Both the position numbers and the translations under genes were made by a program. Shown here in pieces: positions 1-64,000 of a stretch of DNA of 64,000 nt (position 1 is the stretch's first letter; every line of letters begins with the position of its first letter). The stretch comes from Bacteroidia bacterium. GTDB taxonomy: Bacteria > Bacteroidota > Bacteroidia > J057. The notes beneath the pieces were generated by a model that saw only the letters and a program-made list of their open reading frames with translations, was not told where the DNA came from and searched no databases. The stretch is from assembly GCA_019695295.1 (NCBI GenBank), contig JAIBAH010000007.1, positions 1 through 64,000 on the forward strand. The letters run 5' to 3'.

Positions 1-1
1 G

Positions 2-127
2 GAACATCTTTTCCAGAAGCAAAGAAAACTAATCCTAAAAATGTTATCCGAAGGGGAAAGCCAAGTGAATGTAGCTGCTTTTTTTGAGATTAGCGAAGCG
101 GAATTAGCGGAAATTATAAAAGAGTAG
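2..127 (+). CDS. C-terminal fragment of an unknown protein, cut by window start
   Basis: An open frame enters from the left edge and gives 41 residues before a TAG stop at 125-127. The fragment ends in an acidic amphipathic stretch (FFEISEAELAEIIKE) and shows no recognisable motif. It points toward the leftward NYN gene, so the two are convergent, and about 170 bases separate them. Without the missing N-terminus no function can be given. It is called coding because the frame is open from the edge, has a sensible amino acid composition and ends just before non-coding sequence. Confidence 0.5.
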   Translation, partial: EHLFQKQRKLILKMLSEGESQVNVAAFFEISEAELAEIIKE

Positions 128-298
128 AAAGGGGAATCACTGAGCATCTCATCTATACCTGTTCGTTGCAATGCTGCCCGCAGAGCTAAATTTTGGTGAT
201 GTAGTACAACGTAATTATAGATTAAGCAACAACCAAACTACTCCAGCAAAATCCCGGATAATTATCACCTTCTTTGTAACAGGCTCAACCTTATCAAA

Positions 299-1063
299 TT
301 ATTTTATCCGGATATAGACATGGCGGATATTATTTTTCCCGGTTTCTCTTTCATCCACCTCAAATTTATGAATTTTCTTAATCAGAGGCAATAATTTGGG
401 AAATCCGTAATTACGGGAGTCAAAATCCGGTTTCTTTTTTAGAATCAGATTACCCAGGTCTCCCAGAAATACCCATCCGTCTTCATCAGCAATATCCGTA
501 ATGCTGTCTGCAAGCAGCTTTATCAATTTCTGATCCAGCTTATTCAATGGTTCCGGCTGGGTTTTGGTTTTAGGCATCCTGCCGGCGGGTTTATTCTCGT
601 TCTTTTCAGAAGCCAGATTTTCCTGCTCTGGTTTTCCCAGAATTTCAATATAAATAAATTTATCGCATGCGGTAATAAAAGGCGTTAACGTTTTTTTCTC
701 TCCAATTCCAATTACTTTCATTCCCGCTTCCCTCAACCGGATAGCAAGCCGCGTAAAATCGCTGTCACTGGAAACGATACAGTATCCATCTACTTTACCG
801 GAATAGAGAATATCCATTGCATCTATAATCATTGCGCTGTCACTGGAATTTTTCCCGGAAGAATAACTATATTGCTGAATAGGAGTGATAGCATTTTCGA
901 GCAACACGTTTTTCCAGCCCGATACGGTTGGCTTCGTCCAGTCCGCATAGATTCTTTTAAAGGTAGGGATTCCGTATTTGGCAATCTCTTCAAACATTTG
1001 TTTTACGCTGGCATAAGGCACATTATCTGCGTCAATTAATACAGCAAGTCTGAGGTCATTCAT
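299..1063 (-). CDS. NYN domain protein with C-terminal LOTUS/OST-HTH-like domain
   Basis: A 254-residue protein. Residues 1-145 are a NYN (PIN-like, LabA/MARF1-type) nuclease-fold domain with the expected acidic residues: D11 and D13 in LIDADN, D75, D81, and D100/D102 in SSDSDF. A charged linker at about 145-170 leads to a C-terminal domain resembling the LOTUS/OST-HTH fold, ending in HVYIRIK. NYN-LOTUS proteins are thought to bind or cut RNA; here that is inferred from family. It starts 16 bases after the end of the aldehyde dehydrogenase gene on the same strand and may be the last gene of a leftward transcript. The acidic cluster looks complete, so nuclease activity is plausible. Confidence 0.85.
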   Translation of the reverse strand: MNDLRLAVLIDADNVPYASVKQMFEEIAKYGIPTFKRIYADWTKPTVSGWKNVLLENAITPIQQYSYSSGKNSSDSAMIIDAMDILYSGKVDGYCIVSSDSDFTRLAIRLREAGMKVIGIGEKKTLTPFITACDKFIYIEILGKPEQENLASEKNENKPAGRMPKTKTQPEPLNKLDQKLIKLLADSITDIADEDGWVFLGDLGNLILKKKPDFDSRNYGFPKLLPLIKKIHKFEVDERETGKNNIRHVYIRIK

Positions 1064-1079
1064 TTTTTTCAGGATAAAA

Positions 1080-2525
1080 TTAAAGGCGGATAAAGATATT
1101 TTTTTCTTCAGTGAAAAAACGCAGCGCGTCTTCCCCTCCTTCTCTGCCTACTCCGGAGTGCTTCATTCCTCCGAAAGGGGTACGTAAATCTCTTACAAGC
1201 CAGTCATTTACCCAAACAATTCCTGAATGAAGTTTTTCAGCAAAAGTATGTGCTCTTTTCAGATGAGTGGTCCATACAGTAGCCGAAAGGCCATAAAGCG
1301 TACTGTTTGCAATTTTGAGCGCTTCTTCTTCGGTTTCAAAAGGCATAATGGTTACGATAGGCCCAAAAATTTCCTCCTGATTTACCCGGCAATCATACGC
1401 AAGTCCCGTTATGACTGTAGGTTCCAGATAGTAGCCACCTACTAAGGCAGGAGGAATATTATCAGGAATTTTGCCTCCGCAAAGAATATTTCCTCCTTCG
1501 GCTTTGGCAATTTCAATATAGGCTAAATCTTTTTCCAACTGTGTTTTGGACACGATAGCCCCGACTCTTGTAGTATCTTTGAGCGGATCTCCGACAGTAT
1601 AGGTGAGGGTTTCCTTTACAAAATCTGCCACAAAGCGGTCAAAGATTGATTTTTCAACGAGAATCCGGGAACCACAAAGGCAAATCTGTCCCTGATTGGT
1701 AAAGGCAGCTCTTACGCTTCCTTTTACAGCCTGATCGTATTCAGCGTCAGCAAAAATAATATTAGGATTTTTACCTCCCATTTCGAGGGATAGTTTTTTG
1801 AACATTGGCGCTGTAAGTACTGCAATCCTTCGGCCTACTGCTGTACTTCCCGTAAAGGAGATGGCCGGAATATCAGGGTGAACAACCATCGGTTCTCCTA
1901 CTTTGGGGCCGGTTCCATGAACAATATTCAGGACACCTGACGGCAACCCTGCTTCGATACAGATTTCTGAGAGCAGAAAAGCGGTCATCGGAGTAACCTC
2001 GGAAGGTTTGGCGATGACAGTATTACCGGCGGCAATTGCAGGAGCTATTTTCCAGGTAAAAAGATAAAGGGGAAGATTCCATGGAGAAATTGCCCCCACT
2101 ACTCCCAGCGGACGGCGAAGTGTATAGTTCAATCCGGATTTTCCCATATCATGAAGTTCACTGCTGAACTGAGTAATTGCCTGAGCATAAAACCGGAAAT
2201 TGTCTGCCGCCCGTGGAATATCCACCCGTTTGGAAAGCCAGAGGGGCTTCCCGTTGTCTATGCTTTCTGCAAGGGCCAGCTCATCAAATCTTTTTTCGAT
2301 TCCTGCCACGATTCGCATCATGATATGGAATCTGTCCTGAACAGCGGTAGTACTCCAAGAAGGAAAAGCATTTTTCGCCGCCGTATAAGCCGCTTCAATC
2401 TCTCTTTCGTCGCTATCCGGAATCAGAGAATAGACCTCTCCTGTAGCGGGATTGATGTTTTCTAACCACTTTTCAGAAGCCGGGGGGAGTAGCTTTCCGC
2501 CGATATAATTCAATATTTTTTTCAT
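1080..2525 (-). CDS. NAD(P)-dependent aldehyde dehydrogenase (hydroxy/aminomuconic semialdehyde type)
   Basis: A 481-residue, full-length ALDH superfamily enzyme that oxidises an aldehyde to an acid with NAD(P). Visible active-site residues: N150 in SPWNLP, K173 in AKPSE, the general base E248 in LEMGGKNP and the catalytic C282 in GQICLCGSR. The C-terminal VNDWLVRDLRTPFGGMKHSG block resembles the ALDH8/2-aminomuconate or 2-hydroxymuconate semialdehyde dehydrogenases used in kynurenine or aromatic degradation. No other gene of those pathways is nearby, so the substrate is uncertain. The lipoprotein gene upstream ends 31 bases before it and the NYN gene follows after 16 bases, suggesting co-transcription. 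Confidence 0.9.
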   Translation of the reverse strand: MKKILNYIGGKLLPPASEKWLENINPATGEVYSLIPDSDEREIEAAYTAAKNAFPSWSTTAVQDRFHIMMRIVAGIEKRFDELALAESIDNGKPLWLSKRVDIPRAADNFRFYAQAITQFSSELHDMGKSGLNYTLRRPLGVVGAISPWNLPLYLFTWKIAPAIAAGNTVIAKPSEVTPMTAFLLSEICIEAGLPSGVLNIVHGTGPKVGEPMVVHPDIPAISFTGSTAVGRRIAVLTAPMFKKLSLEMGGKNPNIIFADAEYDQAVKGSVRAAFTNQGQICLCGSRILVEKSIFDRFVADFVKETLTYTVGDPLKDTTRVGAIVSKTQLEKDLAYIEIAKAEGGNILCGGKIPDNIPPALVGGYYLEPTVITGLAYDCRVNQEEIFGPIVTIMPFETEEEALKIANSTLYGLSATVWTTHLKRAHTFAEKLHSGIVWVNDWLVRDLRTPFGGMKHSGVGREGGEDALRFFTEEKNIFIRL

Positions 2526-2556
2526 ACATTTAATATATGTTTAATAATGGTCAGGA

Positions 2557-3003
2557 TTACCAGATTCGTTTTTTCGCGGATTCCAGATCCCAGTGTACAT
2601 AAGCGGAATCTTTAGTATTTCTCAACTCGTCGGACTTCAGTGTCAGTTCATTTAAACCGCAATAAATGATAAACAGTTCTTTTGCGCTGTCTCTTTCCGG
2701 ATAAATAAAGTTAATCATCAGTTTCCCCCTTGGGATTTTCCAGAATCCGGTGATACAACTTCCATCCTCATAGCATATATTCACTTTCCCGTCTTTGGTG
2801 ATATCCATTGTCGCATTGATATACTCAGCCGTCTGATTTTCCAGATTTTGGTAGTTGTAGCTCCATTTCCATGTATTGACAATTTTGCTTTTGACGGAAT
2901 GAATGGAAAAATCAGGCCCTTCGGGATAATCCGGAGAGCAGGAATTGATAAGCAATACTACGAGCAGACTTGCGGGAATCAACAAAAAACGTAATTTATT
3001 CAT
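2557..3003 (-). CDS. Small lipoprotein, paralogue of the next gene upstream
   Basis: A 148-residue protein with a lipoprotein signal: hydrophobic segment LLIPASLLVVLLIN followed by the lipobox cysteine in NSCS. The mature part has a conserved block (GPDFSIHSVKSKIVNTWKW) shared with the 158-residue lipoprotein just upstream, so the two are tandem paralogues. The folded part looks like the small lipocalin-like beta-barrels common among Bacteroidota lipoproteins (repeated YINATMDITKDGKV and GFWKI strands). No biochemical role is known. It is separated from its paralogue by a strong hairpin terminator, so it may have its own promoter or read-through expression. Confidence 0.75.
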   Translation of the reverse strand: MNKLRFLLIPASLLVVLLINSCSPDYPEGPDFSIHSVKSKIVNTWKWSYNYQNLENQTAEYINATMDITKDGKVNICYEDGSCITGFWKIPRGKLMINFIYPERDSAKELFIIYCGLNELTLKSDELRNTKDSAYVHWDLESAKKRIW

Positions 3004-3023
3004 AATAAGTACGAAAATTTGAT

Positions 3024-3063
3024 ATAAAAAATACCGGTTATGATTTACTGAATCATAACCGGT
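3024..3063 (-). terminator. Rho-independent terminator between the two paralogous lipoprotein genes
   Basis: A perfect 13-base-pair hairpin (arms 3033-3045 and 3051-3063, loop of 5) is followed on the minus strand by a T-rich run (A-rich at 3024-3032 on the plus strand). It sits directly downstream of the 3086-3562 gene and should end most of its transcripts. Confidence 0.8.
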
Positions 3064-3085
3064 GCAAAATTAAAGAAAAAATTTA

Positions 3086-3562
3086 TCAATTTGGTACAAA
3101 ACGGAAACTCATGCTGTCGTTTTTTATCCAAAACTCCTGCTCGGTAAGTCTCAGGATATTCCACTGCTCATATACCTCATCATTATAAATCGTACTATTG
3201 TCATAAGGATCGGTAAATGTATAAGAATAGATTATCTCAAACTTATCATTTTCCAGCAGATTCCACTCTCCGGTCGCTACAATCGGCAAAGCAGTATCCT
3301 GAGTGAAAGGAGGTAATGAAACCCAACGCTTAGTGTCTAACGTAGAGAATCTGCCATCCTTCTTAAAAATAAAATACCCGTCTTCGTACAAAGAGGTAAT
3401 TTCAGTACCAAATTTGACCGCCTCTTTCACTTTCCAGGTATTATCCATTTTTTGTCCGGTTGAGCGAAGGCTCAGTTTTGGACCATTACTATAGGAGGTA
3501 CAACCCGTTACCACCCACAAAAGAGAAACCAATAGAATAAATAAAGTATTTTGCTGTTTCAT
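3086..3562 (-). CDS. Small lipoprotein, paralogue of the following gene
   Basis: A 158-residue protein with a lipobox (WVVTGCTSY) after a hydrophobic signal segment. The start of the mature domain (GPKLSLRSTGQKMDNTWKV) aligns with the downstream 148-residue lipoprotein, pointing to an old tandem duplication with strong divergence. Later strands (GYFIFKKDGRFSTLD, ATGEWNLLENDKFEIIY, WNILRLTEQEFWIK) fit a lipocalin-like small-domain family of Bacteroidota. It probably sits in the outer membrane or faces the periplasm; function is unknown. A well-formed promoter lies upstream at 3582-3614 and a terminator follows the stop codon. Confidence 0.75.
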   Translation of the reverse strand: MKQQNTLFILLVSLLWVVTGCTSYSNGPKLSLRSTGQKMDNTWKVKEAVKFGTEITSLYEDGYFIFKKDGRFSTLDTKRWVSLPPFTQDTALPIVATGEWNLLENDKFEIIYSYTFTDPYDNSTIYNDEVYEQWNILRLTEQEFWIKNDSMSFRFVPN

Positions 3563-3581
3563 TTTTCTTAACTGTTTGGCG

Positions 3582-3614
3582 CAAAGGTAGCAAAATTTAT
3601 TTTATAACGACAAA
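3582..3614 (-). promoter_or_regulatory. Bacteroidota-type promoter for the 3086-3562 lipoprotein
   Basis: On the minus strand TTTG (3611-3614) is followed after 21 bases by TACCTTTG (3582-3589), matching the TTTG-N19-21-TAnnTTTG consensus of the Bacteroidota housekeeping sigma factor. The start codon is about 20 bases downstream. Confidence 0.7.
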
Positions 3615-3701
3615 ATATTTTTTCATTTTATTCATTAATGTAGGTAGAAAGCACTTTTTGAAGGAATTTGATGAAAAATAATTTATAAATTTTCATTATA
3701 A

Positions 3702-3733
3702 TTTGGTTGTAAATAAAAACGTATCTATATTTG
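3702..3733 (+). promoter_or_regulatory. Bacteroidota-type promoter for rpsT
   Basis: TTTG at 3702-3705, a 20-base spacer and TATATTTG at 3726-3733 match the consensus exactly. Transcription would begin near 3740, about 50 bases before the rpsT start codon. Confidence 0.8.
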
Positions 3734-3788
3734 CAGCCCGAAACGGAAAATCATCAATAAGAAGTTAAAATCATTTATTGTTTTAATA

Positions 3789-4043
3789 ATGGCACATCAT
3801 AAATCAGCACAAAAAAGAATCAGACAAACCGCTGTCAAAAGATTAAGAAATCGCTACAAGCATTCTACTATGCGTACTGCAATCAAAAAATTACGCAATA
3901 CTCATAATAAATCAGAAGCCGCTTCTATGCTTCCAAAAGTATTCAGTCTTATTGACAGAGTAGCAAAGCATAATATCATCCATAAAAATAAAGCTTCCAA
4001 CTTGAAGAGCAAGCTTACCCTTATGGTAAATAAACTTGCCTAA
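3789..4043 (+). CDS. rpsT: 30S ribosomal protein S20
   Basis: An 84-residue, very basic protein with the S20 signature: MAHHKSAQKRIRQ at the N-terminus, then RNRYKHSTMRTAIKKLR and the C-terminal IIHKNKASNLKSKL block. S20 binds 16S rRNA early in small-subunit assembly. The length is normal for the family. It is a single-gene transcript with its own promoter (3702-3733) and a strong terminator at 4089-4116. Confidence 0.97.
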   Translation: MAHHKSAQKRIRQTAVKRLRNRYKHSTMRTAIKKLRNTHNKSEAASMLPKVFSLIDRVAKHNIIHKNKASNLKSKLTLMVNKLA

Positions 4044-4088
4044 TCAGTCAGGTTTTTAAGAAGATTGTTCGTCCTTAACGATAAATTC

Positions 4089-4116
4089 TCCGGCTTAACC
4101 CAAAGCCGGATTTTTT
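4089..4116 (+). terminator. Rho-independent terminator of rpsT
   Basis: TCCGGCTT (4089-4096) pairs with AAGCCGGA (4103-4110) and a run of six T follows, 45 bases after the rpsT stop codon. Confidence 0.85.
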
Positions 4117-4138
4117 CGTTTATTGCAAAATCTCATAC

Positions 4139-5188
4139 ATGAAAAAAAACAAACATAGATTTTTGAAATTCTTTTTATGTTCAGGTATATTCCTACTTGC
4201 CTTTTTTGCCTTTCGGGTTTTTACCCCTGTAAAATATCCTAATGTACCGGAGCTTGAAAAAAAGGATTCCTTACAATTTTGGGATTTACCCACAGGTTCC
4301 CGTATCGCTTATACCCGGCTTCAGGGCAAAGGCCGTATGAAACCTTATCCCATCATTTACCTCCACGGAGGCCCCGGCGGTCCCGTCTCCAATCAGGTAA
4401 TCCAAGAGCTCGCTTTTTTGCAGGAGGATGGATACACCCTCTACTTTTACGATCAGGTGGGGGGAGGCTACTCTGAAAGACTGGAGCGGATTACCGATTA
4501 CACCGCCCAAAGACATTCAGAAGATTTAGCAGCAATAGTGGAAGAAACAGGTGCCGAAAAAGTGATTCTGATTGGTCAGTCGTGGGGCGGAATGCTCGCT
4601 TCCCTTTTTGTAGCAGGGCATCCCGACCGGGTGTCGGCGATGATTCTTACTTGTCCGGGTCCCATTTTTCCGGTAAATGCTTCGCTCAGGAAAATACCGC
4701 CTCCGGATAGCCTGCACCTGAAAAATCCCCTTTACACCAATGCCATGGCTAATGCTTCAACCGAAACCCTCAGAACCAAAGTCACAGAATGGATAGCCAG
4801 AAAGATAGGGATTCGGTGTGCGGGAGACCAGGAAATGGATGATTTTGCCGCTATCCTTTCCTCCAGAGCCGCTAAATCTACGGTTTGTGATACCCTGAAT
4901 ACCCGGAGTCCCATTGCGGGAAGTGGTTATTATGTTCAGATTATGACGATGAAAAGCCTCGATTCTCACCCCGACTTTAGAGAAAAATTAGGCCATATCA
5001 GTTGTCCGGTGATGATAATGAAAGGAGAATGTGATTTTATTCCGTGGGGATTTACGCTGGAATACCTTCAATTATTTCCCAAAAGTGAATTCAGCCTAAT
5101 CCAGGGAGCAGGACATTCCATCGGAAGGGAGCAACCGGAATTATACCGAAATACAATAAGGGAATTTCTGATTCGACAGTTTCCTTAA
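4139..5188 (+). CDS. Alpha/beta hydrolase, proline iminopeptidase-like (peptidase family S33)
   Basis: A 349-residue hydrolase with an N-terminal hydrophobic segment (residues 10-27), so it is probably exported or membrane-anchored. Visible features are the oxyanion loop HGGPGGP at 76-82, the nucleophile elbow GQSWGG with S148, and later D299 (GECDF) and H326 (GAGHS) completing the Ser-Asp-His triad. HGGPGG plus GQSWGG is typical of proline iminopeptidases, which release N-terminal proline from peptides, but related family members act on esters. The substrate is therefore unproven. It lies alone between rpsT and sucC. Confidence 0.85.
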   Translation: MKKNKHRFLKFFLCSGIFLLAFFAFRVFTPVKYPNVPELEKKDSLQFWDLPTGSRIAYTRLQGKGRMKPYPIIYLHGGPGGPVSNQVIQELAFLQEDGYTLYFYDQVGGGYSERLERITDYTAQRHSEDLAAIVEETGAEKVILIGQSWGGMLASLFVAGHPDRVSAMILTCPGPIFPVNASLRKIPPPDSLHLKNPLYTNAMANASTETLRTKVTEWIARKIGIRCAGDQEMDDFAAILSSRAAKSTVCDTLNTRSPIAGSGYYVQIMTMKSLDSHPDFREKLGHISCPVMIMKGECDFIPWGFTLEYLQLFPKSEFSLIQGAGHSIGREQPELYRNTIREFLIRQFP

Positions 5189-5617
5189 AACCCATAATCC
5201 TACAAAATCAAACGATGGGTTTCTTCTAAGGAACGAGTAAAAAATAAATATACCATGTCCTTTGGAATCTATACAGGCTAAGGGTATCAACATCAGGTAT
5301 ATGGATTCCAAAAGGAATAGGAAACGTTAACCACTTATTTTGTATTCCTAAGAGCCAGCTTCAGAAAAAAGATTCAGCCTTTCAACGTTTTGGGAATTGC
5401 GGACTTATCAAAGAAGATTTTCCCTCGGTTTTTTTAGGAAATATCCTCTTGAAAAGCCGTAAAAAATGAATATTCCCCTTGAATTGAATTTCCTCCTCAT
5501 GAAGAAAATATCAATTTTTATATTTTTTTATGAAATTAAAAAATTAAGGGCTAATATTGCAGTCTCATTTCAAAAAAGCATTCGTTTTTCATCCAATAGA
5601 ATATTACATAATTTATA
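5189..5617. other. Intergenic region before sucC with an imperfect long hairpin
   Basis: No convincing gene. An inverted repeat pairs 5258-5269 with 5304-5316 (one bulged base), with further inner pairing (TATAC with GTATA). A weak promoter-like box TAATATTG lies at 5552-5559, about 60 bases before sucC. The rest is AT-rich with no clear signal. Confidence 0.5.
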
Positions 5618-6811
5618 ATGAATCTTCACGAATATCAGGCAAAAGAAATTATTAAGGGTTTTGGGGTTCCAATTCAGGAAGGAATCGTTGCCGAAACCGT
5701 AGAGCAGGCAATAGAAGGAGCAGCAAAGCTGTATCCTGACGGGCCTGACGGAAAATGGTTTATCATTAAAGCACAAATCCATGCCGGCGGCAGAGGAAAG
5801 GGCGGGGGAGTAAAGCTCGCAAAATCACTCGCTCAGGTGGAAGAGATTGCCGGAAAAATTCTGGGAATGACCCTCGTTACGCCTCAGACCGGACCCGAAG
5901 GAAAAGTAGTACACAAAGTATTAGTAGCGCAGGATATGTTCTATCCGGGTGCTTCTGAGCCGAAAGAGTATTATCTTTCCATTACTTTGGACAGGGAGAG
6001 AGGGAGAGATGTATTGATTGCTTCTGCGGAAGGAGGGATGTCCATTGAAGAAGTAGCAGAGGAGCATCCTGATAAAATCATTCGTGAGTCTATTGATCCT
6101 ATGCTGGGAATCCAACCCTTTCAGTGCCGTAAAATTGCATTCAAAATGGGCTTTACCGGGGACGCATTCAAAAGTGCCGTTTCCTTTATTGCCAAAATCT
6201 ATAAAGCATACAAAGCAACCGATTGCTCTCTGATTGAGATTAATCCTATGCTTAAGACTTCGGATGATAAAATCATTGCAGTAGATTGTAAAATCAATCT
6301 GGATGATAACGCGCTGTTCCGTCATAAAGATTATGAAGCGATGAGAGATATACTGGAAGAAGCCCCCCTTGAAGTTGAGGCTTCCCAATATAATCTGAAC
6401 TATATTAAATTAGATGGAAATGTGGGCTGTATGGTAAACGGAGCCGGTCTTGCAATGGCAACGATGGACATGATTCAGCTTTCAGGCGGAGAACCCGCCA
6501 ATTTCCTTGATGTAGGAGGTGGAGCAAGCCCTGAAACGGTGGAAAAAGGGTTCCGGATTATCCTCAAAGACCCGAACGTAAAAGCCATTCTGGTGAATAT
6601 CTTCGGAGGGATTGTAAGATGTGACCGTGTAGCCAACGGAATCGTGGAAGCCTATAAAATCATTGGCGATATTCAGATACCGATTATTGTAAGACTTCAG
6701 GGTACCAATGCCATTGAAGCCGCTAAAATCATCAACGAATCCGGACTGAAAGTAATGTCTGCAATTACGCTTGAAGAAGCTGCCAATAAAGTAAAAGAGG
6801 CACTCGCCTAA
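5618..6811 (+). CDS. sucC: Succinyl-CoA synthetase (ADP-forming) beta subunit
   Basis: A 397-residue, full-length beta subunit of the TCA-cycle ligase that makes ATP and succinate from succinyl-CoA. The N-terminus [18 protein letters not shown], the ATP-grasp domain ([16 protein letters not shown] at about 51-66), the metal-binding EINPM motif and the CoA-ligase-type C-terminus with [10 protein letters not shown] are all present. The alpha subunit gene (sucD) is not adjacent. A strong bidirectional terminator follows at once. Confidence 0.97.
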
Positions 6812-6827
6812 ATGAAAGTATATAATC

Positions 6828-6868
6828 AAAAAAACAGCCTGAGATTTTTTTCTCAGGCTGTTTTTTTA
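6828..6868. terminator. Bidirectional terminator between sucC and the TetR-like gene
   Basis: ACAGCCTGAGA (6834-6844) pairs with TCTCAGGCTGT (6851-6861). An A-run precedes and a T-run follows, so it can act on both converging transcripts. Confidence 0.9.
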
Positions 6869-6883
6869 TGAGTGGAAAAAGAA

Positions 6884-7576
6884 TTATTTCCGCTGAACCA
6901 TAAATTTCACCAAATCAAAGCCCGTATCCCACGCATTGGGGCGGAGCAGGTCAAAAACAAACTGAGTGGATTTTTCGATGAAAATATCCGTTTTTTCAAA
7001 ATTAGGGCTTTTATCGTTGAGCCAGTAGCGATACAATAAAATTGCCTGCCCCCATAAAACCTCAGCGTATTGACTGGAAATCCAGAAACGGTCTGCAATT
7101 TCTTCTCCGATAGCCTCATTCAGAAGGGGCTTCATAAAGCCCGTAAACTCTGTATGCGTATGCAATAAATAAGGCGGTGCAGCTGCTATAGCCTGTTTTG
7201 CCAGAAATTTAAACACCTTATTGCCCAAAGGGACAAAGTTTATCACCCGAACCAGAAAAGGCTTTTGTTTTTCCAGATAAGTAATAAAACTTTTGTGCAT
7301 TCTCAGTACTTCAAACCAGGTATAGTAAAAAGCGAGTACTTTTTCGCCGGTATTGTACTGCATAAATACGGGGTCTTTCCGGAGTTTCTGAATTGTTTCT
7401 TCCAAATAGGAAAGAAAAATATCTTTCTCCAGCTCTTCAAAGGAAGGATAGAGATGATAAAAATCTTTTTCCATAAGCGAAAGGGAATCCGTAAAGGACT
7501 TTACCGAAGCCGGCGGATTTCCTTTATGGAGGATATGAAAAGTATATTCTTTTTGGATTAATTGTTTACATTCCAT
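6884..7576 (-). CDS. TetR-like transcriptional regulator
   Basis: A 230-residue protein whose first 55 residues fit a TetR-type DNA-binding helix bundle, with the characteristic end of the recognition region (SVKSFTDSLSLMEKDFYHLYPSFEELEKDIF resembles the family pattern of a helix-turn-helix followed by FYxxFxSxEEL). The rest is an all-helical ligand-binding region without a recognised ligand. The helix-turn-helix is divergent, so DNA binding is inferred. The gene is convergent with sucC and shares its terminator. No obvious target gene is divergently placed. Confidence 0.7.
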   Translation of the reverse strand: MECKQLIQKEYTFHILHKGNPPASVKSFTDSLSLMEKDFYHLYPSFEELEKDIFLSYLEETIQKLRKDPVFMQYNTGEKVLAFYYTWFEVLRMHKSFITYLEKQKPFLVRVINFVPLGNKVFKFLAKQAIAAAPPYLLHTHTEFTGFMKPLLNEAIGEEIADRFWISSQYAEVLWGQAILLYRYWLNDKSPNFEKTDIFIEKSTQFVFDLLRPNAWDTGFDLVKFMVQRK

Positions 7577-7678
7577 GATTATTTCTGTATATATTTTCCT
7601 CTAAAACCACAAATATCTGAAAAAGTTACATGAAAACACAGGATTTCAACGTCAATACTTTCCGGAAATGGGAACACT

Positions 7679-8128
7679 TTACTCCTTGGGGTAAACAATC
7701 TGACTTTGAGTGTCTGTAGAAAAATGACGGATTACCAGTTTTACCCTTCGGTTTTTGGCCCGTCCCTTTGAACTCTGATTGTCTTCTGTCGGGTCAGACT
7801 CGCCTGCACTCAGGAATCGGGCTACTTTGATATTGAGTCCGTTGGCTCTCAGATAAGCAAATACCGATTCGCCCCTTCGCTGTGAAAGGTCAAGGTTATA
7901 TTTTTCTCCGCCTATATTATCCGTATGTCCATACACTTCTGCTTCCAGAATATCCCTTATTCCGAAATGCCTGATCAGGGTATTCAGGGCAGATTTTCCT
8001 TCTCCCGAGATTACGGCTGAGCCGGATTCAAAATACACAAAAGAAGAATATTCGGTTTTAAGGCTGTCTTTTTGTGCAAACAAGGCTGATAAACAAGTCA
8101 AAGCAAGAAGGAAGAAAATGATACGCAT
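7679..8128 (-). CDS. Small OmpA-domain periplasmic/outer-membrane protein
   Basis: A 149-residue protein with a signal peptide (IIFFLLALTCLSALFA) and then one OmpA C-terminal peptidoglycan-binding domain. The hallmarks are VYGHTDNIGGEKYNLDLSQRR and GRAKNRRVKLVI. There is no beta-barrel, lipobox or extra domain, so it is close to a free peptidoglycan-binding module. It probably helps attach the envelope to the cell wall. A gap of about 510 bases separates it from the divergent larger OmpA protein. Confidence 0.85.
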   Translation of the reverse strand: MRIIFFLLALTCLSALFAQKDSLKTEYSSFVYFESGSAVISGEGKSALNTLIRHFGIRDILEAEVYGHTDNIGGEKYNLDLSQRRGESVFAYLRANGLNIKVARFLSAGESDPTEDNQSSKGRAKNRRVKLVIRHFSTDTQSQIVYPKE

Positions 8129-8644
8129 TGAGTGAAAGGTTAATTTGAAAGTTGAAAAAATGAAATTTTATAAAATACAAAAGGCCTAAAGGAAAACAAA
8201 TTTAATACACTATTTTAACTTTCACAAATTATAATGAATAAAATATTAATTACGAAAATAAAAAAATGAGTAAAATATACATCATGAAAATATAAAAAAG
8301 GTAAAAATGAAGCTAAAGCACAGAAACTTTACTCTGGAAAACGTCATCGTCAGAAATATCTGTAAAAAATCAATATAAAGGGGCATAAAATAGTTATAAA
8401 GGTATTTTACAGGATAAAAACGAGTGTGATAAACGGCATAGGATATACTTTGAAAAACGGAAAAGAATCTTTTGCCGAAAAAAAATTCGCTAAAAAAAAT
8501 CTCCTGAATATTTTGGCAGAATTTTTGATAACTTAATTTTCAGGAAAAATATCGGGAATCATACTTTTATTTTTTTTAAATTTGTATTGTAATTACTAAA
8601 ATTTCTTTTATTACAGAATCAGCGATAATCAGGAAAATATGTTT
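8129..8644. other. AT-rich intergenic region between two divergent OmpA-family genes
   Basis: About 510 bases with no gene-like frame. A promoter-like TAAATTTG box at 8577-8584 would serve the rightward OmpA gene. Nothing else was recognised. Confidence 0.45.
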
Positions 8645-10315
8645 ATGAAAAAAGCATTCATTTTTATAGGGGTTTTGGGGCTGTTTTATGCCTCTCATGC
8701 ACTGCACGCACAGGTCTTTTACAAATGGAAGGCGCAGGCGGCTTTGGGTACAAGTATTTACAAAGGAGATATCGGAAATTCCGGCAAACTGAAAACGGCA
8801 TTCAGTGCGGGTCTTCAGCGCGAAATTGCTTATGGAATAGGCGCAAGAGCCGGATTTGAAAGATATACGGTTACTGCCAACGACAGAGTCAATGCGTCGA
8901 ATGAACTTACTGAAGATGCAGATAATTTCAGCCGGTCTCTGAACTTTAAAACCAAGGCCTATAATGTATCGCTTCAGGCGGTTTATTCTGCCAATAATGG
9001 ATATCTGCTTCCGGAAAATGCCCGGATTGCGCCTTTTGCTTTTGCGGGTGCAGGAATAACGGGATTTGAGATCTGGGCGGATCAATATTACGGGCCGGGC
9101 AGTATTTATCCTTATGATTATGCAAACCTTGACGGAAACATCCGCAACGTAACTTCCGGTGACCCAAAAATGCAGGACGGAGTATTTGAAACCAATGTTA
9201 CTTCGCTTCCTTTGGAAGAAACCCAACCTGCTAATACCGTTTTTACGCCAATGTTGGGTTTAGGAGCAAATATCAGAATCAGCAACCGTTTCAGCGGGTT
9301 TGTGTCCTCAAATATCGCTTTCCCCTTTACCGACTATCTTGACGGAGTCTCGGGGAAAGTAAATCCTGCACTTGAGCCCACTTCTACGGAAGCTTACCTT
9401 GCCAATCCCGGTGGTTTACTTTCAGAATACAGAGGCAATCCGGGTAAACAAGACCGTATCATCTCAGCTTCATTTGGAATCAGCTATCATTTCGGTGGAA
9501 ATTATTATGATAAAGGCCCCGTTGTGCTTGCTCCCCCTCAGGATACGGTGAAAGGGAAAAAAGCGAAAAAAACAGAAAACTTTGAAATTGATCCGTTCAA
9601 TGACAATGCAATTGTTTCCGGTAAATCCAAACGGCCTTTTACGTTGAAAGAAAAAGAGGAAATGGTATTCTTTACCAATGAAAACGGAGAAAGAGATACG
9701 ATGTTTGTCATGAAAATAGATACCATTTATAAAAATGAAAGCTACGCAGTAAGAGGAACTGAAACTGCCGCTCCCAAAGAATATCAAAGCCTGACCAATA
9801 ACAGTGGTGCTCCGGCTGCGGGTGCTGATGCTACGGTAATCCGGGATATTTATGAAAAACTCAGCCAGCTTACAGAAGGAATTGCTGCAATTGACAACCG
9901 GGTAAAACAAATAGAAAATACCCTGAGTAACTCCAGCGTTCGTACTTACCCGAGCCCTGTTGCTGAAAGCAATACCGATATTTTCAGTACACTCCAGTCT
10001 GTTGTAGTATATTTCCCTTATGGAAAATCGTCTTTGGACGCAGCCTCAACCACTAAACTCAATACGATTGCCGAAATTTTAAAGCAATATCCCAATATCG
10101 GCGTTGCCCTGAATGCATTCGCTGACCCGTCCGGCTCCGCATCAACCAATATGAAATTATCTCAGGAAAGAGCTTCCAGTGTCAGAAAATACCTTTCCGG
10201 GCTGGGTGTAAAAAGCTATCAGATGATTGCCCAGTATCATGGCTCTGAAGGGGACGCAGGCAGTGCCGACGCCGGAAGACGAAGAGTAGAATTAGAGTTT
10301 ATCAAAGTAAGATAA
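8645..10315 (+). CDS. OmpA-family outer-membrane protein with N-terminal beta-barrel
   Basis: About 556 residues. A signal peptide (KKAFIFIGVLGLFYASHALHAQ) leads into a probable outer-membrane beta-barrel (residues ~25-290, alternating aromatic strands, ending in SASFGISYHFGG). Then come a charged linker, a short coiled region (IYEKLSQLTEGIAAIDNRVKQ) and a C-terminal OmpA domain from about residue 450, with YFPYGKSSLD, RASSVRKYLSGLGV and GRRRVELEF. It should anchor the outer membrane to peptidoglycan. The frame could start at 8639 (ATG TTT ATG); the second ATG is preferred because MKK begins a standard signal peptide. A terminator follows at 10338. Confidence 0.85.
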   Translation: MKKAFIFIGVLGLFYASHALHAQVFYKWKAQAALGTSIYKGDIGNSGKLKTAFSAGLQREIAYGIGARAGFERYTVTANDRVNASNELTEDADNFSRSLNFKTKAYNVSLQAVYSANNGYLLPENARIAPFAFAGAGITGFEIWADQYYGPGSIYPYDYANLDGNIRNVTSGDPKMQDGVFETNVTSLPLEETQPANTVFTPMLGLGANIRISNRFSGFVSSNIAFPFTDYLDGVSGKVNPALEPTSTEAYLANPGGLLSEYRGNPGKQDRIISASFGISYHFGGNYYDKGPVVLAPPQDTVKGKKAKKTENFEIDPFNDNAIVSGKSKRPFTLKEKEEMVFFTNENGERDTMFVMKIDTIYKNESYAVRGTETAAPKEYQSLTNNSGAPAAGADATVIRDIYEKLSQLTEGIAAIDNRVKQIENTLSNSSVRTYPSPVAESNTDIFSTLQSVVVYFPYGKSSLDAASTTKLNTIAEILKQYPNIGVALNAFADPSGSASTNMKLSQERASSVRKYLSGLGVKSYQMIAQYHGSEGDAGSADAGRRRVELEFIKVR

Positions 10316-10337
10316 AAAAACTCCTTTTCAGCATCTG

Positions 10338-10371
10338 AAGCCCGTAAGTACGATATTACTTGCGGGCTTTT
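10338..10371 (+). terminator. Terminator after the OmpA-family gene
   Basis: AAGCCCGTAAGTA pairs with TACTTGCGGGCTT with a single G-T type pair in the stem, followed by T residues, 22 bases after the stop codon. Confidence 0.85.
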
Positions 10372-10420
10372 GTCATTATAAAATGATTTAAGTCAATTTT
10401 TTCAGGTTTTTAAAAATATA

Positions 10421-10452
10421 TTTGATTCTCTCTGTTAAAGTTTGTATTATTG
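10421..10452 (+). promoter_or_regulatory. Promoter and ~195-base leader of the lipase-like gene
   Basis: TTTG (10421-10424), a 20-base spacer and TATTATTG (10445-10452, one mismatch to TAnnTTTG). The start codon at 10650 leaves an unusually long leader holding a perfect 14-base palindrome, TTCCGGATCCGGAA, near 10507-10520. No other gene fits in the 334-base gap. Confidence 0.55.
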
Positions 10453-10649
10453 CATAGAGTAAAAAGTGGGCAATCACATTTTTTTCAAAAATTCATTCAT
10501 TGGGTTTCCGGATCCGGAATATAAAACTTCCGGATAAAAAGGGAGTCTCTTTCTCTGTGAGCCAGGTAAAGGCATGGATGGAGGATGTTTTGTTTGCTTT
10601 TGCTGAATAGCTTTTCTATTATTTTACCATACAATCAAATTTTTTTACA

Positions 10650-11933
10650 ATGAAAAGAACATTGTTAATTGTGGCGATTTTGTTTTTTACCAGTCTTACT
10701 TCAGTCCTTGCAGACAATATCGTTGAGTATCAGAAAGTCAAAAGAATGACATTTGCTGATTTAAAAAAAGAATGGGCGGACAAACACGCTCCGGAAATTC
10801 TGGTTCCCATTCACAACGAAGTAGATATCTACGACATTACCTATACGACGAAGTGGCATGATGGCTCCGAAATCAAAGCTACAGGGCTTTATATGGTGCC
10901 TGTGAATGTAAATAAAGCGATGCCTCAGGTACTTTATCATCATGGAACCTCGGTCAGAAAAGAAAGAAGCGGGATGTTTTTTAATGGAGAAGAAATGCTT
11001 TGCTATTTTTTTGCAGCAGACGGTTATTGTGTAATCATGCCGGATTATATCGGTTTGGGAAAAGGGGAGAAAAGGCACTTGTATCAACATGCAGATTCTG
11101 AAGGTCAGGCTGCAATAGATTTGATGAGAGCGGTTAATTCCCTCAATGAAAAGATAAATATAAATAGTAACGGACAGATTTTCATTACCGGTTATTCTCA
11201 GGGAGGACATGCGGCTATGGCTACACACAAAAAGCTACAGGATGAATATAAGGGAATCTATAAGGTAACGGCTTCTTCTCCTATGTCGGGTGCTTACGAT
11301 ATGACCGGCGCCCAAAGCGAAACGATGTTTAAGCCTTATACACAGCCGCATTATTTACCGTATCTCTATGAGTCCTATCAGGAAGCCTATCACGTCTATG
11401 ACGGAGACTTCTACGAAGCCTACAGACCGGAATACAGAGAAATGCTGAGACGACTTTACAGTGGAAAATATCAGCACTTTCAGATTAATGATTCTTTGCC
11501 GAAAGTCCCGAAAAACATATTCTCCGATTCTATGATTAATCAGTTTCTGACAAACCCTTCTTTTCCTTTCAAAAAAAGACTCGAAGAAAATAACCTTTAC
11601 AACTGGAAACCCGAAGCCCCCGTTCAACTTTGTTATTGTAAAAGCGACGAAGAGGTAAATTACAAAAACTCCATCGTTACTTACAATAAAATGAAAGAAC
11701 TTGGAGCAAAAAAAGTCCGAAAACTCAATGTTTCGAATAAATTCAGTCATGGTAATTGCGCAGGGATGGCCACAATACACACGAAAATGTATTTTGACAG
11801 TTTCCGTAAAGGAAGCAAAAACGGAACCCGTGGCCCCCTTTTCAAAAGATTCATCCTCAGAATCGGTAAATGGATTACACCAGAACACTCCCTGAAATCC
11901 AAGATGAAGCGTCTGGAAGAGAAAACTTTCTGA
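10650..11933 (+). CDS. Secreted alpha/beta hydrolase, lipase/prolyl-oligopeptidase-like
   Basis: A 427-residue protein with a signal peptide ending near ADN (residue 22) and an alpha/beta hydrolase fold. HHGT near residue 98 forms the oxyanion region and GYSQGGHAAM carries the nucleophile S183. A candidate acid lies in CKSDEEVNY and the histidine in FSHGNC. The arrangement resembles secretory lipases and related esterases, so a role in breaking down esters or lipids outside the cytoplasm is likely. No T9SS sorting domain is present, so it probably stays in the periplasm. It converges on the GH31 gene, with a 44-base perfect palindrome between them. Confidence 0.8.
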   Translation: MKRTLLIVAILFFTSLTSVLADNIVEYQKVKRMTFADLKKEWADKHAPEILVPIHNEVDIYDITYTTKWHDGSEIKATGLYMVPVNVNKAMPQVLYHHGTSVRKERSGMFFNGEEMLCYFFAADGYCVIMPDYIGLGKGEKRHLYQHADSEGQAAIDLMRAVNSLNEKININSNGQIFITGYSQGGHAAMATHKKLQDEYKGIYKVTASSPMSGAYDMTGAQSETMFKPYTQPHYLPYLYESYQEAYHVYDGDFYEAYRPEYREMLRRLYSGKYQHFQINDSLPKVPKNIFSDSMINQFLTNPSFPFKKRLEENNLYNWKPEAPVQLCYCKSDEEVNYKNSIVTYNKMKELGAKKVRKLNVSNKFSHGNCAGMATIHTKMYFDSFRKGSKNGTRGPLFKRFILRIGKWITPEHSLKSKMKRLEEKTF

Positions 11934-11988
11934 TATTTATTTCCATTTCTTTAAAATCTGTAACATAACGGTAAGGATGAACGATAAT

Positions 11989-12032
11989 CCCATACGGTAG
12001 CCCTTTGCCATGGCAAAGGGCTACCGTATGGG
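11989..12032. repeat. 44-base perfect palindrome between convergent genes
   Basis: The 22-base arm 11989-12010 is exactly mirrored by 12011-12032, so one strand folds into a hairpin with no unpaired loop beyond the sterically required bases. The gap holds only this element between the lipase-like gene and the GH31 gene. There is no clear T-run, so it is either a factor-assisted bidirectional terminator or a dispersed repeat. Confidence 0.85.
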
Positions 12033-12042
12033 AAAGCGGAAG

Positions 12043-14916
12043 TTACTTTACCAGCAAGTCAGTACCTTTAATCCGGATTGTAGCAGGAGCTGCTATCCAG
12101 TTCATATAAAATACCAGCCTTTTATTTTCTTCATCCCAGTAGGCATTGGCCGGATTTGCGTCGGGTTTCCCTTTGATTACCTTTAGTTTTTCTTTCCCGA
12201 TTCTGACTTCGTAGGGCATTGTCTGAATATTTCTTATCCCCCACAGTAAAAATCGCTGACGGGGCATAGTAGGAAAAGTTCCTTCTTTATCTATAACAAT
12301 TTCGAGGATATTCGGAGAGGAAAATCCCTTGAATTTCAGCAGACAAAACAGCTGCTTTTGCACCGGGTCCACCAATTCTCCATTGTCCGTATAGAGGGTA
12401 TATTCTGATTCCGGTTCAGATAAATCCGGGAAATAGTTCATAATAAGGGTATCTGCATCATATCGTGAAGTATGATTGATATCAGGAGAAAGGGGGAGAA
12501 AGGCGCCTGCCCGGACAAAAACAGGAATCCGGTCTTCCAGTGCAGGCAAAGGGATAGGAATTCCCCCTCCCCACCAGTAATTATAGGTATGAAAATCAAA
12601 CCATTTACCCTGCGGAAGATATACATTCCGGCTTTTATTGTTTTTCTCAAATACCGGTGCAATCAGGAGATTTTTTCCCCACATGTATTCATCATCCGTT
12701 TTCAGCAAATCTTTGTCATAGGGGAAATAGTAATACAAAGGACGGGCAAGCGGCAATCCTTTGGTGTGATTTTCCCAGGTTAAAGTATAATTGTATGGGA
12801 GTAACCGGTATCTGAGTTGTATCGCTTCCTTAACGAGCTTCTGGGTTTTTTCACTATAAAAAATGGGTTCTGAAGGCAGACCCGAACCATGAGCGCGCAT
12901 TACCGGGGTAAAAGCACCGAACTGCAACCATCTTGTATATAACTCTTCGTCCAGCGGACCTCCCGTAAAGCCTCCCAAATCAGAATGCATATATCCAATC
13001 CCACACATTCCGGCTCCGAGCATAATGGAAGTTTGTGCACGCAGCGAGCCCCAGGAACGGGAAACATCCCCTGACCAGGGAAATACATTATATCTTTGGA
13101 GACCGGCATAACCCGAACGTGACATATTGAACAACCGGTCAGCCGGAAAATTTTTCTTATGATACTCATCTATCATCTTAGCCCAGTACAGGGGATAAAG
13201 ATTATGCGATTCCTCCGCAGTTCCGATTTTATGCATCATTCTTTTGGGATGATTCTCCGGCTCTCCGGAATCACACCACCATCCACTGATTTTATGGTTT
13301 CGCCAGAGTTCATCATAATGTTTCCAGAACCACTGCTGCGCTTTGGGTTCAAAAATATCCAGTAAAGCCGCAGGCCCGGCCCAGAAATCCGGAATTTTAG
13401 CCGTTTTTCCATTGGTAAGTTTGGCAAAATATCCGAGGCTGTCCAGTTCTTTATAGTGCTTTGAAGTATGGACAAAATAAGACTCCGTAATCAGAATGGT
13501 TTTCACTCCTTTTTTATTCCAGTTCAGAATCATCTGTGACGGATTGGGGAATTTATTGTAATCAAAAGAAAGGTTTCCCATTTTTTCCAGATCCCCGAAC
13601 CAGTATAAATCCAGCAGAACCGCTTCGAGAGGGAAACCCGCTTCCAGCGTTTTAGTGATTACGGAATCCGCCTCTTCCCGGCTTTTATATCCAAAACGGG
13701 ACTGAATAAAACCCAGTGTCCAAATTGGAGGCATATCCTGACGGCCGGTAAGATAGGTGTAATTTTCAATGATTTTTTCATGCGTATCTCCCATAATCAT
13801 ATAATAAGTGAGGGCAGAATCCAGCACTCCGAACTCCAGCACGTTTTTCTCCGTTTTACCGATATCAAAATACCCTTTTCTGGGATTATCAAAAAACAAT
13901 CCGTATCTTCGGGACGACTGAATATAGGGAATACTCAGATTTAAGCGGGTTTCTCCTTCTGTATAGCCAAAAGAGGCCGTATTATAATTATAAAGCCGCT
14001 GCCCCCTTCTGTCAATATTTACCGCTCTTGAACCTGCCCCGTAAATATGTTCATCTCCGGCAAGATAGATTCTTGTTCCCGCTATTTTTTCTGTTTTATC
14101 CTGAAAAAATCCGTTTTCATCCTTAAAAAGTAAAGAATCCCCTCTGTAAAAAGCAATCCGCATAGGACTTCTGGAAATTTCCATGGAATACCGGTTATCA
14201 GCCCAATAGATTTTAACGGGTTGGGAGGCCTTATTTTCAATTCGGGTTTTCCAGACAGTAGGTTTTCCTACAACGGCAATGTTGAATTCCTGGGGTTGCT
14301 TTCTGTTTTTCAGGATAGAAACCCCGATGATTTCGTCGGTGAAATGCGTCAGATAAACAGAAAGCCGGGAGCCCTCAATCTGTAACCCGTTTTCAATCGG
14401 AATCACCGCCTTGAAAGAGCCCAGATCCATTCCATCTTTCCCGCTGACCGTTTCCAGATACCCGTTGGGATAGGTTTTGATGGCAGGATAGAAAATGTCT
14501 TTTTCTCCTTTATCTTTTGCAACCCTCGTACCGTCCTCATTGCGGAATACAAAGGAAAGCTGCAAAAAAGGCTCCTCTTCGGAAAATCCATAAAAACTGC
14601 GGATGTGATAACGAATCAGATAGGTATTCTCATCTACTTTATTCATGTACATTCTCGGGTCTGCTTTGCCCCAGTTGCCCTGCACATACCGCCATCCGCT
14701 TGGCTCATCAGGCGTACCCAAAATGACTCCAGTGTGTGCATAAATGCTTTCCTTATAGTCTTTTAGTGCCATATTTCCCTGATCAGCATGGAAAATAATC
14801 GTAACAGTATCGTCCGCTGTGGGATTTTCCGGAAATACTTCTACCACCTGAGCCACGGCTAAATGAGAAGAGAATACAATAATCAGAAGTGAAAGGAGAA
14901 ATTGAATCGTTCGCAT
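12043..14916 (-). CDS. GH31 family glycoside hydrolase (alpha-glucosidase/xylosidase type), exported
   Basis: About 957 residues from the start chosen at 14916, where MRTIQFLLSLLIIVFSSHLAVAQ gives a clean signal peptide. The longer frame to 15024 adds 36 unconvincing residues. After an N-terminal beta-sandwich (VEVFPENPTADDTVTIIFHA) comes the GH31 N-terminal domain, then the barrel. The nucleophile is D549 in WWCDSGEPE, and RSGYAGLQRYNVFPWSGD carries the acid/base region. The C-terminal beta domains end at IRIKGTDLLVK. GH31 enzymes cut alpha-linked glucose or xylose from oligosaccharides. It lacks SusC/D neighbours, so the substrate is open. Confidence 0.9.
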   Translation of the reverse strand: MRTIQFLLSLLIIVFSSHLAVAQVVEVFPENPTADDTVTIIFHADQGNMALKDYKESIYAHTGVILGTPDEPSGWRYVQGNWGKADPRMYMNKVDENTYLIRYHIRSFYGFSEEEPFLQLSFVFRNEDGTRVAKDKGEKDIFYPAIKTYPNGYLETVSGKDGMDLGSFKAVIPIENGLQIEGSRLSVYLTHFTDEIIGVSILKNRKQPQEFNIAVVGKPTVWKTRIENKASQPVKIYWADNRYSMEISRSPMRIAFYRGDSLLFKDENGFFQDKTEKIAGTRIYLAGDEHIYGAGSRAVNIDRRGQRLYNYNTASFGYTEGETRLNLSIPYIQSSRRYGLFFDNPRKGYFDIGKTEKNVLEFGVLDSALTYYMIMGDTHEKIIENYTYLTGRQDMPPIWTLGFIQSRFGYKSREEADSVITKTLEAGFPLEAVLLDLYWFGDLEKMGNLSFDYNKFPNPSQMILNWNKKGVKTILITESYFVHTSKHYKELDSLGYFAKLTNGKTAKIPDFWAGPAALLDIFEPKAQQWFWKHYDELWRNHKISGWWCDSGEPENHPKRMMHKIGTAEESHNLYPLYWAKMIDEYHKKNFPADRLFNMSRSGYAGLQRYNVFPWSGDVSRSWGSLRAQTSIMLGAGMCGIGYMHSDLGGFTGGPLDEELYTRWLQFGAFTPVMRAHGSGLPSEPIFYSEKTQKLVKEAIQLRYRLLPYNYTLTWENHTKGLPLARPLYYYFPYDKDLLKTDDEYMWGKNLLIAPVFEKNNKSRNVYLPQGKWFDFHTYNYWWGGGIPIPLPALEDRIPVFVRAGAFLPLSPDINHTSRYDADTLIMNYFPDLSEPESEYTLYTDNGELVDPVQKQLFCLLKFKGFSSPNILEIVIDKEGTFPTMPRQRFLLWGIRNIQTMPYEVRIGKEKLKVIKGKPDANPANAYWDEENKRLVFYMNWIAAPATIRIKGTDLLVK

Positions 14917-15000
14917 GAAAGTATATTTTTTGCAAAGGTGCAAATTTTTTTGAAAACAGGAGAAACCACAGACGAAATTCTGGTAATTGAAGATTTTTTT

Positions 15001-15008
15001 TATCTTTG
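15001..15008 (+). promoter_or_regulatory. Probable -7 promoter box for the DUF1801 gene
   Basis: TATCTTTG matches TAnnTTTG and lies 27 bases before the start codon. No clean TTTG was found at the expected upstream distance, so the call is weak. Confidence 0.45.
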
Positions 15009-15035
15009 TGGCATAAAAATTCACTTTTTTAAACC

Positions 15036-15629
15036 ATGAAATCAGCTAAATCGGTCGAAGAATTCATAGAAAACTATCCGGAATGGAAAAGTATGCTCAC
15101 AACCCTCAGAAATTTCCTGCTCGAATCCGGAATGACGGAAACAATCAAGTGGGGAGCACCTGTTTATACCGTAAACGGAAAAAATGTAGCCGGTATTGGT
15201 GCATTTAAATCGTATGCAGGGATATGGTTTTTTCAGGGGGCCTTGCTGGAAGATAAATACCAGTTACTCATCAATGCCAATGAAGGCAATACCAAAGCCC
15301 TCAGGCAAATGCGGTTTCATCATGAATCTGAAATAGAGGAAGTGATAGTAAGGGGATACATCACCGAAGCCATCAATAATCAGATGGAAGGCCGGGAAAT
15401 CAAACCCGATAAAGCCAAACCGCTGGAAATCCCCGGAGCCCTTCAGGAAATGCTGAACGAAAACCCGGAATTAAAACAACGTTTTGAGCAAAGCAACCTG
15501 ACCCGCAAAAGGGAATTTGCCGAACTGATTTCTACCGCCAAAAGAGAAGATACCCTCAAAAACCGGCTGGAAAAAATCAAAATTCATCTTCAGGAAAATA
15601 CAGGATTGAATGATAAATACCGGCCCTGA
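15036..15629 (+). CDS. DUF1801/YdeI-family cytoplasmic protein
   Basis: A 197-residue protein. Residues 5-115 form a DUF1801 (YdhG/YjbR-like) domain with the typical TIKWGAPVYTVNGKNVAGIGAFKSY block. The helical C-terminal part (REFAELISTAKREDTLKNRLEKI) matches the YdeI/OmpD-associated tail, where AxxxETRxxRI-like helices follow. Its molecular role is not established; YdeI relatives were linked to bacteriocin or peptide resistance. It lies divergent from GH31 and convergent with the DUF1573 gene. Confidence 0.85.
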   Translation: MKSAKSVEEFIENYPEWKSMLTTLRNFLLESGMTETIKWGAPVYTVNGKNVAGIGAFKSYAGIWFFQGALLEDKYQLLINANEGNTKALRQMRFHHESEIEEVIVRGYITEAINNQMEGREIKPDKAKPLEIPGALQEMLNENPELKQRFEQSNLTRKREFAELISTAKREDTLKNRLEKIKIHLQENTGLNDKYRP

Positions 15630-15679
15630 AAAATCATGATTTGTTTCTTTGGGCTGGTGTTTCATGAGAATACACAATC

Positions 15680-16861
15680 TCAATACATTTTTTCTTTCCT
15701 GCCTTTCCGCTTCTTTTCGGGTTCGGTTTGGCCTTTAGCGATTACTTCTCCGGTGATTTTCAGTACCTTATTGATATCCCCTTTGAAATTTCCGGTTACC
15801 GTAACCGTTTTGTTCTGATATCCCTCCTTTCCTGCAGAATTAAATACTACCACTACCTCACAGGTTTCCCCCGGTTTGATTACATCTTTGGTGCAATAGG
15901 AGGCAGTACACCCGCAGGAAGGCTTCACATTGGTAATCACAAGGTCATTTTTTCCGGTATTTTTAAGCTGAAACTGATGGGTTACTTCTTCTCCTTCCTT
16001 CACCGTTTTGAAATTGTAGGTCTCCTCTTCCCACTTCACACTCGTTTCCGGCAGCGTTTCCGCTATTTCGATATAGGATTCCTTTGCATTATAGTCCACA
16101 TCTGCGGCTGCTGCTGCCATCTGAGCTGCCACTGAATCAGCATAGTAGTAATCAGGCGGAGCGGCTTCGGTAATAATCTCATCCGGTGTTTCCTCTGCCA
16201 TGGTTTTTATGGCTATTTTTTGAAGAGAGTCCGATAATTCAAAATAACGGAAAGTAAAAGCCCCCAATCTTTCTTCTCTTCCGGGATATCCGGCAATGGG
16301 TTCTGCCGGAAGTCTTCGGTAAGAAACCGAAAATTCATTATCAAATTTAGGAGAACCGGAGTATCGGTAATAATCAGCTTCTTTTACCAGAAACCGGCAC
16401 ATATTTTTTTCTGCTGCCAGAATCTGTTCCTTCCCGGTGAAAGCGGTATATCCAAGGTCATGTATCGAAAAAGCAAAAATCATATGCCATATAAACTCCA
16501 TAAAGTCCTCTTCTGCCAGTATGTTTTCCTCTTGCTTCCCGTCGGTACCTTTATTCAGCATTGCAGAAGGAAACAGAAGCCAGCGCACTCCGCCTTTATC
16601 TACAACTGCCAGTACCGATTCAATATCAGAAACCCCAAATTTTACCGGATTTTTCAACCCTTTTTCTGAAACAAATGCCTCAAAATCTGACTCCCTGATG
16701 GGTGTTTTTACAGAGTCCGGCGAAATCAGTTGAAACTCCCTTAATCCGGTATTGGCTCCTGAATAGGACCATATAAACTGCGGGCTGATACTTTGGGCAA
16801 AAAGGCTGGTACCAGCCATAAAAAATAATAAAAACAATAAAAACAGATTTAATTTTTTCAT
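15680..16861 (-). CDS. Exported DUF1573 protein with a long novel N-terminal region
   Basis: A 393-residue protein from the start at 16861, chosen because KKLNLFLLFLLFFMAGTSLFAQ forms a signal peptide; the open frame reaches 16897. Residues ~40-250 match no family I recognise and resemble gliding-motility accessory proteins (PIRESDFEAFVSEKG, then FSIHDLGYTAFTGKEQI). The C-terminal ~110 residues are a DUF1573 immunoglobulin-like domain with its diagnostic PSCGCTASYCTKDVIKPGE. It ends in a basic tail (KKRKGRKEKMY). DUF1573 domains are common in Bacteroidota surface proteins; function is unknown. Confidence 0.75.
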   Translation of the reverse strand: MKKLNLFLLFLLFFMAGTSLFAQSISPQFIWSYSGANTGLREFQLISPDSVKTPIRESDFEAFVSEKGLKNPVKFGVSDIESVLAVVDKGGVRWLLFPSAMLNKGTDGKQEENILAEEDFMEFIWHMIFAFSIHDLGYTAFTGKEQILAAEKNMCRFLVKEADYYRYSGSPKFDNEFSVSYRRLPAEPIAGYPGREERLGAFTFRYFELSDSLQKIAIKTMAEETPDEIITEAAPPDYYYADSVAAQMAAAAADVDYNAKESYIEIAETLPETSVKWEEETYNFKTVKEGEEVTHQFQLKNTGKNDLVITNVKPSCGCTASYCTKDVIKPGETCEVVVVFNSAGKEGYQNKTVTVTGNFKGDINKVLKITGEVIAKGQTEPEKKRKGRKEKMY

Positions 16862-17374
16862 ATAATGAATGATTGTCCTGAAAATAATGCAAAACAAATT
16901 TCAGGGATAAATGTCAAATTTTATCAAATGTAAGATTTTTCTAAAGAGATAAAACGGAACAGGAAATTTAAAAATTGTTACCGAAAAATGCAGGACAAAG
17001 ATACTCATTATATTTTTTTGAATAAAAAATAATCAGGAATTATCCCGGTAAAAATTCAGTGATTTTTGTAATAATACGCTTTAAAATGCTACTAAATAAT
17101 GGTTTATTATGGAATTGTAAAGGAAATGAAAAAAGAAAAAATATTGATTCAAAGAAATAAAAAAGAAACGACATGAATTTTCAGTGAAAAAATTTTGAAA
17201 GACTATTATTTCCTTTCATATTTGTAGTCCGATTCAGCAAAAAACGACACAGAATCCTTCGTAACTATATTGAAGAGAAAATGTTAAAAAAAAATGAAAA
17301 AAGAGAAACTATTTATTTGATTTTAACGTTGTAAGTCGTATATTTGCACAAACTTTCAGAAATTATTGAAACTT
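16862..17374. other. AT-rich intergenic region upstream of the ECF sigma gene
   Basis: About 510 bases between divergent genes with no coding frame. Only the sigma-gene promoter at 17316-17346 was recognised. Confidence 0.45.
17316..17346 (+). promoter_or_regulatory. Bacteroidota-type promoter for the ECF sigma gene
   Basis: TTTG (17316-17319), a 19-base spacer and TATATTTG (17339-17346) match the housekeeping consensus exactly, 28 bases before the ATG. Confidence 0.8.
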
Positions 17375-17887
17375 ATGACAAAAGCAGAATTTCACGGAGT
17401 ATTAGCACAAAATTACAAATCACTCAGACCCGCAGCTTTGCGTCTTACTCACAGTGCGGATGAGGCAAATGATTTGATTCAGGAAACACTGTTGAAAGCA
17501 TTACGTAATCAGGAAAAGTTTAATGACGGTACAAATATTAAGGCATGGCTATATACTATCATGCGTAATACTTTTATCACTCATTATCACCGCATTATCA
17601 AAAGAACTACTCATATTGACACCTCAGATGACTTCAATGTCATTGCGACAAGTCAGTCTCAGATTGAGTATAACCGCGGGGAACAATCGGTTCTTGCTGA
17701 CGAAATCCAGAAAGAAATCAGTGCGCTTCCCGAAATGTATCAGTATCCATTTATGCAGTATTTTGTAGGATATAAATATCAGGAAATTGCTGAGGATATG
17801 GATATTCCGCTCGGAACCGTTAAAAACCGCATTCACGTAGCCCGTAAAATGCTGAAAGAACGCCTCGAGCATTTAAATATGAATTAA
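17375..17887 (+). CDS. ECF-family RNA polymerase sigma factor
   Basis: A 170-residue sigma factor with region 2 (NYKSLRPAALRLTHSADEANDLIQETLLKAL through IKAWLYTIMRNTFI) and region 4 (ALPEMYQYPFMQYFVGYKYQEIAEDMDIPLGTVKNRIHVARK, a complete helix-turn-helix). The ATG at 17375 is preferred over an upstream in-frame TTG at 17366. No anti-sigma factor gene is adjacent, unlike the usual Bacteroidota FecI-FecR pair. It also carries a housekeeping promoter, so it may be constitutively made. The close RpoE-like proteins of this phylum are often stand-alone. mqnB follows after 55 bases. Confidence 0.92.
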   Translation: MTKAEFHGVLAQNYKSLRPAALRLTHSADEANDLIQETLLKALRNQEKFNDGTNIKAWLYTIMRNTFITHYHRIIKRTTHIDTSDDFNVIATSQSQIEYNRGEQSVLADEIQKEISALPEMYQYPFMQYFVGYKYQEIAEDMDIPLGTVKNRIHVARKMLKERLEHLNMN

Positions 17888-17942
17888 TCCGGCTTTTTTT
17901 GCTTAACCGGCCTGATTCGCCCTCAAATTTATAAAAATTGCT

Positions 17943-18626
17943 TTGAAAAAAGCTGAAATTCTTCTCGTTGCCGCAACTTTGCCGGAAATCCTTCCGACGA
18001 TTGAAACCTTTTTTTTACTCCCGGCCGATTCCCCCCGAATTTTCTCTTCCGGAAATCTGATAGCCCTGATTACGGGTGTTGGAATGGTAAATACCGCCTT
18101 TCATCTGGGTAAATATCTTGCAATGCATTCACCGGACTTTGTCGTGAATGCCGGAATTGCAGGTTCTTTCGACCCTCTTTTTTCTCCGGGAACTGTAGTG
18201 GAAATTACCGAAGATACCTTTTCCGAAATGGGAGCAGAAGACCATGAAGATTTTCTGACCATGGAAAAAATGGGATTCCCTTTGCTGGAGGTTGAAAATA
18301 CTCAATATTTTAATACTTTTTACAATCCCTTTCCTACTGTCCTTCCGATTCCCAAAGTGACAGCAATCACCGTAAATACAGTTCATGGCTCGGAATCCTC
18401 TATTCTAAAAGCTCGTTCCCGCTGGAATAAACAGGTGGAAACCATGGAAGGTGCTGCTTTTTTTCAGATTATGATGGCAGAAAATCTTCCTTTTTGTGCC
18501 CTGAGGGGGATTTCCAACTACGTTGAACCCAGAAATCGTGCAAACTGGAATATCCGTGACGCAGTTATGAATATGAATTCTGTGCTGATAGATTTTTTGA
18601 AGGAAAAAACCGGAATAAATTCGTAA
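17943..18626 (+). CDS. mqnB: Futalosine hydrolase
   Basis: A 227-residue nucleoside phosphorylase-fold enzyme that splits futalosine to dehypoxanthine futalosine and hypoxanthine in the alternative menaquinone pathway. Diagnostic blocks: NAGIAGSFDPLFSPGTVVEITEDTF (residues ~63-87), a substrate loop with AEDHEDFLTM, then ETMEGAAFFQIM and the late RGISNYVEPRNRANWNI. The frame begins with a TTG codon at 17943; no upstream ATG fits, so TTG is the likely start. The presence of mqnB implies the futalosine route rather than the classical Men pathway, although other mqn genes are not in the window. Confidence 0.9.
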   Translation: MKKAEILLVAATLPEILPTIETFFLLPADSPRIFSSGNLIALITGVGMVNTAFHLGKYLAMHSPDFVVNAGIAGSFDPLFSPGTVVEITEDTFSEMGAEDHEDFLTMEKMGFPLLEVENTQYFNTFYNPFPTVLPIPKVTAITVNTVHGSESSILKARSRWNKQVETMEGAAFFQIMMAENLPFCALRGISNYVEPRNRANWNIRDAVMNMNSVLIDFLKEKTGINS

Positions 18627-18638
18627 TTGCTATTTACC

Positions 18639-19805
18639 ATGCTTTTTAAAAATCATATTGTAATAGAACTTGCAAGCGTGCTTGCAGGCCCTTCAGTAGG
18701 AATGTTTTTTGCAGAATTGGGGGCAACAGTACTCAAGGTTGAAAATCTTCCGCTCAACGGAGATGTCACCCGTACCTGGAAACTGAACGCTGAATCTGCG
18801 GATGCGGTTTCTTCTTATTTTTCGTCGGTAAACTGGGGCAAAAAATCCATTGCAATAGACCTGAAGCAAAAGGAAGGTCAGGAAATTGTTTACAAACTTT
18901 TGGCAAAGGCGGATTTTGTGATTAGTTCTTTTTTGCCGGGAGCGGCTACCAAAATCGGGATGGATGCCGAAACGCTACTGTCCGTCAATCCGCGCCTTAT
19001 TTGCGGGGAAATCAACGGATACGGAGAAACCGTGGAGCGGGCAGCATTTGACGCTATCATTCAGGCGGAAGCCGGTTTTACCATGATGAACGGAGAGGGG
19101 AAAAATATCTATAAAATGCCGGTTGCGCTTATGGATTTACTGGCAGCACATCAATTAAAGGAAGCGATGCTGCTCGCTTACATTGAGCGGATGAGTACCG
19201 GAAAAGGAAAAAGGGTAAGTGTCTCTCTGATTGAATCAGGCATTAGCTCGCTTGCTAATCAGGCCACTAATTGGCTCGTTGCCGGGCAGATTCCAGCAGC
19301 AATTGGCTCAGAACACCCCAATATTGTGCCTTATGGAACGTTGTTTTATACAGCAGACCATAAACCGGTAGTACTCGCGATAGGCAATGATTCGCAGTTT
19401 GCCCAGTTGTGCGCCGTTTTGTCGCTTCCGGTTCCGGATGCTTTCCTCACCAATCCCCAGCGGGTACAAAACCGGGAGGCCGTAAACAATATGCTTCAGG
19501 CTGCAATCGGAAAAATCAGCAGAGAAACGCTGCTTTCGGATTGCATCCGGGAAAAAATTCCCGCCGGAGCAGTCAATAACCTTCAGGAAGTGTTTCAGGG
19601 AGAATACGCCCGAAAAATTCTTCTCGAAAAGGAAGGCAAAAAAGGCGTCAAAACCTTTGTATCCCCTCAGTTTGAATCTCCCCTTCTTTCTTCCCCTCCC
19701 AAACTCAACGCAGACGCAGCCGAAATCTGTGAAATCGCAGGAATATCACCTGATGAGTTAAACGGATTGTATGAGAAGAAAGTGCTGAAGAGGGGAGGAG
19801 GATAA
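18639..19805 (+). CDS. CaiB/BaiF family (class III) CoA-transferase
   Basis: A 388-residue class III CoA-transferase, which moves CoA between carboxylic acids through an aspartyl-CoA intermediate. The N-terminus VIELASVLAGPSVGMFFAELGATVLKVE is diagnostic. NWGKKSIAIDLKQKEGQEI and the region FDAIIQAEAGFTMMNGEG follow; the family's catalytic Asp is usually in a block such as GxDxxxQA, and here the matching site is FDAIIQA. The ATG at 18639 is preferred, with a TTG at 18627 as an alternative. It begins 12 bases after mqnB, so the two may be co-transcribed. The acyl substrate is unknown. Confidence 0.88.
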   Translation: MLFKNHIVIELASVLAGPSVGMFFAELGATVLKVENLPLNGDVTRTWKLNAESADAVSSYFSSVNWGKKSIAIDLKQKEGQEIVYKLLAKADFVISSFLPGAATKIGMDAETLLSVNPRLICGEINGYGETVERAAFDAIIQAEAGFTMMNGEGKNIYKMPVALMDLLAAHQLKEAMLLAYIERMSTGKGKRVSVSLIESGISSLANQATNWLVAGQIPAAIGSEHPNIVPYGTLFYTADHKPVVLAIGNDSQFAQLCAVLSLPVPDAFLTNPQRVQNREAVNNMLQAAIGKISRETLLSDCIREKIPAGAVNNLQEVFQGEYARKILLEKEGKKGVKTFVSPQFESPLLSSPPKLNADAAEICEIAGISPDELNGLYEKKVLKRGGG

Positions 19806-19807
19806 AA

Positions 19808-21643
19808 TCAGGAATTGCCGGGGGGAGGGGAGAGGTTTTTGTTGTTTTTCCAGCGGTAAAGGGTTTCGGGGGTGATGGAATCCCCCATTTTTTTGAAGTG
19901 GACAGAAGCTTTTAAAGCACTTCCAAAGTAATTGATAGCCCAGTCGGCAAAATCTGCTTTAAATTGATGCTGCATTTGTTCTAAACTTTTCTCGGGATCA
20001 AAATATGAAATTTGAGCCGGCTGAAGCAGTAGTTTTTTGAACTCAGCTTTGGTATATTCAAACGCAGTTTTAAATCCGAGTAATTTTTTTAACGCTTCGT
20101 CAAAATGTAAAAAATTATGGTAGTACAAGGCAATTCTTTGCAGGTCTCTGAAATTTCCATATAAAGGCTCATCAACCAGCCACTGAATTAACTCTTTTTC
20201 TTTGGGAGCGTCTTCCATTTCTCCGAAATTCATTTGTTTCCATATCATTTTCCAGTCTTCTTGTCTATCCTTTTCACTCTCCCTTAAAGAAGGTAGGTAA
20301 ATGCAATTTTGTGCAATTCGGTCAAAAAAATCTTCGTGCAGTTTTTCTCTCAATTCCGGAATGCTGCGGTTTGTAGCAAAGATGAGGGTGCATTTTATTT
20401 TTTCAGGTTTTGCTCCCCCTAACCTTGTAATACTAAAGTCATTATTCTCATCTGTCTCGATTGCCTTCATTAATTTTTCCTGTACCCGTTTCGATAAATG
20501 ATGAATTTCATCTAAAAACAAAATCCCCCCTTTTGCTTGCTGAAATAATCCGTTCGTTTTTTCGTATGCTCCCGTAAATGCTCCTTTTTCGTATCCAAAC
20601 AGACTACTTTCTGCCATAGTATCGTCCGCAAAAGACGCACAATTTATGTCTTTGAAATTTAAATTATTTTTGTTGTATTTTCTCGCCAGGTGGGATTTTC
20701 CTACACCTCTTTCCCCAAAAATTAAAATCGAAAATCCGGAATTAATAAAATGTTTCATTAATGAATCAGCAATTTTTCGCTTTTCAGATTGAGGTTTGAT
20801 GTAAATTGGGTGTGAACCTAACTTTTCGAAAAGATTAACCGGAATTTCTTTGATGAAAAAAGGATTAAACCTTCGGTCATTCCCTTGATTTTTACTGTCG
20901 TAAGTCTGAATAAAGTGAGTATCAGAAGGCAGTTTGCCTGCCTGACTTAGTGCGTGCCATACGACTTGTGTCTCTGCACTTCCAAGGCTGATATTGATAT
21001 ATAAAGTTGCATCTGGATGTTTTTTAATTATGGAGGCTATGAATATTTCTACTGATTGAATAATCTCCTGTGGGTTTCTAAGGGCATTGATACCAGTGTC
21101 ATATTCATGAAATTTTTCATGATACAAATCTTTAATAGTACTGAATTCGCAGAACCATTTTATCTGGTCTTTTATCTGATAATGCTGAATATCTCTCCAT
21201 AACGTCCCCATGAATTTATTGTATTGTTCCGGATAATGACACCTTACAAAGTCAATATCTTTTTGTAAATCAGGGAGATAATCCGGATTTTTGATATCTT
21301 CGCTTAATAAAAGGGAATTCCAAACCGTTTTTATACCGGTCTCGATAATGACCTCATCTTCTGGCATTTCCGCTCTGTATTTTATACGGTTCGAGACCTC
21401 ATTAAATACAGATTGCGAAGCAGTTAGATAATAAACGTGGTCAAATACAAAACCATTCACTCCATTGGGTGATTGCGCAAATACCTTTTCGTTTTCACTT
21501 TGAATAATGTCTGTCCAGTCAATTTTATTTTGACTAAGGCCTCGTTTGTAAAACTCAGCGAGCACCTGTTTCAAAAAAGCGATTCCGTGTGTAGTATAAT
21601 GCCAGGTAATAAATATGTTTTCGTTTTTTTTGAGATTTTTCAT
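19808..21643 (-). CDS. RtcR-like regulator: CARF-like sensor plus sigma-54 activator AAA+ domain
   Basis: A 611-residue protein. Residues ~8-255 resemble a CARF/Rossmann sensor, with an N-terminal beta strand FITWHYTTHG and a late ligand-loop-like strand YINISLGSAETQVVWHAL (215-232). This matches the layout of RtcR, the sigma-54 activator of RNA-repair genes. The AAA+ domain has Walker A GERGVGKS (310-317), the sigma-54-contacting GAFTGA loop (354-359), Walker B LFLDEI (375-380), ATNR (423-426), FDRI and sensor II GNFRDLQRI (497-505). A possible recognition helix lies at ~585-600. No rtcA or rtcB is present. It is divergent from a small lipoprotein gene bearing a sigma-54-like promoter. Confidence 0.8.
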   Translation of the reverse strand: MKNLKKNENIFITWHYTTHGIAFLKQVLAEFYKRGLSQNKIDWTDIIQSENEKVFAQSPNGVNGFVFDHVYYLTASQSVFNEVSNRIKYRAEMPEDEVIIETGIKTVWNSLLLSEDIKNPDYLPDLQKDIDFVRCHYPEQYNKFMGTLWRDIQHYQIKDQIKWFCEFSTIKDLYHEKFHEYDTGINALRNPQEIIQSVEIFIASIIKKHPDATLYINISLGSAETQVVWHALSQAGKLPSDTHFIQTYDSKNQGNDRRFNPFFIKEIPVNLFEKLGSHPIYIKPQSEKRKIADSLMKHFINSGFSILIFGERGVGKSHLARKYNKNNLNFKDINCASFADDTMAESSLFGYEKGAFTGAYEKTNGLFQQAKGGILFLDEIHHLSKRVQEKLMKAIETDENNDFSITRLGGAKPEKIKCTLIFATNRSIPELREKLHEDFFDRIAQNCIYLPSLRESEKDRQEDWKMIWKQMNFGEMEDAPKEKELIQWLVDEPLYGNFRDLQRIALYYHNFLHFDEALKKLLGFKTAFEYTKAEFKKLLLQPAQISYFDPEKSLEQMQHQFKADFADWAINYFGSALKASVHFKKMGDSITPETLYRWKNNKNLSPPPGNS

Positions 21644-21663
21644 ATTTTGTAATTATGATGTAA

Positions 21664-21691
21664 ATATCATATATATAATTAATATATCATA
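21664..21691. repeat. Two direct 8-base repeats spaced two helical turns apart
   Basis: ATATCATA occurs at 21664-21671 and 21684-21691, start to start exactly 20 bases, between the CARF-AAA+ gene and the sigma-54-like promoter. It may be an activator binding site for the divergent regulator, but the region is very AT-rich and chance is possible. Confidence 0.4.
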
Positions 21692-21743
21692 AAATATGTT
21701 TATTTTATTTTTTTAATTTATTGATTAATAGAGTATTAATATT

Positions 21744-21759
21744 TGGCAATGTTTTTGAA
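21744..21759 (+). promoter_or_regulatory. Candidate sigma-54 promoter facing the small lipoprotein gene
   Basis: TGGCAATGTTTTTGAA aligns with the TGGCAC-N5-TTGCA pattern with correct spacing. The -24 GG is intact and the -12 GC reads GA. Transcription would start near 21770, about 43 bases before the start codon. The divergent gene encodes a sigma-54 activator, which strengthens the call. Confidence 0.5.
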
Positions 21760-21812
21760 TATAATGAAATGTGATTTTATTAATTTAACCATTTTCTAAT
21801 CGAATTAAATTT

Positions 21813-22181
21813 ATGAAAAAAAGTACTTTTTTATTAGTAACAGTAGGTTTGTTGGTGCTATTTAGCTCTTGTAAGCCGACAATGTACACCACCCACACGA
21901 GTAATGAGATTAATTCAAGTGTGATTCTGACCAAAAACAATTTCAAAAACCTGGGGACTTTCTCCGGATTAGCGACAGCGAGAATGAATACAATTGGTGT
22001 AAAAAACAGAGAAGGAGTAATCAGTGAGGCAAGGAAAAACTTATTACAAAATGCTAAAGCAGCAGGAGTGGAATTAACGGGTTCCAGAACGTTGGTGAAT
22101 ATGTCAATTGATGCTGTGAGCAACAGTAATAGGGTTACCGTTACAATTGTTTCCGATATTATTGAATTTACAGGAGAATAA
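21813..22181 (+). CDS. Small lipoprotein, possible target of the divergent RtcR-like regulator
   Basis: A 122-residue protein with signal segment FLLVTVGLLVLF and lipobox cysteine in SSCKPT (C20). The mature part begins PTMYTTHTSNEINSSVIL and forms predicted beta strands ending in VTVTIVSDIIEF; it looks like the DUF6567/heavy-metal-associated small lipoprotein group in Bacteroidota, but no function is known. It is divergent from the CARF-like activator and has the sigma-54-like promoter upstream, so it may be the regulated gene, which would be unusual for an RtcR relative. Confidence 0.75.
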   Translation: MKKSTFLLVTVGLLVLFSSCKPTMYTTHTSNEINSSVILTKNNFKNLGTFSGLATARMNTIGVKNREGVISEARKNLLQNAKAAGVELTGSRTLVNMSIDAVSNSNRVTVTIVSDIIEFTGE

Positions 22182-22254
22182 TAACTTTCATACGAGGTTT
22201 GCCGAAAATCGTATCTCAAAGAGTAGGCATACATTTTTTAATTTAATTACTTTT

Positions 22255-22395
22255 ATGGCAAAGGAAATTAAACCTAAGGACAATCAGTCCAATCAGCAAA
22301 ACCCGAATAAAGGAACTCCCGGGACAAACAAACAGTACGACCAAAATCAGGGAAACAAGGGTAAACAAAAGAACCCGAATCAGACGAAAAAGTAG
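22255..22395 (+). CDS. Small hydrophilic Asn/Gln/Lys-rich protein
   Basis: A 46-residue frame starting MAKEIKPKDNQSNQQNPNK and ending in QNPNQTKK-like sequence. It is almost wholly Lys, Asn, Gln, Gly and Pro, with a repeated NPNKGTPGTNKQYDQNQGNKGKQ-type pattern of short NQ/GN units. Such small disordered proteins recur in Bacteroidota genomes. An in-frame start further upstream at 22147 overlaps the lipoprotein gene and is less likely. It lies 73 bases after the lipoprotein stop and could share its transcript. Function is unknown. Confidence 0.55.
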   Translation: MAKEIKPKDNQSNQQNPNKGTPGTNKQYDQNQGNKGKQKNPNQTKK

Positions 22396-22578
22396 AGTGT
22401 CAGCCGTCGCTGTGTATAGAAATATGCTCAGCGACGGAAAAATTAGAGCGGTGAGTCATAATACCTTGTTTGGCTGCGATAACATTCCCTTTAAAACTCG
22501 TCTGAGAAAGGAATACATTTTTTGTTTTTTTAGTAATTTAACTCAAATTTAGGACTTGTTTTATCTTGATTTAGATTT

Positions 22579-22613
22579 TTTGGAAATAAATTGATTAATA
22601 AATACTATTTTTG
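22579..22613 (+). promoter_or_regulatory. Probable promoter of the five-gene cassette
   Basis: TTTG (22579-22582) and TATTTTTG (22606-22613) lie 26 bases before the glycosyltransferase start. The spacer is 23 bases, slightly longer than the usual 19-21, so this may be a weaker promoter. Confidence 0.45.
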
Positions 22614-22639
22614 TCTCAGCAATAATTACATTTTTTAAG

Positions 22640-23917
22640 ATGAAGATATTGAAAATTATTCATGGATACCCGCCGGATTACAACGCAGGTTCTGAAGTGT
22701 ACAGCCAATCAATTTGTAATGAGTTGTCAAAGAAACACAGTGTTTTTATTTTTACAAGAGAGGAAAATCCATACACCGCTGATCATAAGATTGTTCGAGA
22801 AGTAAGAGAAAATATGGTTTTTTACATTTCCAATAAAGCAAGAGAAAAAGATGGCTATCGTCATTTGGATTTAGATGAAAAATTCAGAGATATTGTGACA
22901 GAAATTCAGCCTGATGTAGCACATATCGGACATTTGAATCATCTCTCAACCGGTTTTGTTGGTGTGTTAAAAGGGATGAGTATTCCGATTGTCTATACAC
23001 TTCACGATTTTTGGCTGATGTGTCCGCGAGGACAATTTTTACAGATAAATTTTGGAAATCCAGCTTTTCATCAGCTTTGTACCGGTCAGGAAAATCATAA
23101 ATGTGCAGTAAATTGCTACAATCGTTATTTTTCAGGGAAAAGTATAGACAAAGAACGAGATGAAAAATATTGGGAACAATGGGTAGAAAGCAGGATGGAA
23201 GAAACCCGGAGCGTTCGGGATGCTGTTGATTTATTTATAGCACCTTCCAGATACCTTATTCACCGTTTTATTACTGACTTTGAAATGCCTCAAGAAAAAA
23301 TAATATATTTGGATTATGGTTTTCCGCTTCATTATCTTTCCCCTACCGAGGAAAGCGCACAAAGGGAAACCTTTGTATTTGGATACATCGGTACGCATAT
23401 TCCGTCGAAAGGGATTGATTTACTGATTCAGGCTTTTAAGCAAATCAATCAAAAAGCCAGACTAATGATTTGGGGGCGTGAAAACGGACAAAGTACAAAA
23501 AACCTAAAAAAAATGGCTAACGGTAGTCTAAATCCGATTGTATTTTGTGGTGAATATATCAACACGAATTTGGCAAAAGAAGTGTTTTCAAAGGTGGATT
23601 GTATCGTTGTCCCTTCTGTTTGGGGCGAAAATTCTCCTTTGGTAATTCATGAAGCACAAGCTTGTGGCATTCCGGTGATTACCGCTGACTTTGGCGGTAT
23701 GTCAGAGTATGTGAAGCATCAAGAAAACGGTTTGCTTTTTACCCACCGAAACAAAGACGATTTGGCAAAACAAATGATTTTTGCAATTTCTCATCCCAAT
23801 GAAATGAAATCCATGGGGAAAAGAGGGTATTTGCATGGGGATTCGGTTCCTGATATCGAAACACATTGTAGGGAGTTGGAAAGAATTTATCATAAAATAA
23901 TCAATGAAAAATCATAA
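22640..23917 (+). CDS. Family 4 glycosyltransferase
   Basis: A 425-residue GT-B fold enzyme. The donor-side motif is the EX7E-type ENSPLVIHEAQACGIPVITADFGG near residues 332-355, preceded by PSVWGE. The N-terminal domain begins KIIHGYPPDYNAGSEVYSQS, typical of sugar transferases that build polysaccharides or modify proteins. It is the first gene of a five-gene set: the radical SAM gene overlaps it by 14 bases. The acceptor is unknown; an unusual cysteine-bearing stretch (HQLCTGQENHKCAVNCYN, ~150-168) is an insertion worth noting. Confidence 0.88.
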   Translation: MKILKIIHGYPPDYNAGSEVYSQSICNELSKKHSVFIFTREENPYTADHKIVREVRENMVFYISNKAREKDGYRHLDLDEKFRDIVTEIQPDVAHIGHLNHLSTGFVGVLKGMSIPIVYTLHDFWLMCPRGQFLQINFGNPAFHQLCTGQENHKCAVNCYNRYFSGKSIDKERDEKYWEQWVESRMEETRSVRDAVDLFIAPSRYLIHRFITDFEMPQEKIIYLDYGFPLHYLSPTEESAQRETFVFGYIGTHIPSKGIDLLIQAFKQINQKARLMIWGRENGQSTKNLKKMANGSLNPIVFCGEYINTNLAKEVFSKVDCIVVPSVWGENSPLVIHEAQACGIPVITADFGGMSEYVKHQENGLLFTHRNKDDLAKQMIFAISHPNEMKSMGKRGYLHGDSVPDIETHCRELERIYHKIINEKS

Positions 23918-24932
23918 TATCTGGAGAATAACGCTGGATACAAATCCGGAAGACTGTAACCTTCAATGTACTATGTGTGAGGAGCATAGCCCTTTTTCGA
24001 CCTATATTAAGGAAAAACTGGGAGGGAAGCGCAGAAGAATGCCTCAAGAATGGCTTCGTCCTGTTTTTGAGCAGGCAAAAGCAATGGGAGTAACCGAAAT
24101 CATTCCCTCCACAATGGGGGAGCCTTTGATATATAAACATTTTAGTCTTTTTGTGGAGTTATGCTATGAATATGGATTAAAAATGAATCTGACAACAAAC
24201 GGGACTTTTCCAAAAACAACCGAAAAGACTGTAACAGAATGGGCAAAACTAATCGTCCCGGTTACTTCTGATGTGAAAATCTCCTGGAACGGAGCTACTC
24301 AGGATACATCCGGAAAGGTCATGATTGGGATAGATTTCGCCCATACGATTCAAAATCTAAAAGAGTTTGTAGCTGTAAGGAACCTGCATTTTGAAAAAAC
24401 AGGCTACTATTGCCGGATTACGCTTCAGCTTACGTTTATGCAAAATAATATGCATGAATTAGGGGCGATTGTTAAGTTGGCAGCAGAACTGGATATTGAC
24501 CGTGTCAAAGGACATCACCTTTGGGCTCATTTTGACGAGATTAAAAAGTTATCTTTTCGTGAAAACGATAAATCTATCAATCAATGGAATCTTTACGTTA
24601 GAGAAGCAATGGAAGCACAGGAAAAATACCGGAAACCCAATGGAGAAAAGATCATTCTGGAAAACATCATCCCTCTTCAACCTCAGGAGACCCGGGAAAT
24701 TCCGTTTGAGTATGAATGCCCCTTCCTGAACCGGGAACTCTGGATATCCGCAACTGGTAAAATATCTCCTTGTTGCGCTCCGGATGAACAAAGGAATAAG
24801 TTGGGAGATTTTGGAAATTTCGAAAACACAAGACTGGAAGACGCCGTTCTAAGTGAAAATTATCAAAATTTATGCTTGAATTACAAGGAAATTCCTCTCT
24901 GTAAAACATGTACAATGAGAAAACCTGTATAA
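23904..24932 (+). CDS. Radical SAM/SPASM-like enzyme
   Basis: A 342-residue enzyme. The iron-sulfur ligands C18, C22 and C25 form CNLQCTMC near the N-terminus, the canonical CxxxCxxC that generates the 5'-deoxyadenosyl radical. The C-terminal region is SPASM-like, with cysteines in YECPFLN, ISPCCAPDE, LCLNYKEIPLCKTCTM, suggesting extra clusters that bind a substrate peptide or sugar. SPASM proteins commonly modify peptides or anaerobic sulfatases, but the substrate is unknown. It overlaps the glycosyltransferase by 14 bases and ends 12 bases before the phosphatase gene. Confidence 0.9.
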   Translation: MKNHNIWRITLDTNPEDCNLQCTMCEEHSPFSTYIKEKLGGKRRRMPQEWLRPVFEQAKAMGVTEIIPSTMGEPLIYKHFSLFVELCYEYGLKMNLTTNGTFPKTTEKTVTEWAKLIVPVTSDVKISWNGATQDTSGKVMIGIDFAHTIQNLKEFVAVRNLHFEKTGYYCRITLQLTFMQNNMHELGAIVKLAAELDIDRVKGHHLWAHFDEIKKLSFRENDKSINQWNLYVREAMEAQEKYRKPNGEKIILENIIPLQPQETREIPFEYECPFLNRELWISATGKISPCCAPDEQRNKLGDFGNFENTRLEDAVLSENYQNLCLNYKEIPLCKTCTMRKPV

Positions 24933-24944
24933 AGAAATTTATTT

Positions 24945-25595
24945 ATGACACCTGATATTATCTTTGATTTAAATGATAGGGTTCTCAATTTCAGGGATGC
25001 CGCAACCTTAAACCCGAAACTCAAAAAAGGAAAAATTTTCAGGTCATCTTCCTTGACCCAGTACCAGAATGAAGCTTTTTTCCCGGATTTGATTCAGGCA
25101 TACTCCATCACCAAAGTAATTGATTTACGGGATGAGGACGAATATACTGAAAATCCCTACACAGATGAAGCAAAATCTCTTTTTACACATCTTTTGATGA
25201 GCATTGATCCCCGTAAACAGTCTGTAAATTTCATAAAAAATTTTCATTATGGCACTAATCATGAGATTGCATACAGACACTATGCCGTGGAACATCAGCA
25301 TATATTCAGGAGGTTCTTTGAGGAGGTAAATCCTGAAACCGATATTATTCTTGTCCATTGTCATGCAGGAAAGGATAGGACAGGGGCTTTAGTCGCCCTG
25401 GTTGCTTTGCTCCTGGGGGAGTCCATGGATAATATCCTAAAAGATTATCTTAAGAGTGAGGCTGATACTGAACCCCAAAAGCTGCAATCGTTTCTGGAAA
25501 TTGTAAGAAGAGCAGGAGGCGCGGCAGAATATTTACAAAATTGTGGTGTAAATGAAACCTGTATCAATCACTGGATAAAACATCTGTCATCATGA
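24945..25595 (+). CDS. Tyrosine/dual-specificity phosphatase (Y_phosphatase3-type)
   Basis: A 216-residue phosphatase with the P-loop HCHAGKDRTG (C139 nucleophile, R145) and the NFRD motif near residue 15 that opens Y_phosphatase3 enzymes. These act on protein phosphotyrosine, phosphoinositides or small molecules. In this cassette it might remove a phosphate from a sugar or peptide intermediate. Its stop overlaps the start of the carbamoyltransferase gene as ATGA, implying translational coupling. It has no transmembrane or signal segment, so it is cytoplasmic. Confidence 0.9.
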   Translation: MTPDIIFDLNDRVLNFRDAATLNPKLKKGKIFRSSSLTQYQNEAFFPDLIQAYSITKVIDLRDEDEYTENPYTDEAKSLFTHLLMSIDPRKQSVNFIKNFHYGTNHEIAYRHYAVEHQHIFRRFFEEVNPETDIILVHCHAGKDRTGALVALVALLLGESMDNILKDYLKSEADTEPQKLQSFLEIVRRAGGAAEYLQNCGVNETCINHWIKHLSS

Positions 25596-27256
25596 ATCAT
25601 CGCCCAACTTTAGCAATATACGGAATTAAAGACCGTAATACATTTGGCTCACCAGGATATACACACGACCATAATCTGTGTTTAATGCAGGATGGAAAAA
25701 TTCTTCAATATCTTCATTTGGAGAGAATCAGCCGAATAAAATTTGACAACAATCTGGACCATTGGCTGGAGCGGCTTATAGATGAGCAGGCATTGGATTT
25801 GCCGGAATCCTTTGACTTTGTAAGTGTTAATTCCTTCGTTGGTAATGCTTTTATCTCTAAAAACGGAAGAATACGATTTGAGACTGCACCCCAAAAAAAA
25901 CTATCCTGCGATTTGACAGAGGGCTTTTCCTGGTTTGAGTCCCGAAACTGGACTGGAAAGTCGGTTAGTGCTTATAATTGTTCTCAGGAATTGGCTCATA
26001 TTGGAAGTTGTTTGCCTTTTTTTGGAGAGTTCCAGGATAATAGCTTATGGATACAATTTGACGGTGGCTCAAGTCTGGGTAATTTTTCGGCATTTTACTA
26101 TAAAAACGGGTTGATTCACCTTCTGGAAAATCACTGGGAATTAGTGTACCTGTCTAAATTTTTTAATAATAACCCTTTTATTTTCCGCATTTTACAATCC
26201 CTCCCGGGTGATCACTGTAGCGTACCGGGAAAACTTATGGGCTATGCATGTTGGGGAAATTATTCCGAAGATATCGAAATCTGGCTTAGCAATAATGATT
26301 ATTTTAGTGATTACTGGAACAGAGAAAACGAAATTCTGTATTCTGCCAGTAAAACTTTTGGTGTAAATATCCCTGATTTTGACAATAAAGCGTTGTTCTT
26401 ACAGTCGGTGGCAGCTACGCTTCAGCATATTTTTGAAAGGGAGTTTATTCAGAAAGTCAAAGCATTACAAACTCAAACCGGGGCTGATAAATTATATTAT
26501 TCAGGCGGTTGTGCATTAAATATTCTTGCTAATTCTAAACTTGTTCATGAAAACATCTTCAAACAGGTCTTTATACCCCCTTGCTGTAATGATAGTGGAT
26601 TAAGTATTGGAGGAGCTGCATTACTGGAAAGAAAAAAAGGAAACGAAATTTCACTTCATTCTCCCTACCTTAATAATATGGGCATTAAAAATGAAAAACT
26701 ACCGCAGATTTCAAACGATTTAATCCGGGAAACTGCTCTGATTCTGATGAATAAAGGAATTATTGGAGTATGTAACGGAAACGCAGAAGCCGGCCCGAGA
26801 GCTTTGGGAAACCGAAGCCTGATTGCTTTGCCTGATTCTAAATCCCTTGCTGAACATTTGAGTCGTAATATCAAAAAAAGAGAGTGGTACAGGCCGGTTG
26901 CTCCGATTATGCTCAGCGAGATAGCTCAAAAAGTAGCTTGTGAAGCAATTCATCCTTTGGCAAAATATATGCTGATGGATTTTACCATTAAACCGGAATA
27001 TAAAAAGTCTTTAATCGGAGTTATACATGCAAATGGTACTACGAGAATTCAAATATTAACAGAAGAGAAGGAAAACCCCTTTATGTACCGGTTATTGTCC
27101 TTTTTATTCAAAGAATATGGTATTTTAGCATTAATTAATACTTCATTTAATATACAGGAACCCATTATCCATACCCCTGAAAATGCGATGGCTTCTGCTC
27201 AGAAAATGAAACTGGATGCTATTGTTCTCAATCATACACTAATTAATCTGAAATGA
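25592..27256 (+). CDS. NodU/CmcH-type carbamoyltransferase
   Basis: A 554-residue member of the carbamoyltransferase family (NodU, TobZ, CmcH), which puts a carbamoyl group from carbamoyl phosphate on a hydroxyl of a sugar, antibiotic or nodulation factor. The N-terminal YTHDHNLCL region, the YSGGCALN block and the C-terminal YrdC-like part (GNAEAGPRALGNRSLIA, KKREWYRPVAP) are present, so both active sites look intact. It sits inside a tightly coupled operon and overlaps both neighbours as ATGA. The likely product is a carbamoylated glycan or modified metabolite. Confidence 0.9.
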   Translation: MNHRPTLAIYGIKDRNTFGSPGYTHDHNLCLMQDGKILQYLHLERISRIKFDNNLDHWLERLIDEQALDLPESFDFVSVNSFVGNAFISKNGRIRFETAPQKKLSCDLTEGFSWFESRNWTGKSVSAYNCSQELAHIGSCLPFFGEFQDNSLWIQFDGGSSLGNFSAFYYKNGLIHLLENHWELVYLSKFFNNNPFIFRILQSLPGDHCSVPGKLMGYACWGNYSEDIEIWLSNNDYFSDYWNRENEILYSASKTFGVNIPDFDNKALFLQSVAATLQHIFEREFIQKVKALQTQTGADKLYYSGGCALNILANSKLVHENIFKQVFIPPCCNDSGLSIGGAALLERKKGNEISLHSPYLNNMGIKNEKLPQISNDLIRETALILMNKGIIGVCNGNAEAGPRALGNRSLIALPDSKSLAEHLSRNIKKREWYRPVAPIMLSEIAQKVACEAIHPLAKYMLMDFTIKPEYKKSLIGVIHANGTTRIQILTEEKENPFMYRLLSFLFKEYGILALINTSFNIQEPIIHTPENAMASAQKMKLDAIVLNHTLINLK

Positions 27257-27957
27257 AATACAACGAAATTAAACTTGCTGCTGATTATACGCATTTTCTT
27301 TATCAGGAAGAAATCCTTTTTGGAAAATCTTTTTTGCATGTACTTAAGTTTCATGCTGAGGGATTGGCTGCTGTATGCGATGATTCTGGATGGTATCATA
27401 TTGATTTAAGGGGAAATCAATTGACCCCGAAAAGATATGACCGTACCTTTGGGTTTTATTTTGGTCGTGCCGCTGTAATTGAAAAAGGCAATTTTTTTCA
27501 CCTCGATACAGAAGGGGTAAGGGTATATCCCGAATGCTATGCGTGGTGTGGTAATTATCAGGAGAAAATCTGTACTGTAAGAGATTTTGATGGTAAATAT
27601 TTTCATATTGACTTAAATGGCACCGCTGTTTATACCTCAAAATATACTTATGCCGGTGATTTTAAGGATGGTTTTGCTTGTGTCAGGCTTGAAAATGGTC
27701 TTTTTAAACATATTGATTGCAAGGGTAATTATCTGAATGCCAAAGCATTTAATGACTTAGGGGTATTTCATAAAGGTATAGCAACTGCTAAAGATGCTGG
27801 CGGTTGGTTCCATTGTAATCTAAAAGGCAATGAGCTATATCCCCGTAGATTTGCTGTAATCGAGGTCTTTTACAACGGATTTGCTTTGGTTGAGGAATTT
27901 GGAGGCCAAAAATGTGTGATTAATGAATCAGGAGAAACAGTAATTGTTTTAAAATGA
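27253..27957 (+). CDS. WG-type repeat protein with HID repeat motif
   Basis: A 234-residue protein made of about six 35-residue repeats. The conserved core is G-W/F-[YF]-H-[IL]-[DN]-x-x-G, with histidines at 49, 83, 118, 153 and 187 (spacing 34-35) and a degenerate sixth unit near 220 (KCVINESG). This matches WG/KWG repeats, which form beta-propeller or solenoid surfaces that bind partners. No signal peptide is seen, so it is cytoplasmic. It overlaps the carbamoyltransferase by ATGA, is last in the operon, and may hold the pathway enzymes or the substrate. Confidence 0.8.
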   Translation: MKYNEIKLAADYTHFLYQEEILFGKSFLHVLKFHAEGLAAVCDDSGWYHIDLRGNQLTPKRYDRTFGFYFGRAAVIEKGNFFHLDTEGVRVYPECYAWCGNYQEKICTVRDFDGKYFHIDLNGTAVYTSKYTYAGDFKDGFACVRLENGLFKHIDCKGNYLNAKAFNDLGVFHKGIATAKDAGGWFHCNLKGNELYPRRFAVIEVFYNGFALVEEFGGQKCVINESGETVIVLK

Positions 27958-27988
27958 ATATTATTGTGTTCTAAAACCATCCCCTACC

Positions 27989-30598
27989 TCACTCCACCAA
28001 CGCCTTCTTAATCTCCTGCAACTTCAGCAATGCCTCCACCGGTGTCATACGGTCTATATCCACACCGGCAAGCACCTGACGGATTTTCAGGGTATCGGCG
28101 TCTTTTAGTTCGAACATATTGAGCTGAATGGTTTGTTTGCCGGAAAATTTAATGGATTTGGCGGTCTTTTTATCTTCTACCTTGTACTGTTCAAAATGCT
28201 CCAGCAACTGTTTGGCTCTTTGGGTCAGGAAGGGAGGCATGCCCGCCATTTCTGCTACATGAATCCCAAAACTATGTTCACTTCCGCCGGCCTTGAGTTT
28301 CCGCAAAAAGATGATTTTTCCGTTATGCTCTTTTACTGAAACGTGAAAATTCTTCACCCTTTCGAGTCTTCCCTCCAGTTCATTTAATTCATGATAATGC
28401 GTAGCAAACAAGGTTTTTGCCCTGCAGTCCGGTGTTTCATGAAGATATTCCACCAAAGCCCAGGCAATCGAAACCCCGTCATAAGTACTTGTACCTCTTC
28501 CGATTTCATCCAGCAGTATGAGAGACTTTGGCGTAGCATTATTGACAATCTGAGCGGTTTCATTCATCTCCACCATAAAAGTAGATTCTCCTCCGGAAAG
28601 ATTATCCGAAGCGCCCACCCGGGTGAAGATTTTGTCCACGATACCGATACTTGCCCGCGAAGCCGGTACAAACGAGCCCATCTGAGCCATCAGCACAATC
28701 AGCGCAGTTTGTCTCAGTAAAGCCGATTTTCCCGCCATATTGGGCCCGGTAATGATAATCACCTGCTGATTTTCACTGTCCAGATGTACATCATTCGGGA
28801 TATAGGGACTGTCAGACGGAAGCCGCGTTTCAATTACAGGATGTCTTCCCTCTTTAATATCAATAATTCCACTGTCATTGATTTCCGGCTTGGAGTACTG
28901 ATTTTTTCTGGCAGCAATCGCAAAACTCATCAGCACATCCGTTTCTCCGAGAATCCGGGCATTTTGTTGGATTGTACTTACATAAAGCTGCAATTTCTGA
29001 AGAAATTCCGAATACAACTCTGTTTCAATCCGTAGAATTTTCTCCTCCGCATTCAGGATTTTTTCCTCATAAATTTTTAACTCTTCCGTAATATATCTTT
29101 CCGCATTTGTCAGGGTTTGTTTCCGGATCCATTCCGGCGGAACCCGGTTTTTATGCACATTCGTTACCTCGAGATAATACCCGAATACCTTATTATAATG
29201 TACTTTCAGGGAAGGAATTCCCGTTCTGACCATTTCGCGCTGCTGAAGCTGAAGCAAATAATCCTTTCCGGATTCCTGAAGCGTCCGGAGTTCGTCGAGG
29301 TCAGAAGATACACCCCGGCGAATAATGCCTCCGTCCTGAAGAGAGCCACTTGTTTCCTCTGCCAGATAATGCGTAAGCACTTCGAGAATTCCGGACACAT
29401 CTGAAAACATCTGCGCCTTTTGAGTAAGAACCGGCGAATTAAACTGCTGAAATACCGAACGGATGGGTTCAATCAGAGAAAGAGAATTCCGAAGAAGCAT
29501 TGCCTCCCGGGGAATGAGCCGCTGCGTAGCCGTTTTGGAAGCAAGCCTTTCGAGGTCTCCCAGTTTTTTGAGATATTCGCAAAGCTTATCAAAGATAGTA
29601 GAATGAGTCAGAAAGTTTTCTACGATTTCCAGTCTCTCCTGAATCTGAGTTACATTTTTCAGGGGAAAACACAATGTCTGACGAAGTGCCCTTGCGCCCA
29701 TAGGCGTTTGGGTGAAGTCTATGATATCCACTAACGAAACCCCTTCAGGATGAAGCGAGTGGACAAGTTCAAGGTTTCTTACCGTAAACGGATCCAGCCA
29801 TACATATTCCGAATCGTTAAAACGATAAATCCGGGAGATATGACCGAGATTTTTCTGTTGATTTTCATCCAGATAATGAACAATTGCGCCCGCTGCTATG
29901 ATACCGTTAAACTCATCATCCACCCCAAATCCTTTCAGCGAATGAGTTTTAAAAAGCCCGAGTAGTTTTTCCCTTGCATAATCCGTCTGATAGAGCCAGT
30001 CTTCCTGACGCGTCACAAAATATTTATCCCCGAAGTGCTCATGAAAGGTTTTCAGATCTTTTTTGGGGACGAGAATTTCGGAAGGAAAAAAATTATGAAG
30101 AATTTTTTCCACATATTTTATATCTCCGGAAAGACAAAAGAAATCACTGGTAGAAATTTCGATAAAAGCAATTCCGATATCTTTATTCTGAGGGCTAAAA
30201 TAAAGTGAAGCCAGATAATTACTTTTATTGACCTCCAGAATTTTATCATTAAAGGTAATCCCGGGTGTAACAAGCTCAGTTACTCCCCGTTTTACGATTC
30301 CCTTAGCCATTTTGGGATCCTCAAGCTGATCACAAACGGCCACCCTTTTACCCGCCCTTACGAGTTTGGGTAGATAAGAATCCAGCGAATGATGCGGAAA
30401 ACCCGCAAGTTCAATCTCAGAAGCCGAGCCATTTCCCCTTTTCGTCAGCACAATACCCAGAATTTTGGAAACCACGACAGCGTCCTCCCCAAACGTCTCA
30501 TAAAAATCCCCCACCCGGAATAAAAGAATCGCCCCCGGATATTTCGCCTTAATCGCTGTATATTGTTTCATCAGTGGTGTCTCGGAATGTCCTGCCAT
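27989..30598 (-). CDS. mutS: DNA mismatch repair protein MutS
   Basis: A full-length 869-residue MutS. The mismatch-reading domain has GDFYETFG (F-x-E motif, ~27-34), and the ATPase carries Walker A GPNMAGKS and the DEIGRGTSTYDG block with HYHEL. It recognises base mismatches and recruits MutL. The gene lies back to back with hisS, and its 5' end is 335 bases away from the hisS start. It ends 31 bases after the five-gene operon, in convergent orientation. Confidence 0.97.
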   Translation of the reverse strand: MAGHSETPLMKQYTAIKAKYPGAILLFRVGDFYETFGEDAVVVSKILGIVLTKRGNGSASEIELAGFPHHSLDSYLPKLVRAGKRVAVCDQLEDPKMAKGIVKRGVTELVTPGITFNDKILEVNKSNYLASLYFSPQNKDIGIAFIEISTSDFFCLSGDIKYVEKILHNFFPSEILVPKKDLKTFHEHFGDKYFVTRQEDWLYQTDYAREKLLGLFKTHSLKGFGVDDEFNGIIAAGAIVHYLDENQQKNLGHISRIYRFNDSEYVWLDPFTVRNLELVHSLHPEGVSLVDIIDFTQTPMGARALRQTLCFPLKNVTQIQERLEIVENFLTHSTIFDKLCEYLKKLGDLERLASKTATQRLIPREAMLLRNSLSLIEPIRSVFQQFNSPVLTQKAQMFSDVSGILEVLTHYLAEETSGSLQDGGIIRRGVSSDLDELRTLQESGKDYLLQLQQREMVRTGIPSLKVHYNKVFGYYLEVTNVHKNRVPPEWIRKQTLTNAERYITEELKIYEEKILNAEEKILRIETELYSEFLQKLQLYVSTIQQNARILGETDVLMSFAIAARKNQYSKPEINDSGIIDIKEGRHPVIETRLPSDSPYIPNDVHLDSENQQVIIITGPNMAGKSALLRQTALIVLMAQMGSFVPASRASIGIVDKIFTRVGASDNLSGGESTFMVEMNETAQIVNNATPKSLILLDEIGRGTSTYDGVSIAWALVEYLHETPDCRAKTLFATHYHELNELEGRLERVKNFHVSVKEHNGKIIFLRKLKAGGSEHSFGIHVAEMAGMPPFLTQRAKQLLEHFEQYKVEDKKTAKSIKFSGKQTIQLNMFELKDADTLKIRQVLAGVDIDRMTPVEALLKLQEIKKALVE

Positions 30599-30664
30599 AA
30601 ATCTGTACCGGTTTTGAAGTTTCTCGCTTTATTTTTCTGAAAATTTGCACGAAATTAATAAGAA

Positions 30665-30697
30665 ATTGTGAATTATAATGAAAAGGATTTATATTTG
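30665..30697 (+). promoter_or_regulatory. Distal promoter in the hisS leader
   Basis: ATTG (30665-30668), a 21-base spacer and TATATTTG (30690-30697). Transcription should start near 30704 and meet the hairpin terminator at about 30773, so it may make a ~70-base leader or small RNA. Confidence 0.5.
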
Positions 30698-30739
30698 CGT
30701 ATCATTTGTACTTCCAAAAACTCCTTGCAGAGTAAAAGC

Positions 30740-30773
30740 AGGCTTCCTAAGGTGGGAAGCCTTAGCTTTTTTT
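30740..30773 (+). terminator. Terminator or attenuator hairpin in the hisS leader
   Basis: AGGCTTCC (30740-30747) pairs with GGAAGCCT (30755-30762). An alternative helix TAAGG with CCTTA overlaps it, and a T-run (30767-30773) follows. It sits ~70 bases after the distal promoter and ~100 bases before the proximal one. The two mutually exclusive helices could allow control. Confidence 0.6.
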
Positions 30774-30788
30774 GGGTGCACTCCGCCG

Positions 30789-30858
30789 TTTGTGTCCTCA
30801 CAACCGGTGCAACGTCCCCCTTTCCTCCTGCCGCCGCCCTTTGTGTCCTCACAACCGG
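30789..30858. repeat. Two 19-base direct repeats with an internal hairpin
   Basis: The same 19-base sequence (TTTGTGTCCTCACAACCGG) occurs at 30789-30807 and 30840-30858, 51 bases apart. Each contains TTGTG-TCCT-CACAA, which can fold into a small stem-loop. The GC-rich spacer differs from the AT-rich surroundings. Confidence 0.8.
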
Positions 30859-30872
30859 CGAGCCCCTCACCA

Positions 30873-30904
30873 CTTGCACAAATAAAATAAAAACCCTAAA
30901 TTTG
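30873..30904 (+). promoter_or_regulatory. Proximal promoter of hisS
   Basis: CTTG (30873-30876, one mismatch to TTTG), a 20-base spacer and TAAATTTG (30897-30904). The start codon at 30934 is about 23 bases downstream of the likely start site. Confidence 0.65.
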
Positions 30905-30933
30905 CAGCCCAATTGAAAAAATAAACCAAAGCG

Positions 30934-32199
30934 ATGGCACTTAACTGTAACCCTGTTCAGGGAATGCGGGATTTACTTCCGGACGAGGTAGAACTGAGAA
31001 GATACGTAACAGAAACGATTCTCGATGTCTATAAAAAATATGGATTTACCCAGATAGAAACCCCCTGTACTGAGCACATCCATCTGCTTACCGGCGGAGA
31101 CGGAGGCGAAAACGAAAAAATGCTGTTTAAAATCCTCAAAAGAGGAGAAAAACTCATTTTGAATGAAAATACACAGGAAAAAGACCTGTGTGATATCGGC
31201 CTTCGCTTTGACCTCACCGTTCCCCTTTCCCGGTACTATGCCATAAACCGCGAAAAACTGCCCCGTCAGTTCAAAGCAATACAGACAGGCAGCGTATGGA
31301 GAGCCGAAAGACCCCAGAAAGGAAGATACCGTCAGTTTACTCAGTGTGACATAGACATCATCGGTGTAAAAGGAGTCATTGCCGAAACAGAGTTGATTAT
31401 GGCCACCTCCGAAGCCCTGCTTAACCTGAGTTTCACCCGCTTCGTTGTCAAAATCAACGACCGCAGAATCCTCGAATCCCTCGCCGAATACTGCGGATTC
31501 CCTACAGAAGCTTACGGAAACGTATTCATCATCCTCGACAAACTCGATAAAATCGGCGTGGAAGGTGTAAGAAAAGTACTCGAAAAAGCCGGCTATGCCC
31601 CCGAACCCATAGAAACCTTCCTGAATATTACCGCACAATCCGCAACCCTGACCACAGACGAGTTGCCCAAAGTGTTGCCCAATCTTTCCGAAAACGTCCT
31701 TCAGGATTTACAGAATGTAACCCGGATAATCACTCTTTTCTCCGAAGGCCGCTTCAATATACAATTTGATATTTCCCTCGTAAGAGGAATGGGATACTAC
31801 ACCGGGCAGATATTTGAAGTAGCCGTCAGTGACTTTGGCTCATCCATAGCCGGAGGCGGCAGATACGACAAGATGATTGGGAAAATGCTCGGCGGAAAAG
31901 AAGAAATTCCGGCCTGCGGATTCTCCATCGGATTCGAAAGAGTAATCATGCTCCTGACCGAAATGAAATTTCAGCTACCCCAAAAAGCCGAAAAAATAGT
32001 CATCCTTTATCCGGAAGAAACCGATATTCTTCCATTAATGGAAACAGCCACCCGGCTCCGTACAGAAGGCAAAATAGTATTGCTGGAAGCAGAGAAAAAA
32101 AACAGGAGAAAACAACTCGAAGATTGTCGCAATCAGGGGTACAGTACTTTTGCCATCTATACCGAAAACCAACCCCTTGAACTGCGGGAAAATCAATGA
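30934..32199 (+). CDS. hisS: Histidine-tRNA ligase
   Basis: A class II synthetase of 421 residues that charges tRNA-His. GMRDLLPDE opens the catalytic domain, motif 2 is RAERPQKGRYRQFTQCDIDI, LVRGMGYYTG is the histidine-specific block and AGGGRYD is motif 3-like. The C-terminal anticodon-binding domain begins near EKIVILYPEETDILP. It is led by two promoters with a hairpin between them and followed by a terminator. Confidence 0.97.
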   Translation: MALNCNPVQGMRDLLPDEVELRRYVTETILDVYKKYGFTQIETPCTEHIHLLTGGDGGENEKMLFKILKRGEKLILNENTQEKDLCDIGLRFDLTVPLSRYYAINREKLPRQFKAIQTGSVWRAERPQKGRYRQFTQCDIDIIGVKGVIAETELIMATSEALLNLSFTRFVVKINDRRILESLAEYCGFPTEAYGNVFIILDKLDKIGVEGVRKVLEKAGYAPEPIETFLNITAQSATLTTDELPKVLPNLSENVLQDLQNVTRIITLFSEGRFNIQFDISLVRGMGYYTGQIFEVAVSDFGSSIAGGGRYDKMIGKMLGGKEEIPACGFSIGFERVIMLLTEMKFQLPQKAEKIVILYPEETDILPLMETATRLRTEGKIVLLEAEKKNRRKQLEDCRNQGYSTFAIYTENQPLELRENQ

Positions 32200-32208
32200 A
32201 AATAAAAA

Positions 32209-32237
32209 AGTACGGCTGCATCCCGCAACCGTACTTA
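32209..32237. terminator. Hairpin terminator between hisS and the peroxiredoxin gene
   Basis: AAGTACGG pairs with CCGTACTT over a 13-base loop; A-rich sequence precedes it on the left. It can serve the convergent ends of hisS and the peroxiredoxin gene, although the T-run to the right is poor. Confidence 0.6.
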
Positions 32238-32259
32238 CAAACACAATCAAATACCCTTT

Positions 32260-32913
32260 TTATACCAACATTTTCTTTGCAAGATAAAAATCCACCTTTT
32301 CGCAGGTAGTATCAGCGATTCTGTCATCCATTTCCTGAAGCGTTTTGGGCGGAGGCACAATTACCTTATCTCCCCTTTTCCAGTTCAATGGAATCGCTAC
32401 CTTATGCGCATCAGAGAATTGCAATGCATCAAGAACTCTCAGGATTTCATCCATATTCCGGCCTACATTGAGCGGATAATACATGATTAACCGGATTTTC
32501 CTGGTTGGGTCAATAAAAAATACCGCTCTCACGGCAGCCGTTTCGCTTTCATTTGGCTGAAGCATTCCATAAAGTTTGGCCACTTTCATATCCAAATCCG
32601 CAATAATCGGAAAAGAAAGATATACTCCTGTTTTTTCCCTCACATTATTTACCCAGGCAAGGTGAGAATGAATACTGTCAATACTCAGTCCGATAAGTTC
32701 CGTATTCAAATCGTCGAACTCTCCCTTTCTCTGCGCAAACCCGCTTAACTCCGTAGTACAAACCGGTGTAAAATCCGCAGGATGTGAAAACATAACTACC
32801 CATTTGCCAGGAGCAAAATCCGAAAATTTGATTTTACCGGTAGTCGTTACCGCCTCAAAATCAGGAGCCTGATCCCCAATTCTGGGCATTGAATAAAAAT
32901 TGTTAGATTCCAT
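32260..32913 (-). CDS. 1-Cys (Prx6-type) peroxiredoxin
   Basis: A 217-residue peroxiredoxin that reduces peroxides. The peroxidatic Cys is C52 in HPADFTPVCTTELS. The long C-terminal domain (from about 150, with PLNVGRNMDEILRVLDALQ and NWKRGDKVIVPPP) places it in the Prx6 group. One further cysteine near 205 (TTCEKVD) could act as a resolving residue in this clade. A sulfur-oxidising MBL-rhodanese gene follows upstream on the same strand, about 130 bases away. Confidence 0.92.
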   Translation of the reverse strand: MESNNFYSMPRIGDQAPDFEAVTTTGKIKFSDFAPGKWVVMFSHPADFTPVCTTELSGFAQRKGEFDDLNTELIGLSIDSIHSHLAWVNNVREKTGVYLSFPIIADLDMKVAKLYGMLQPNESETAAVRAVFFIDPTRKIRLIMYYPLNVGRNMDEILRVLDALQFSDAHKVAIPLNWKRGDKVIVPPPKTLQEMDDRIADTTCEKVDFYLAKKMLV

Positions 32914-33041
32914 AAGAAGTTGAATTTATAATGTTAATACAATCTATTATCTTATTAAAGGGCTTTGTCATACCCTTTTCCGGAACTGCACATTCCCTCA
33001 GCGGAGCCGAAGAGAACGAAATCCCGGAAGTTTTTCAGTAC

Positions 33042-34463
33042 TTAAAGCATCGTCGTAGGACATACATAATCCGTAAGCGCAAACTTCCCGGACTCCTTCA
33101 GCGTTTTAAATCCGCCATCCACATCAATCAGATTGTCATATCCCCTGGCTTTCAGGATACTACAGAAAATCATAGACCGGTACCCCCCCGCACAGTGAAC
33201 ATAATATACCTTGTCCTTCCGGATTTTGGTCATACTATCATTGATATAATCCAGGGGTGCATTGATTGCCCCTATAATATGCTCACTATTATATTCACTT
33301 GCTTTTCTCACATCCAGAATCAAAACCGAATCATCTTTTTCATGAATATCAATTAACTGCTCAGCCGATACGGACGGAATCATTTCTACCTCTTTCCCTG
33401 CGCTTTTCCATGCTTCAAACCCCCCTTCAAGGAATCCAAGCGTATTATCATATCCTACACGTGCCATTCTTACGACAACCTCCTCTTCTCTGCCCTTTTC
33501 AGTAACCAGTAAAACCGGTTGATTGATATCCGGAATCAGCGTTCCCACCCAGGGGGCAAAACTTCCGTTAATCCCGATATTAATCGCATTGGGAATAAAG
33601 CCCTGCGCGAAAACCTGAGGGTCTCTTGTGTCCAGAATCAATGCATTCAGCTCATTGGCAACAACTTCAAAATCATTCACAGACAAAGGCTTAGTCCCTT
33701 TTTTCAGCACAGTATCAATACTTTCATATCCCCTGATATTCATCAGTACATTGGCCGGAAAATATCCCGGAGGAGGAGTAAGTCCCGTAAGAAGTTCCTG
33801 AATAAAACCCTCCTTAGTGAGCTCAGGACGGAGTGCATAGTTCAGTTTTTTCTGGTCACCGATTGTACTTACCGTTTCCTTGCTCATGTTTTTACCGCAG
33901 GCACTTCCCGCTCCGTGACCCGGATACACAACAATATCATCCGCCAAAGGCAAAATTTTATCCTGAAGAGAATCATACAGGTGAGCAGCAAGTTTTTCCT
34001 GAGTGAGTTCTGCAATTACTTTTTGTGCAAGATCGGGTCTGCCTACATCTCCTATAAAAAGCGTATCTCCCGTAAAAACAGCACTTTCCTTCCCATTTTC
34101 ATCTATCAGCAAAAAACACGAACTTTCCATTGTATGACCCGGAGTATGAAGCACCCTAATCTTAATCTTTCCCAGAGATAATTCCTCATTATCCTTTGCA
34201 ACATAAGCATCAAAACCCGGTTTAGCCGTAGGCCCGTAAACAATTGTAGCCCCCGAAGCCTTTGCCAGATCAATATGCCCTGATACAAAATCAGCATGAA
34301 AATGGGTTTCCAGTACATATTTAATTTTTACCCCGTCCTTCTCTGCACGTTCAATATAGGGAGTAATTTCCCGAAGCGGGTCAATAATAGCAGCCTCTCC
34401 TTCTGAAACAATGTAATAAGCTCCCTGAGCCAGACATCCGGTATAAATTTGTTCTACTTTCAT
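33042..34463 (-). CDS. MBL-fold persulfide dioxygenase-like protein with two rhodanese domains
   Basis: A 473-residue protein. The N-terminal MBL domain has THFHADFVSGH (H54, H56, D58) and PGHT-type histidines with GDTLFIGDVGRPD, as in ETHE1/BlhA persulfide dioxygenases. Two rhodanese domains follow (about 255-355 and 370-465). The first lacks the catalytic cysteine (LLVTEKGREEEV); the second has C in YVHCAGGYRS. Such fusions oxidise persulfides and transfer sulfur. It lies 128 bases upstream of the peroxiredoxin gene on the same strand, so the two may act together in oxidative or sulfide stress. Confidence 0.88.
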   Translation of the reverse strand: MKVEQIYTGCLAQGAYYIVSEGEAAIIDPLREITPYIERAEKDGVKIKYVLETHFHADFVSGHIDLAKASGATIVYGPTAKPGFDAYVAKDNEELSLGKIKIRVLHTPGHTMESSCFLLIDENGKESAVFTGDTLFIGDVGRPDLAQKVIAELTQEKLAAHLYDSLQDKILPLADDIVVYPGHGAGSACGKNMSKETVSTIGDQKKLNYALRPELTKEGFIQELLTGLTPPPGYFPANVLMNIRGYESIDTVLKKGTKPLSVNDFEVVANELNALILDTRDPQVFAQGFIPNAINIGINGSFAPWVGTLIPDINQPVLLVTEKGREEEVVVRMARVGYDNTLGFLEGGFEAWKSAGKEVEMIPSVSAEQLIDIHEKDDSVLILDVRKASEYNSEHIIGAINAPLDYINDSMTKIRKDKVYYVHCAGGYRSMIFCSILKARGYDNLIDVDGGFKTLKESGKFALTDYVCPTTML

Positions 34464-34653
34464 ATAGGTTAAAATATTAAGATGAAAACTGAATGCAAAG
34501 TTCCGGAGATTTTGAAAACTATTCTGTGATAAAGATTACATACCTCAATTTTTTTTTTAAATTTTAGAGAAAACCGGCAAAAGCCTGTCCTTCTATTCAA
34601 CCATAACCTTTCAAGTACCCGTATCATTCATCCTTTATACCTTCCCCGAAAGA

Positions 34654-35760
34654 TTACTTTTCGACCAGACCCTTAATCGCATCCTGAATCTCAAACAAAG
34701 CGTCATGATTATCCGGCTTACCCACAGGTACCCCATTTTTAGGCAAAACCTGAAGCCCGCCAAAGGAACTTGTTTTATAATTAACGGGTAAAACGATAAC
34801 CGGAATAAGCAAACATTCTTTACTCTGATGCTTCTGCAAAGCCACTTCCAGCGGGCTACCAAAAATAAAATCCGAACTCATAAAAAACGGAGAAACCAAC
34901 AGCAGAATAATATCCGCATTTTCCATCAGTAACTGATACTGATCATCCACAGCAGAATCAAAAGTGAGCGTATCCGCCGAATTCCATCCGATAAGCCCTT
35001 TTCTTTCCATGGGCTTCATTTGCATATAAAGACTGTCATGAAAGGCTTTGTCTTCCTGAGCATGAATTACAAAAATATTTTTCTTTTTAGCGGGAGGATT
35101 ATAACCATTCAGAATTTCTCTCAGGCTCGCTTTCAGCACAGGCGCTTCAGAGGTTTCCGCAGGATATAAGGTATAAGTAGGAGAATTCAGATCCACCGGG
35201 TTTTCCGGATCATCAAAAATTACACCCCGGTTCAGGTCTTCCCAGGTAGCAGCGCCGGATTTAATCAACCCCAAAGCCCCCGTAAAAGCCTCTCCCAGCG
35301 ATTTACCGCTAATCCATGCAGTATAAAAATGCCTCGCAAAGGATTCTGCTATCGAGTCATTCACCGGCTTATTGGTGGCAATGACTGCTTTTACCCCGTT
35401 TTTGAGAAAAGCATTTATCTGTCCCTGACTGGAACATCCGTTTAGAAAAACCACTCTCACACAATTCTGAGCACCGACAAATTGAGCAAGTCCATCCGCA
35501 TAAGCGTTTTTATTCAGATTCTGTTCCGCATCCTCCCACAACTCAATCGCTTTGGCGTTTGCATGACCACTGTAATGAAGGATAGCAATATTCCTGGGAT
35601 TATCAAGCATATTCTGAGAAATCCCCGACAAAGTAGCGGCCTGATTCAGCACCGCCTGTATATTTTTTGCCTTGAATAAATCATTCAGTGCCAAGATTTC
35701 CTTGTCAGCACCTTCTAAAGGACGGGATCTGGAGTTTGCACAAGCCAGGAGTATTTTCAT
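34654..35760 (-). CDS. CHAT protease-TIR domain fusion protein
   Basis: A 368-residue cytoplasmic protein. Residues 1-215 are a CHAT (caspase-like) domain with the catalytic pair H66 in HYSGHAN and C109 in FLNGCSSQG. After a short linker, residues ~226-368 are a TIR domain starting KKKNIFVIHAQEDKAF, with NADIILLLVSPFFMSSDF and a candidate NADase glutamate E305 in SPLEVAL. TIR domains often degrade NAD or make signalling nucleotides; CHAT domains cleave proteins. No defence partner or ligand-sensing domain was found, but the combination suggests an infection-triggered toxin. It has a housekeeping promoter. Confidence 0.85.
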   Translation of the reverse strand: MKILLACANSRSRPLEGADKEILALNDLFKAKNIQAVLNQAATLSGISQNMLDNPRNIAILHYSGHANAKAIELWEDAEQNLNKNAYADGLAQFVGAQNCVRVVFLNGCSSQGQINAFLKNGVKAVIATNKPVNDSIAESFARHFYTAWISGKSLGEAFTGALGLIKSGAATWEDLNRGVIFDDPENPVDLNSPTYTLYPAETSEAPVLKASLREILNGYNPPAKKKNIFVIHAQEDKAFHDSLYMQMKPMERKGLIGWNSADTLTFDSAVDDQYQLLMENADIILLLVSPFFMSSDFIFGSPLEVALQKHQSKECLLIPVIVLPVNYKTSSFGGLQVLPKNGVPVGKPDNHDALFEIQDAIKGLVEK

Positions 35761-35808
35761 AAATTCACGTAATTTTCAGAATTTTTACAATAATCATCTA
35801 TACGAAAA

Positions 35809-35841
35809 CAAAGGTAACAGTTTATTAAAAATAATCACAAA
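35809..35841 (-). promoter_or_regulatory. Promoter of the CHAT-TIR gene
   Basis: On the minus strand TTTG (35838-35841), a 21-base spacer and TACCTTTG (35809-35816). The start codon is about 49 bases beyond the -7 box. Confidence 0.7.
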
Positions 35842-35879
35842 AAAACGACTGCCATTTTTCATGACAGCCGTTTTTTTTA
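35842..35879 (+). terminator. Imperfect hairpin with flanking A/T runs
   Basis: CGACTGCCAT (35846-35855) pairs imperfectly with ATGACAGCCG (35861-35870), two mismatches, followed by eight T. On the plus strand it looks like a terminator, but it lies upstream of the CHAT-TIR start and downstream of the SprB gene stop in the opposite orientation, so its user is unclear. Confidence 0.4.
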
Positions 35880-35905
35880 TGTATGCAATTACACTGTAAA
35901 AGTGT

Positions 35906-38900
35906 TTATTCCACTACAATTTTTTGATGAGTAGCCCCTTTGGAAGTACGGATACTCAGGATATATACTCCTTTGGTTACTCCGCTTAATTCCATGGTCT
36001 GGTTTACACTCAAAGTATTATAATGAGTAGCATCCTGAATCAGTTTTCCGGTAAGGTCACGGATTTCAAGCGTTACGTTGTCTTTATTGTTCAACTCAAC
36101 AGAAACCGTGAAGATACCATTATTTGGATTAGGATAAGCCTTCATTTCAGAAATACCCAATACCGTAGGGTCAATACTAACGCCGTTTTGTACTGTAACG
36201 GAAGCCGTTTGAGTACAACCTTTGGAGTCTTTTACTGTTACAGAATAAGTACCCGGAGCTAAACCAGTAGCTGTAGCAGTAAATTGCTGAGGTACAGTAC
36301 TCCAGGTATAAGTATAACCCGGAGTTCCGCCACTTGGAGTAGCAGTTGCAGTACCATTTGTTCCGGATGAAGGAGTTGAAGTAGTATTAACTGCAATTGC
36401 AGACGGTACAACGATTGTAACCTGGCTAGTGGAGGTACAACCTTTAGAGTCAGTGATGAATACAGTATAAGTACCACCGGCAAGATTCATTACAGAACCA
36501 CCTGTCATACCATTAGACCAGCTGTAAGTATAGGGAGCCGTTCCACCTGAACCGGAAGCAGTTGCCTGACCTGTCTGACCAGCACAGTTAGCATTGGTAC
36601 CGGTAGCTGAGACGCTGAGTGCAGCAGGAGCTGTAATAGTAACAGAAGCTGTGCTCACGCATTGGTTCGCATCGGTTACAAATACAGTATAGGTACCGGG
36701 AGCGAGGTTGCTCGCATTTTGACCGGTTTGTCCGTTTGACCAGGAGTAATTCAGTGCACCTGTTCCACCGCTTGCAGAAGCTGTGGCAGTACCAAGGTCA
36801 GCAGCACAATTAGGGTTAGTTCCCGTAGCAGTTACAGTAGGTCCGCCGGAAGAACTGATATTTACAGTGTTTTGACCCACACATCCTACAGTAGCAGTAG
36901 CTGTTACGGTATAGGTTCCGGGACCAACGTTTGTTAAAGTAGCACCGGATTGTCCGTTAGACCAGGAATAAGTAACTGTCCCTGCATAGTTGGTTACTGT
37001 TGCAGTAGCACTACCATTCGTTTGACCGCAGTTTGCATTGGTAGGAGTGATATTCAGTACCAAAGGAGCAGCAGAAACGGTTACGTTGGCGGTAGTTGAA
37101 CAGCCATTGGCGCCATTTACGGTTACACTATAGGCGCCTGCCGCAAGATTTGAAAGTGTTTGTCCTGTCTGATTATTATTCCAGGTATAGGTGAAAGGAC
37201 CTGTTCCTGCCGTAACGTTTACAGTAGCACTACCGGTTGAAGCACCGCAGTTGGTAGTAGTAGCAGTAGCCGCAGCGGTAATTGGAGTAGTACAAGCATT
37301 ACCAAAATTGGCACGAAGTACAAATGCGCGCTGAAAGTTAGCTCCGAATCCTCCGATATCTACCCAACCCACTGGAGGAGGCATTGTGCTCCACTGTACA
37401 AGTTGCTTACCGGGTACATAAATCCATGGAGTTGTTGCGATACCGCAGGTACTATCTCCCAGTTCATTTACACAAAGGAAGAACTCCCCTGCTGGAAGGT
37501 TTAAGTTTCCGGACGTAAGAGGAAGCGTAAGTACAACCCCACTATCCTGATCTACTTGCGTAAAAGTATAAGTTGCCGTACTGCCCAATGAAGCATTAGG
37601 GAGTCCACCAGACATATTATAAACACTCATGGAAACCTGCTGCCCTGCCCAAGGAGCAGAGAAGAAAGCAGTGATAGTGGTAAGCTGAGCCGCATTGGTA
37701 AGCGGGAACACCTGACCTAAACGCTTGTTTGTATTTGCTGCTGCTCCGATACCTACTGAACCTACAGCCGCACCGAAAGAAGCATAGTCTCTTGCCATTA
37801 CGGTATCCGTTACAAGGAATAATGCGCCGGTTGTATCATTAGCCGAATTACTATCTCCTGTTGCATCTGTAATCAACTGAGCGGTATAGAGATCCTGAGT
37901 GCTTGCGGTAAATGGCCCAAATGAAGAAACACTCGACTGTCCAGCGGTGAGCGTTACTGCTGTGCCATTATAAGTATTTAATACAGTATTTGCTCCGTCC
38001 AATACTCTGACTGAACGGGTAGCACCCGTTGCGGTTGCTGTACCTACATTTTTTACTTTTCCGCTGAAGTTTACTGGGCCATTCTGAGAAATAGGCCAGA
38101 TTGTAAGACCATTGGTAGGGTCAATACTATCAGCTCTCATATCTACTACAGGGGCATTGCTGAAATTCAGTTCATAGGATACAAAAATCACATTCTGGTC
38201 ACAGGCAATCAGCGAACGCTGAGCATAACCGGGCAACTGTGCAATGGTAATCCCTCCGGATGATCCGCCTGCATTTGCATAGTCTGCATCCACATCGTGC
38301 TGAATATTGGTCAGTGTACCGGAAGGAAGTTGAACCTGTACAATAACGGCAAGAGAAGCTCCTCCCTGAGGGTCTCCCTGATTATTAACCCAAATGTAAG
38401 GGCCGCCCGGACTTGTTCCATCATATACCGCTCCGTACATCCCGGCAAGCGTGTGAGTAGCAGCAGGAATAGTTGCAGCAGCATTAATCGTTGCCGCACC
38501 AGATGCAGGGTTATTAATCTTAGTGATACTTGTGCTGAAATTTCCTACCCAAAACCCTCCGCCTCCACTAGGGTCATAAGTTATCCAGCGAACGGTGGTT
38601 TGGCCTCCTGTAAGGGCAGGAACTGTGAATGAACCCGTTACAAGCTGAGTTGCAATACTTACCTTTGTAATTGTATTAGTATTGTTTGCCATATAAACAG
38701 TAGTTCCATCGGTAGTCATAGCGCGCACACTACCAATTCCGGGAATCGTGAAGGCACCAAGGTAGGTTCCTGTTACATCATAGGTAAATACAGAATCAAC
38801 TGCAAGTTGCCATTTGGTAACCCAAAACTCTGTTCCAGTCCATACAATTCCTACTCCGTTAGCCAAAGGCCCGAAGTCAAACTGAATATCCCACATTGCA

Positions 38901-39154
38901 TTAGGATTCATTCCGCCACCGTTTCCGGTATTAAAATTGGATACCTTCTGGGTTCCGGTGCTTTTTGCCTGAATTCCGGGAGCCAGGTCCATATCAGATT
39001 GATTCAGGCTATGGGATTTTTTTAAAATCCTGCTGTCCGGCTGAATCAACGTCGCATTTCTTTGCGAATTTTGTGCCCACGCAAACTGTGTCAGACCAAG
39101 TCCCAACACAAGAAACGTAAGTAGGAAAATTCTAAACGTTTTGGTTTTTGTCAT
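35906..39154 (-). CDS. T9SS-secreted SprB-repeat protein
   Basis: A 1082-residue secreted protein. Signal peptide at ~1-28 (FRIFLLTFLVLGLGLTQFAWAQ). Residues ~80-330 resemble a beta-propeller-type stretch (GTEFWVTKW, TDGTTVYMANN, YDGTSPGGPYIWVNN). A CARDB-like sandwich (~345-440, VDMRADSIDP) and a further beta domain follow. About five SprB repeats of ~74 residues (~630-1000) share NxNCGxxxGxATxxxxGGT and SWSNGQTG motifs. Residues 1001-1082 are a type A T9SS sorting domain (KAYPNPNNGIFTVSV ... GVYILSI). SprB proteins mediate gliding or surface adhesion. Confidence 0.88.
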   Translation of the reverse strand: MTKTKTFRIFLLTFLVLGLGLTQFAWAQNSQRNATLIQPDSRILKKSHSLNQSDMDLAPGIQAKSTGTQKVSNFNTGNGGGMNPNAMWDIQFDFGPLANGVGIVWTGTEFWVTKWQLAVDSVFTYDVTGTYLGAFTIPGIGSVRAMTTDGTTVYMANNTNTITKVSIATQLVTGSFTVPALTGGQTTVRWITYDPSGGGGFWVGNFSTSITKINNPASGAATINAAATIPAATHTLAGMYGAVYDGTSPGGPYIWVNNQGDPQGGASLAVIVQVQLPSGTLTNIQHDVDADYANAGGSSGGITIAQLPGYAQRSLIACDQNVIFVSYELNFSNAPVVDMRADSIDPTNGLTIWPISQNGPVNFSGKVKNVGTATATGATRSVRVLDGANTVLNTYNGTAVTLTAGQSSVSSFGPFTASTQDLYTAQLITDATGDSNSANDTTGALFLVTDTVMARDYASFGAAVGSVGIGAAANTNKRLGQVFPLTNAAQLTTITAFFSAPWAGQQVSMSVYNMSGGLPNASLGSTATYTFTQVDQDSGVVLTLPLTSGNLNLPAGEFFLCVNELGDSTCGIATTPWIYVPGKQLVQWSTMPPPVGWVDIGGFGANFQRAFVLRANFGNACTTPITAAATATTTNCGASTGSATVNVTAGTGPFTYTWNNNQTGQTLSNLAAGAYSVTVNGANGCSTTANVTVSAAPLVLNITPTNANCGQTNGSATATVTNYAGTVTYSWSNGQSGATLTNVGPGTYTVTATATVGCVGQNTVNISSSGGPTVTATGTNPNCAADLGTATASASGGTGALNYSWSNGQTGQNASNLAPGTYTVFVTDANQCVSTASVTITAPAALSVSATGTNANCAGQTGQATASGSGGTAPYTYSWSNGMTGGSVMNLAGGTYTVFITDSKGCTSTSQVTIVVPSAIAVNTTSTPSSGTNGTATATPSGGTPGYTYTWSTVPQQFTATATGLAPGTYSVTVKDSKGCTQTASVTVQNGVSIDPTVLGISEMKAYPNPNNGIFTVSVELNNKDNVTLEIRDLTGKLIQDATHYNTLSVNQTMELSGVTKGVYILSIRTSKGATHQKIVVE
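36155..37267 (-). repeat. Tandem SprB repeat array within the secreted protein gene
   Basis: About five units of roughly 222 bases encode repeats with the shared core SNGQTG...NLAPGTYTVTVTD. The unit sequences differ at many codons, so the array is moderately diverged rather than recent. Confidence 0.7.
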
Positions 39155-39335
39155 ATTAAACTGAATAATTAATAAATGATAAAATATAAAATAATGTGTA
39201 TAAAAAATTCAGGCGCAAATTACAAATTTTCTTCCAATACTGTATTTTTTACCCTGAATTATTTAACGATATCTTTTTATATTCCGTTGTTTTTGCCTCA
39301 AAATTTTTATCCCGGATACTCTTCTGTAATTTTCT

Positions 39336-39367
39336 TTTGCATTTGGAATAAAAATACCCTATTTTTG
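39336..39367 (+). promoter_or_regulatory. Bacteroidota-type promoter for ligA
   Basis: TTTG (39336-39339), a 20-base spacer and TATTTTTG (39360-39367), 19 bases before the start codon, so the mRNA leader is short. Confidence 0.7.
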
Positions 39368-39386
39368 CAGGCTAATTGATAGTATA

Positions 39387-41408
39387 ATGGACTTATTTAC
39401 GAATCCTCAGGAAAAAATCAGAGAACTTACCGATAATATTAACAGGCACAATTATAATTACTATGTTCTGGCTAATCCCACTATTTCAGATTATGAATTT
39501 GATATGCTTTTAAAGGAACTTGAAGCCTTGGAAAGTCAGTATCCCCAATTTCGTTTGCCTGATTCGCCTACTTTAAGGGTAGGTGGTCAGATTACTAAGG
39601 AGTTCCCTGCCTTTGTTCATATCAGACCCATGCTTAGTCTGGGAAATTCCTATTCTGAAGAAGATTTGAAGGATTTCGATACTCAATGTACCAAATTAGC
39701 TGAGGGAAGAACTTTTTCCTATCATCTGGAACATAAATTTGATGGGGTTTCGATGAGTCTGCATTATGAAAAAGGACTACTTATCCGCGCCGTAACCCGA
39801 GGGGATGGTGTACAGGGGGATGAAGTTACTGCTAATGTAAAAACAATAAGAACAGTTCCTCTCAGACTCAAAGGAAAATCTATCCCTGATTTCGTGGAGG
39901 TAAGGGGAGAAGTTATGATGCTCAGAACAGAGTTTGATAAATGGAATGAAGAAAGAGCACTCAACGGAGAAGACCGCCTCATGAATCCCCGGAATGCTAC
40001 AGCAGGCTCACTGAAACTTCAGAATTCCGAAGAAGTAGCCAAAAGACCGCTCACTTTTTTTGCCTATCAGATTGCTACAGACGAAGTAAATGCACTCACA
40101 GATTTTGAAAATGTAGAAAAATTTAAGGAGTGGGGCTTCAAAACCAGTGGAAATCAGGCCCTTTGTAAAAATATGGAGGACGTGCTCGGTTATATTCATC
40201 AGTGGGAACAAAAAAGATATGCGCTGGAGTATGATATTGACGGCATTGTAATAAAGGTGAATGAAATCGCAATGCGTGATTTTATGGGCTATACTGCGAA
40301 AGCTCCCCGTTGGGCGATTGCTTTTAAGTACCCTGCCGAAAAAGCCACTACCGAAATTGATTATATCAACTTTCAGGTAGGCCGAACCGGAAAAGTTACG
40401 CCTGTAGCAAACCTGAAACCGGTTTTACTGGCAGGAACGGTTGTAAAAAGAGCCTCTATCCATAATGCAGACGAAATTGAAAGACTTGGTTTACATACAG
40501 GGGATACAGTATATATTGAAAAAGGAGGAGAAATTATCCCTAAAATCACCGGAGTAGTACTCGAAAAAAGGCTGCCGGATTCTCAGCCGGTTGCATTCAT
40601 TACGAACTGTCCCGATTGTGGTGCAACGCTCGTTCGCCCGGAAAAGGAAGTGAATTTCTTTTGCCCGAATGAACAGGCTTGTCCCCCTCAGATTAAAGGA
40701 AAAATCGAGCACTTTTCGCATCGTAAAGCCATGAATATAGACGGACTGGGTACTGAGATTATTAGTCAGCTGGTGGACAAAAACCTGATCAGGAACTACG
40801 GTGATTTATATTCTCTTCAGTATGAGTCTTTGGTAAAACTGGAAAAATTCGGAGATCTCTCGGCCAGAAATTTACTCAAAGCACTGGAAAACAGTAAACA
40901 AATTCCCTTCGACAGAGTCCTTTTTGCATTGGGAATCCGTCATGTAGGAGCCGTAGCCGCCAAAAAACTCGCCAGACACTTTGGAAGCCTGGAAGCGATT
41001 CGCGAAGCCACTGCAGAAACCCTCACCAACGTAAAAGATGTAGGGGAAACGATGGCGAATACAATCGTAGCTTTCTTTCTGGAAGAAGAAAATGTATTAA
41101 TTCTTGAAAATCTAAAGAAAGCAGGGTTGTGCTTCCGTCAGGATATAGAAGAAGACACAGCGAATACAATGACAGATGATTCTCTCGCAGGCAAAAGTTT
41201 TGTAATCTCAGGCGTATTTGCCCATGCATCCCGGGAAGCTATCAAAGAAAAAATAGAATCCAGGGGAGGCGAGGTCAAAAGCGGAATAACCAAAAAAGTA
41301 ACCTATCTGCTTGCCGGTAATGACGCAGGGCCTTCCAAAGTAGAAAAAGCGAAAGAGTTGGGTGTAACAATTATATCAGAGGAGGAATTATTAAAAATGC
41401 TTCAGTAA
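39387..41408 (+). CDS. ligA: NAD-dependent DNA ligase
   Basis: A full-length 673-residue ligase that seals DNA nicks using NAD. The adenylated lysine is K117 in HKFDG, followed by an OB domain. A C4 zinc site (CPDCGATL ... FFCPNEQACPP), helix-hairpin-helix repeats (GIRHVGAVAAKKLARHF, VKDVGETMANTI) and a C-terminal BRCT domain (AGKSFVISG) follow. The 181-residue next gene starts within the stop codon (TAATG). Confidence 0.97.
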   Translation: MDLFTNPQEKIRELTDNINRHNYNYYVLANPTISDYEFDMLLKELEALESQYPQFRLPDSPTLRVGGQITKEFPAFVHIRPMLSLGNSYSEEDLKDFDTQCTKLAEGRTFSYHLEHKFDGVSMSLHYEKGLLIRAVTRGDGVQGDEVTANVKTIRTVPLRLKGKSIPDFVEVRGEVMMLRTEFDKWNEERALNGEDRLMNPRNATAGSLKLQNSEEVAKRPLTFFAYQIATDEVNALTDFENVEKFKEWGFKTSGNQALCKNMEDVLGYIHQWEQKRYALEYDIDGIVIKVNEIAMRDFMGYTAKAPRWAIAFKYPAEKATTEIDYINFQVGRTGKVTPVANLKPVLLAGTVVKRASIHNADEIERLGLHTGDTVYIEKGGEIIPKITGVVLEKRLPDSQPVAFITNCPDCGATLVRPEKEVNFFCPNEQACPPQIKGKIEHFSHRKAMNIDGLGTEIISQLVDKNLIRNYGDLYSLQYESLVKLEKFGDLSARNLLKALENSKQIPFDRVLFALGIRHVGAVAAKKLARHFGSLEAIREATAETLTNVKDVGETMANTIVAFFLEEENVLILENLKKAGLCFRQDIEEDTANTMTDDSLAGKSFVISGVFAHASREAIKEKIESRGGEVKSGITKKVTYLLAGNDAGPSKVEKAKELGVTIISEEELLKMLQ

Positions 41409-41953
41409 TGTTTGAAAAAATTAAAACCTATTTCATAAACCGAAAAATAAAGGCTCTTACAATTCAGGGAAAAAAAATACCCCATGACTTTATCAGTTTA
41501 TCCAATGCCAAATCCATTGGTTTACTGATTAATGTCAATCAGTGTAATACAGAAGACCTGAAAGATGTCCATCATTATATTGACGCTTTTAAGGCAAAAG
41601 GAGTTACTGTAGTGTTATTTGAGTTGAATTTTATCAAAAAGTCTATCCCCGGATTTAAAACTTCGGCTCATTCTGTTTTTATCAATCCGGAAAAAATCAA
41701 TTGGCTGGACTTCCCGAATGCGACGGCTCAGTCCCAGATTGCACAACATAAAGTAGATATCCTGATTAATTTTGATACCTCCGATAAAATGACATCTCAT
41801 TATATCTGTGCACTGGCCAATGCCAAAACCCGTACAGGTATTCATCGGGAAGGATTGGAGTCTTTTTATGAACTCATGGTTAGTTTTAAGGAAAACCGGT
41901 TCAAAAAAATGGTGCCTCATTTTGAGCATTACCTGAAAATGCTCGAGAAATAA
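41408..41953 (+). CDS. Conserved hypothetical protein (DUF6913-like), coupled to ligA
   Basis: A 181-residue protein with no signal peptide. The sequence is alpha/beta-like (IGLLINVNQCNTEDLKDVHHYIDAF ... VTVVLFELNF ... DILINFDTSDKM). It looks like the small ligA-linked protein DUF6913 found in Bacteroidota, of unknown function. Its ATG overlaps the ligA stop codon, implying translational coupling and a possible role in DNA metabolism. It ends convergently with the RNase P RNA gene, 7 bases away. Confidence 0.75.
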   Translation: MFEKIKTYFINRKIKALTIQGKKIPHDFISLSNAKSIGLLINVNQCNTEDLKDVHHYIDAFKAKGVTVVLFELNFIKKSIPGFKTSAHSVFINPEKINWLDFPNATAQSQIAQHKVDILINFDTSDKMTSHYICALANAKTRTGIHREGLESFYELMVSFKENRFKKMVPHFEHYLKMLEK

Positions 41954-41959
41954 AAAAAC

Positions 41960-42493
41960 GTGGAACGGAAATATAAGCCGGATTCTGTATCTGCATTTTT
42001 TGCAGACCTTTATCATTTATCTGGGATTACAGTCACCCGTAACCTCAAGCAACCTACCCGCAGGCATCAGACGAGCAGCCCTTATTTTCTTTGCAGAAAA
42101 CGCCTGCCTATTTGGTCTTGCAGCTCCCGAGGTTTACCTGGCTACAACGGTCACCCGCTATACCGGTGGGCTCTTACCCCACCTTTTCACCCTTACCGCT
42201 CCAAAGGTGTATTTCAGAGTGTATGAAAAATTAGACATATCCTCCTTTTCATACTTTCCGTACAAAATTTTTTTTAATTATTTTGTGAAAAAATATTACC
42301 CTTTGAAGTTTGGCGGTTTACTTTCTGTTGCACTTGCTGTATTTTACCAAAATAAAAACATTAAAATATCATTTTATTGACAATCAATACTTTACTTTAG
42401 TAAAACCCTTCCTGTTAGGAAGCGGGATGCTCTGCGCTGTCCGGACTTTCCTCGCCAAATCTTACATTGACGCGATAAAGTTTTCCGTTCCAC
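41960..42493 (-). ncRNA. rnpB: RNase P RNA with expanded helices
   Basis: The catalytic RNA that matures tRNA 5' ends. On the minus strand the 5' end is GTGGAACGGAAA, which pairs exactly with the 3' end TTTCCGTTCCAC to form helix P1. Conserved core elements appear in order: GAGGAAAGTCCGGAC near the 5' end, ACAGAAAGTAAACCGCC, GGTAAGGGTGAAA, GGTAAGAG and ACAGAATCCGGCTTA near the 3' end. About 530 bases exceed the 350-400 of most bacteria because of long AT-rich arms between these cores (see findings). Confidence 0.92.
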
Positions 42494-42663
42494 ATCACAA
42501 ATTTACAAAAAAATAAAATAAAAATTTGTTTTTTTTAAAAAAAAAGCAGAACTTTGGTTACATTTTTGCAAATAATCCGTATTAATAATAAAAATCAAAA
42601 CATTTTTTTAATTAATTACATTTTATATTAAAATTATCGAACTAATAAAACTACTATAATATT

Positions 42664-43032
42664 ATGAAAATCTGGGCTTTTTTATTAACGTTTTTACTTT
42701 CAGTTACTTTTGTAAAAGCAACTCAATTCTCCGGTAGCGAACCCTTAGGTCCCGGATACGGTACTTCTGTTACTTTCATCTCCGATTTGAAGGTTTATCC
42801 AAATCCTACAAGTAACGGTATTTTCACCCTTGAGTTTAACTTTAATAACGAAGAGGAAATCACCGTTAGAATCTATAACCTTATTGGTAAAGAAGTATTG
42901 TCCGAAAAAACAACTTCTTCCAGCGGGGTATATGATAAAACCGTAAACCTCAGTGATTATCCAAAAGGGATTTACATTGTTGAAATCAGCAACGGAAGTC
43001 AAAAACAAACCAAAAGAGTTTCTTACATCTGA
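42664..43032 (+). CDS. Minimal T9SS sorting-domain protein
   Basis: A 122-residue protein: signal peptide at 1-19, a 24-residue linker and a complete type A T9SS sorting domain from about 44 to the end (KVYPNPTSNGIFTLEFN ... GIYIVEISNG). There is no other domain, so it looks like a sorting domain without cargo. It could be a surface-anchored small protein or a competitor for T9SS. A very strong hairpin terminator follows. Confidence 0.8.
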   Translation: MKIWAFLLTFLLSVTFVKATQFSGSEPLGPGYGTSVTFISDLKVYPNPTSNGIFTLEFNFNNEEEITVRIYNLIGKEVLSEKTTSSSGVYDKTVNLSDYPKGIYIVEISNGSQKQTKRVSYI

Positions 43033-43502
43033 TGGGTTCGTAATTCATCTTTAAAGTAAAGTCCATATTTTCATAAAAACAGAATTCTTATGTAGAGATA
43101 CATAAGAATTCTGTTTTTATAATTATTTCTCTGTGGAATAAATTTCCGGTAAATAATCCATTCCCTTGCCGGAGGCTTTACTTTCCGGAAACAGTTGATG
43201 TAAGATTTAGATTTAATTACATTTTTTTTCAGGGTAGTTAAAAATTAAGTTAAAAAATAACGCTACATATTAGGGTAGTATTTTTGCAAAGAATAGTATT
43301 TAGTCAGGGCTTTGTTAAATAAAGAGTAATGATTAAATAATTGATTATCATTGCATTAATTTTATTTAAAAAGCCGTAAATCCATTCAGGATTCTTCAGG
43401 GTATAATAAGATTTCCGGTACTGGCATTCTCTAAGTAATATTTTTTATGAAAAATGGCTCATTTTTTGTTATTTTTATACAGAAATATTAACGATTAGGT
43501 TT
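43033..43502. other. Intergenic region before the OmpA/TSP3 gene
   Basis: Apart from the terminator, it is AT-rich and has a promoter-like TATTTTTG at 43279-43286 that lies 217 bases before the start codon. No gene was recognised. Confidence 0.4.
43074..43118 (+). terminator. Strong terminator after the minimal T9SS gene
   Basis: ACAGAATTCTTATGTA (43079-43094) and TACATAAGAATTCTGT (43099-43114) form a perfect 16-base-pair stem with a GAGA loop, followed by T residues. Confidence 0.85.
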
Positions 43503-44969
43503 ATGCGCTATTTTATCACAGTATTATTGTTTTGCGTTCTGTGTATGCCTGAGCAGACTCAGGCCCAGAATCGTACTAATAGGGTAGTAACGGGGTTAGA
43601 TGCTACTTTTGTAGATTACAAAGGGATGGTATCCGGAAAACTATTCAATCCTAAAAACTTCAATCCGGGACTCAGGCTTTCTGCCAATGTGTATTTGAAT
43701 GGGTTATTAAATTATTCATTTACCTCTTCATTCGTCCCAAGAATCAGCTATCCTCAACCCAACGGCGAGTTTTTACCGCAGTTGTGGATGGATTTCAATA
43801 CCGGACTGAAAATTAAATCCAATACCGGTTGGCTCCTCAAAGAAGAAGCCCGTATTGCTCCATATATCTATACCGGGATTGGCTATAATACTTCTGAAAG
43901 TATCAACAACTTTTATTTGCCGGCTGCTTTAGGAATGCGCCTGCGACTGAGCGATATGATTAGCCTTAACTTAGAGACAATGTATCGTCAGCGTTTTGAA
44001 GACAGGGTTCAGCCCATGAGTCATAGTCTCGGTGTGGTATTTGTACTTCCTTCCAATAAACCCCCCAAAGAAGAGGCTCCGATGGTAAAAAATAAGAAAA
44101 CTGATGAGGAACCTGTTATTTCAAACAAAAATAAAAAATCAGAGACTGAACCTGTTATCGCAAATAAAAATAAGAAAACGGAAGTAACTCCTCCGGTGGA
44201 AGAAGAAGTAGTCGTTACTGCTCCCTCCAAACCCATCAAATCTTCTCCTAAACTGCCCGCAAATGCGGATGACAAAGACAATGACGGAATCCCGAATGAC
44301 CTCGACGGATGTCCTGATGACGCAGGAAGTAAAGAAGATGGCGGTTGTCCGGAATGGGCGCTGGTAAACAAAGCCAAAGATAATCCTTCCGCTGATTTGG
44401 GTACAATGCCTGATGCAGATAAGGACGGAATTGCTGACGCTTTTGACGGTTGTCCCAATGAAGCAGGTCAGAAAGAAGATGGCGGATGTCCTCAACGGTA
44501 TGCTGTAGCCAAAGCAGTAGATAAGTCTATCGTCAGAGGAGAAGCAAATATCGTAAAAAGAACTGCCTCTGCTTCCACTCCGGTTGCTTCTGAGTCCGTT
44601 AAAAGTGTAAGTGCTACCGCTGTGGCCGCTTCAGATATGGATCGTCTCAGTCAGATTGCCCGCCTTTTGAAATATAAACCTGGTACTGATAAACTTACTG
44701 ACGATAGTAAGCCGTTAATTACCGAAATCCGTACAATCATGGATAAATATCCCGGGTTCAAACTCAAAGTAGCCGGGTTCTATGGTGCAGAAGCTGACAG
44801 CGAAGACAATAAAATTCTGGCCGTTACCAGGGCATTTCAGATTAAGCGTCTCCTCATCCTTGATCAGGGAAAAAGCCCCGCAAACATTGATTCTGATGGA
44901 GTTGTTACTTCTAAATCAGAAGGAGCAGCGAATCTGAACAGAATTGAGCTGAGCCTGATTCCAAGATAG
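43503..44969 (+). CDS. OmpA-like outer-membrane protein with thrombospondin type 3 repeats
   Basis: A 488-residue protein. Signal peptide ~1-22, then a short beta-barrel or beta domain (~25-180). A linker with a short repeat, three copies of NKNKK(T/S)E.EP-like sequence, separates it from two calcium-binding TSP3-like repeats (DKDNDGIPNDLDGCPDDAG and DADKDGIADAFDGCPNEAG). The C-terminal ~100 residues resemble an OmpA domain but with a weak core (LKYKPGTDKL ... LNRIELSLIPR), so peptidoglycan binding is uncertain. It probably spans the outer membrane and reaches the periplasm. Confidence 0.82.
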   Translation: MRYFITVLLFCVLCMPEQTQAQNRTNRVVTGLDATFVDYKGMVSGKLFNPKNFNPGLRLSANVYLNGLLNYSFTSSFVPRISYPQPNGEFLPQLWMDFNTGLKIKSNTGWLLKEEARIAPYIYTGIGYNTSESINNFYLPAALGMRLRLSDMISLNLETMYRQRFEDRVQPMSHSLGVVFVLPSNKPPKEEAPMVKNKKTDEEPVISNKNKKSETEPVIANKNKKTEVTPPVEEEVVVTAPSKPIKSSPKLPANADDKDNDGIPNDLDGCPDDAGSKEDGGCPEWALVNKAKDNPSADLGTMPDADKDGIADAFDGCPNEAGQKEDGGCPQRYAVAKAVDKSIVRGEANIVKRTASASTPVASESVKSVSATAVAASDMDRLSQIARLLKYKPGTDKLTDDSKPLITEIRTIMDKYPGFKLKVAGFYGAEADSEDNKILAVTRAFQIKRLLILDQGKSPANIDSDGVVTSKSEGAANLNRIELSLIPR

Positions 44970-44997
44970 TTAATCCGGACATAACATATTAATTGAG

Positions 44998-45026
44998 AAA
45001 GCCACTCCCGTAAGAGTGGTTTTTTT
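44998..45026 (+). terminator. Terminator after the OmpA/TSP3 gene
   Basis: GCCACTC pairs with GAGTGGT (one G-T pair), loop CCGTAA, then seven T, 31 bases after the stop codon. Confidence 0.8.
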
Positions 45027-45107
45027 ATGCTCCGTAATGCAGTGCCCGATTTTTTATACTCACCGGAATTTCGTAGTTTTGCTTTCAGATATAGATTATT
45101 ATAATGT

Positions 45108-46766
45108 ATGAGCAATAAAGCAATTTCCAAATTATTAAAACTGACAGCGGATTTACTGGAAATAAAAGGCGAAAATCCCTTTAAAGTTACAGCCTACCAA
45201 AGAGCCGCAAGAGCACTCGAAACTCTGGGTGAGCCGGTAGAAGAATACGTAAGAAAAGGATTATTGAATCAGGTTCAGGGAATAGGAAGCAGCACTCAAA
45301 AATCGGTAAAGGAAATTCTGGAGACCGGAACCTGCTCCGAGTTGGATATGCTTCAGCAATCTGTTCCGGCAGGAGTACAACAAATGTTGCAGATTAAAGG
45401 AATCGGACCCAAGAAAATTCAGTTTTTCTGGTTGCAGATGGGCTGGGAAAATCTGGGTGAGCTTTATTATGCCTGTACTGAAAACCGCCTCGCTCAGGAA
45501 AAAGGATTTGGCGTAAAAACCCAGGAAAATATAAGGCAATCAATAGCGTTTTTTCAGAGCAACGAAGGGAAGTTTCTGTACGGAAAAATTCTCCCTTATT
45601 GTGAATTGGCTTTAGAAAAACTTCAGCAGAAATTACCCGGAATACAGATCAATTTCTCCGGTGAAATAAGAAGGAAATCTGAGATTATCCATGAAGTACT
45701 CTTGGTGGTAGGGTCAGTAGAGGTTATGACTGAATGTATCGGTGCAATACGCTCAATGTTTTCTGTTCTGGATGAAACGACGGAAAGTTCGGCTTTTATT
45801 TTTAAAGATTATGATAAAGGAATCAAGTGGAAAGTGCTTTTTACCGGCAATTTTCAAAAAACCTTATTCCTTACCTCCTCCGCTCCGGAACACCTTGAGC
45901 AGCTCGGCGTTTCTCCTCAAACAGAAATCGAATCGGAAACCAGTTTTTATCTCTCAAAGGGCCTTCCTTTTATAGTGCCGGAACTCAGAGAGGGACGAAA
46001 CGAAGTAGAACTTGCCAGAAATAATCAACTGCCTGTATTGATTGAAGAAAGCGATATCAAGGGAGTGGTTCATGCTCACTCCACGTATTCTGACGGAGCC
46101 AATACCCTCAAAGATATGGCACTGGCTTCTCAGAAAATGGGGTATGAATACCTGCTCATCACTGACCACAGTAAAACGGCTTTTTATGCCAACGGACTTT
46201 CAGAAGGGCGAATCGAAGAGCAGCAAAGAGAAATAGACAAACTCAACCTTCAGCTTGCACCCTTTAAAATTTTTAAAGGAATAGAATCAGATATTCTCTA
46301 TGACGGAAGCCTGGATTATGAAGAAGATGTCCTCAAAAGTTTTGATTGTATCATTGCTTCAGTGCACGCAAATCTCAAAATGGATGAAACAAAAGCCAAT
46401 GCACGTCTGCTAAAAGCCATCGAAAATCCTTACACCAGAATCCTCGGACACCCAACCGGAAGGCTATTGCTTTCCCGAAACGGATATCCGGTAAACCATA
46501 AAATGATGATTGACGCCTGCGCTGCCAACGGTGTGGTAATCGAACTCAACGCCAACCCTTATCGTCTGGATCTGGATTGGCGCTGGATTCAGTATGCTAT
46601 GGAAAAAAATGTAATGATTAGTATAAACCCGGATGCCCACTCAATTGAAGGAATTCAGGATATCAGATACGGAATAGCAGCAGCCCGCAAAGGAATGCTA
46701 TCTTCAGGGTATTGTCTGAATGCAAAATCACTCGCTGAGTTTACTCAATGGGTGAATAAGCAGTAG
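45108..46766 (+). CDS. PolX-PHP protein with a degraded polymerase site
   Basis: A 552-residue protein laid out like bacterial PolX: an N-terminal 8-kDa-like HhH region (~1-60 and 85-105), the polymerase palm (~150-310) and a C-terminal PHP exonuclease (~318-552). The palm motif GSYRR...DID reads FSGEIRRKSEIIHEVLLV, with HEV (195-197) replacing the metal-binding DxD. So polymerase activity is doubtful. The PHP residues H322, H324 (HAHSTYSDG), D353/H354, SVHAN, GHPTGR and DAH look intact, so it may be a nuclease only. A TAGTTTTG box at 45074-45081 is the likely promoter. Confidence 0.85.
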   Translation: MSNKAISKLLKLTADLLEIKGENPFKVTAYQRAARALETLGEPVEEYVRKGLLNQVQGIGSSTQKSVKEILETGTCSELDMLQQSVPAGVQQMLQIKGIGPKKIQFFWLQMGWENLGELYYACTENRLAQEKGFGVKTQENIRQSIAFFQSNEGKFLYGKILPYCELALEKLQQKLPGIQINFSGEIRRKSEIIHEVLLVVGSVEVMTECIGAIRSMFSVLDETTESSAFIFKDYDKGIKWKVLFTGNFQKTLFLTSSAPEHLEQLGVSPQTEIESETSFYLSKGLPFIVPELREGRNEVELARNNQLPVLIEESDIKGVVHAHSTYSDGANTLKDMALASQKMGYEYLLITDHSKTAFYANGLSEGRIEEQQREIDKLNLQLAPFKIFKGIESDILYDGSLDYEEDVLKSFDCIIASVHANLKMDETKANARLLKAIENPYTRILGHPTGRLLLSRNGYPVNHKMMIDACAANGVVIELNANPYRLDLDWRWIQYAMEKNVMISINPDAHSIEGIQDIRYGIAAARKGMLSSGYCLNAKSLAEFTQWVNKQ

Positions 46767-46767
46767 T

Positions 46768-47487
46768 TTATATTTTTACAACTGCTCCTGAACCGGTGAT
46801 TTTTACATTCATCGAAGGAGTACCTCTGTAACGTACACTTCCGCTTCCGGAAATATTTACGTCCATTTGATTTGCAACATCTACGGTTACATTGCCTGAG
46901 CCTGTAATCGTGATAAAGGATTTATCACAAGGCTGCATCAGAAAATCCGCATTTCCGGAGCCATCAATAGTAATCTGGTTTTCCGTACTTGTTCCTTCAG
47001 TGGTAATATCGCCGCTGCCCGTAACTTTGGCCGTGATTTTGGTACAGTTTACACGATAACGGATATCGCCGGAACCACTTAACTCAACTTTCGTTTCTCC
47101 CTCATTAAACTCATCCAGTGTATTGATATCTCCTGAACCGGTAAGTTTTATACCGCTCATCACCGGAGTGTGAACAAAAACGGTAACTCCTTCATGGTCA
47201 AACCGAAGGTTTTCTTTTTTATAATGTATTACAAGCTCTCCGTTTATAATATCCGTTGCAACCTCAGGAGTAATATTATCCTCTCCGTGCAAAATGATTT
47301 TTTGAACAGAGTCTTTAATAATTACAACCTCGAAATCGCCTTCAGATACAAGGGAAGAAAATGAGCCCACGGGCGTTCTTTCTTCATCAATAAAATGTCC
47401 GTTCCCTCTGATGACTTTTCCAAAGTTAAAACAGGCAGAAAAGGCTACTGCGGTAAGGATAATCAATAAAAATGTAATCTTTCTCAT
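46768..47487 (-). CDS. DUF2807 lipoprotein (GIN-domain beta-helix)
   Basis: A 239-residue protein with lipobox cysteine in FSACFNFG. The mature part is a DUF2807 (head GIN) domain: repeated short strands such as IKLTGSGDINTL, VELSGSGDIRY, AKVTGSGDITTE and VNISGSGSVRY form a right-handed beta-helix-like stack. These proteins are common surface or periplasmic lipoproteins of Bacteroidota, role unknown. It ends just 2 bases from the convergent PolX-PHP gene. Confidence 0.85.
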   Translation of the reverse strand: MRKITFLLIILTAVAFSACFNFGKVIRGNGHFIDEERTPVGSFSSLVSEGDFEVVIIKDSVQKIILHGEDNITPEVATDIINGELVIHYKKENLRFDHEGVTVFVHTPVMSGIKLTGSGDINTLDEFNEGETKVELSGSGDIRYRVNCTKITAKVTGSGDITTEGTSTENQITIDGSGNADFLMQPCDKSFITITGSGNVTVDVANQMDVNISGSGSVRYRGTPSMNVKITGSGAVVKI

Positions 47488-47645
47488 AATGTGATATTAA
47501 TTTGTCTTTGTGTAAGACGATTTAAACGCGATAATTGTTGCATGTATCCGGTTTTTTTATGAAATAAATTATTCTGCCACACTCTTATAGATAATTCAAC
47601 TTTTTTCTATTCTATTCGTATCAGGAAAATAAAGGTTAAGTAAAC

Positions 47646-48023
47646 ATGACATCAGAATCCAGTTCCTTCCACCGGTTCAATATTCATACTGCATTATTGT
47701 GTGCCGGATTTATCCTCGTTCACTATATTCTTTTTGGAATGATATTTCACCGGTTCAGCATTCCGGTGTCTTTGCTGATTCATCCCGTTTTCCTGAAATT
47801 ATTTCTGACTTATCATGCTACAGTCACCCTCTTCAGTACTTTTACCGGCTCACTCATCGCAATTATCCCTTTTTATCAGTGGGATTATTTCCGGCGGTGG
47901 CTGAGAAGTTCCCTTTTGACGCTGATGGTACTGGAAGGAGTAATAACGATTCTCCTGAGTTGGGGATTTATGAAGCTGCTTTCCCTTCAGCCCATTTTTA
48001 ACTTACTGGAATCCCTTCAGTAA
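47646..48023 (+). CDS. Small membrane protein, unrecognised
   Basis: A 125-residue protein with three probable membrane segments (LLCAGFILVHYILFGMI, FLTYHATVTLFSTFTGSLIAIIPF, SSLLTLMVLEGVITILLSWGFM) and charged ends. I do not recognise the family. The composition and length are those of a real membrane protein, and the start ATG is in a sensible place. A hairpin at 48079-48104 lies downstream. Confidence 0.6.
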   Translation: MTSESSSFHRFNIHTALLCAGFILVHYILFGMIFHRFSIPVSLLIHPVFLKLFLTYHATVTLFSTFTGSLIAIIPFYQWDYFRRWLRSSLLTLMVLEGVITILLSWGFMKLLSLQPIFNLLESLQ

Positions 48024-48579
48024 ATTCTCGGCACTTCCATGTAAGACTTTATGTCTTCTTTCCAAAATTTATAGTAAATTCAGTCCTGAAATACAGGGAC
48101 TGAAGAGAATGTTTTGTCTTCTTTTCTGGACAAATACGATTCTTTTTTATCATTTTTTGTCATAACCGTTTTTTTTTTAACGGAATAATTATTTCTCACG
48201 GTTTTCCGTTTTTTGTTTTTATTTCCAATAAACGGAGATTTTTTTTAGTTAAATGTATTGTATTTGGATATTTATTACAATAAAAAATACTAAAATTTAT
48301 ATTTATTTTGTTCATTTTCTTCAATCTTTAAAGAAATTCGTTAATTCTGCAAAATTACCTGAATAAGCGTGAAAAGTGGTATGTAATTTGATGTTAAGTT
48401 TATCATGATTTTTAATAAAAATATAAAAAGGGATTGACTTTTCATATTTTTAAGGAGTATAGAATAAATAGGTTTAGAATTGTACTTTATTTAACAGAAA
48501 TTTATTGAATTAAATTAATATATACTTTCCCTCCAAAATTGTGAAAATATTCTTTTTTTTAAAACATAAAATTGTACTA
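48024..48579. other. AT-rich intergenic region with hairpins
   Basis: About 555 bases without a gene. TTCAGTCC (48079-48086) pairs with GGACTGAA (48097-48104) as a perfect 8-base stem, and poly-T-rich small stems appear near 48165-48215. They could terminate the 47646 gene; nothing else was recognised. Confidence 0.45.
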
Positions 48580-50529
48580 ATGAAAGAAAAAATAACCAAA
48601 CTCCTCTTTATACTGTTTTTTTCCGGAGTCACGACATTAACGCTTGCTCAGGGGTCTGTTGGGAACTATATATGGTTTGACTCAAACCGTGACAATCTGC
48701 AAAATGAACCTGCTTCCTCCGGGATTAATGGGGTTTCAGTAGAATTATGGTCTTCTTCCAATAGCATTGTAGGAGATATGGAAGATGTATTTGTGGATGT
48801 AACAGTTAGTGCAGACAGCATTCCCGGTCATCCCGGCTATTTCCGTTTCGCGATTTCTGCAACCGGAAGCTATTATTTAAAGTTCCCGGTCTCTCATTTG
48901 GGAGATGTGCTTACCGGACAGGACCCTAATCCTGAGATGGATGGTAATTCTGATGCGGACATTAACGGATTCAGTCCGCTGTTTTATATTGATACTGGTG
49001 GTGCCGGAGCGGCGTTGAATAATTATACAATAGACGCTGGATATATGACCTGCAACGCACCTGCTTTTAGTGTTTCTGCTACAGACCCGTCCTGCGGCGG
49101 GTTATTGTCTTACAATAATGGAAAAATTATACTTTCCGCAGTAAGCAATGCAAACCGGTATGATCTTTCCGCAGGAAATGCTTATGTGGGGATGGGATAT
49201 CCTTTTGCCGGAGATTTAAGTACTGTTACAGCAGGCGAAATCCGAACCAATATGCCCAACGCCAATTCCACTCAGGTTTACACCATAAGACTCTTTGGCT
49301 CAGGTGACAACTGTCATACAGACCAGAATGTAACGATAAACCCTGTCCCCTGTGGTGACGGAACGCTCTTTATTGATGATTTCAGCACCAGAAGTATCCT
49401 TACAAAACAAACAGGAACAGGAACTGCTCTTGCTTCGGTACCTACCGGAAACGGAATTGGAGGAGAGTTGGATGTAAGACACGTCATCACCCCTTCTTTT
49501 GTTGAGGGAGACGTAGTCGAAACTATGGGTTCAGAATTGATGATGGCACTCAATATTTCTCATGGTGCTACTTATGGTGAAGTTACCCTTCAGTGGGACG
49601 GATCCGATGGAAATGCAAATACGATTAATTATACAGGATTGGGAGGACTGGATATTACAAGCGGAGGGAAAATAGACCGGATTCAGTTTGATTTATTATC
49701 TGATTTCACGAATAATGACTCACTCGTAATTACCATTGAGTTATTTACCGATTTTGGGGCAGCTTCTGAACAAAGACTGGTATTCTATGATGACAACGGC
49801 CTTTGGAATACAAAAACTTTCTTCCTTTCCGGATTTACCCCTTCGAGAGGAGCAGGTGCAGTCATGACAAGTATTGGAGCAATCGTAATGACAATCGATG
49901 CCACTCGCAGAACCGGAATGGAAATAGCAATTTCCGGTTTAAAAATGCCTCCGATTTCGTCTTTCCCCGTAGAACTAAAGGAGTTTACCGCAAGGCTAAG
50001 CAATACCGAAGGCCTGCTCGAATGGACAACACTCTCTGAAGCCAATGTATCTCATTTTGCTGTAGAACGTTCAATGGATAATGGAAAGTCATTTGAGTGG
50101 TTAGGAAATGTTCAGGCAGCCGGAAACAGCAACAATTCTGTTTCTTATGAGTTCAGAGACAAGGAAATCAACAATCTTTCATTAGATAAAGTATTCTACC
50201 GCCTCAAAATGATTGACATTGACAACTCATTCAAGTACAGTAATACTGCGGAGCTGAGTCTGGAGCCTCTCAGTGCTTTTCTGAACTTGTATCCTCTTCC
50301 GGCTTCTTCCCGTTTTACAGTTGAGTATCAGCTTCCTGATAACCGCATAGCAGAAATCAGAATTCTGAACTCTATCGGGCAGGAGGTTTATAAAGAGGTT
50401 CATAATCATGACAAAACGCTTGCTGTACAGAAAAAGGAAATTCATCTCAAAAATACAAATCCGGGTATCTATTTTCTGGAAATATCCTCCGAAAATAAAA
50501 TCATTACCCGTAAGTTTATTATAAAATAA
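48580..50529 (+). CDS. T9SS-secreted SdrD-B-like domain protein
   Basis: About 649 residues from the ATG at 48580. A GTG frame begins 39 bases upstream, but MKEKITKLLFILFFSGVTTLTLAQG gives a clear signal peptide. It starts with an SdrD B-type domain (GSVGNYIWFDSNRDNLQNEP), has a middle beta region with PITFDDFSTRS-like carbohydrate-domain features, and ends with a type A T9SS sorting domain (LNLYPLPASSRFTVEYQ ... GIYFLEIS). It is likely exported to the surface. Ligand is unknown. A terminator follows at 50550-50581. Confidence 0.85.
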   Translation: MKEKITKLLFILFFSGVTTLTLAQGSVGNYIWFDSNRDNLQNEPASSGINGVSVELWSSSNSIVGDMEDVFVDVTVSADSIPGHPGYFRFAISATGSYYLKFPVSHLGDVLTGQDPNPEMDGNSDADINGFSPLFYIDTGGAGAALNNYTIDAGYMTCNAPAFSVSATDPSCGGLLSYNNGKIILSAVSNANRYDLSAGNAYVGMGYPFAGDLSTVTAGEIRTNMPNANSTQVYTIRLFGSGDNCHTDQNVTINPVPCGDGTLFIDDFSTRSILTKQTGTGTALASVPTGNGIGGELDVRHVITPSFVEGDVVETMGSELMMALNISHGATYGEVTLQWDGSDGNANTINYTGLGGLDITSGGKIDRIQFDLLSDFTNNDSLVITIELFTDFGAASEQRLVFYDDNGLWNTKTFFLSGFTPSRGAGAVMTSIGAIVMTIDATRRTGMEIAISGLKMPPISSFPVELKEFTARLSNTEGLLEWTTLSEANVSHFAVERSMDNGKSFEWLGNVQAAGNSNNSVSYEFRDKEINNLSLDKVFYRLKMIDIDNSFKYSNTAELSLEPLSAFLNLYPLPASSRFTVEYQLPDNRIAEIRILNSIGQEVYKEVHNHDKTLAVQKKEIHLKNTNPGIYFLEISSENKIITRKFIIK

Positions 50530-50549
50530 CGCACTAACCTTTTTTCCTG

Positions 50550-50581
50550 AGCATCTGAATCTTTTTTCAGGTGCTTTTTTT
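50550..50581 (+). terminator. Terminator after the SdrD-like gene
   Basis: AGCATCTGAA pairs with TTCAGGTGCT (one G-T pair), followed by seven T, 21 bases after the stop codon. Confidence 0.75.
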
Positions 50582-50667
50582 ATGGGGGTTCTGTTTGCAA
50601 ATTCACGGATATCCATGACCAAAAATTTTGTTACTTTGCAGCATAAATTCAAACAGATTTCTTAAAT

Positions 50668-51216
50668 ATGGCTTCTGTAATTACACATTCACTTTTGGGA
50701 TTCGGGCTTACGAGGGTGCTTCCCCGGGATAAAAGAACCCCTCTTTTTGTATTGCTTGCCACGATTGCCCCTTCGCTTCCGGATCTGGACAGCTTAGGCT
50801 TTTACGCAGGAATCCCCTATGAGAGTTTTTTCGGACACAGAGGTTTTTTCCATTCTTTTCTTTTTTCGGTAATGATTGCTTCCTGTATAACGTTGATTAT
50901 CAGAAAATATACCTCTTTTTCAGGCTTTTTTGTGCTTGTGTTTTTCTCTTGTATCGTTGCTTCTCACGGAGTTCTTGACGCAATGACGACCGGGGGTAGG
51001 GGAGTGGCACTTTTATCCCCCTTTGAAAATACCCGTTTTTTTCTTCCGTGGAGAGTCATTCAGGTCTCGCCCATGTACATCTCTCAGTTTTTTGGAGAAT
51101 GGGGCAGGGAAGTGCTGATGAGCGAAATGAAATATGTGTGGCTACCGTTAAGCATACTGATTTTCCTGAGATGGATAGCAGTAAATTCTTTTCCGGCCTT
51201 GCACAAATACCAATAA
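50668..51216 (+). CDS. YdjM/DUF457-family membrane metal-dependent hydrolase
   Basis: A 182-residue membrane protein with several hydrophobic segments. The family marks are VITHSLLGFG near the N-terminus, PDLDSLGF, FFGHRGFFHSFLF and SHGVLDAMTTGGRG, giving a cluster of His and Asp residues that bind metal in this LexA-regulated YdjM/DUF457 family. The substrate is unproven. It stands alone between two strongly terminated genes. Confidence 0.85.
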   Translation: MASVITHSLLGFGLTRVLPRDKRTPLFVLLATIAPSLPDLDSLGFYAGIPYESFFGHRGFFHSFLFSVMIASCITLIIRKYTSFSGFFVLVFFSCIVASHGVLDAMTTGGRGVALLSPFENTRFFLPWRVIQVSPMYISQFFGEWGREVLMSEMKYVWLPLSILIFLRWIAVNSFPALHKYQ

Positions 51217-51217
51217 A

Positions 51218-51253
51218 AAATCCGCTTCTGCGATTTACACAAAAGCGGACTTC
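51218..51253. terminator. Hairpin between the YdjM-like gene and the 569-residue lipoprotein gene
   Basis: ATCCGCTT pairs with AAGCGGACT-like sequence over a 14-base loop with A-rich left flank, so it works mainly on the minus strand as a terminator of the lipoprotein gene. Stem has a G-T pair. Confidence 0.55.
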
Positions 51254-51269
51254 TATCTGAAATCAATCC

Positions 51270-52979
51270 TTACATCGTCTGAAATGCCTCAAGCCTGTCC
51301 TGAAGTTCACCAAAAGTATAGGGTTTGAAATCGTTCAGTTGAATGGAATTGTCTTTTCCTGTGGTGATTTCCTTAAAACAAAACTGAGGGTTTCCGTTTA
51401 CATTCCGGGTTCCTACAACCAGAAATTCAGCATTAAGCGGCGTGTTCGATAAGCTAAAAAACTTCCCGGAATTCATCATTGGAAGTACTACCCGACGGTT
51501 TTTGAGAATTACCTTAACATCTGTTTCCTGCATATTATCGCTTTGTACAAACAGCGGCGGCCCCTGAGGAAATGAGAAAAACTGATCACAATTTCCCCAA
51601 CCAAGCTGATTGGTGGCAAAAATATAGGAATAGGCATATTTTGCCTGATACCCTTCTATCAACTTGTCTTTATTAATATTGAAAGCTTCTACCATTGCCG
51701 AGAGGTAATCATCTCCTTTTTCCTTAATTACCTGAAAATTACTGGTAAAAAACCTCATATCCTTTTCCCATTCTACAAGATTGAAGGCATAATCCCCTGC
51801 AAGATTTGTCCGCACATAATAAAAATCCTTATTCATTCTGGCTACCAGAGGCATTGTTTTTCTGACCGTTACATTTTTATAAATACGAATCTCTTCTTTG
51901 ATTTTGAGCAATGCTTCAATATCTGTAAAAATGGATTGACCTAATCCCATTTCCTTTTGAAAAGGATTGAATAAAAGCGTTGAAGTTGCTGTGGCAAAAG
52001 CTTTTTCAGTCCAGGTAAGCCGGTCCAGATTCCGTTCTATGCCCGGTTTGTATTTCGCTAATATAGGATTAATACCCACTACACTCATTGTGATTTCAGG
52101 CTCCTGCAAAACATCCAGCGGGTCTGTCTTGATGGTAAATTCCAGTTCCACACTCCCCAGATCGAATCTTTTTTCATAGTCTTTGAATTCTTCCCTGCGG
52201 GATACATTGTAAATAACATTATTCTGTGGATTCAGATTGGTTTCTTTGGGTGCTACTCTCCAGTTCATTACCCCGCTTACCGGAAGTTTTTCTCCGTAAA
52301 ACAACTGCATTTTTTTCTGTATCTCTTTCTCAGAAGGCATTTCAATCAGAATGGGATGCGTCTTTTTGAGGATTACCGGTTTCCCGTCAGCGGATGCATT
52401 GAGGTAAAACATTCCCGCAGTTTCAATCGGCATTTCCCCGCAGGAAGTAGTAAGATTGGAAAGCAGGATGTCGGCCATTTTGTAGCACTCTTTAACCTCT
52501 AAAGTAATGGGAGAAACTACGGGATTTCCATTCTGATCCAGAAAAGAATGAGGCGCAATTGTAAACACAGTTCCTTCTTTCGCCTGAAAAGAAATGTTCT
52601 CAGTAGCAGAAGGAGTAAAAGTAAACGTCTCGCTCTTCTTCATCGTCCGGTTCAGTAGCTGACCGACAGGGCTGTTATCCCACAGGATTTCCTCCAATTT
52701 GACTCCTTTCGGTTCATTGGCTTCAGGTATTTCTACTACAACGGCATTCTTTTCAGACTCGTTAGTTCCTGCTGCAACCGATGCGGGTTCAGAATAATCC
52801 GCTACCGCTGACGGGGCTTTTGCAGTAGTTTCAAAAGGTTTTGCCTTTTCTTCTGCTTCATTTTCAGGAATAGACAAGTCCAGTCCGGAGGTTACATTAC
52901 CGGTTGCATTACCGGATTCTTTTACTTTGGTGCATCCCAGAACGGCAACGCATGCCAATACAAAAAACAGATTTTTCAT
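51270..52979 (-). CDS. Large lipoprotein with conserved Bacteroidota repeat-type beta domains
   Basis: A 569-residue protein with lipobox cysteine in VLGCTKV (~C16). A Ser/Ala/Glu-rich linker at ~20-95 suggests a spaced surface anchor. The main domain (~105-460) has the conserved run TFTPSATENISFQAKEGTVFTIAPHSF, then ECYKMADILLSNL and ETAGMFYLNASADGKPV, typical of a Bacteroidota family with no known function. The C-terminal part ends in DFKPYTFGELQDRLEAFQTM. It is probably on the outer membrane. A TAGGTTTG box at 53044-53051 is a possible promoter element. Confidence 0.75.
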   Translation of the reverse strand: MKNLFFVLACVAVLGCTKVKESGNATGNVTSGLDLSIPENEAEEKAKPFETTAKAPSAVADYSEPASVAAGTNESEKNAVVVEIPEANEPKGVKLEEILWDNSPVGQLLNRTMKKSETFTFTPSATENISFQAKEGTVFTIAPHSFLDQNGNPVVSPITLEVKECYKMADILLSNLTTSCGEMPIETAGMFYLNASADGKPVILKKTHPILIEMPSEKEIQKKMQLFYGEKLPVSGVMNWRVAPKETNLNPQNNVIYNVSRREEFKDYEKRFDLGSVELEFTIKTDPLDVLQEPEITMSVVGINPILAKYKPGIERNLDRLTWTEKAFATATSTLLFNPFQKEMGLGQSIFTDIEALLKIKEEIRIYKNVTVRKTMPLVARMNKDFYYVRTNLAGDYAFNLVEWEKDMRFFTSNFQVIKEKGDDYLSAMVEAFNINKDKLIEGYQAKYAYSYIFATNQLGWGNCDQFFSFPQGPPLFVQSDNMQETDVKVILKNRRVVLPMMNSGKFFSLSNTPLNAEFLVVGTRNVNGNPQFCFKEITTGKDNSIQLNDFKPYTFGELQDRLEAFQTM

Positions 52980-53098
52980 AAAATGTAATAATTATATGAG
53001 TGAAGTGAAAAACAAAATGTCTCAAAAAGAAATAATTTTAATACAAACCTACTGAATTTTTTACCCTTGTAAAATACCAAAAAAAATACACTAAATTA

Positions 53099-53971
53099 TT
53101 AAAACTCAATTTCCATTTCCACACCCAGGTGGTCAGAAAGATTGTAGGCATTCGCATGAGACTTAAACCATTTTGCTTTTCTTCTCATTGAAAAAATTTT
53201 GCTGCCGTTTTTTCTCAGCAGAATATAATCAAGTACCTCAGAACGTTTCAGGCTTCCCGGATTCTTGTACATTCCGCTAAAGGTGGACTGTATTTCCCCT
53301 TCGAGGACTCCGTCTTCTGCATCCAGTATGCCAAGCATATCCCGGTACTGAAGAGAGTCATATTTATTAACGTTCAGGTCTCCTGCAATAATTAAAGGAA
53401 TGTTTTTTTGGGAAAAAGGCTCCACCATTTCTTTCATAATCTGCCGGAATTGTCTCTTTCGGGTTTGAGGGTACTTGTCTTCAGCCTGTAAATGAGTCCC
53501 AATCAGGTGAAAACGTTTGCCGTTTTTTTCGCCTTCTACCATCGTTGCGCCTTTTCGTGCCATACAATCCGGAATGCCGGAACAATATTTGAAAGACAAA
53601 TCCTTCTTTTTTTTCATTTTTACCTTACTCAGAATCCAGATTCCACTTCCGGCTTTCAGCGAAAGTGATTTGGATTCAGGTTCGATACGGTAAGGATATT
53701 CTTTTTTGAGGGCCTTGCGGATAATTCTTTTGGATTTTTTACGGAATGCTTCCTGCAAAACTACTACATCGTAATCAGAATGCTTTAAAAGCTCTCCGAT
53801 TTCTTTGGCCCGTTCATCTTTCTTGGTAAACTTAACGAGATTGGGAAGCATATAAATATTCCAGGTAAGAATTTTTAAACGGGTCTTACCTTCGACCGTG
53901 TCATTTTGGGAATATAAGCCAAAAGAAAAACAAAATCCTGCAAGGAGGATAAAAGCAATCAATTTTTTCAT
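53099..53971 (-). CDS. Exported endonuclease/exonuclease/phosphatase-family protein, sphingomyelinase-like
   Basis: A 290-residue protein with a signal peptide (LIAFILLAGFCFSFGLYSQ). The catalytic motifs are N in WNIYMLPN, E in VLQEAF, H in GTHLQAED, the metal-binding DLN in AGDLNVNKYD and DH in LSDHLGV, in the order of neutral sphingomyelinases. It probably hydrolyses a phosphodiester (sphingomyelin, another phospholipid or nucleic acid). Some Bacteroidota make sphingolipids, so a lipid substrate is plausible. It has its own promoter. Confidence 0.85.
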   Translation of the reverse strand: MKKLIAFILLAGFCFSFGLYSQNDTVEGKTRLKILTWNIYMLPNLVKFTKKDERAKEIGELLKHSDYDVVVLQEAFRKKSKRIIRKALKKEYPYRIEPESKSLSLKAGSGIWILSKVKMKKKKDLSFKYCSGIPDCMARKGATMVEGEKNGKRFHLIGTHLQAEDKYPQTRKRQFRQIMKEMVEPFSQKNIPLIIAGDLNVNKYDSLQYRDMLGILDAEDGVLEGEIQSTFSGMYKNPGSLKRSEVLDYILLRKNGSKIFSMRRKAKWFKSHANAYNLSDHLGVEMEIEF

Positions 53972-53998
53972 GATTTTTTAAAGATAAAATAAAGACTA

Positions 53999-54030
53999 CA
54001 AATATATCCGTTTTTTATATAAATAACAAA
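53999..54030 (-). promoter_or_regulatory. Promoter of the sphingomyelinase-like gene
   Basis: On the minus strand TTTG (54027-54030), a 20-base spacer and TATATTTG (53999-54006) match the consensus exactly, 28 bases before the ATG. Confidence 0.75.
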
Positions 54031-54218
54031 CGTAAGGACATAGGTAATTATTTTGAAATGAAAGAATTATTTAATGCAAATATAAAAGAAAAGGAATCTG
54101 CGTCCTTTGGGATAAAGGAAGTGTGAAAACAGGAAGCAAAGGAAAGCACGTTCTTGACCGTCAATCATTTTTTCGAAATACATTTTACAGAATTATTCAA
54201 ACCAAACGGTAAAAACCG

Positions 54219-54226
54219 TAGATTTG
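54219..54226 (+). promoter_or_regulatory. -7 box before the NdpA-like gene
   Basis: TAGATTTG matches TAnnTTTG and lies 27 bases before the start codon; no TTTG at the right distance upstream was found. Confidence 0.45.
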
Positions 54227-54252
54227 CATCCTCAATTTAAAAATAAGAATTT

Positions 54253-55290
54253 ATGTTTGATTTTACCAGTGTTCATTTAAAAGAGGTTGTGATTCATAAT
54301 GTTGGCAATAAAAACAGAGAACAGGAGCTTACGCTTTCCGCTAAACCCCTGAACTTTGACGCACCCATTTTAAAAGAACTGTTACTGAAATATTTTCTTC
54401 AGCCTTTTAAGGAAAATGCCCTCTATAACCTCACCCATGAAGAAGACCTCCGACTGAATGAAATTTTCACTTATGCCTCAAATATATTCGATGAGCCTTC
54501 CCGTTTTTATGAAATGAGTTGCGCTATCGCCAAACACCTGTACGATAAATCTGAGCATCCGAAAATAAAATCAGGGGAGTTTTATATCGTTTATTTCAGG
54601 GATTGCGTACTCGATGACGAGGTCGCAGATGCTATCGGCCTGTTTAAATCGGAGCACAGGGATACCTTTCTCAAAGTAGAACAGGATGACGAAGGCATTA
54701 GTGTAGGCTACGAAACGGGGATAAATATCAATCGCCTGGATAAAGGCTGCCTGATTTTCAATATAGACAGAGAAAAAGGATACGTGGTTGCGGCAGTGGA
54801 CGCAAGTAACAAGAACGAGGCTTTATACTGGAAAGACGACTTCCTGAAGCTAAGGCCCAGAGAGGACTATTTTTACCATACTCAGAACTTCCTGAATATC
54901 TGCAACAATTTTATAGAAGAAAGCCATGTTCCGGAAGAAAAGCCAGAGGTGATTGAGCTCCAGAAAAAAACACTGCAATTTTTCAAGGAGGAGAAAGTAT
55001 TTGATGTACAGAAATTTGAAGAAGAGGTTTTGCAGGAGCCTGAAAAAATTGAATCATTCCGCACATTCAGAAAAGAATACGAAGAAACCAATCAGACGGA
55101 GGTACCGGAGGATTTCAAAATCTCAGTGCCCGCAGTCAGAACCGCCAAAAAACAGTTCAAGAACACACTCAAGCTCGACGGGAATTTTATCATTCAGGTG
55201 CTTAACAGCAAAGCTGTACTAAAAAGAGGAATTGACGATGAAACCGGGCTGAAATTTTATCAGCTGTACTACGATAATGAAACCTATTAA
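54253..55290 (+). CDS. Nucleoid-associated protein, NdpA/YejK family
   Basis: A 345-residue NdpA (PF04245) family protein, which coats the nucleoid. The N-terminal FDFTSVHLKEVVIHNVGNKNREQ and the SGEFYIVYFRDCVLDDEVADAIGLFKSE block are diagnostic, and length is near the family norm of ~335. It stands before a VOC-family gene, separated by 44 bases. Confidence 0.85.
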   Translation: MFDFTSVHLKEVVIHNVGNKNREQELTLSAKPLNFDAPILKELLLKYFLQPFKENALYNLTHEEDLRLNEIFTYASNIFDEPSRFYEMSCAIAKHLYDKSEHPKIKSGEFYIVYFRDCVLDDEVADAIGLFKSEHRDTFLKVEQDDEGISVGYETGININRLDKGCLIFNIDREKGYVVAAVDASNKNEALYWKDDFLKLRPREDYFYHTQNFLNICNNFIEESHVPEEKPEVIELQKKTLQFFKEEKVFDVQKFEEEVLQEPEKIESFRTFRKEYEETNQTEVPEDFKISVPAVRTAKKQFKNTLKLDGNFIIQVLNSKAVLKRGIDDETGLKFYQLYYDNETY

Positions 55291-55334
55291 TAATTGTTAT
55301 AATTATAATGTATAATTAAATAAATGCAATAAAC

Positions 55335-55715
55335 ATGACCCATAAATTTAAAGGAATCAGAACACTGATATATAAAGTAGAAGACACTGAGAAAGCAAAG
55401 CAGTGGTATGCTCAGATTTTGGGGTTTCCGCCGTATTTTGATGAACCCTTTTACATTGGATTCAATGTTGGAGGATACGAACTCGGACTTCAGCCGGTAG
55501 AAGAAGGCGAAAAAGCGGGGCCGGTTACTTACCTGGCAGTGGAGGATGTTGCAAGTACTTTTCAGTATCTTCTTGATAACGGGGCTTCTGCTTATGAAAT
55601 GCCGGCGGATGTCGGGGGCGGGATTGTGATTGCCTCAGTAACCGACCCGATGGGCAATACGCTGGGCATAATTTACAACCCGCATTTTCAGTCTCGGTCA
55701 TCAGATGAATCATAG
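55335..55715 (+). CDS. VOC (glyoxalase/bleomycin-resistance) superfamily protein
   Basis: A 126-residue protein with two VOC halves: the opening GIRTLIYKVEDTEKAKQWYAQILGF and, near the end, VTDPMGNTLGIIYNP. Metal and substrate residues cannot be assigned with certainty. The family includes glyoxalases and dioxygenases; function here is unknown. It follows NdpA closely. Confidence 0.88.
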   Translation: MTHKFKGIRTLIYKVEDTEKAKQWYAQILGFPPYFDEPFYIGFNVGGYELGLQPVEEGEKAGPVTYLAVEDVASTFQYLLDNGASAYEMPADVGGGIVIASVTDPMGNTLGIIYNPHFQSRSSDES

Positions 55716-55800
55716 AAACGGGTTAAATTCAACGGTTTATTCATTTTAAGGGATAGAAAAAGAAACAATTCAGGAAATAATTAAAAAAAGGTAAAATAAA

Positions 55801-55832
55801 TTTGGAGAATATAAAAAACGATTGTACCTTTG
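55801..55832 (+). promoter_or_regulatory. Distal promoter of the str operon
   Basis: TTTG (55801-55804), a 20-base spacer and TACCTTTG (55825-55832) match the consensus exactly. Confidence 0.75.
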
Positions 55833-56032
55833 CACCACTTTTCATACAATAGTTAGCTAAAGTATTGAAAATCACATAGAGATGCATATTTGATACTGTC
55901 TGAAAACAGAGTTGAACAGCTCAGAAAATGACAGATTCATGCTTTACAAAGTTAAAGCCGCTGAAAAATCCCCTCCAATGCTTCCGGATATCTATACGGA
56001 ATGACACTTTCGGATTTTTTTCGCACGAAAAT

Positions 56033-56063
56033 TTTGTAATTCAGAAAAAAGTGTCTAATTTTG
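56033..56063 (+). promoter_or_regulatory. Proximal promoter of the str operon
   Basis: TTTG (56033-56036), a 19-base spacer and TAATTTTG (56056-56063) match the consensus, about 50 bases before the rpsL start. Confidence 0.75.
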
Positions 56064-56112
56064 CACCCTCAAATTTTGTATAAGATATTTAAAACTAAAA
56101 TAAGGAAGCGAA

Positions 56113-56529
56113 ATGCCTACTATTCAACAACTTGTTCGTAAAGGAAGACAAACTGAGGTTTACAAAAGTAAATCTCCTGCACTGAAAAGCTGTCCTCAAC
56201 GTCGCGGTGTTTGTACCAAGGTTTATACAACTACACCTAAAAAACCAAACTCTGCATTACGTAAGGTAGCAAAAGTTCGTTTGTCCAGTGGTTCTGAAGT
56301 AATCGCCTACATTGGCGGTGAAGGTCACAATCTGCAAGAGCACTCCATTGTACTTGTACGTGGAGGAAGGGTAAAAGATTTACCCGGTGTACGTTACCAT
56401 ATTGTTCGTGGTTCTTTGGACTGCGCAGGGGTAAATAACAGAAAACAAAGTCGCTCAAAATACGGAGCTAAGCGTCCTAAACCAGGACAACCAGCTGCAC
56501 CGGTTAAAGGCGCTCCTAAAAAGAAATAA
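56113..56529 (+). CDS. rpsL: 30S ribosomal protein S12
   Basis: A 138-residue S12 with [12 protein letters not shown] and the decoding-site block [24 protein letters not shown]. The lysine in PKKPNS (E. coli K43 site) and the site after [12 protein letters not shown] (K88 region) look wild type, as in streptomycin-sensitive strains. It has a C-terminal basic tail. First gene of the str operon, followed by rpsG. Confidence 0.98.
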
Positions 56530-56559
56530 TTAACAAGTAATCGCTGAATTAAGAAAGAC

Positions 56560-57027
56560 ATGAGAAAAAGCAGAGCGAAAAAAAGACTTCTTTTACCAGA
56601 TCCGAAGTACGGAAGTGAAATGGTAAGTAAATTCGTAAATTACCTGATGCTGGATGGTAAAAAAAGTACAGCTTATCAGATTGTTTACGGTGCATTTGAA
56701 ATCATCGAGCAAAAAACCCAGCAACCGGGTATCGAAATTTTCCAGAAAGCATTAGGCAATGTAATGCCTGCTGTTGAGGTAAAATCCAGAAGAGTTGGGG
56801 GAGCCACTTTCCAGGTTCCTACTGAAGTAAAGCCAGAAAGACAAATTGCCCTGGGAATGAAATGGATTATTAAATATACCCGTGACAAAAGCGGTAAATC
56901 CATGAGAGACAAACTTGCTGCCGATTTGATAGCAGCTTCCAAAGGTGAAGGCTCTGCTGTTAAGAAGAAAGATGATACGCATCGTATGGCTGAAGCGAAT
57001 AAAGCATTTGCACACTTCAGATTCTGA
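56560..57027 (+). CDS. rpsG: 30S ribosomal protein S7
   Basis: A 155-residue S7 beginning MRKSRAKKRLLLPDPKYGS, with the assembly and E-site regions intact (KSRRVGGATFQVPTEV, HRMAEANKAFAHF). It sits 30 bases after rpsL and 64 bases before fusA, in the normal order. Confidence 0.98.
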   Translation: MRKSRAKKRLLLPDPKYGSEMVSKFVNYLMLDGKKSTAYQIVYGAFEIIEQKTQQPGIEIFQKALGNVMPAVEVKSRRVGGATFQVPTEVKPERQIALGMKWIIKYTRDKSGKSMRDKLAADLIAASKGEGSAVKKKDDTHRMAEANKAFAHFRF

Positions 57028-57091
57028 TTTTTGAAAATTGTTTATTTACTTAGAAATTATTGTATTAAATTTTTAAATTCTTAATAAAAAA

Positions 57092-59197
57092 ATGGCTAAT
57101 CAAAAAGTTCCTTTATCCAGAAGCCGAAATATTGGAATTATGGCCCATATTGATGCCGGTAAAACCACAACGACTGAACGTATCCTTTATTATACAGGGG
57201 TAGTTCACAAAATTGGGGAAGTACACGACGGGGCAGCTACTATGGACTGGATGGAGCAAGAACAAGAGCGCGGAATCACCATTACTTCCGCTGCAACCAC
57301 TACATTCTGGCCGTTTAATGGCGAGCAATACAAAGTAAATATTATCGATACTCCCGGTCACGTTGACTTTACTGTTGAAGTTGAGCGTTCTTTAAGGGTT
57401 CTCGATGGTGCTGTCGCTTTATTTAGCTCTGTTGATGGCGTTGAGCCTCAATCAGAAACGGTATGGAGACAAGCGGATAAATACCTTGTACCCCGTATCG
57501 CATTCGTAAACAAAATGGACCGTATCGGATCTGACTTTTACATGGTTGAGAAGCAAGTCCGTGAAATGTTAGGTGCTAACCCCGTTCCAATTCAGGTGCC
57601 TATCGGAGCAGAAGAAAAATTCAAAGGGGTGGTTGATTTAATTAAAAAAGAAGCTATCGTTTGGAATGAGCATGACCAGGGAATGACCTACAACGTTATT
57701 CCAATTCCTGAAGATATGGTTGAGTTAGTAGATGAGTACAGAACCAAAATGATTGAAGCAATCGCTCAGTATGATGACAGATTGCTGGAAAAATATTTTG
57801 AGGATGAAAGCTCTATCACTGAAGACGAAATCAATGCAGCTTTACGTGCAGCTACAATTGATATGGCTATCAGCCCTATGATGTGTGGTTCTGCATTTAA
57901 AAATAAAGGAGTACAGGCTTTGCTTGATGCTGTATGTAAATACATGCCTTCTCCCCTCGATATCAAACCGGTTGAAGGGATTAATCCTAAAACTGACGAG
58001 CCACAACTTCGTAGTGCGAATGTTGATGAGCCTTTCTGTGGCCTGGCATTTAAAATTATGGCTGACCCTCACGTAGGTCGTCTTGCATTCTTCCGTGTTT
58101 ATTCCGGTAAACTCGAAGCGGGTTCTTATATCCTTAATACAAGAAGTGGCGAAAAAGAACGGATCAGCCGTATCATGCAGATGCATGCAAATAAGCGTCA
58201 GCCAATTGAATTGGTAGAGGCTGGAGATATTGCAGCAGCTGTAGGTCTTAAGGATGTACGTACCGGGGATACTTTGTGTGACCTGAATAACCCGATTATT
58301 CTTGAATCTATCACTTTCCCTGAGCCGGTTATCCGCCTTGCTGTTGAGCCTAAATCTACAGCAGACGAAGATAAATTATCCAATGGTCTTCAAAAACTTT
58401 CTGAAGAGGATCCTACTTTCAAGGTATCTACAGACGAAGAAACTGGTCAGACTATCATCGCAGGTATGGGTGAACTTCACCTTGAAATCCTTGTGGATCG
58501 TTTGAGAAGAGAATATAAAGTAGAAGTAAATCAGGGAAATCCTCAGGTGGCTTACCGCGAAGCAATTACCGCAACTGTATCTCACAGAGAGCTTTACAAA
58601 AAGCAAACAGGGGGTCGTGGTAAATTCGCTGATGTGGAAATCGAGTTTTCTCCGCTTGAAAATACAGAAGGATATGAGTTTGTAAACGATATCAAAGGAG
58701 GGGTGATTCCAAGAGAGTTTATTCCTTCTGTAGATAAAGGTATCAGAGAAGCAATGAAAGACGGAGTATTGGCAGGATATGCCCTGGGTGGTGTAAAAGC
58801 GAGACTTTTCTTTGGTAGCTTCCACGCAGTGGACTCTGACTCATTATCATTTGAACTTGCAGGAAGATATGCATTCAAAACAGCTTGTGCTAAAGCGAAA
58901 CCGGTTATTCTTGAACCTATTATGTCTGTAGAAGTAGTAACTCCTGAAGATTATATGGGTTCTGTGGTAGGGGACTTAAACCGTCGCCGTGGTCAAATCG
59001 AAGGAATGACAAATCGTGGTACAGCTCAAGTAGTAAAAGCAAAAGTGCCTCTCTCCGAATTATTCGGTTATGTAACCACTTTGAGAACGCTTACTTCCGG
59101 CCGTGCTGCTTCAACAATGCAGTTCTCGCATTACTCTGAAGCACCAAGAGATGTTCAGGAAACCGTAGTAGCTAAATCTAAAGGCGTTAAAGCATAA
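57092..59197 (+). CDS. fusA: Elongation factor G
   Basis: A full-length 701-residue translocase. The G1 box [10 protein letters not shown]3 DTPGH and G4 NKMD define the GTPase domain, and [20 protein letters not shown] is the switch I region. The later EF-G domains are present to the end. No tuf follows; rpsJ begins 5 bases after the stop. Confidence 0.98.
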
Positions 59198-59202
59198 TAA
59201 AG

Positions 59203-59508
59203 ATGACACAGAAAATAAGAATTAAGCTAAAGTCTTACGATCACAATCTGGTAGATAAATCTGCTGATAAAATTGTGAAAACCGTTAAGCAAACAGGTGC
59301 GGTTGTGAGCGGACCGATTCCGTTACCAACTGAGAAAGTGGTAATCACTGTGAACCGCTCTCCGCACGTTAATAAAAAGGCAAGAGAGCAGTTTGAAGTA
59401 TGTTCCTACAAACGTTTGATTGATATTTTCAGCTCAAACGCAAAAACTGTAGATGTTTTAATGAAATTAGATCTCCCTAGCGGAGTGGATGTTGAGATAA
59501 AAGTCTGA
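59203..59508 (+). CDS. rpsJ: 30S ribosomal protein S10
   Basis: A 101-residue S10 with [19 protein letters not shown] and [29 protein letters not shown]. First gene of the classical S10 operon, here directly joined to the str genes. Confidence 0.98.
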
Positions 59509-59546
59509 TAAGTAGTTAAATTTGCTACAATTAATTTATCACAAAG

Positions 59547-60164
59547 ATGGCAGGAATTATAGGAAAAAAAGTCGGTATGACAAGCGTTTTTGACGAAAAC
59601 CGCAAAAGCATAGCTTGTACACTAATATATGTTGAGCCAAATGTAGTGACTCAAATCAAAACTGTCGATAAAGATGGTTATGACGCGATTCAATTGGCGG
59701 CATTTGAAAAGAAAGAAAAGAATACGACTAAGCCTATGTTGGGGCACTTCAAAAAAGCCGATACTACTCCCAAAAGAAAATTGGTTGAGTTTGAATCTTT
59801 CGGCGATGACCTCAACTTAGGGGATACCGTAAATGTGGATGTTTTTGAAGAAGGTGATTTCGTGGACGTAATCGGAACTTCCAAAGGGAAAGGATTCCAG
59901 GGGGTTGTTAAGCGTCACGGCTTCAGCGGAGTAGGAATGGCTACACACGGTCAGCACAATCGTATGCGCGCTCCCGGTTCACTTGGTCCTGGTTCTACTC
60001 CCGGTCGTGTATTTAAAGGCATGAAAATGGGCGGAAGAATGGGTGGAGACAGAGTGAAAGTACAAAACCTTAGAGTTTTGAGAGTATATCCAGAGAAAAA
60101 TTTGTTGGTAGTCTCCGGCGCAATACCCGGAAATAACGGAACTTATGTCATTGTTGAAAAATAA
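59547..60164 (+). CDS. rplC: 50S ribosomal protein L3
   Basis: A 205-residue L3 beginning [17 protein letters not shown], with the rRNA-contact loop [29 protein letters not shown] and [14 protein letters not shown]. Normal length and order; the rplD ATG begins one base after its stop. Confidence 0.98.
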
Positions 60165-60165
60165 T

Positions 60166-60858
60166 ATGGAGGTAGCAGTATTAAATATACAGGGGGGACA
60201 AACAGGGCGTACCGTTTCTCTTTCTCCGGCAGTTTTCGGCATGGAGACCCCTAACGATCACGCAATTTATTTGGATGTAAAATTCATCATGGCGAATCAG
60301 CGTCAGGGTACTCACAAAGCCAAAACCCGTGCGGAAGTGGTGGGTAGTACCAAAAAGCTTTATCGCCAGAAAGGAACAGGTAATGCCCGTCAGGGTAATA
60401 AACGCTCTCCGATTCATCGTCATGGAGGTAGAATTTTCGGACCTGTACCGCATGAGTATGGCTTCAAGCTGAATAAAAAGCAAAGAGCTATTGCAAGAAG
60501 AAGTGCTTTATCTTACAAAGTACAGGAGTCAGCTATCACTGTAGTGGAAAACTTTACATTTGACTCCCCCAAAACCAAAAATTTCCTTTCGGTTTTGGAA
60601 AACTTAAAGGTAAATGGCAAAAAGGTACTATTTGTTCTTCCGGCTGTGTCTCCTGAAGCAGTTCAGGCTAAGGCTGAATTGGCTGCAAAAGGAAATACGC
60701 CTAAAAAAGAACTGAATACGGTTTACCTTTCCGGCAGAAATATTCCCGGTGTGAATATCATCTCTGCTTCTGATATTAATACTTATGATTTGCTCAAGGC
60801 AAGTGCACTGGTATTAACTGAAAGTGCTGTAGGTTACATTAATGAAAGGTTATCTTAA
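60166..60858 (+). CDS. rplD: 50S ribosomal protein L4
   Basis: A 230-residue L4 from the ATG at 60166 (MEVAVLNIQGG); an in-frame start at 60145 inside rplC would add seven residues and is less likely. The long internal extended loop with RQKGTGNARQGNKRSPIHRHGGRIFGPVP is complete. It is the autoregulatory protein of the E. coli S10 operon; whether that holds here is unknown. Confidence 0.97.
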   Translation: MEVAVLNIQGGQTGRTVSLSPAVFGMETPNDHAIYLDVKFIMANQRQGTHKAKTRAEVVGSTKKLYRQKGTGNARQGNKRSPIHRHGGRIFGPVPHEYGFKLNKKQRAIARRSALSYKVQESAITVVENFTFDSPKTKNFLSVLENLKVNGKKVLFVLPAVSPEAVQAKAELAAKGNTPKKELNTVYLSGRNIPGVNIISASDINTYDLLKASALVLTESAVGYINERLS

Positions 60859-60869
60859 TTCATCATACT

Positions 60870-61163
60870 ATGATCCTGATTCGTCCAATATTATCGGAAA
60901 AATCTGTAAAAGCATCTGAGCGTGCAAAAGTTCCCGCTTACTCATTTGAAGTTCATATGGACTCAAATAAGTTTGACATCGTAGAAGAAATTGAAAAAAT
61001 CTACGAAGTAAAGGTAGCCGAGGTAAACACCATGGTGGTACGCGGAAAACGCTACTCCCGCTATACGAAAAAAGGCGTAACCAGCGGTAAGGCAGCAAAC
61101 TACAAAAAAGCAATCGTTACTTTAAAAGACGGTTATTCTATTGATTTCTATAAGAACATTTAA
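60870..61163 (+). CDS. rplW: 50S ribosomal protein L23
   Basis: A 97-residue L23 beginning MILIRPILSEKSVKASER, followed by the extended loop with VNTMVVRGKRYSRYTKKGVTS. It binds 23S rRNA at the tunnel exit and serves as the signal recognition and trigger-factor docking site. Confidence 0.97.
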   Translation: MILIRPILSEKSVKASERAKVPAYSFEVHMDSNKFDIVEEIEKIYEVKVAEVNTMVVRGKRYSRYTKKGVTSGKAANYKKAIVTLKDGYSIDFYKNI

Positions 61164-61181
61164 GAGAGGCATAGATAAGCG

Positions 61182-62012
61182 ATGGGTATCAGAAAATTAA
61201 AACCGGTTTCAGCCGGATCCAGAATAAGGTCGGTTTCAGATTTTAAAGAAATCACGAAATCCACCCCGGAAAAATCTCTCCTTCGCCCGCTGAGTAAATC
61301 AGGCGGAAGAAACAGACTTGGAGAACTAACCGTTCGCCAAAAAGGAGGAGGACACAAACGCCGTTACCGTTTGATCGATTTCAAAAGAAATAAACATAAC
61401 GTTCCGGCTACAGTAAAGGCAATCGAGTACGATCCAAACCGTTCCGCTCATATTGCTTTACTTTACTACAAAGATGGCGAAAAAAGATACATTATTGCTC
61501 CGGCTAACCTCAAAGTAGGGCAGACCGTAGTAGCAGGTGAAACTGTTGAGCCGGCAGTAGGAAACGCAATGCCTTTGAAAAGCATTCCTTTGGGTACTTC
61601 CGTTCATAATATTGAACTGCATCCGGGTAAAGGCGGTGCTATGGCAAGAAGTGCAGGTACTTATGCTCAGTTAGTAGGTAGAGATGGCAAATATGCTATT
61701 TTGCGCTTACCCTCAGGCGAAACCCGTCTTGTCTTATTGACATGTATGGCCACTGTAGGTACCGTAAGTAACCCTGAACATAATAATATTATTCTTGGAA
61801 AAGCGGGACGTAAACGTTGGTTAGGAAGAAGACCCCGCGTAAGAGGGGTTGCAATGAACCCGGTTGATCACCCGATGGGTGGTGGTGAAGGTCGCTCTTC
61901 AGGTGGACACCCGAGAAGCCGTAAAGGTATTCCTGCTAAAGGATATAAAACGCGCTCTCCTAAAAAAGCATCGAATCGTTTCATTATTAGTAAGGCAAAA
62001 AGCAAAAAATAA
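61182..62012 (+). CDS. rplB: 50S ribosomal protein L2
   Basis: A 276-residue L2 with [22 protein letters not shown], the SH3-like core and the conserved [18 protein letters not shown] peptidyl-transferase-near block. Full length. Confidence 0.98.
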
Positions 62013-62020
62013 GAATACTA

Positions 62021-62299
62021 ATGGCTAGATCACTTAAAAAAGGACCTTTTGTAGATCCTAAATTAGAGGAAAAAGTGGATAAAATGAATCAAAAAACGGA
62101 TAGAAGGGTTATCAAAACCTGGGCTCGCCGTTCTATGATTTCCCCTGATTTCGTAGGTCACACAATTGCAGTTCATAATGGAAAAGCTTTTATTCCTGTT
62201 TATGTAACAGAGAATATGGTTGGGCACCGTTTAGGAGAGTTTTCTCCGACGCGTACTTTTAAAGGGCATGCAGGTAATCGAAAAGATAAAAAGAAATAA
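62021..62299 (+). CDS. rpsS: 30S ribosomal protein S19
   Basis: A 92-residue S19 beginning [18 protein letters not shown], with [39 protein letters not shown]. Starts 8 bases after rplB. Confidence 0.98.
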
Positions 62300-62314
62300 A
62301 GAAATAGCGAAGAT

Positions 62315-62740
62315 ATGAGTAACGTAAAAAACGAAGAAAGAGGCGAAAAGCTTCCCAAAAGAAAAAGACTCTCCGCTGAACGTCGCAAGGAAGAACAATC
62401 TTCTGTCGCAAAGGTAATGCTCCGCAATTATCATTGCACCCCCAGAAAAATGAGATTAATCGTTGATCAGGTAAGAGGTATGGAAGTATTCAGTGCTTTG
62501 AACGTAATGAAATTTACAGCAAAAGCCGGAGCACCTGATGTAGCAAAACTGATTAAGGCAGGGGTAGCTGCAGCCGAGGAAAAACTCGGTCAGAGAGTGG
62601 ATAATGGAACACATTATATTAGTAAAATATTTGTAGATGGTGGACGTACACTCAAACGTATGCAACCTGCTCCGCAAGGAAGAGGCCACGTTATTCGTAA
62701 GCGTTCCTGTCATGTAACTTTAGTCATTGATAGTATCTAA
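62315..62740 (+). CDS. rplV: 50S ribosomal protein L22 with charged N-terminal extension
   Basis: A 141-residue L22. The conserved fold begins near residue 35 (LRNYHCTPRKMRLIVDQVRGMEV) and ends in the extended hairpin GRGHVIRKRSCHVTLVI. About 30 extra highly charged residues precede it (MSNVKNEERGEKLPKRKRLSAERRKEE). A shorter start after the extension is not obviously better, as the reading frame and A-rich sequence before the first ATG favour the long form. Confidence 0.95.
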   Translation: MSNVKNEERGEKLPKRKRLSAERRKEEQSSVAKVMLRNYHCTPRKMRLIVDQVRGMEVFSALNVMKFTAKAGAPDVAKLIKAGVAAAEEKLGQRVDNGTHYISKIFVDGGRTLKRMQPAPQGRGHVIRKRSCHVTLVIDSI

Positions 62741-62754
62741 GGTAATTATAATAA

Positions 62755-63540
62755 ATGGGACAGAAAACACATCCGATCGGTCTTAGACTTGGAATCACCA
62801 AAGGGTGGGATTCCAACTGGTATGGAGGTAGAAACTTTGCCGATAAGTTAATCGAGGACGAAAAAATCCGCGAATACCTTAATACCCGTATTCCAAAGGG
62901 AGGAATTTCCAAAATTGTAATTGAAAGAACGTTGAAAAAAATTACAATTACAATTCATACTTCCCGTCCGGGTATCGTAATTGGTAAAGGAGGAAAAGAA
63001 GTAGATTTGTTACGTGAGGAAATCAAAAACCTTACTAAAAAAGAAGTTCAAATCAATATCTACGAAATCAAACGCCCGGAATTAGACGCTACCCTGGTAG
63101 GTCAGCAAGTAGCTTCTCAGCTTGAAGCAAGGGTTTCTTTCCGTCGTGCGATGAAAATGTCGCTTTCCAATACCATGCGTATTGGAGCAGGTGGTTGCAA
63201 AATTATGTGTTCCGGTCGTCTTGGTGGAGCTGAGATGGCAAGAACAGAGCAATACAAAGAAGGACGCGTTCCTTTGCAAACCCTGAGAGCTGATATTGAT
63301 TATGCACTGGTAGAAGCTCATACTATCTATGGAGTAATTGGCGTAAAAGTATGGATTTTCCGTCAGGAGCTTTATGGAAAAGTAGATTTATCTCCTTCTG
63401 TGGGAAATAGTAGCGGTAATTTCAGCGGCTCTGGAGAAGACAGATCAGGTGGAAGAACTGACAGAAGAGACAGAAACGCAGGAGGTAAAGGCGGAAACAG
63501 AGACAGAGAAAAGCGCAATACCGGACCAAAGAAAAAATAA
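62755..63540 (+). CDS. rpsC: 30S ribosomal protein S3 with glycine-rich tail
   Basis: A 261-residue S3: KH domain with [19 protein letters not shown] (~73-92), then the C-terminal domain with [23 protein letters not shown]. Beyond about residue 215 lies a low-complexity tail rich in Gly, Ser, Arg and Asp ([20 protein letters not shown]), longer than the E. coli protein. An internal promoter follows the gene before rplP. Confidence 0.96.
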
Positions 63541-63562
63541 TTTAAATTTTTTTAATAAAGAC

Positions 63563-63593
63563 ATTGTAAATTTCAGAGATGTTTGTATCTTTG
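63563..63593 (+). promoter_or_regulatory. Internal promoter between rpsC and rplP
   Basis: ATTG (63563-63566), a 19-base spacer and TATCTTTG (63586-63593) form a near-consensus promoter inside the S10 operon, with about 105 bases between the rpsC stop and the rplP start. Confidence 0.6.
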
Positions 63594-63644
63594 CAGCCCG
63601 TTTCGGAATGGAGTGTCTTTTATTAATGTAAAACTAAAAGGAAA

Positions 63645-64000
63645 ATGTTACAGCCTAAAAAGTCGAAATTCAGAAGAGTCCATAAAATGAGCGTTAAAGG
63701 TAACGCTCAAAGAGGGGCTGAAATATCCTTCGGAACCTTTGCTTTGAAAGCATTGGAGCCGGCTTGGTTATCTGCACAGCAAATTGAGGCAACCCGTATC
63801 ACGATTTCCCGTGCAATGAAAAGGGAAGGAAAGTTCTGGATTAGAATCTTCCCGGACAAACCGATTACGAAAAAGCCTGCTGAGGTAAGGATGGGTAAAG
63901 GAAAAGGAGCTCCCGAATATTGGGCAGCAGTGGTACATCCGGGTAGAATTTTATTCGAATTGGATGGGGTAAGTGAAGAAATAGCTAAGGAAGCTCTGCG
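63645..64000 (+). CDS. rplP: 50S ribosomal protein L16, cut by window end
   Basis: Starts [15 protein letters not shown] and runs at least 118 codons to the window edge without a stop. The L16 signature GRVHK-like N-terminus, [19 protein letters not shown] and [37 protein letters not shown] with [20 protein letters not shown] are present. L16 sits by the A site. The C-terminus is outside the window. Confidence 0.95.

Follow-up and report, generated by a model that had tools for sequence, protein, structure and literature searches.

A mobile glycosyltransferase, radical SAM and WG-propeller cassette accompanied by an RtcR-type regulator in Bacteroidota, related to the Undecim Cluster of phage WO

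What could be made by an operon that places a glycosyltransferase, a radical SAM/SPASM enzyme, a phosphatase and a carbamoyltransferase in front of a WG-repeat protein, and do these genes belong together at all? We addressed this question for a 64,000-nucleotide stretch of a Bacteroidia genome (contig JAIBAH010000007.1), hereafter the window. The five ORFs and the annotations given in an earlier note on this DNA were borne out by ORF coordinates and Pfam domains, its four junctions (in gene order, a 14-base overlap, a 12-base gap and two ATGA overlaps) proved exact, and its view of the genes as one operon encoding a modification-type enzyme set is supported. It overlooked the regulator, the boundaries of the insertion, the exchangeability of the PTP and the carbamoyltransferase, the relationship to the Undecim Cluster, and the fact that relatives occur in defence islands and in a prophage. 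The locus contains the following features:

19806-27988, unstranded: inserted segment of about 8.2 kb, missing from a same-genus relative
19808-21643, minus strand: RtcR-type regulator, 611 aa, with a divergent CARF domain, a sigma-54-type AAA+ domain with GAFTGA, and an HTH-like C-terminal end (Pfam, PADLOC, Foldseek)
21813-22181, plus strand: DUF6567 lipoprotein-like passenger (Pfam PF20205, 2.1e-15)
22191-22229, plus strand: DUF805b-type cis-regulatory RNA element immediately 5' of the peptide ORF (Rfam RF02914, 34.9 bits, E 6.6e-8, slightly below the gathering score of 35.6)
22255-22395, plus strand: 46-aa Asn/Gln/Lys/Gly-rich peptide ORF, upstream of GT4
22640-23917, plus strand: GT4 glycosyltransferase, 425 aa, core gene (Pfam Glycos_transf_1, 1e-30)
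23904-24932, plus strand: radical SAM/SPASM enzyme, 342 aa, core gene (Radical_SAM 6e-9, SPASM 2e-8)
24945-25595, plus strand: PTP/DSP-type phosphatase, 216 aa, phosphatase slot (Y_phosphatase3, 4.4e-31)
25592-27256, plus strand: O-carbamoyltransferase, 554 aa, capping slot (Carbam_trans_C 9e-48, N-terminal domain 4e-19)
27253-27957, plus strand: WG-repeat protein, 234 aa, a small beta-propeller, core gene (WG_beta_rep, 4e-14)

The E(x7)E catalytic motif of the GT4 can be read in ENSPLVIHE, and the radical SAM motif CNLQCTMC (CxxxCxxC at residues 18-25) and the PTP catalytic motif HCHAGKDR were read directly. The next gene after the WG gene is mutS on the minus strand, with no further plus-strand gene there, and within the operon we found no transporter, resistance gene or obvious acceptor-making enzyme.

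The same-genus genome G403 provides an empty site: its CoA-transferase and mutS coding regions lie about 10 bases apart and are colinear with those of the window, so that the regulator, the small genes and the five-gene operon form one segment which is absent there. This comparison with a single genome is compatible both with gain in the window lineage and with loss in the relative; the patchy distribution of the radical SAM gene (14/395 genomes of the class, 2/396 of the phylum and 3/22 of the order, every count including the window's own) favours gain. The window copy is surrounded by housekeeping genes, such as those for ribosomal proteins, mutS and hisS; a protein combining NYN and OST-HTH/LOTUS domains is encoded at positions 302-1063 on the minus strand.

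Rare co-occurrence of the five genes elsewhere would speak against a functional unit, as the earlier note had pointed out, and for the three core genes a search for conserved neighbourhoods revealed the opposite. Nine Bacteroidota loci were found by searching genome contigs for the WG protein, and the others came from a radical SAM profile search, phage WO and an Arsenophonus plasmid; two loci cut by contig ends (L012 and L013) were not counted. By tblastn, GT4, radical SAM and WG occur together in all 25 loci with enough contig, and they do so again in the prophage locus L121, i.e. in 26/26. Because the first nine loci were recovered via WG, those from the radical SAM profile constitute an independent test of co-occurrence. 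The order GT4, radical SAM, WG is nearly constant. GT4 and radical SAM, separate in the window, are a single fused ORF in many relatives, and the phage WO and Arsenophonus copies have WG and an O-methyltransferase joined in one protein. Near-identical cores are present in different families (e.g. genomes G198, G607, G584 and G533), indicating transfer. WG by itself was discarded as a marker of the cassette: it matches in 67 of 396 phylum genomes, mostly through other WG families, and the matches that were fetched had no GT4, radical SAM, PTP or carbamoyltransferase gene in their 1.5-kb flanks.

The cassette is thus a real, mobile enzyme set, in which a fixed core of GT4, radical SAM/SPASM and WG beta-propeller is combined with exchangeable helpers. 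The phosphatase slot is occupied in 21/25 loci by a PTP, a Polbeta nucleotidyltransferase-PTP fusion or a histidine phosphatase, and the PTP and histidine phosphatase are nearly exclusive, co-occurring once (P 0.003, with loci treated as independent, though they are related). In the capping slot, six of the 25 loci have a carbamoyltransferase, nine an O-methyltransferase and ten neither of the two, and no locus has both (P 0.045, with the same treatment of related loci as independent). On the GT4 plus radical SAM tree, each cap requires five changes, against a mean of about five for shuffled labels, and caps have therefore been swapped independently of the core. A carbamoylated glycan or peptide, which the earlier note had put forward as the likely product, does not hold as the common theme, since the carbamoyltransferase is one option among loci.

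Outside Bacteroidota, the same core is found in Wolbachia phage WO (WD0613-WD0614, part of the Undecim Cluster) and on Arsenophonus plasmids. The window GT4 and radical SAM proteins are homologous over their full length, at 46% and 51% identity and in the same order, to WD0613, which is a GT4-radical SAM fusion, and the WG protein is 48% identical to its homolog, the N-terminal domain of WD0614. In the accessible text of PMC4701759, WD0614 is annotated as hypothetical with an O-methyltransferase, its WG part being unnamed; the same paper mentions genes in Desulfovibrio, Haliangium, Capnocytophaga and Saprospira that may be homologous and syntenic to some of WD0612-WD0615. The Undecim Cluster comprises WD0611-WD0621 of phage WO, with copies in Rickettsia, Cardinium and Phycorickettsia; its function has been called unknown, and roles connected with exopolysaccharide, LPS and cytotoxins have been predicted (PMC9203015), and it is strongly expressed, and duplicated in an obligate Wolbachia (PMC9203015, PMC12801941). 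In contrast to the phage cluster, the window has split GT4 and radical SAM genes, a stand-alone WG and a carbamoyltransferase in place of the WG-fused O-methyltransferase, and possesses in addition the PTP and the RtcR-type regulator, whereas the epimerase, PhyH, ABC transporter and two threonine aldolases of the cluster are absent between 19806 and 27988. Furthermore, the cluster resides in phage WO and endosymbionts, while the window copy is a chromosomal insertion between CoA-transferase and mutS. In Bacteroidota, the core is available for experiments as a small modular cassette, free of the constraint of an endosymbiont that does not grow by itself, and offers a route to learning what the Undecim Cluster does.

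The regulator belongs to the same unit as the operon, since it shares the inserted segment and a divergent gene recurs upstream of related cassettes: homologs of its AAA+ part are found in this position in 16/26 loci, one of them (L067) counted via clustering of a contig-end fragment. Its assignment is supported by Pfam Sigma54_activat (1.7e-37) and PADLOC RtcR_PspF1 CARF_AAA_HTH (2.3e-76); for the modelled N-terminal 292 residues (mean pLDDT 73), the best Foldseek matches were CARF proteins (Csm6, Cam1, Can2 and Cdn1), with probabilities of up to 1.00 and a best E of 9e-3, which is weak. It resembles RtcR of the rtcAB RNA repair operon in its CARF-AAA+-HTH architecture, in the GAFTGA loop and in its location beside an accessory operon, and differs in that, judging by position, it would control a glycoside-type cassette rather than rtcAB or a CoCoNuT. 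RtcR-like proteins have been linked to restriction-modification and CoCoNuT systems (PMC4012209, PMC11090510). The GAFTGA sigma-54 contact loop is kept in the window regulator, and RpoN is encoded in the same genome. Full CARF regulators are present in the window and at L010, L049, L068 and L069, the others having the AAA+ part alone, and several lack GAFTGA. At L073, GT4 is preceded by a -24/-12 site with a single mismatch, whereas the best candidate in the window has four mismatches, leaving no convincing sigma-54 site there. Given the good site at L073, the poor one in the window, and the loss of GAFTGA or CARF in several members, sigma-54 control is plausible for some cassettes and putative for the window. 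No publication linking the Undecim Cluster core with RtcR-like regulators, and none treating WG repeats together with radical SAM, carbamoyltransferase and glycosyltransferase enzymes, was found in the literature searched, in which few subscription papers were covered.

Many of the relatives lie among anti-phage genes. The 82 non-cassette proteins near 12 cassettes matched 67 PADLOC families at 1e-20 or better, as opposed to two for 82 control proteins from other regions of the same genomes; the controls come mainly from the beginnings of contigs and are not random draws, and since a single methyltransferase can match many models, counting families gives higher figures than counting proteins would. 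DruE adjoins the cassette of a named isolate, Arcticiflavibacter luteus SM1212 (L006), and other neighbours include an Hma/DrmD-type helicase with a methylase (L007), type IV and IIG enzymes (L008), AbiLi (L066), a type I methyltransferase (L070) and LmuB (L072). In the window, PADLOC found no family among 36 proteins around the cassette, and several other loci likewise have none. The five operon enzymes correspond to no catalogued PADLOC system, the only match being a weak one of the radical SAM protein to viperin. The defence-gene enrichment can reflect common insertion hot spots. The L121 cassette, on an IMG/VR viral contig predicted to be a Bacteroidota-type prophage, is located between holin/endolysin and integrase; the gap between lysis genes and integrase is a usual spot for accessory genes of temperate phages.

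With regard to chemistry, profile comparisons matched the GT4 to MshA-type models, among others; those with the radical SAM enzyme yielded weak matches to SuiB and to BtrN, in the latter case to its C-terminal part. The carbamoyltransferase, in which the N- and C-terminal domains of the TobZ/NodU family both score above the Pfam cut-off, is closest to TobZ (3.7e-39), although Gln132 replaces the first metal-binding His of the HxxxH pair, which is His in 5/5 homologs (QELAH versus HELAH). A second, more distant carbamoyltransferase is encoded in the window's genome (G000:C92:24558-25505, L002-L004; 36-41% in pieces). Aminoglycoside-type pathways (TobZ, BtrN, GT4) combine the same enzyme classes in one set; unlike them, the window operon has no aminocyclitol-making or aminotransferase genes, and the BtrN similarity is confined to the C-terminal part. 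Judged from their sequences, GT4, phosphatase, radical SAM/SPASM and TobZ-like carbamoyltransferase would fit the production of a small decorated glycoside. The WG protein has an AF2 model with a mean pLDDT of 96 that yields Foldseek matches to beta-propellers, and many invariant alignment columns are His; a sequence search for solved structures of the WG family found none. That the propeller serves as a ligand-binding partner is a guess.

Taken at somewhat less than even odds, the reading that we tentatively place first is that of a mobile, alarm-regulated biosynthetic cassette, whose product would most likely be a small decorated glycoside that serves against phage or under infection stress. 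The RtcR-type CARF protein would bind a nucleic-acid-derived alarm signal (damaged tRNA or RNA ends, in the case of true RtcR) and, where GAFTGA is intact, activate the divergent operon through sigma-54. GT4 would then glycosylate a small acceptor, the product may be oxidised or rearranged by the radical SAM enzyme, and an intermediate may be dephosphorylated by the phosphatase. A hydroxyl would be capped by the carbamoyltransferase or, in relatives, by the O-methyltransferase; the WG propeller might bind the intermediate or its target. The endosymbiont WD0613-WD0614 pair represents one branch of this core, accompanied by different helpers. An alarm regulator of RtcR type would here be tied to biosynthetic enzymes instead of nucleases, in islands rich in anti-phage genes. 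A bolder version, possible but doubtful, is a new class of induced chemical defence, in which CARF/RtcR-controlled decorated-glycoside cassettes borne by phages and islands were the source of the phage WO Undecim Cluster.

Other substrates have to be weighed against a small glycoside. Glycan decoration commonly involves GT4 enzymes along with O-methyl or carbamoyl caps, and the cassette may modify LPS, capsule or another envelope glycan, perhaps masking phage receptors. Such a role was predicted for WD0611-WD0613 by the authors of the Undecim Cluster study (PMC9203015), and sugar-nucleotide genes adjoin the Wolbachia copy. We consider it unlikely, as the Bacteroidota cassettes have no recurrent flippase, polymerase or obvious membrane protein, and as radical SAM/SPASM, nucleotidyltransferase-PTP and WG-propeller proteins are unusual for LPS decoration; RtcR-type control also speaks against it.

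SPASM enzymes often act on peptides, and the substrate of the radical SAM/SPASM and GT4 enzymes might be a ribosomal peptide, with the 46-aa Asn/Gln-rich one as a candidate, or the WG protein, which is always present and conserved. A related peptide ORF does stand directly upstream of GT4 in 5/26 loci (the window, L007, L048, L070 and L121), but it is absent from most, and its family (KGTxGTNxxYDKNQGNRGKQLNPNQ) is scattered through Bacteroidota, also in unrelated places (L088-L096): seven of the 11 class genomes with homologs, out of 390, have no radical SAM match, and in two cassette genomes (G726 and G705) the peptide is on another contig, the context being unrelated in every one of these. 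No dedicated form of the recurrent precursor gene that the earlier note had suggested looking for was found among the 26 loci, and the peptide is probably not a dedicated precursor. There is also no protease or transporter, and the WG protein is modelled as a compact, well-folded propeller, all of which makes peptide or protein modification a rather poor prospect, at still lower probability than envelope glycans. Modification of RNA ends or tRNA, with GT4 and radical SAM acting on damaged RNA together with the regulator, nucleotidyltransferase-PTP fusions and kinases, appears improbable. RtcR responds to damaged tRNA, according to the accessible text of PMC7790460, RtcB is encoded in the window's genome, and Polbeta nucleotidyltransferase-PTP fusions and nucleotide-type kinases are present in some cassettes; on the other hand, no RNA-binding domain was found, the Methyltransf_2/Dimerisation type to which the O-methyltransferase belongs acts on small molecules, the carbamoyltransferase is similar to enzymes of antibiotic synthesis, and the window has no nucleotidyltransferase.

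The remaining features upstream of GT4 are variable. The DUF6567 gene is not conserved with the cassette: none of the nine related loci found first has a match to it. Two families of proteins of about 100 aa occupy the first-gene slot elsewhere, one at L008, L067, L068, L069, L071 and L049 (about 300 bases upstream of GT4) and the other at L065 and L072; members of the first that were scanned have no Pfam match and by eye appear DUF4258/BrnT-like. An RF02914-type element precedes a different small ORF at L009 (4324-4356, 40.5 bits), and a motif resembling the DUF805b element is also present at L048 and L070. Another RF02914 element, at L096 (2796-2830), is followed by an ORF resembling a GG-leader peptide beside ATP-grasp-like genes.
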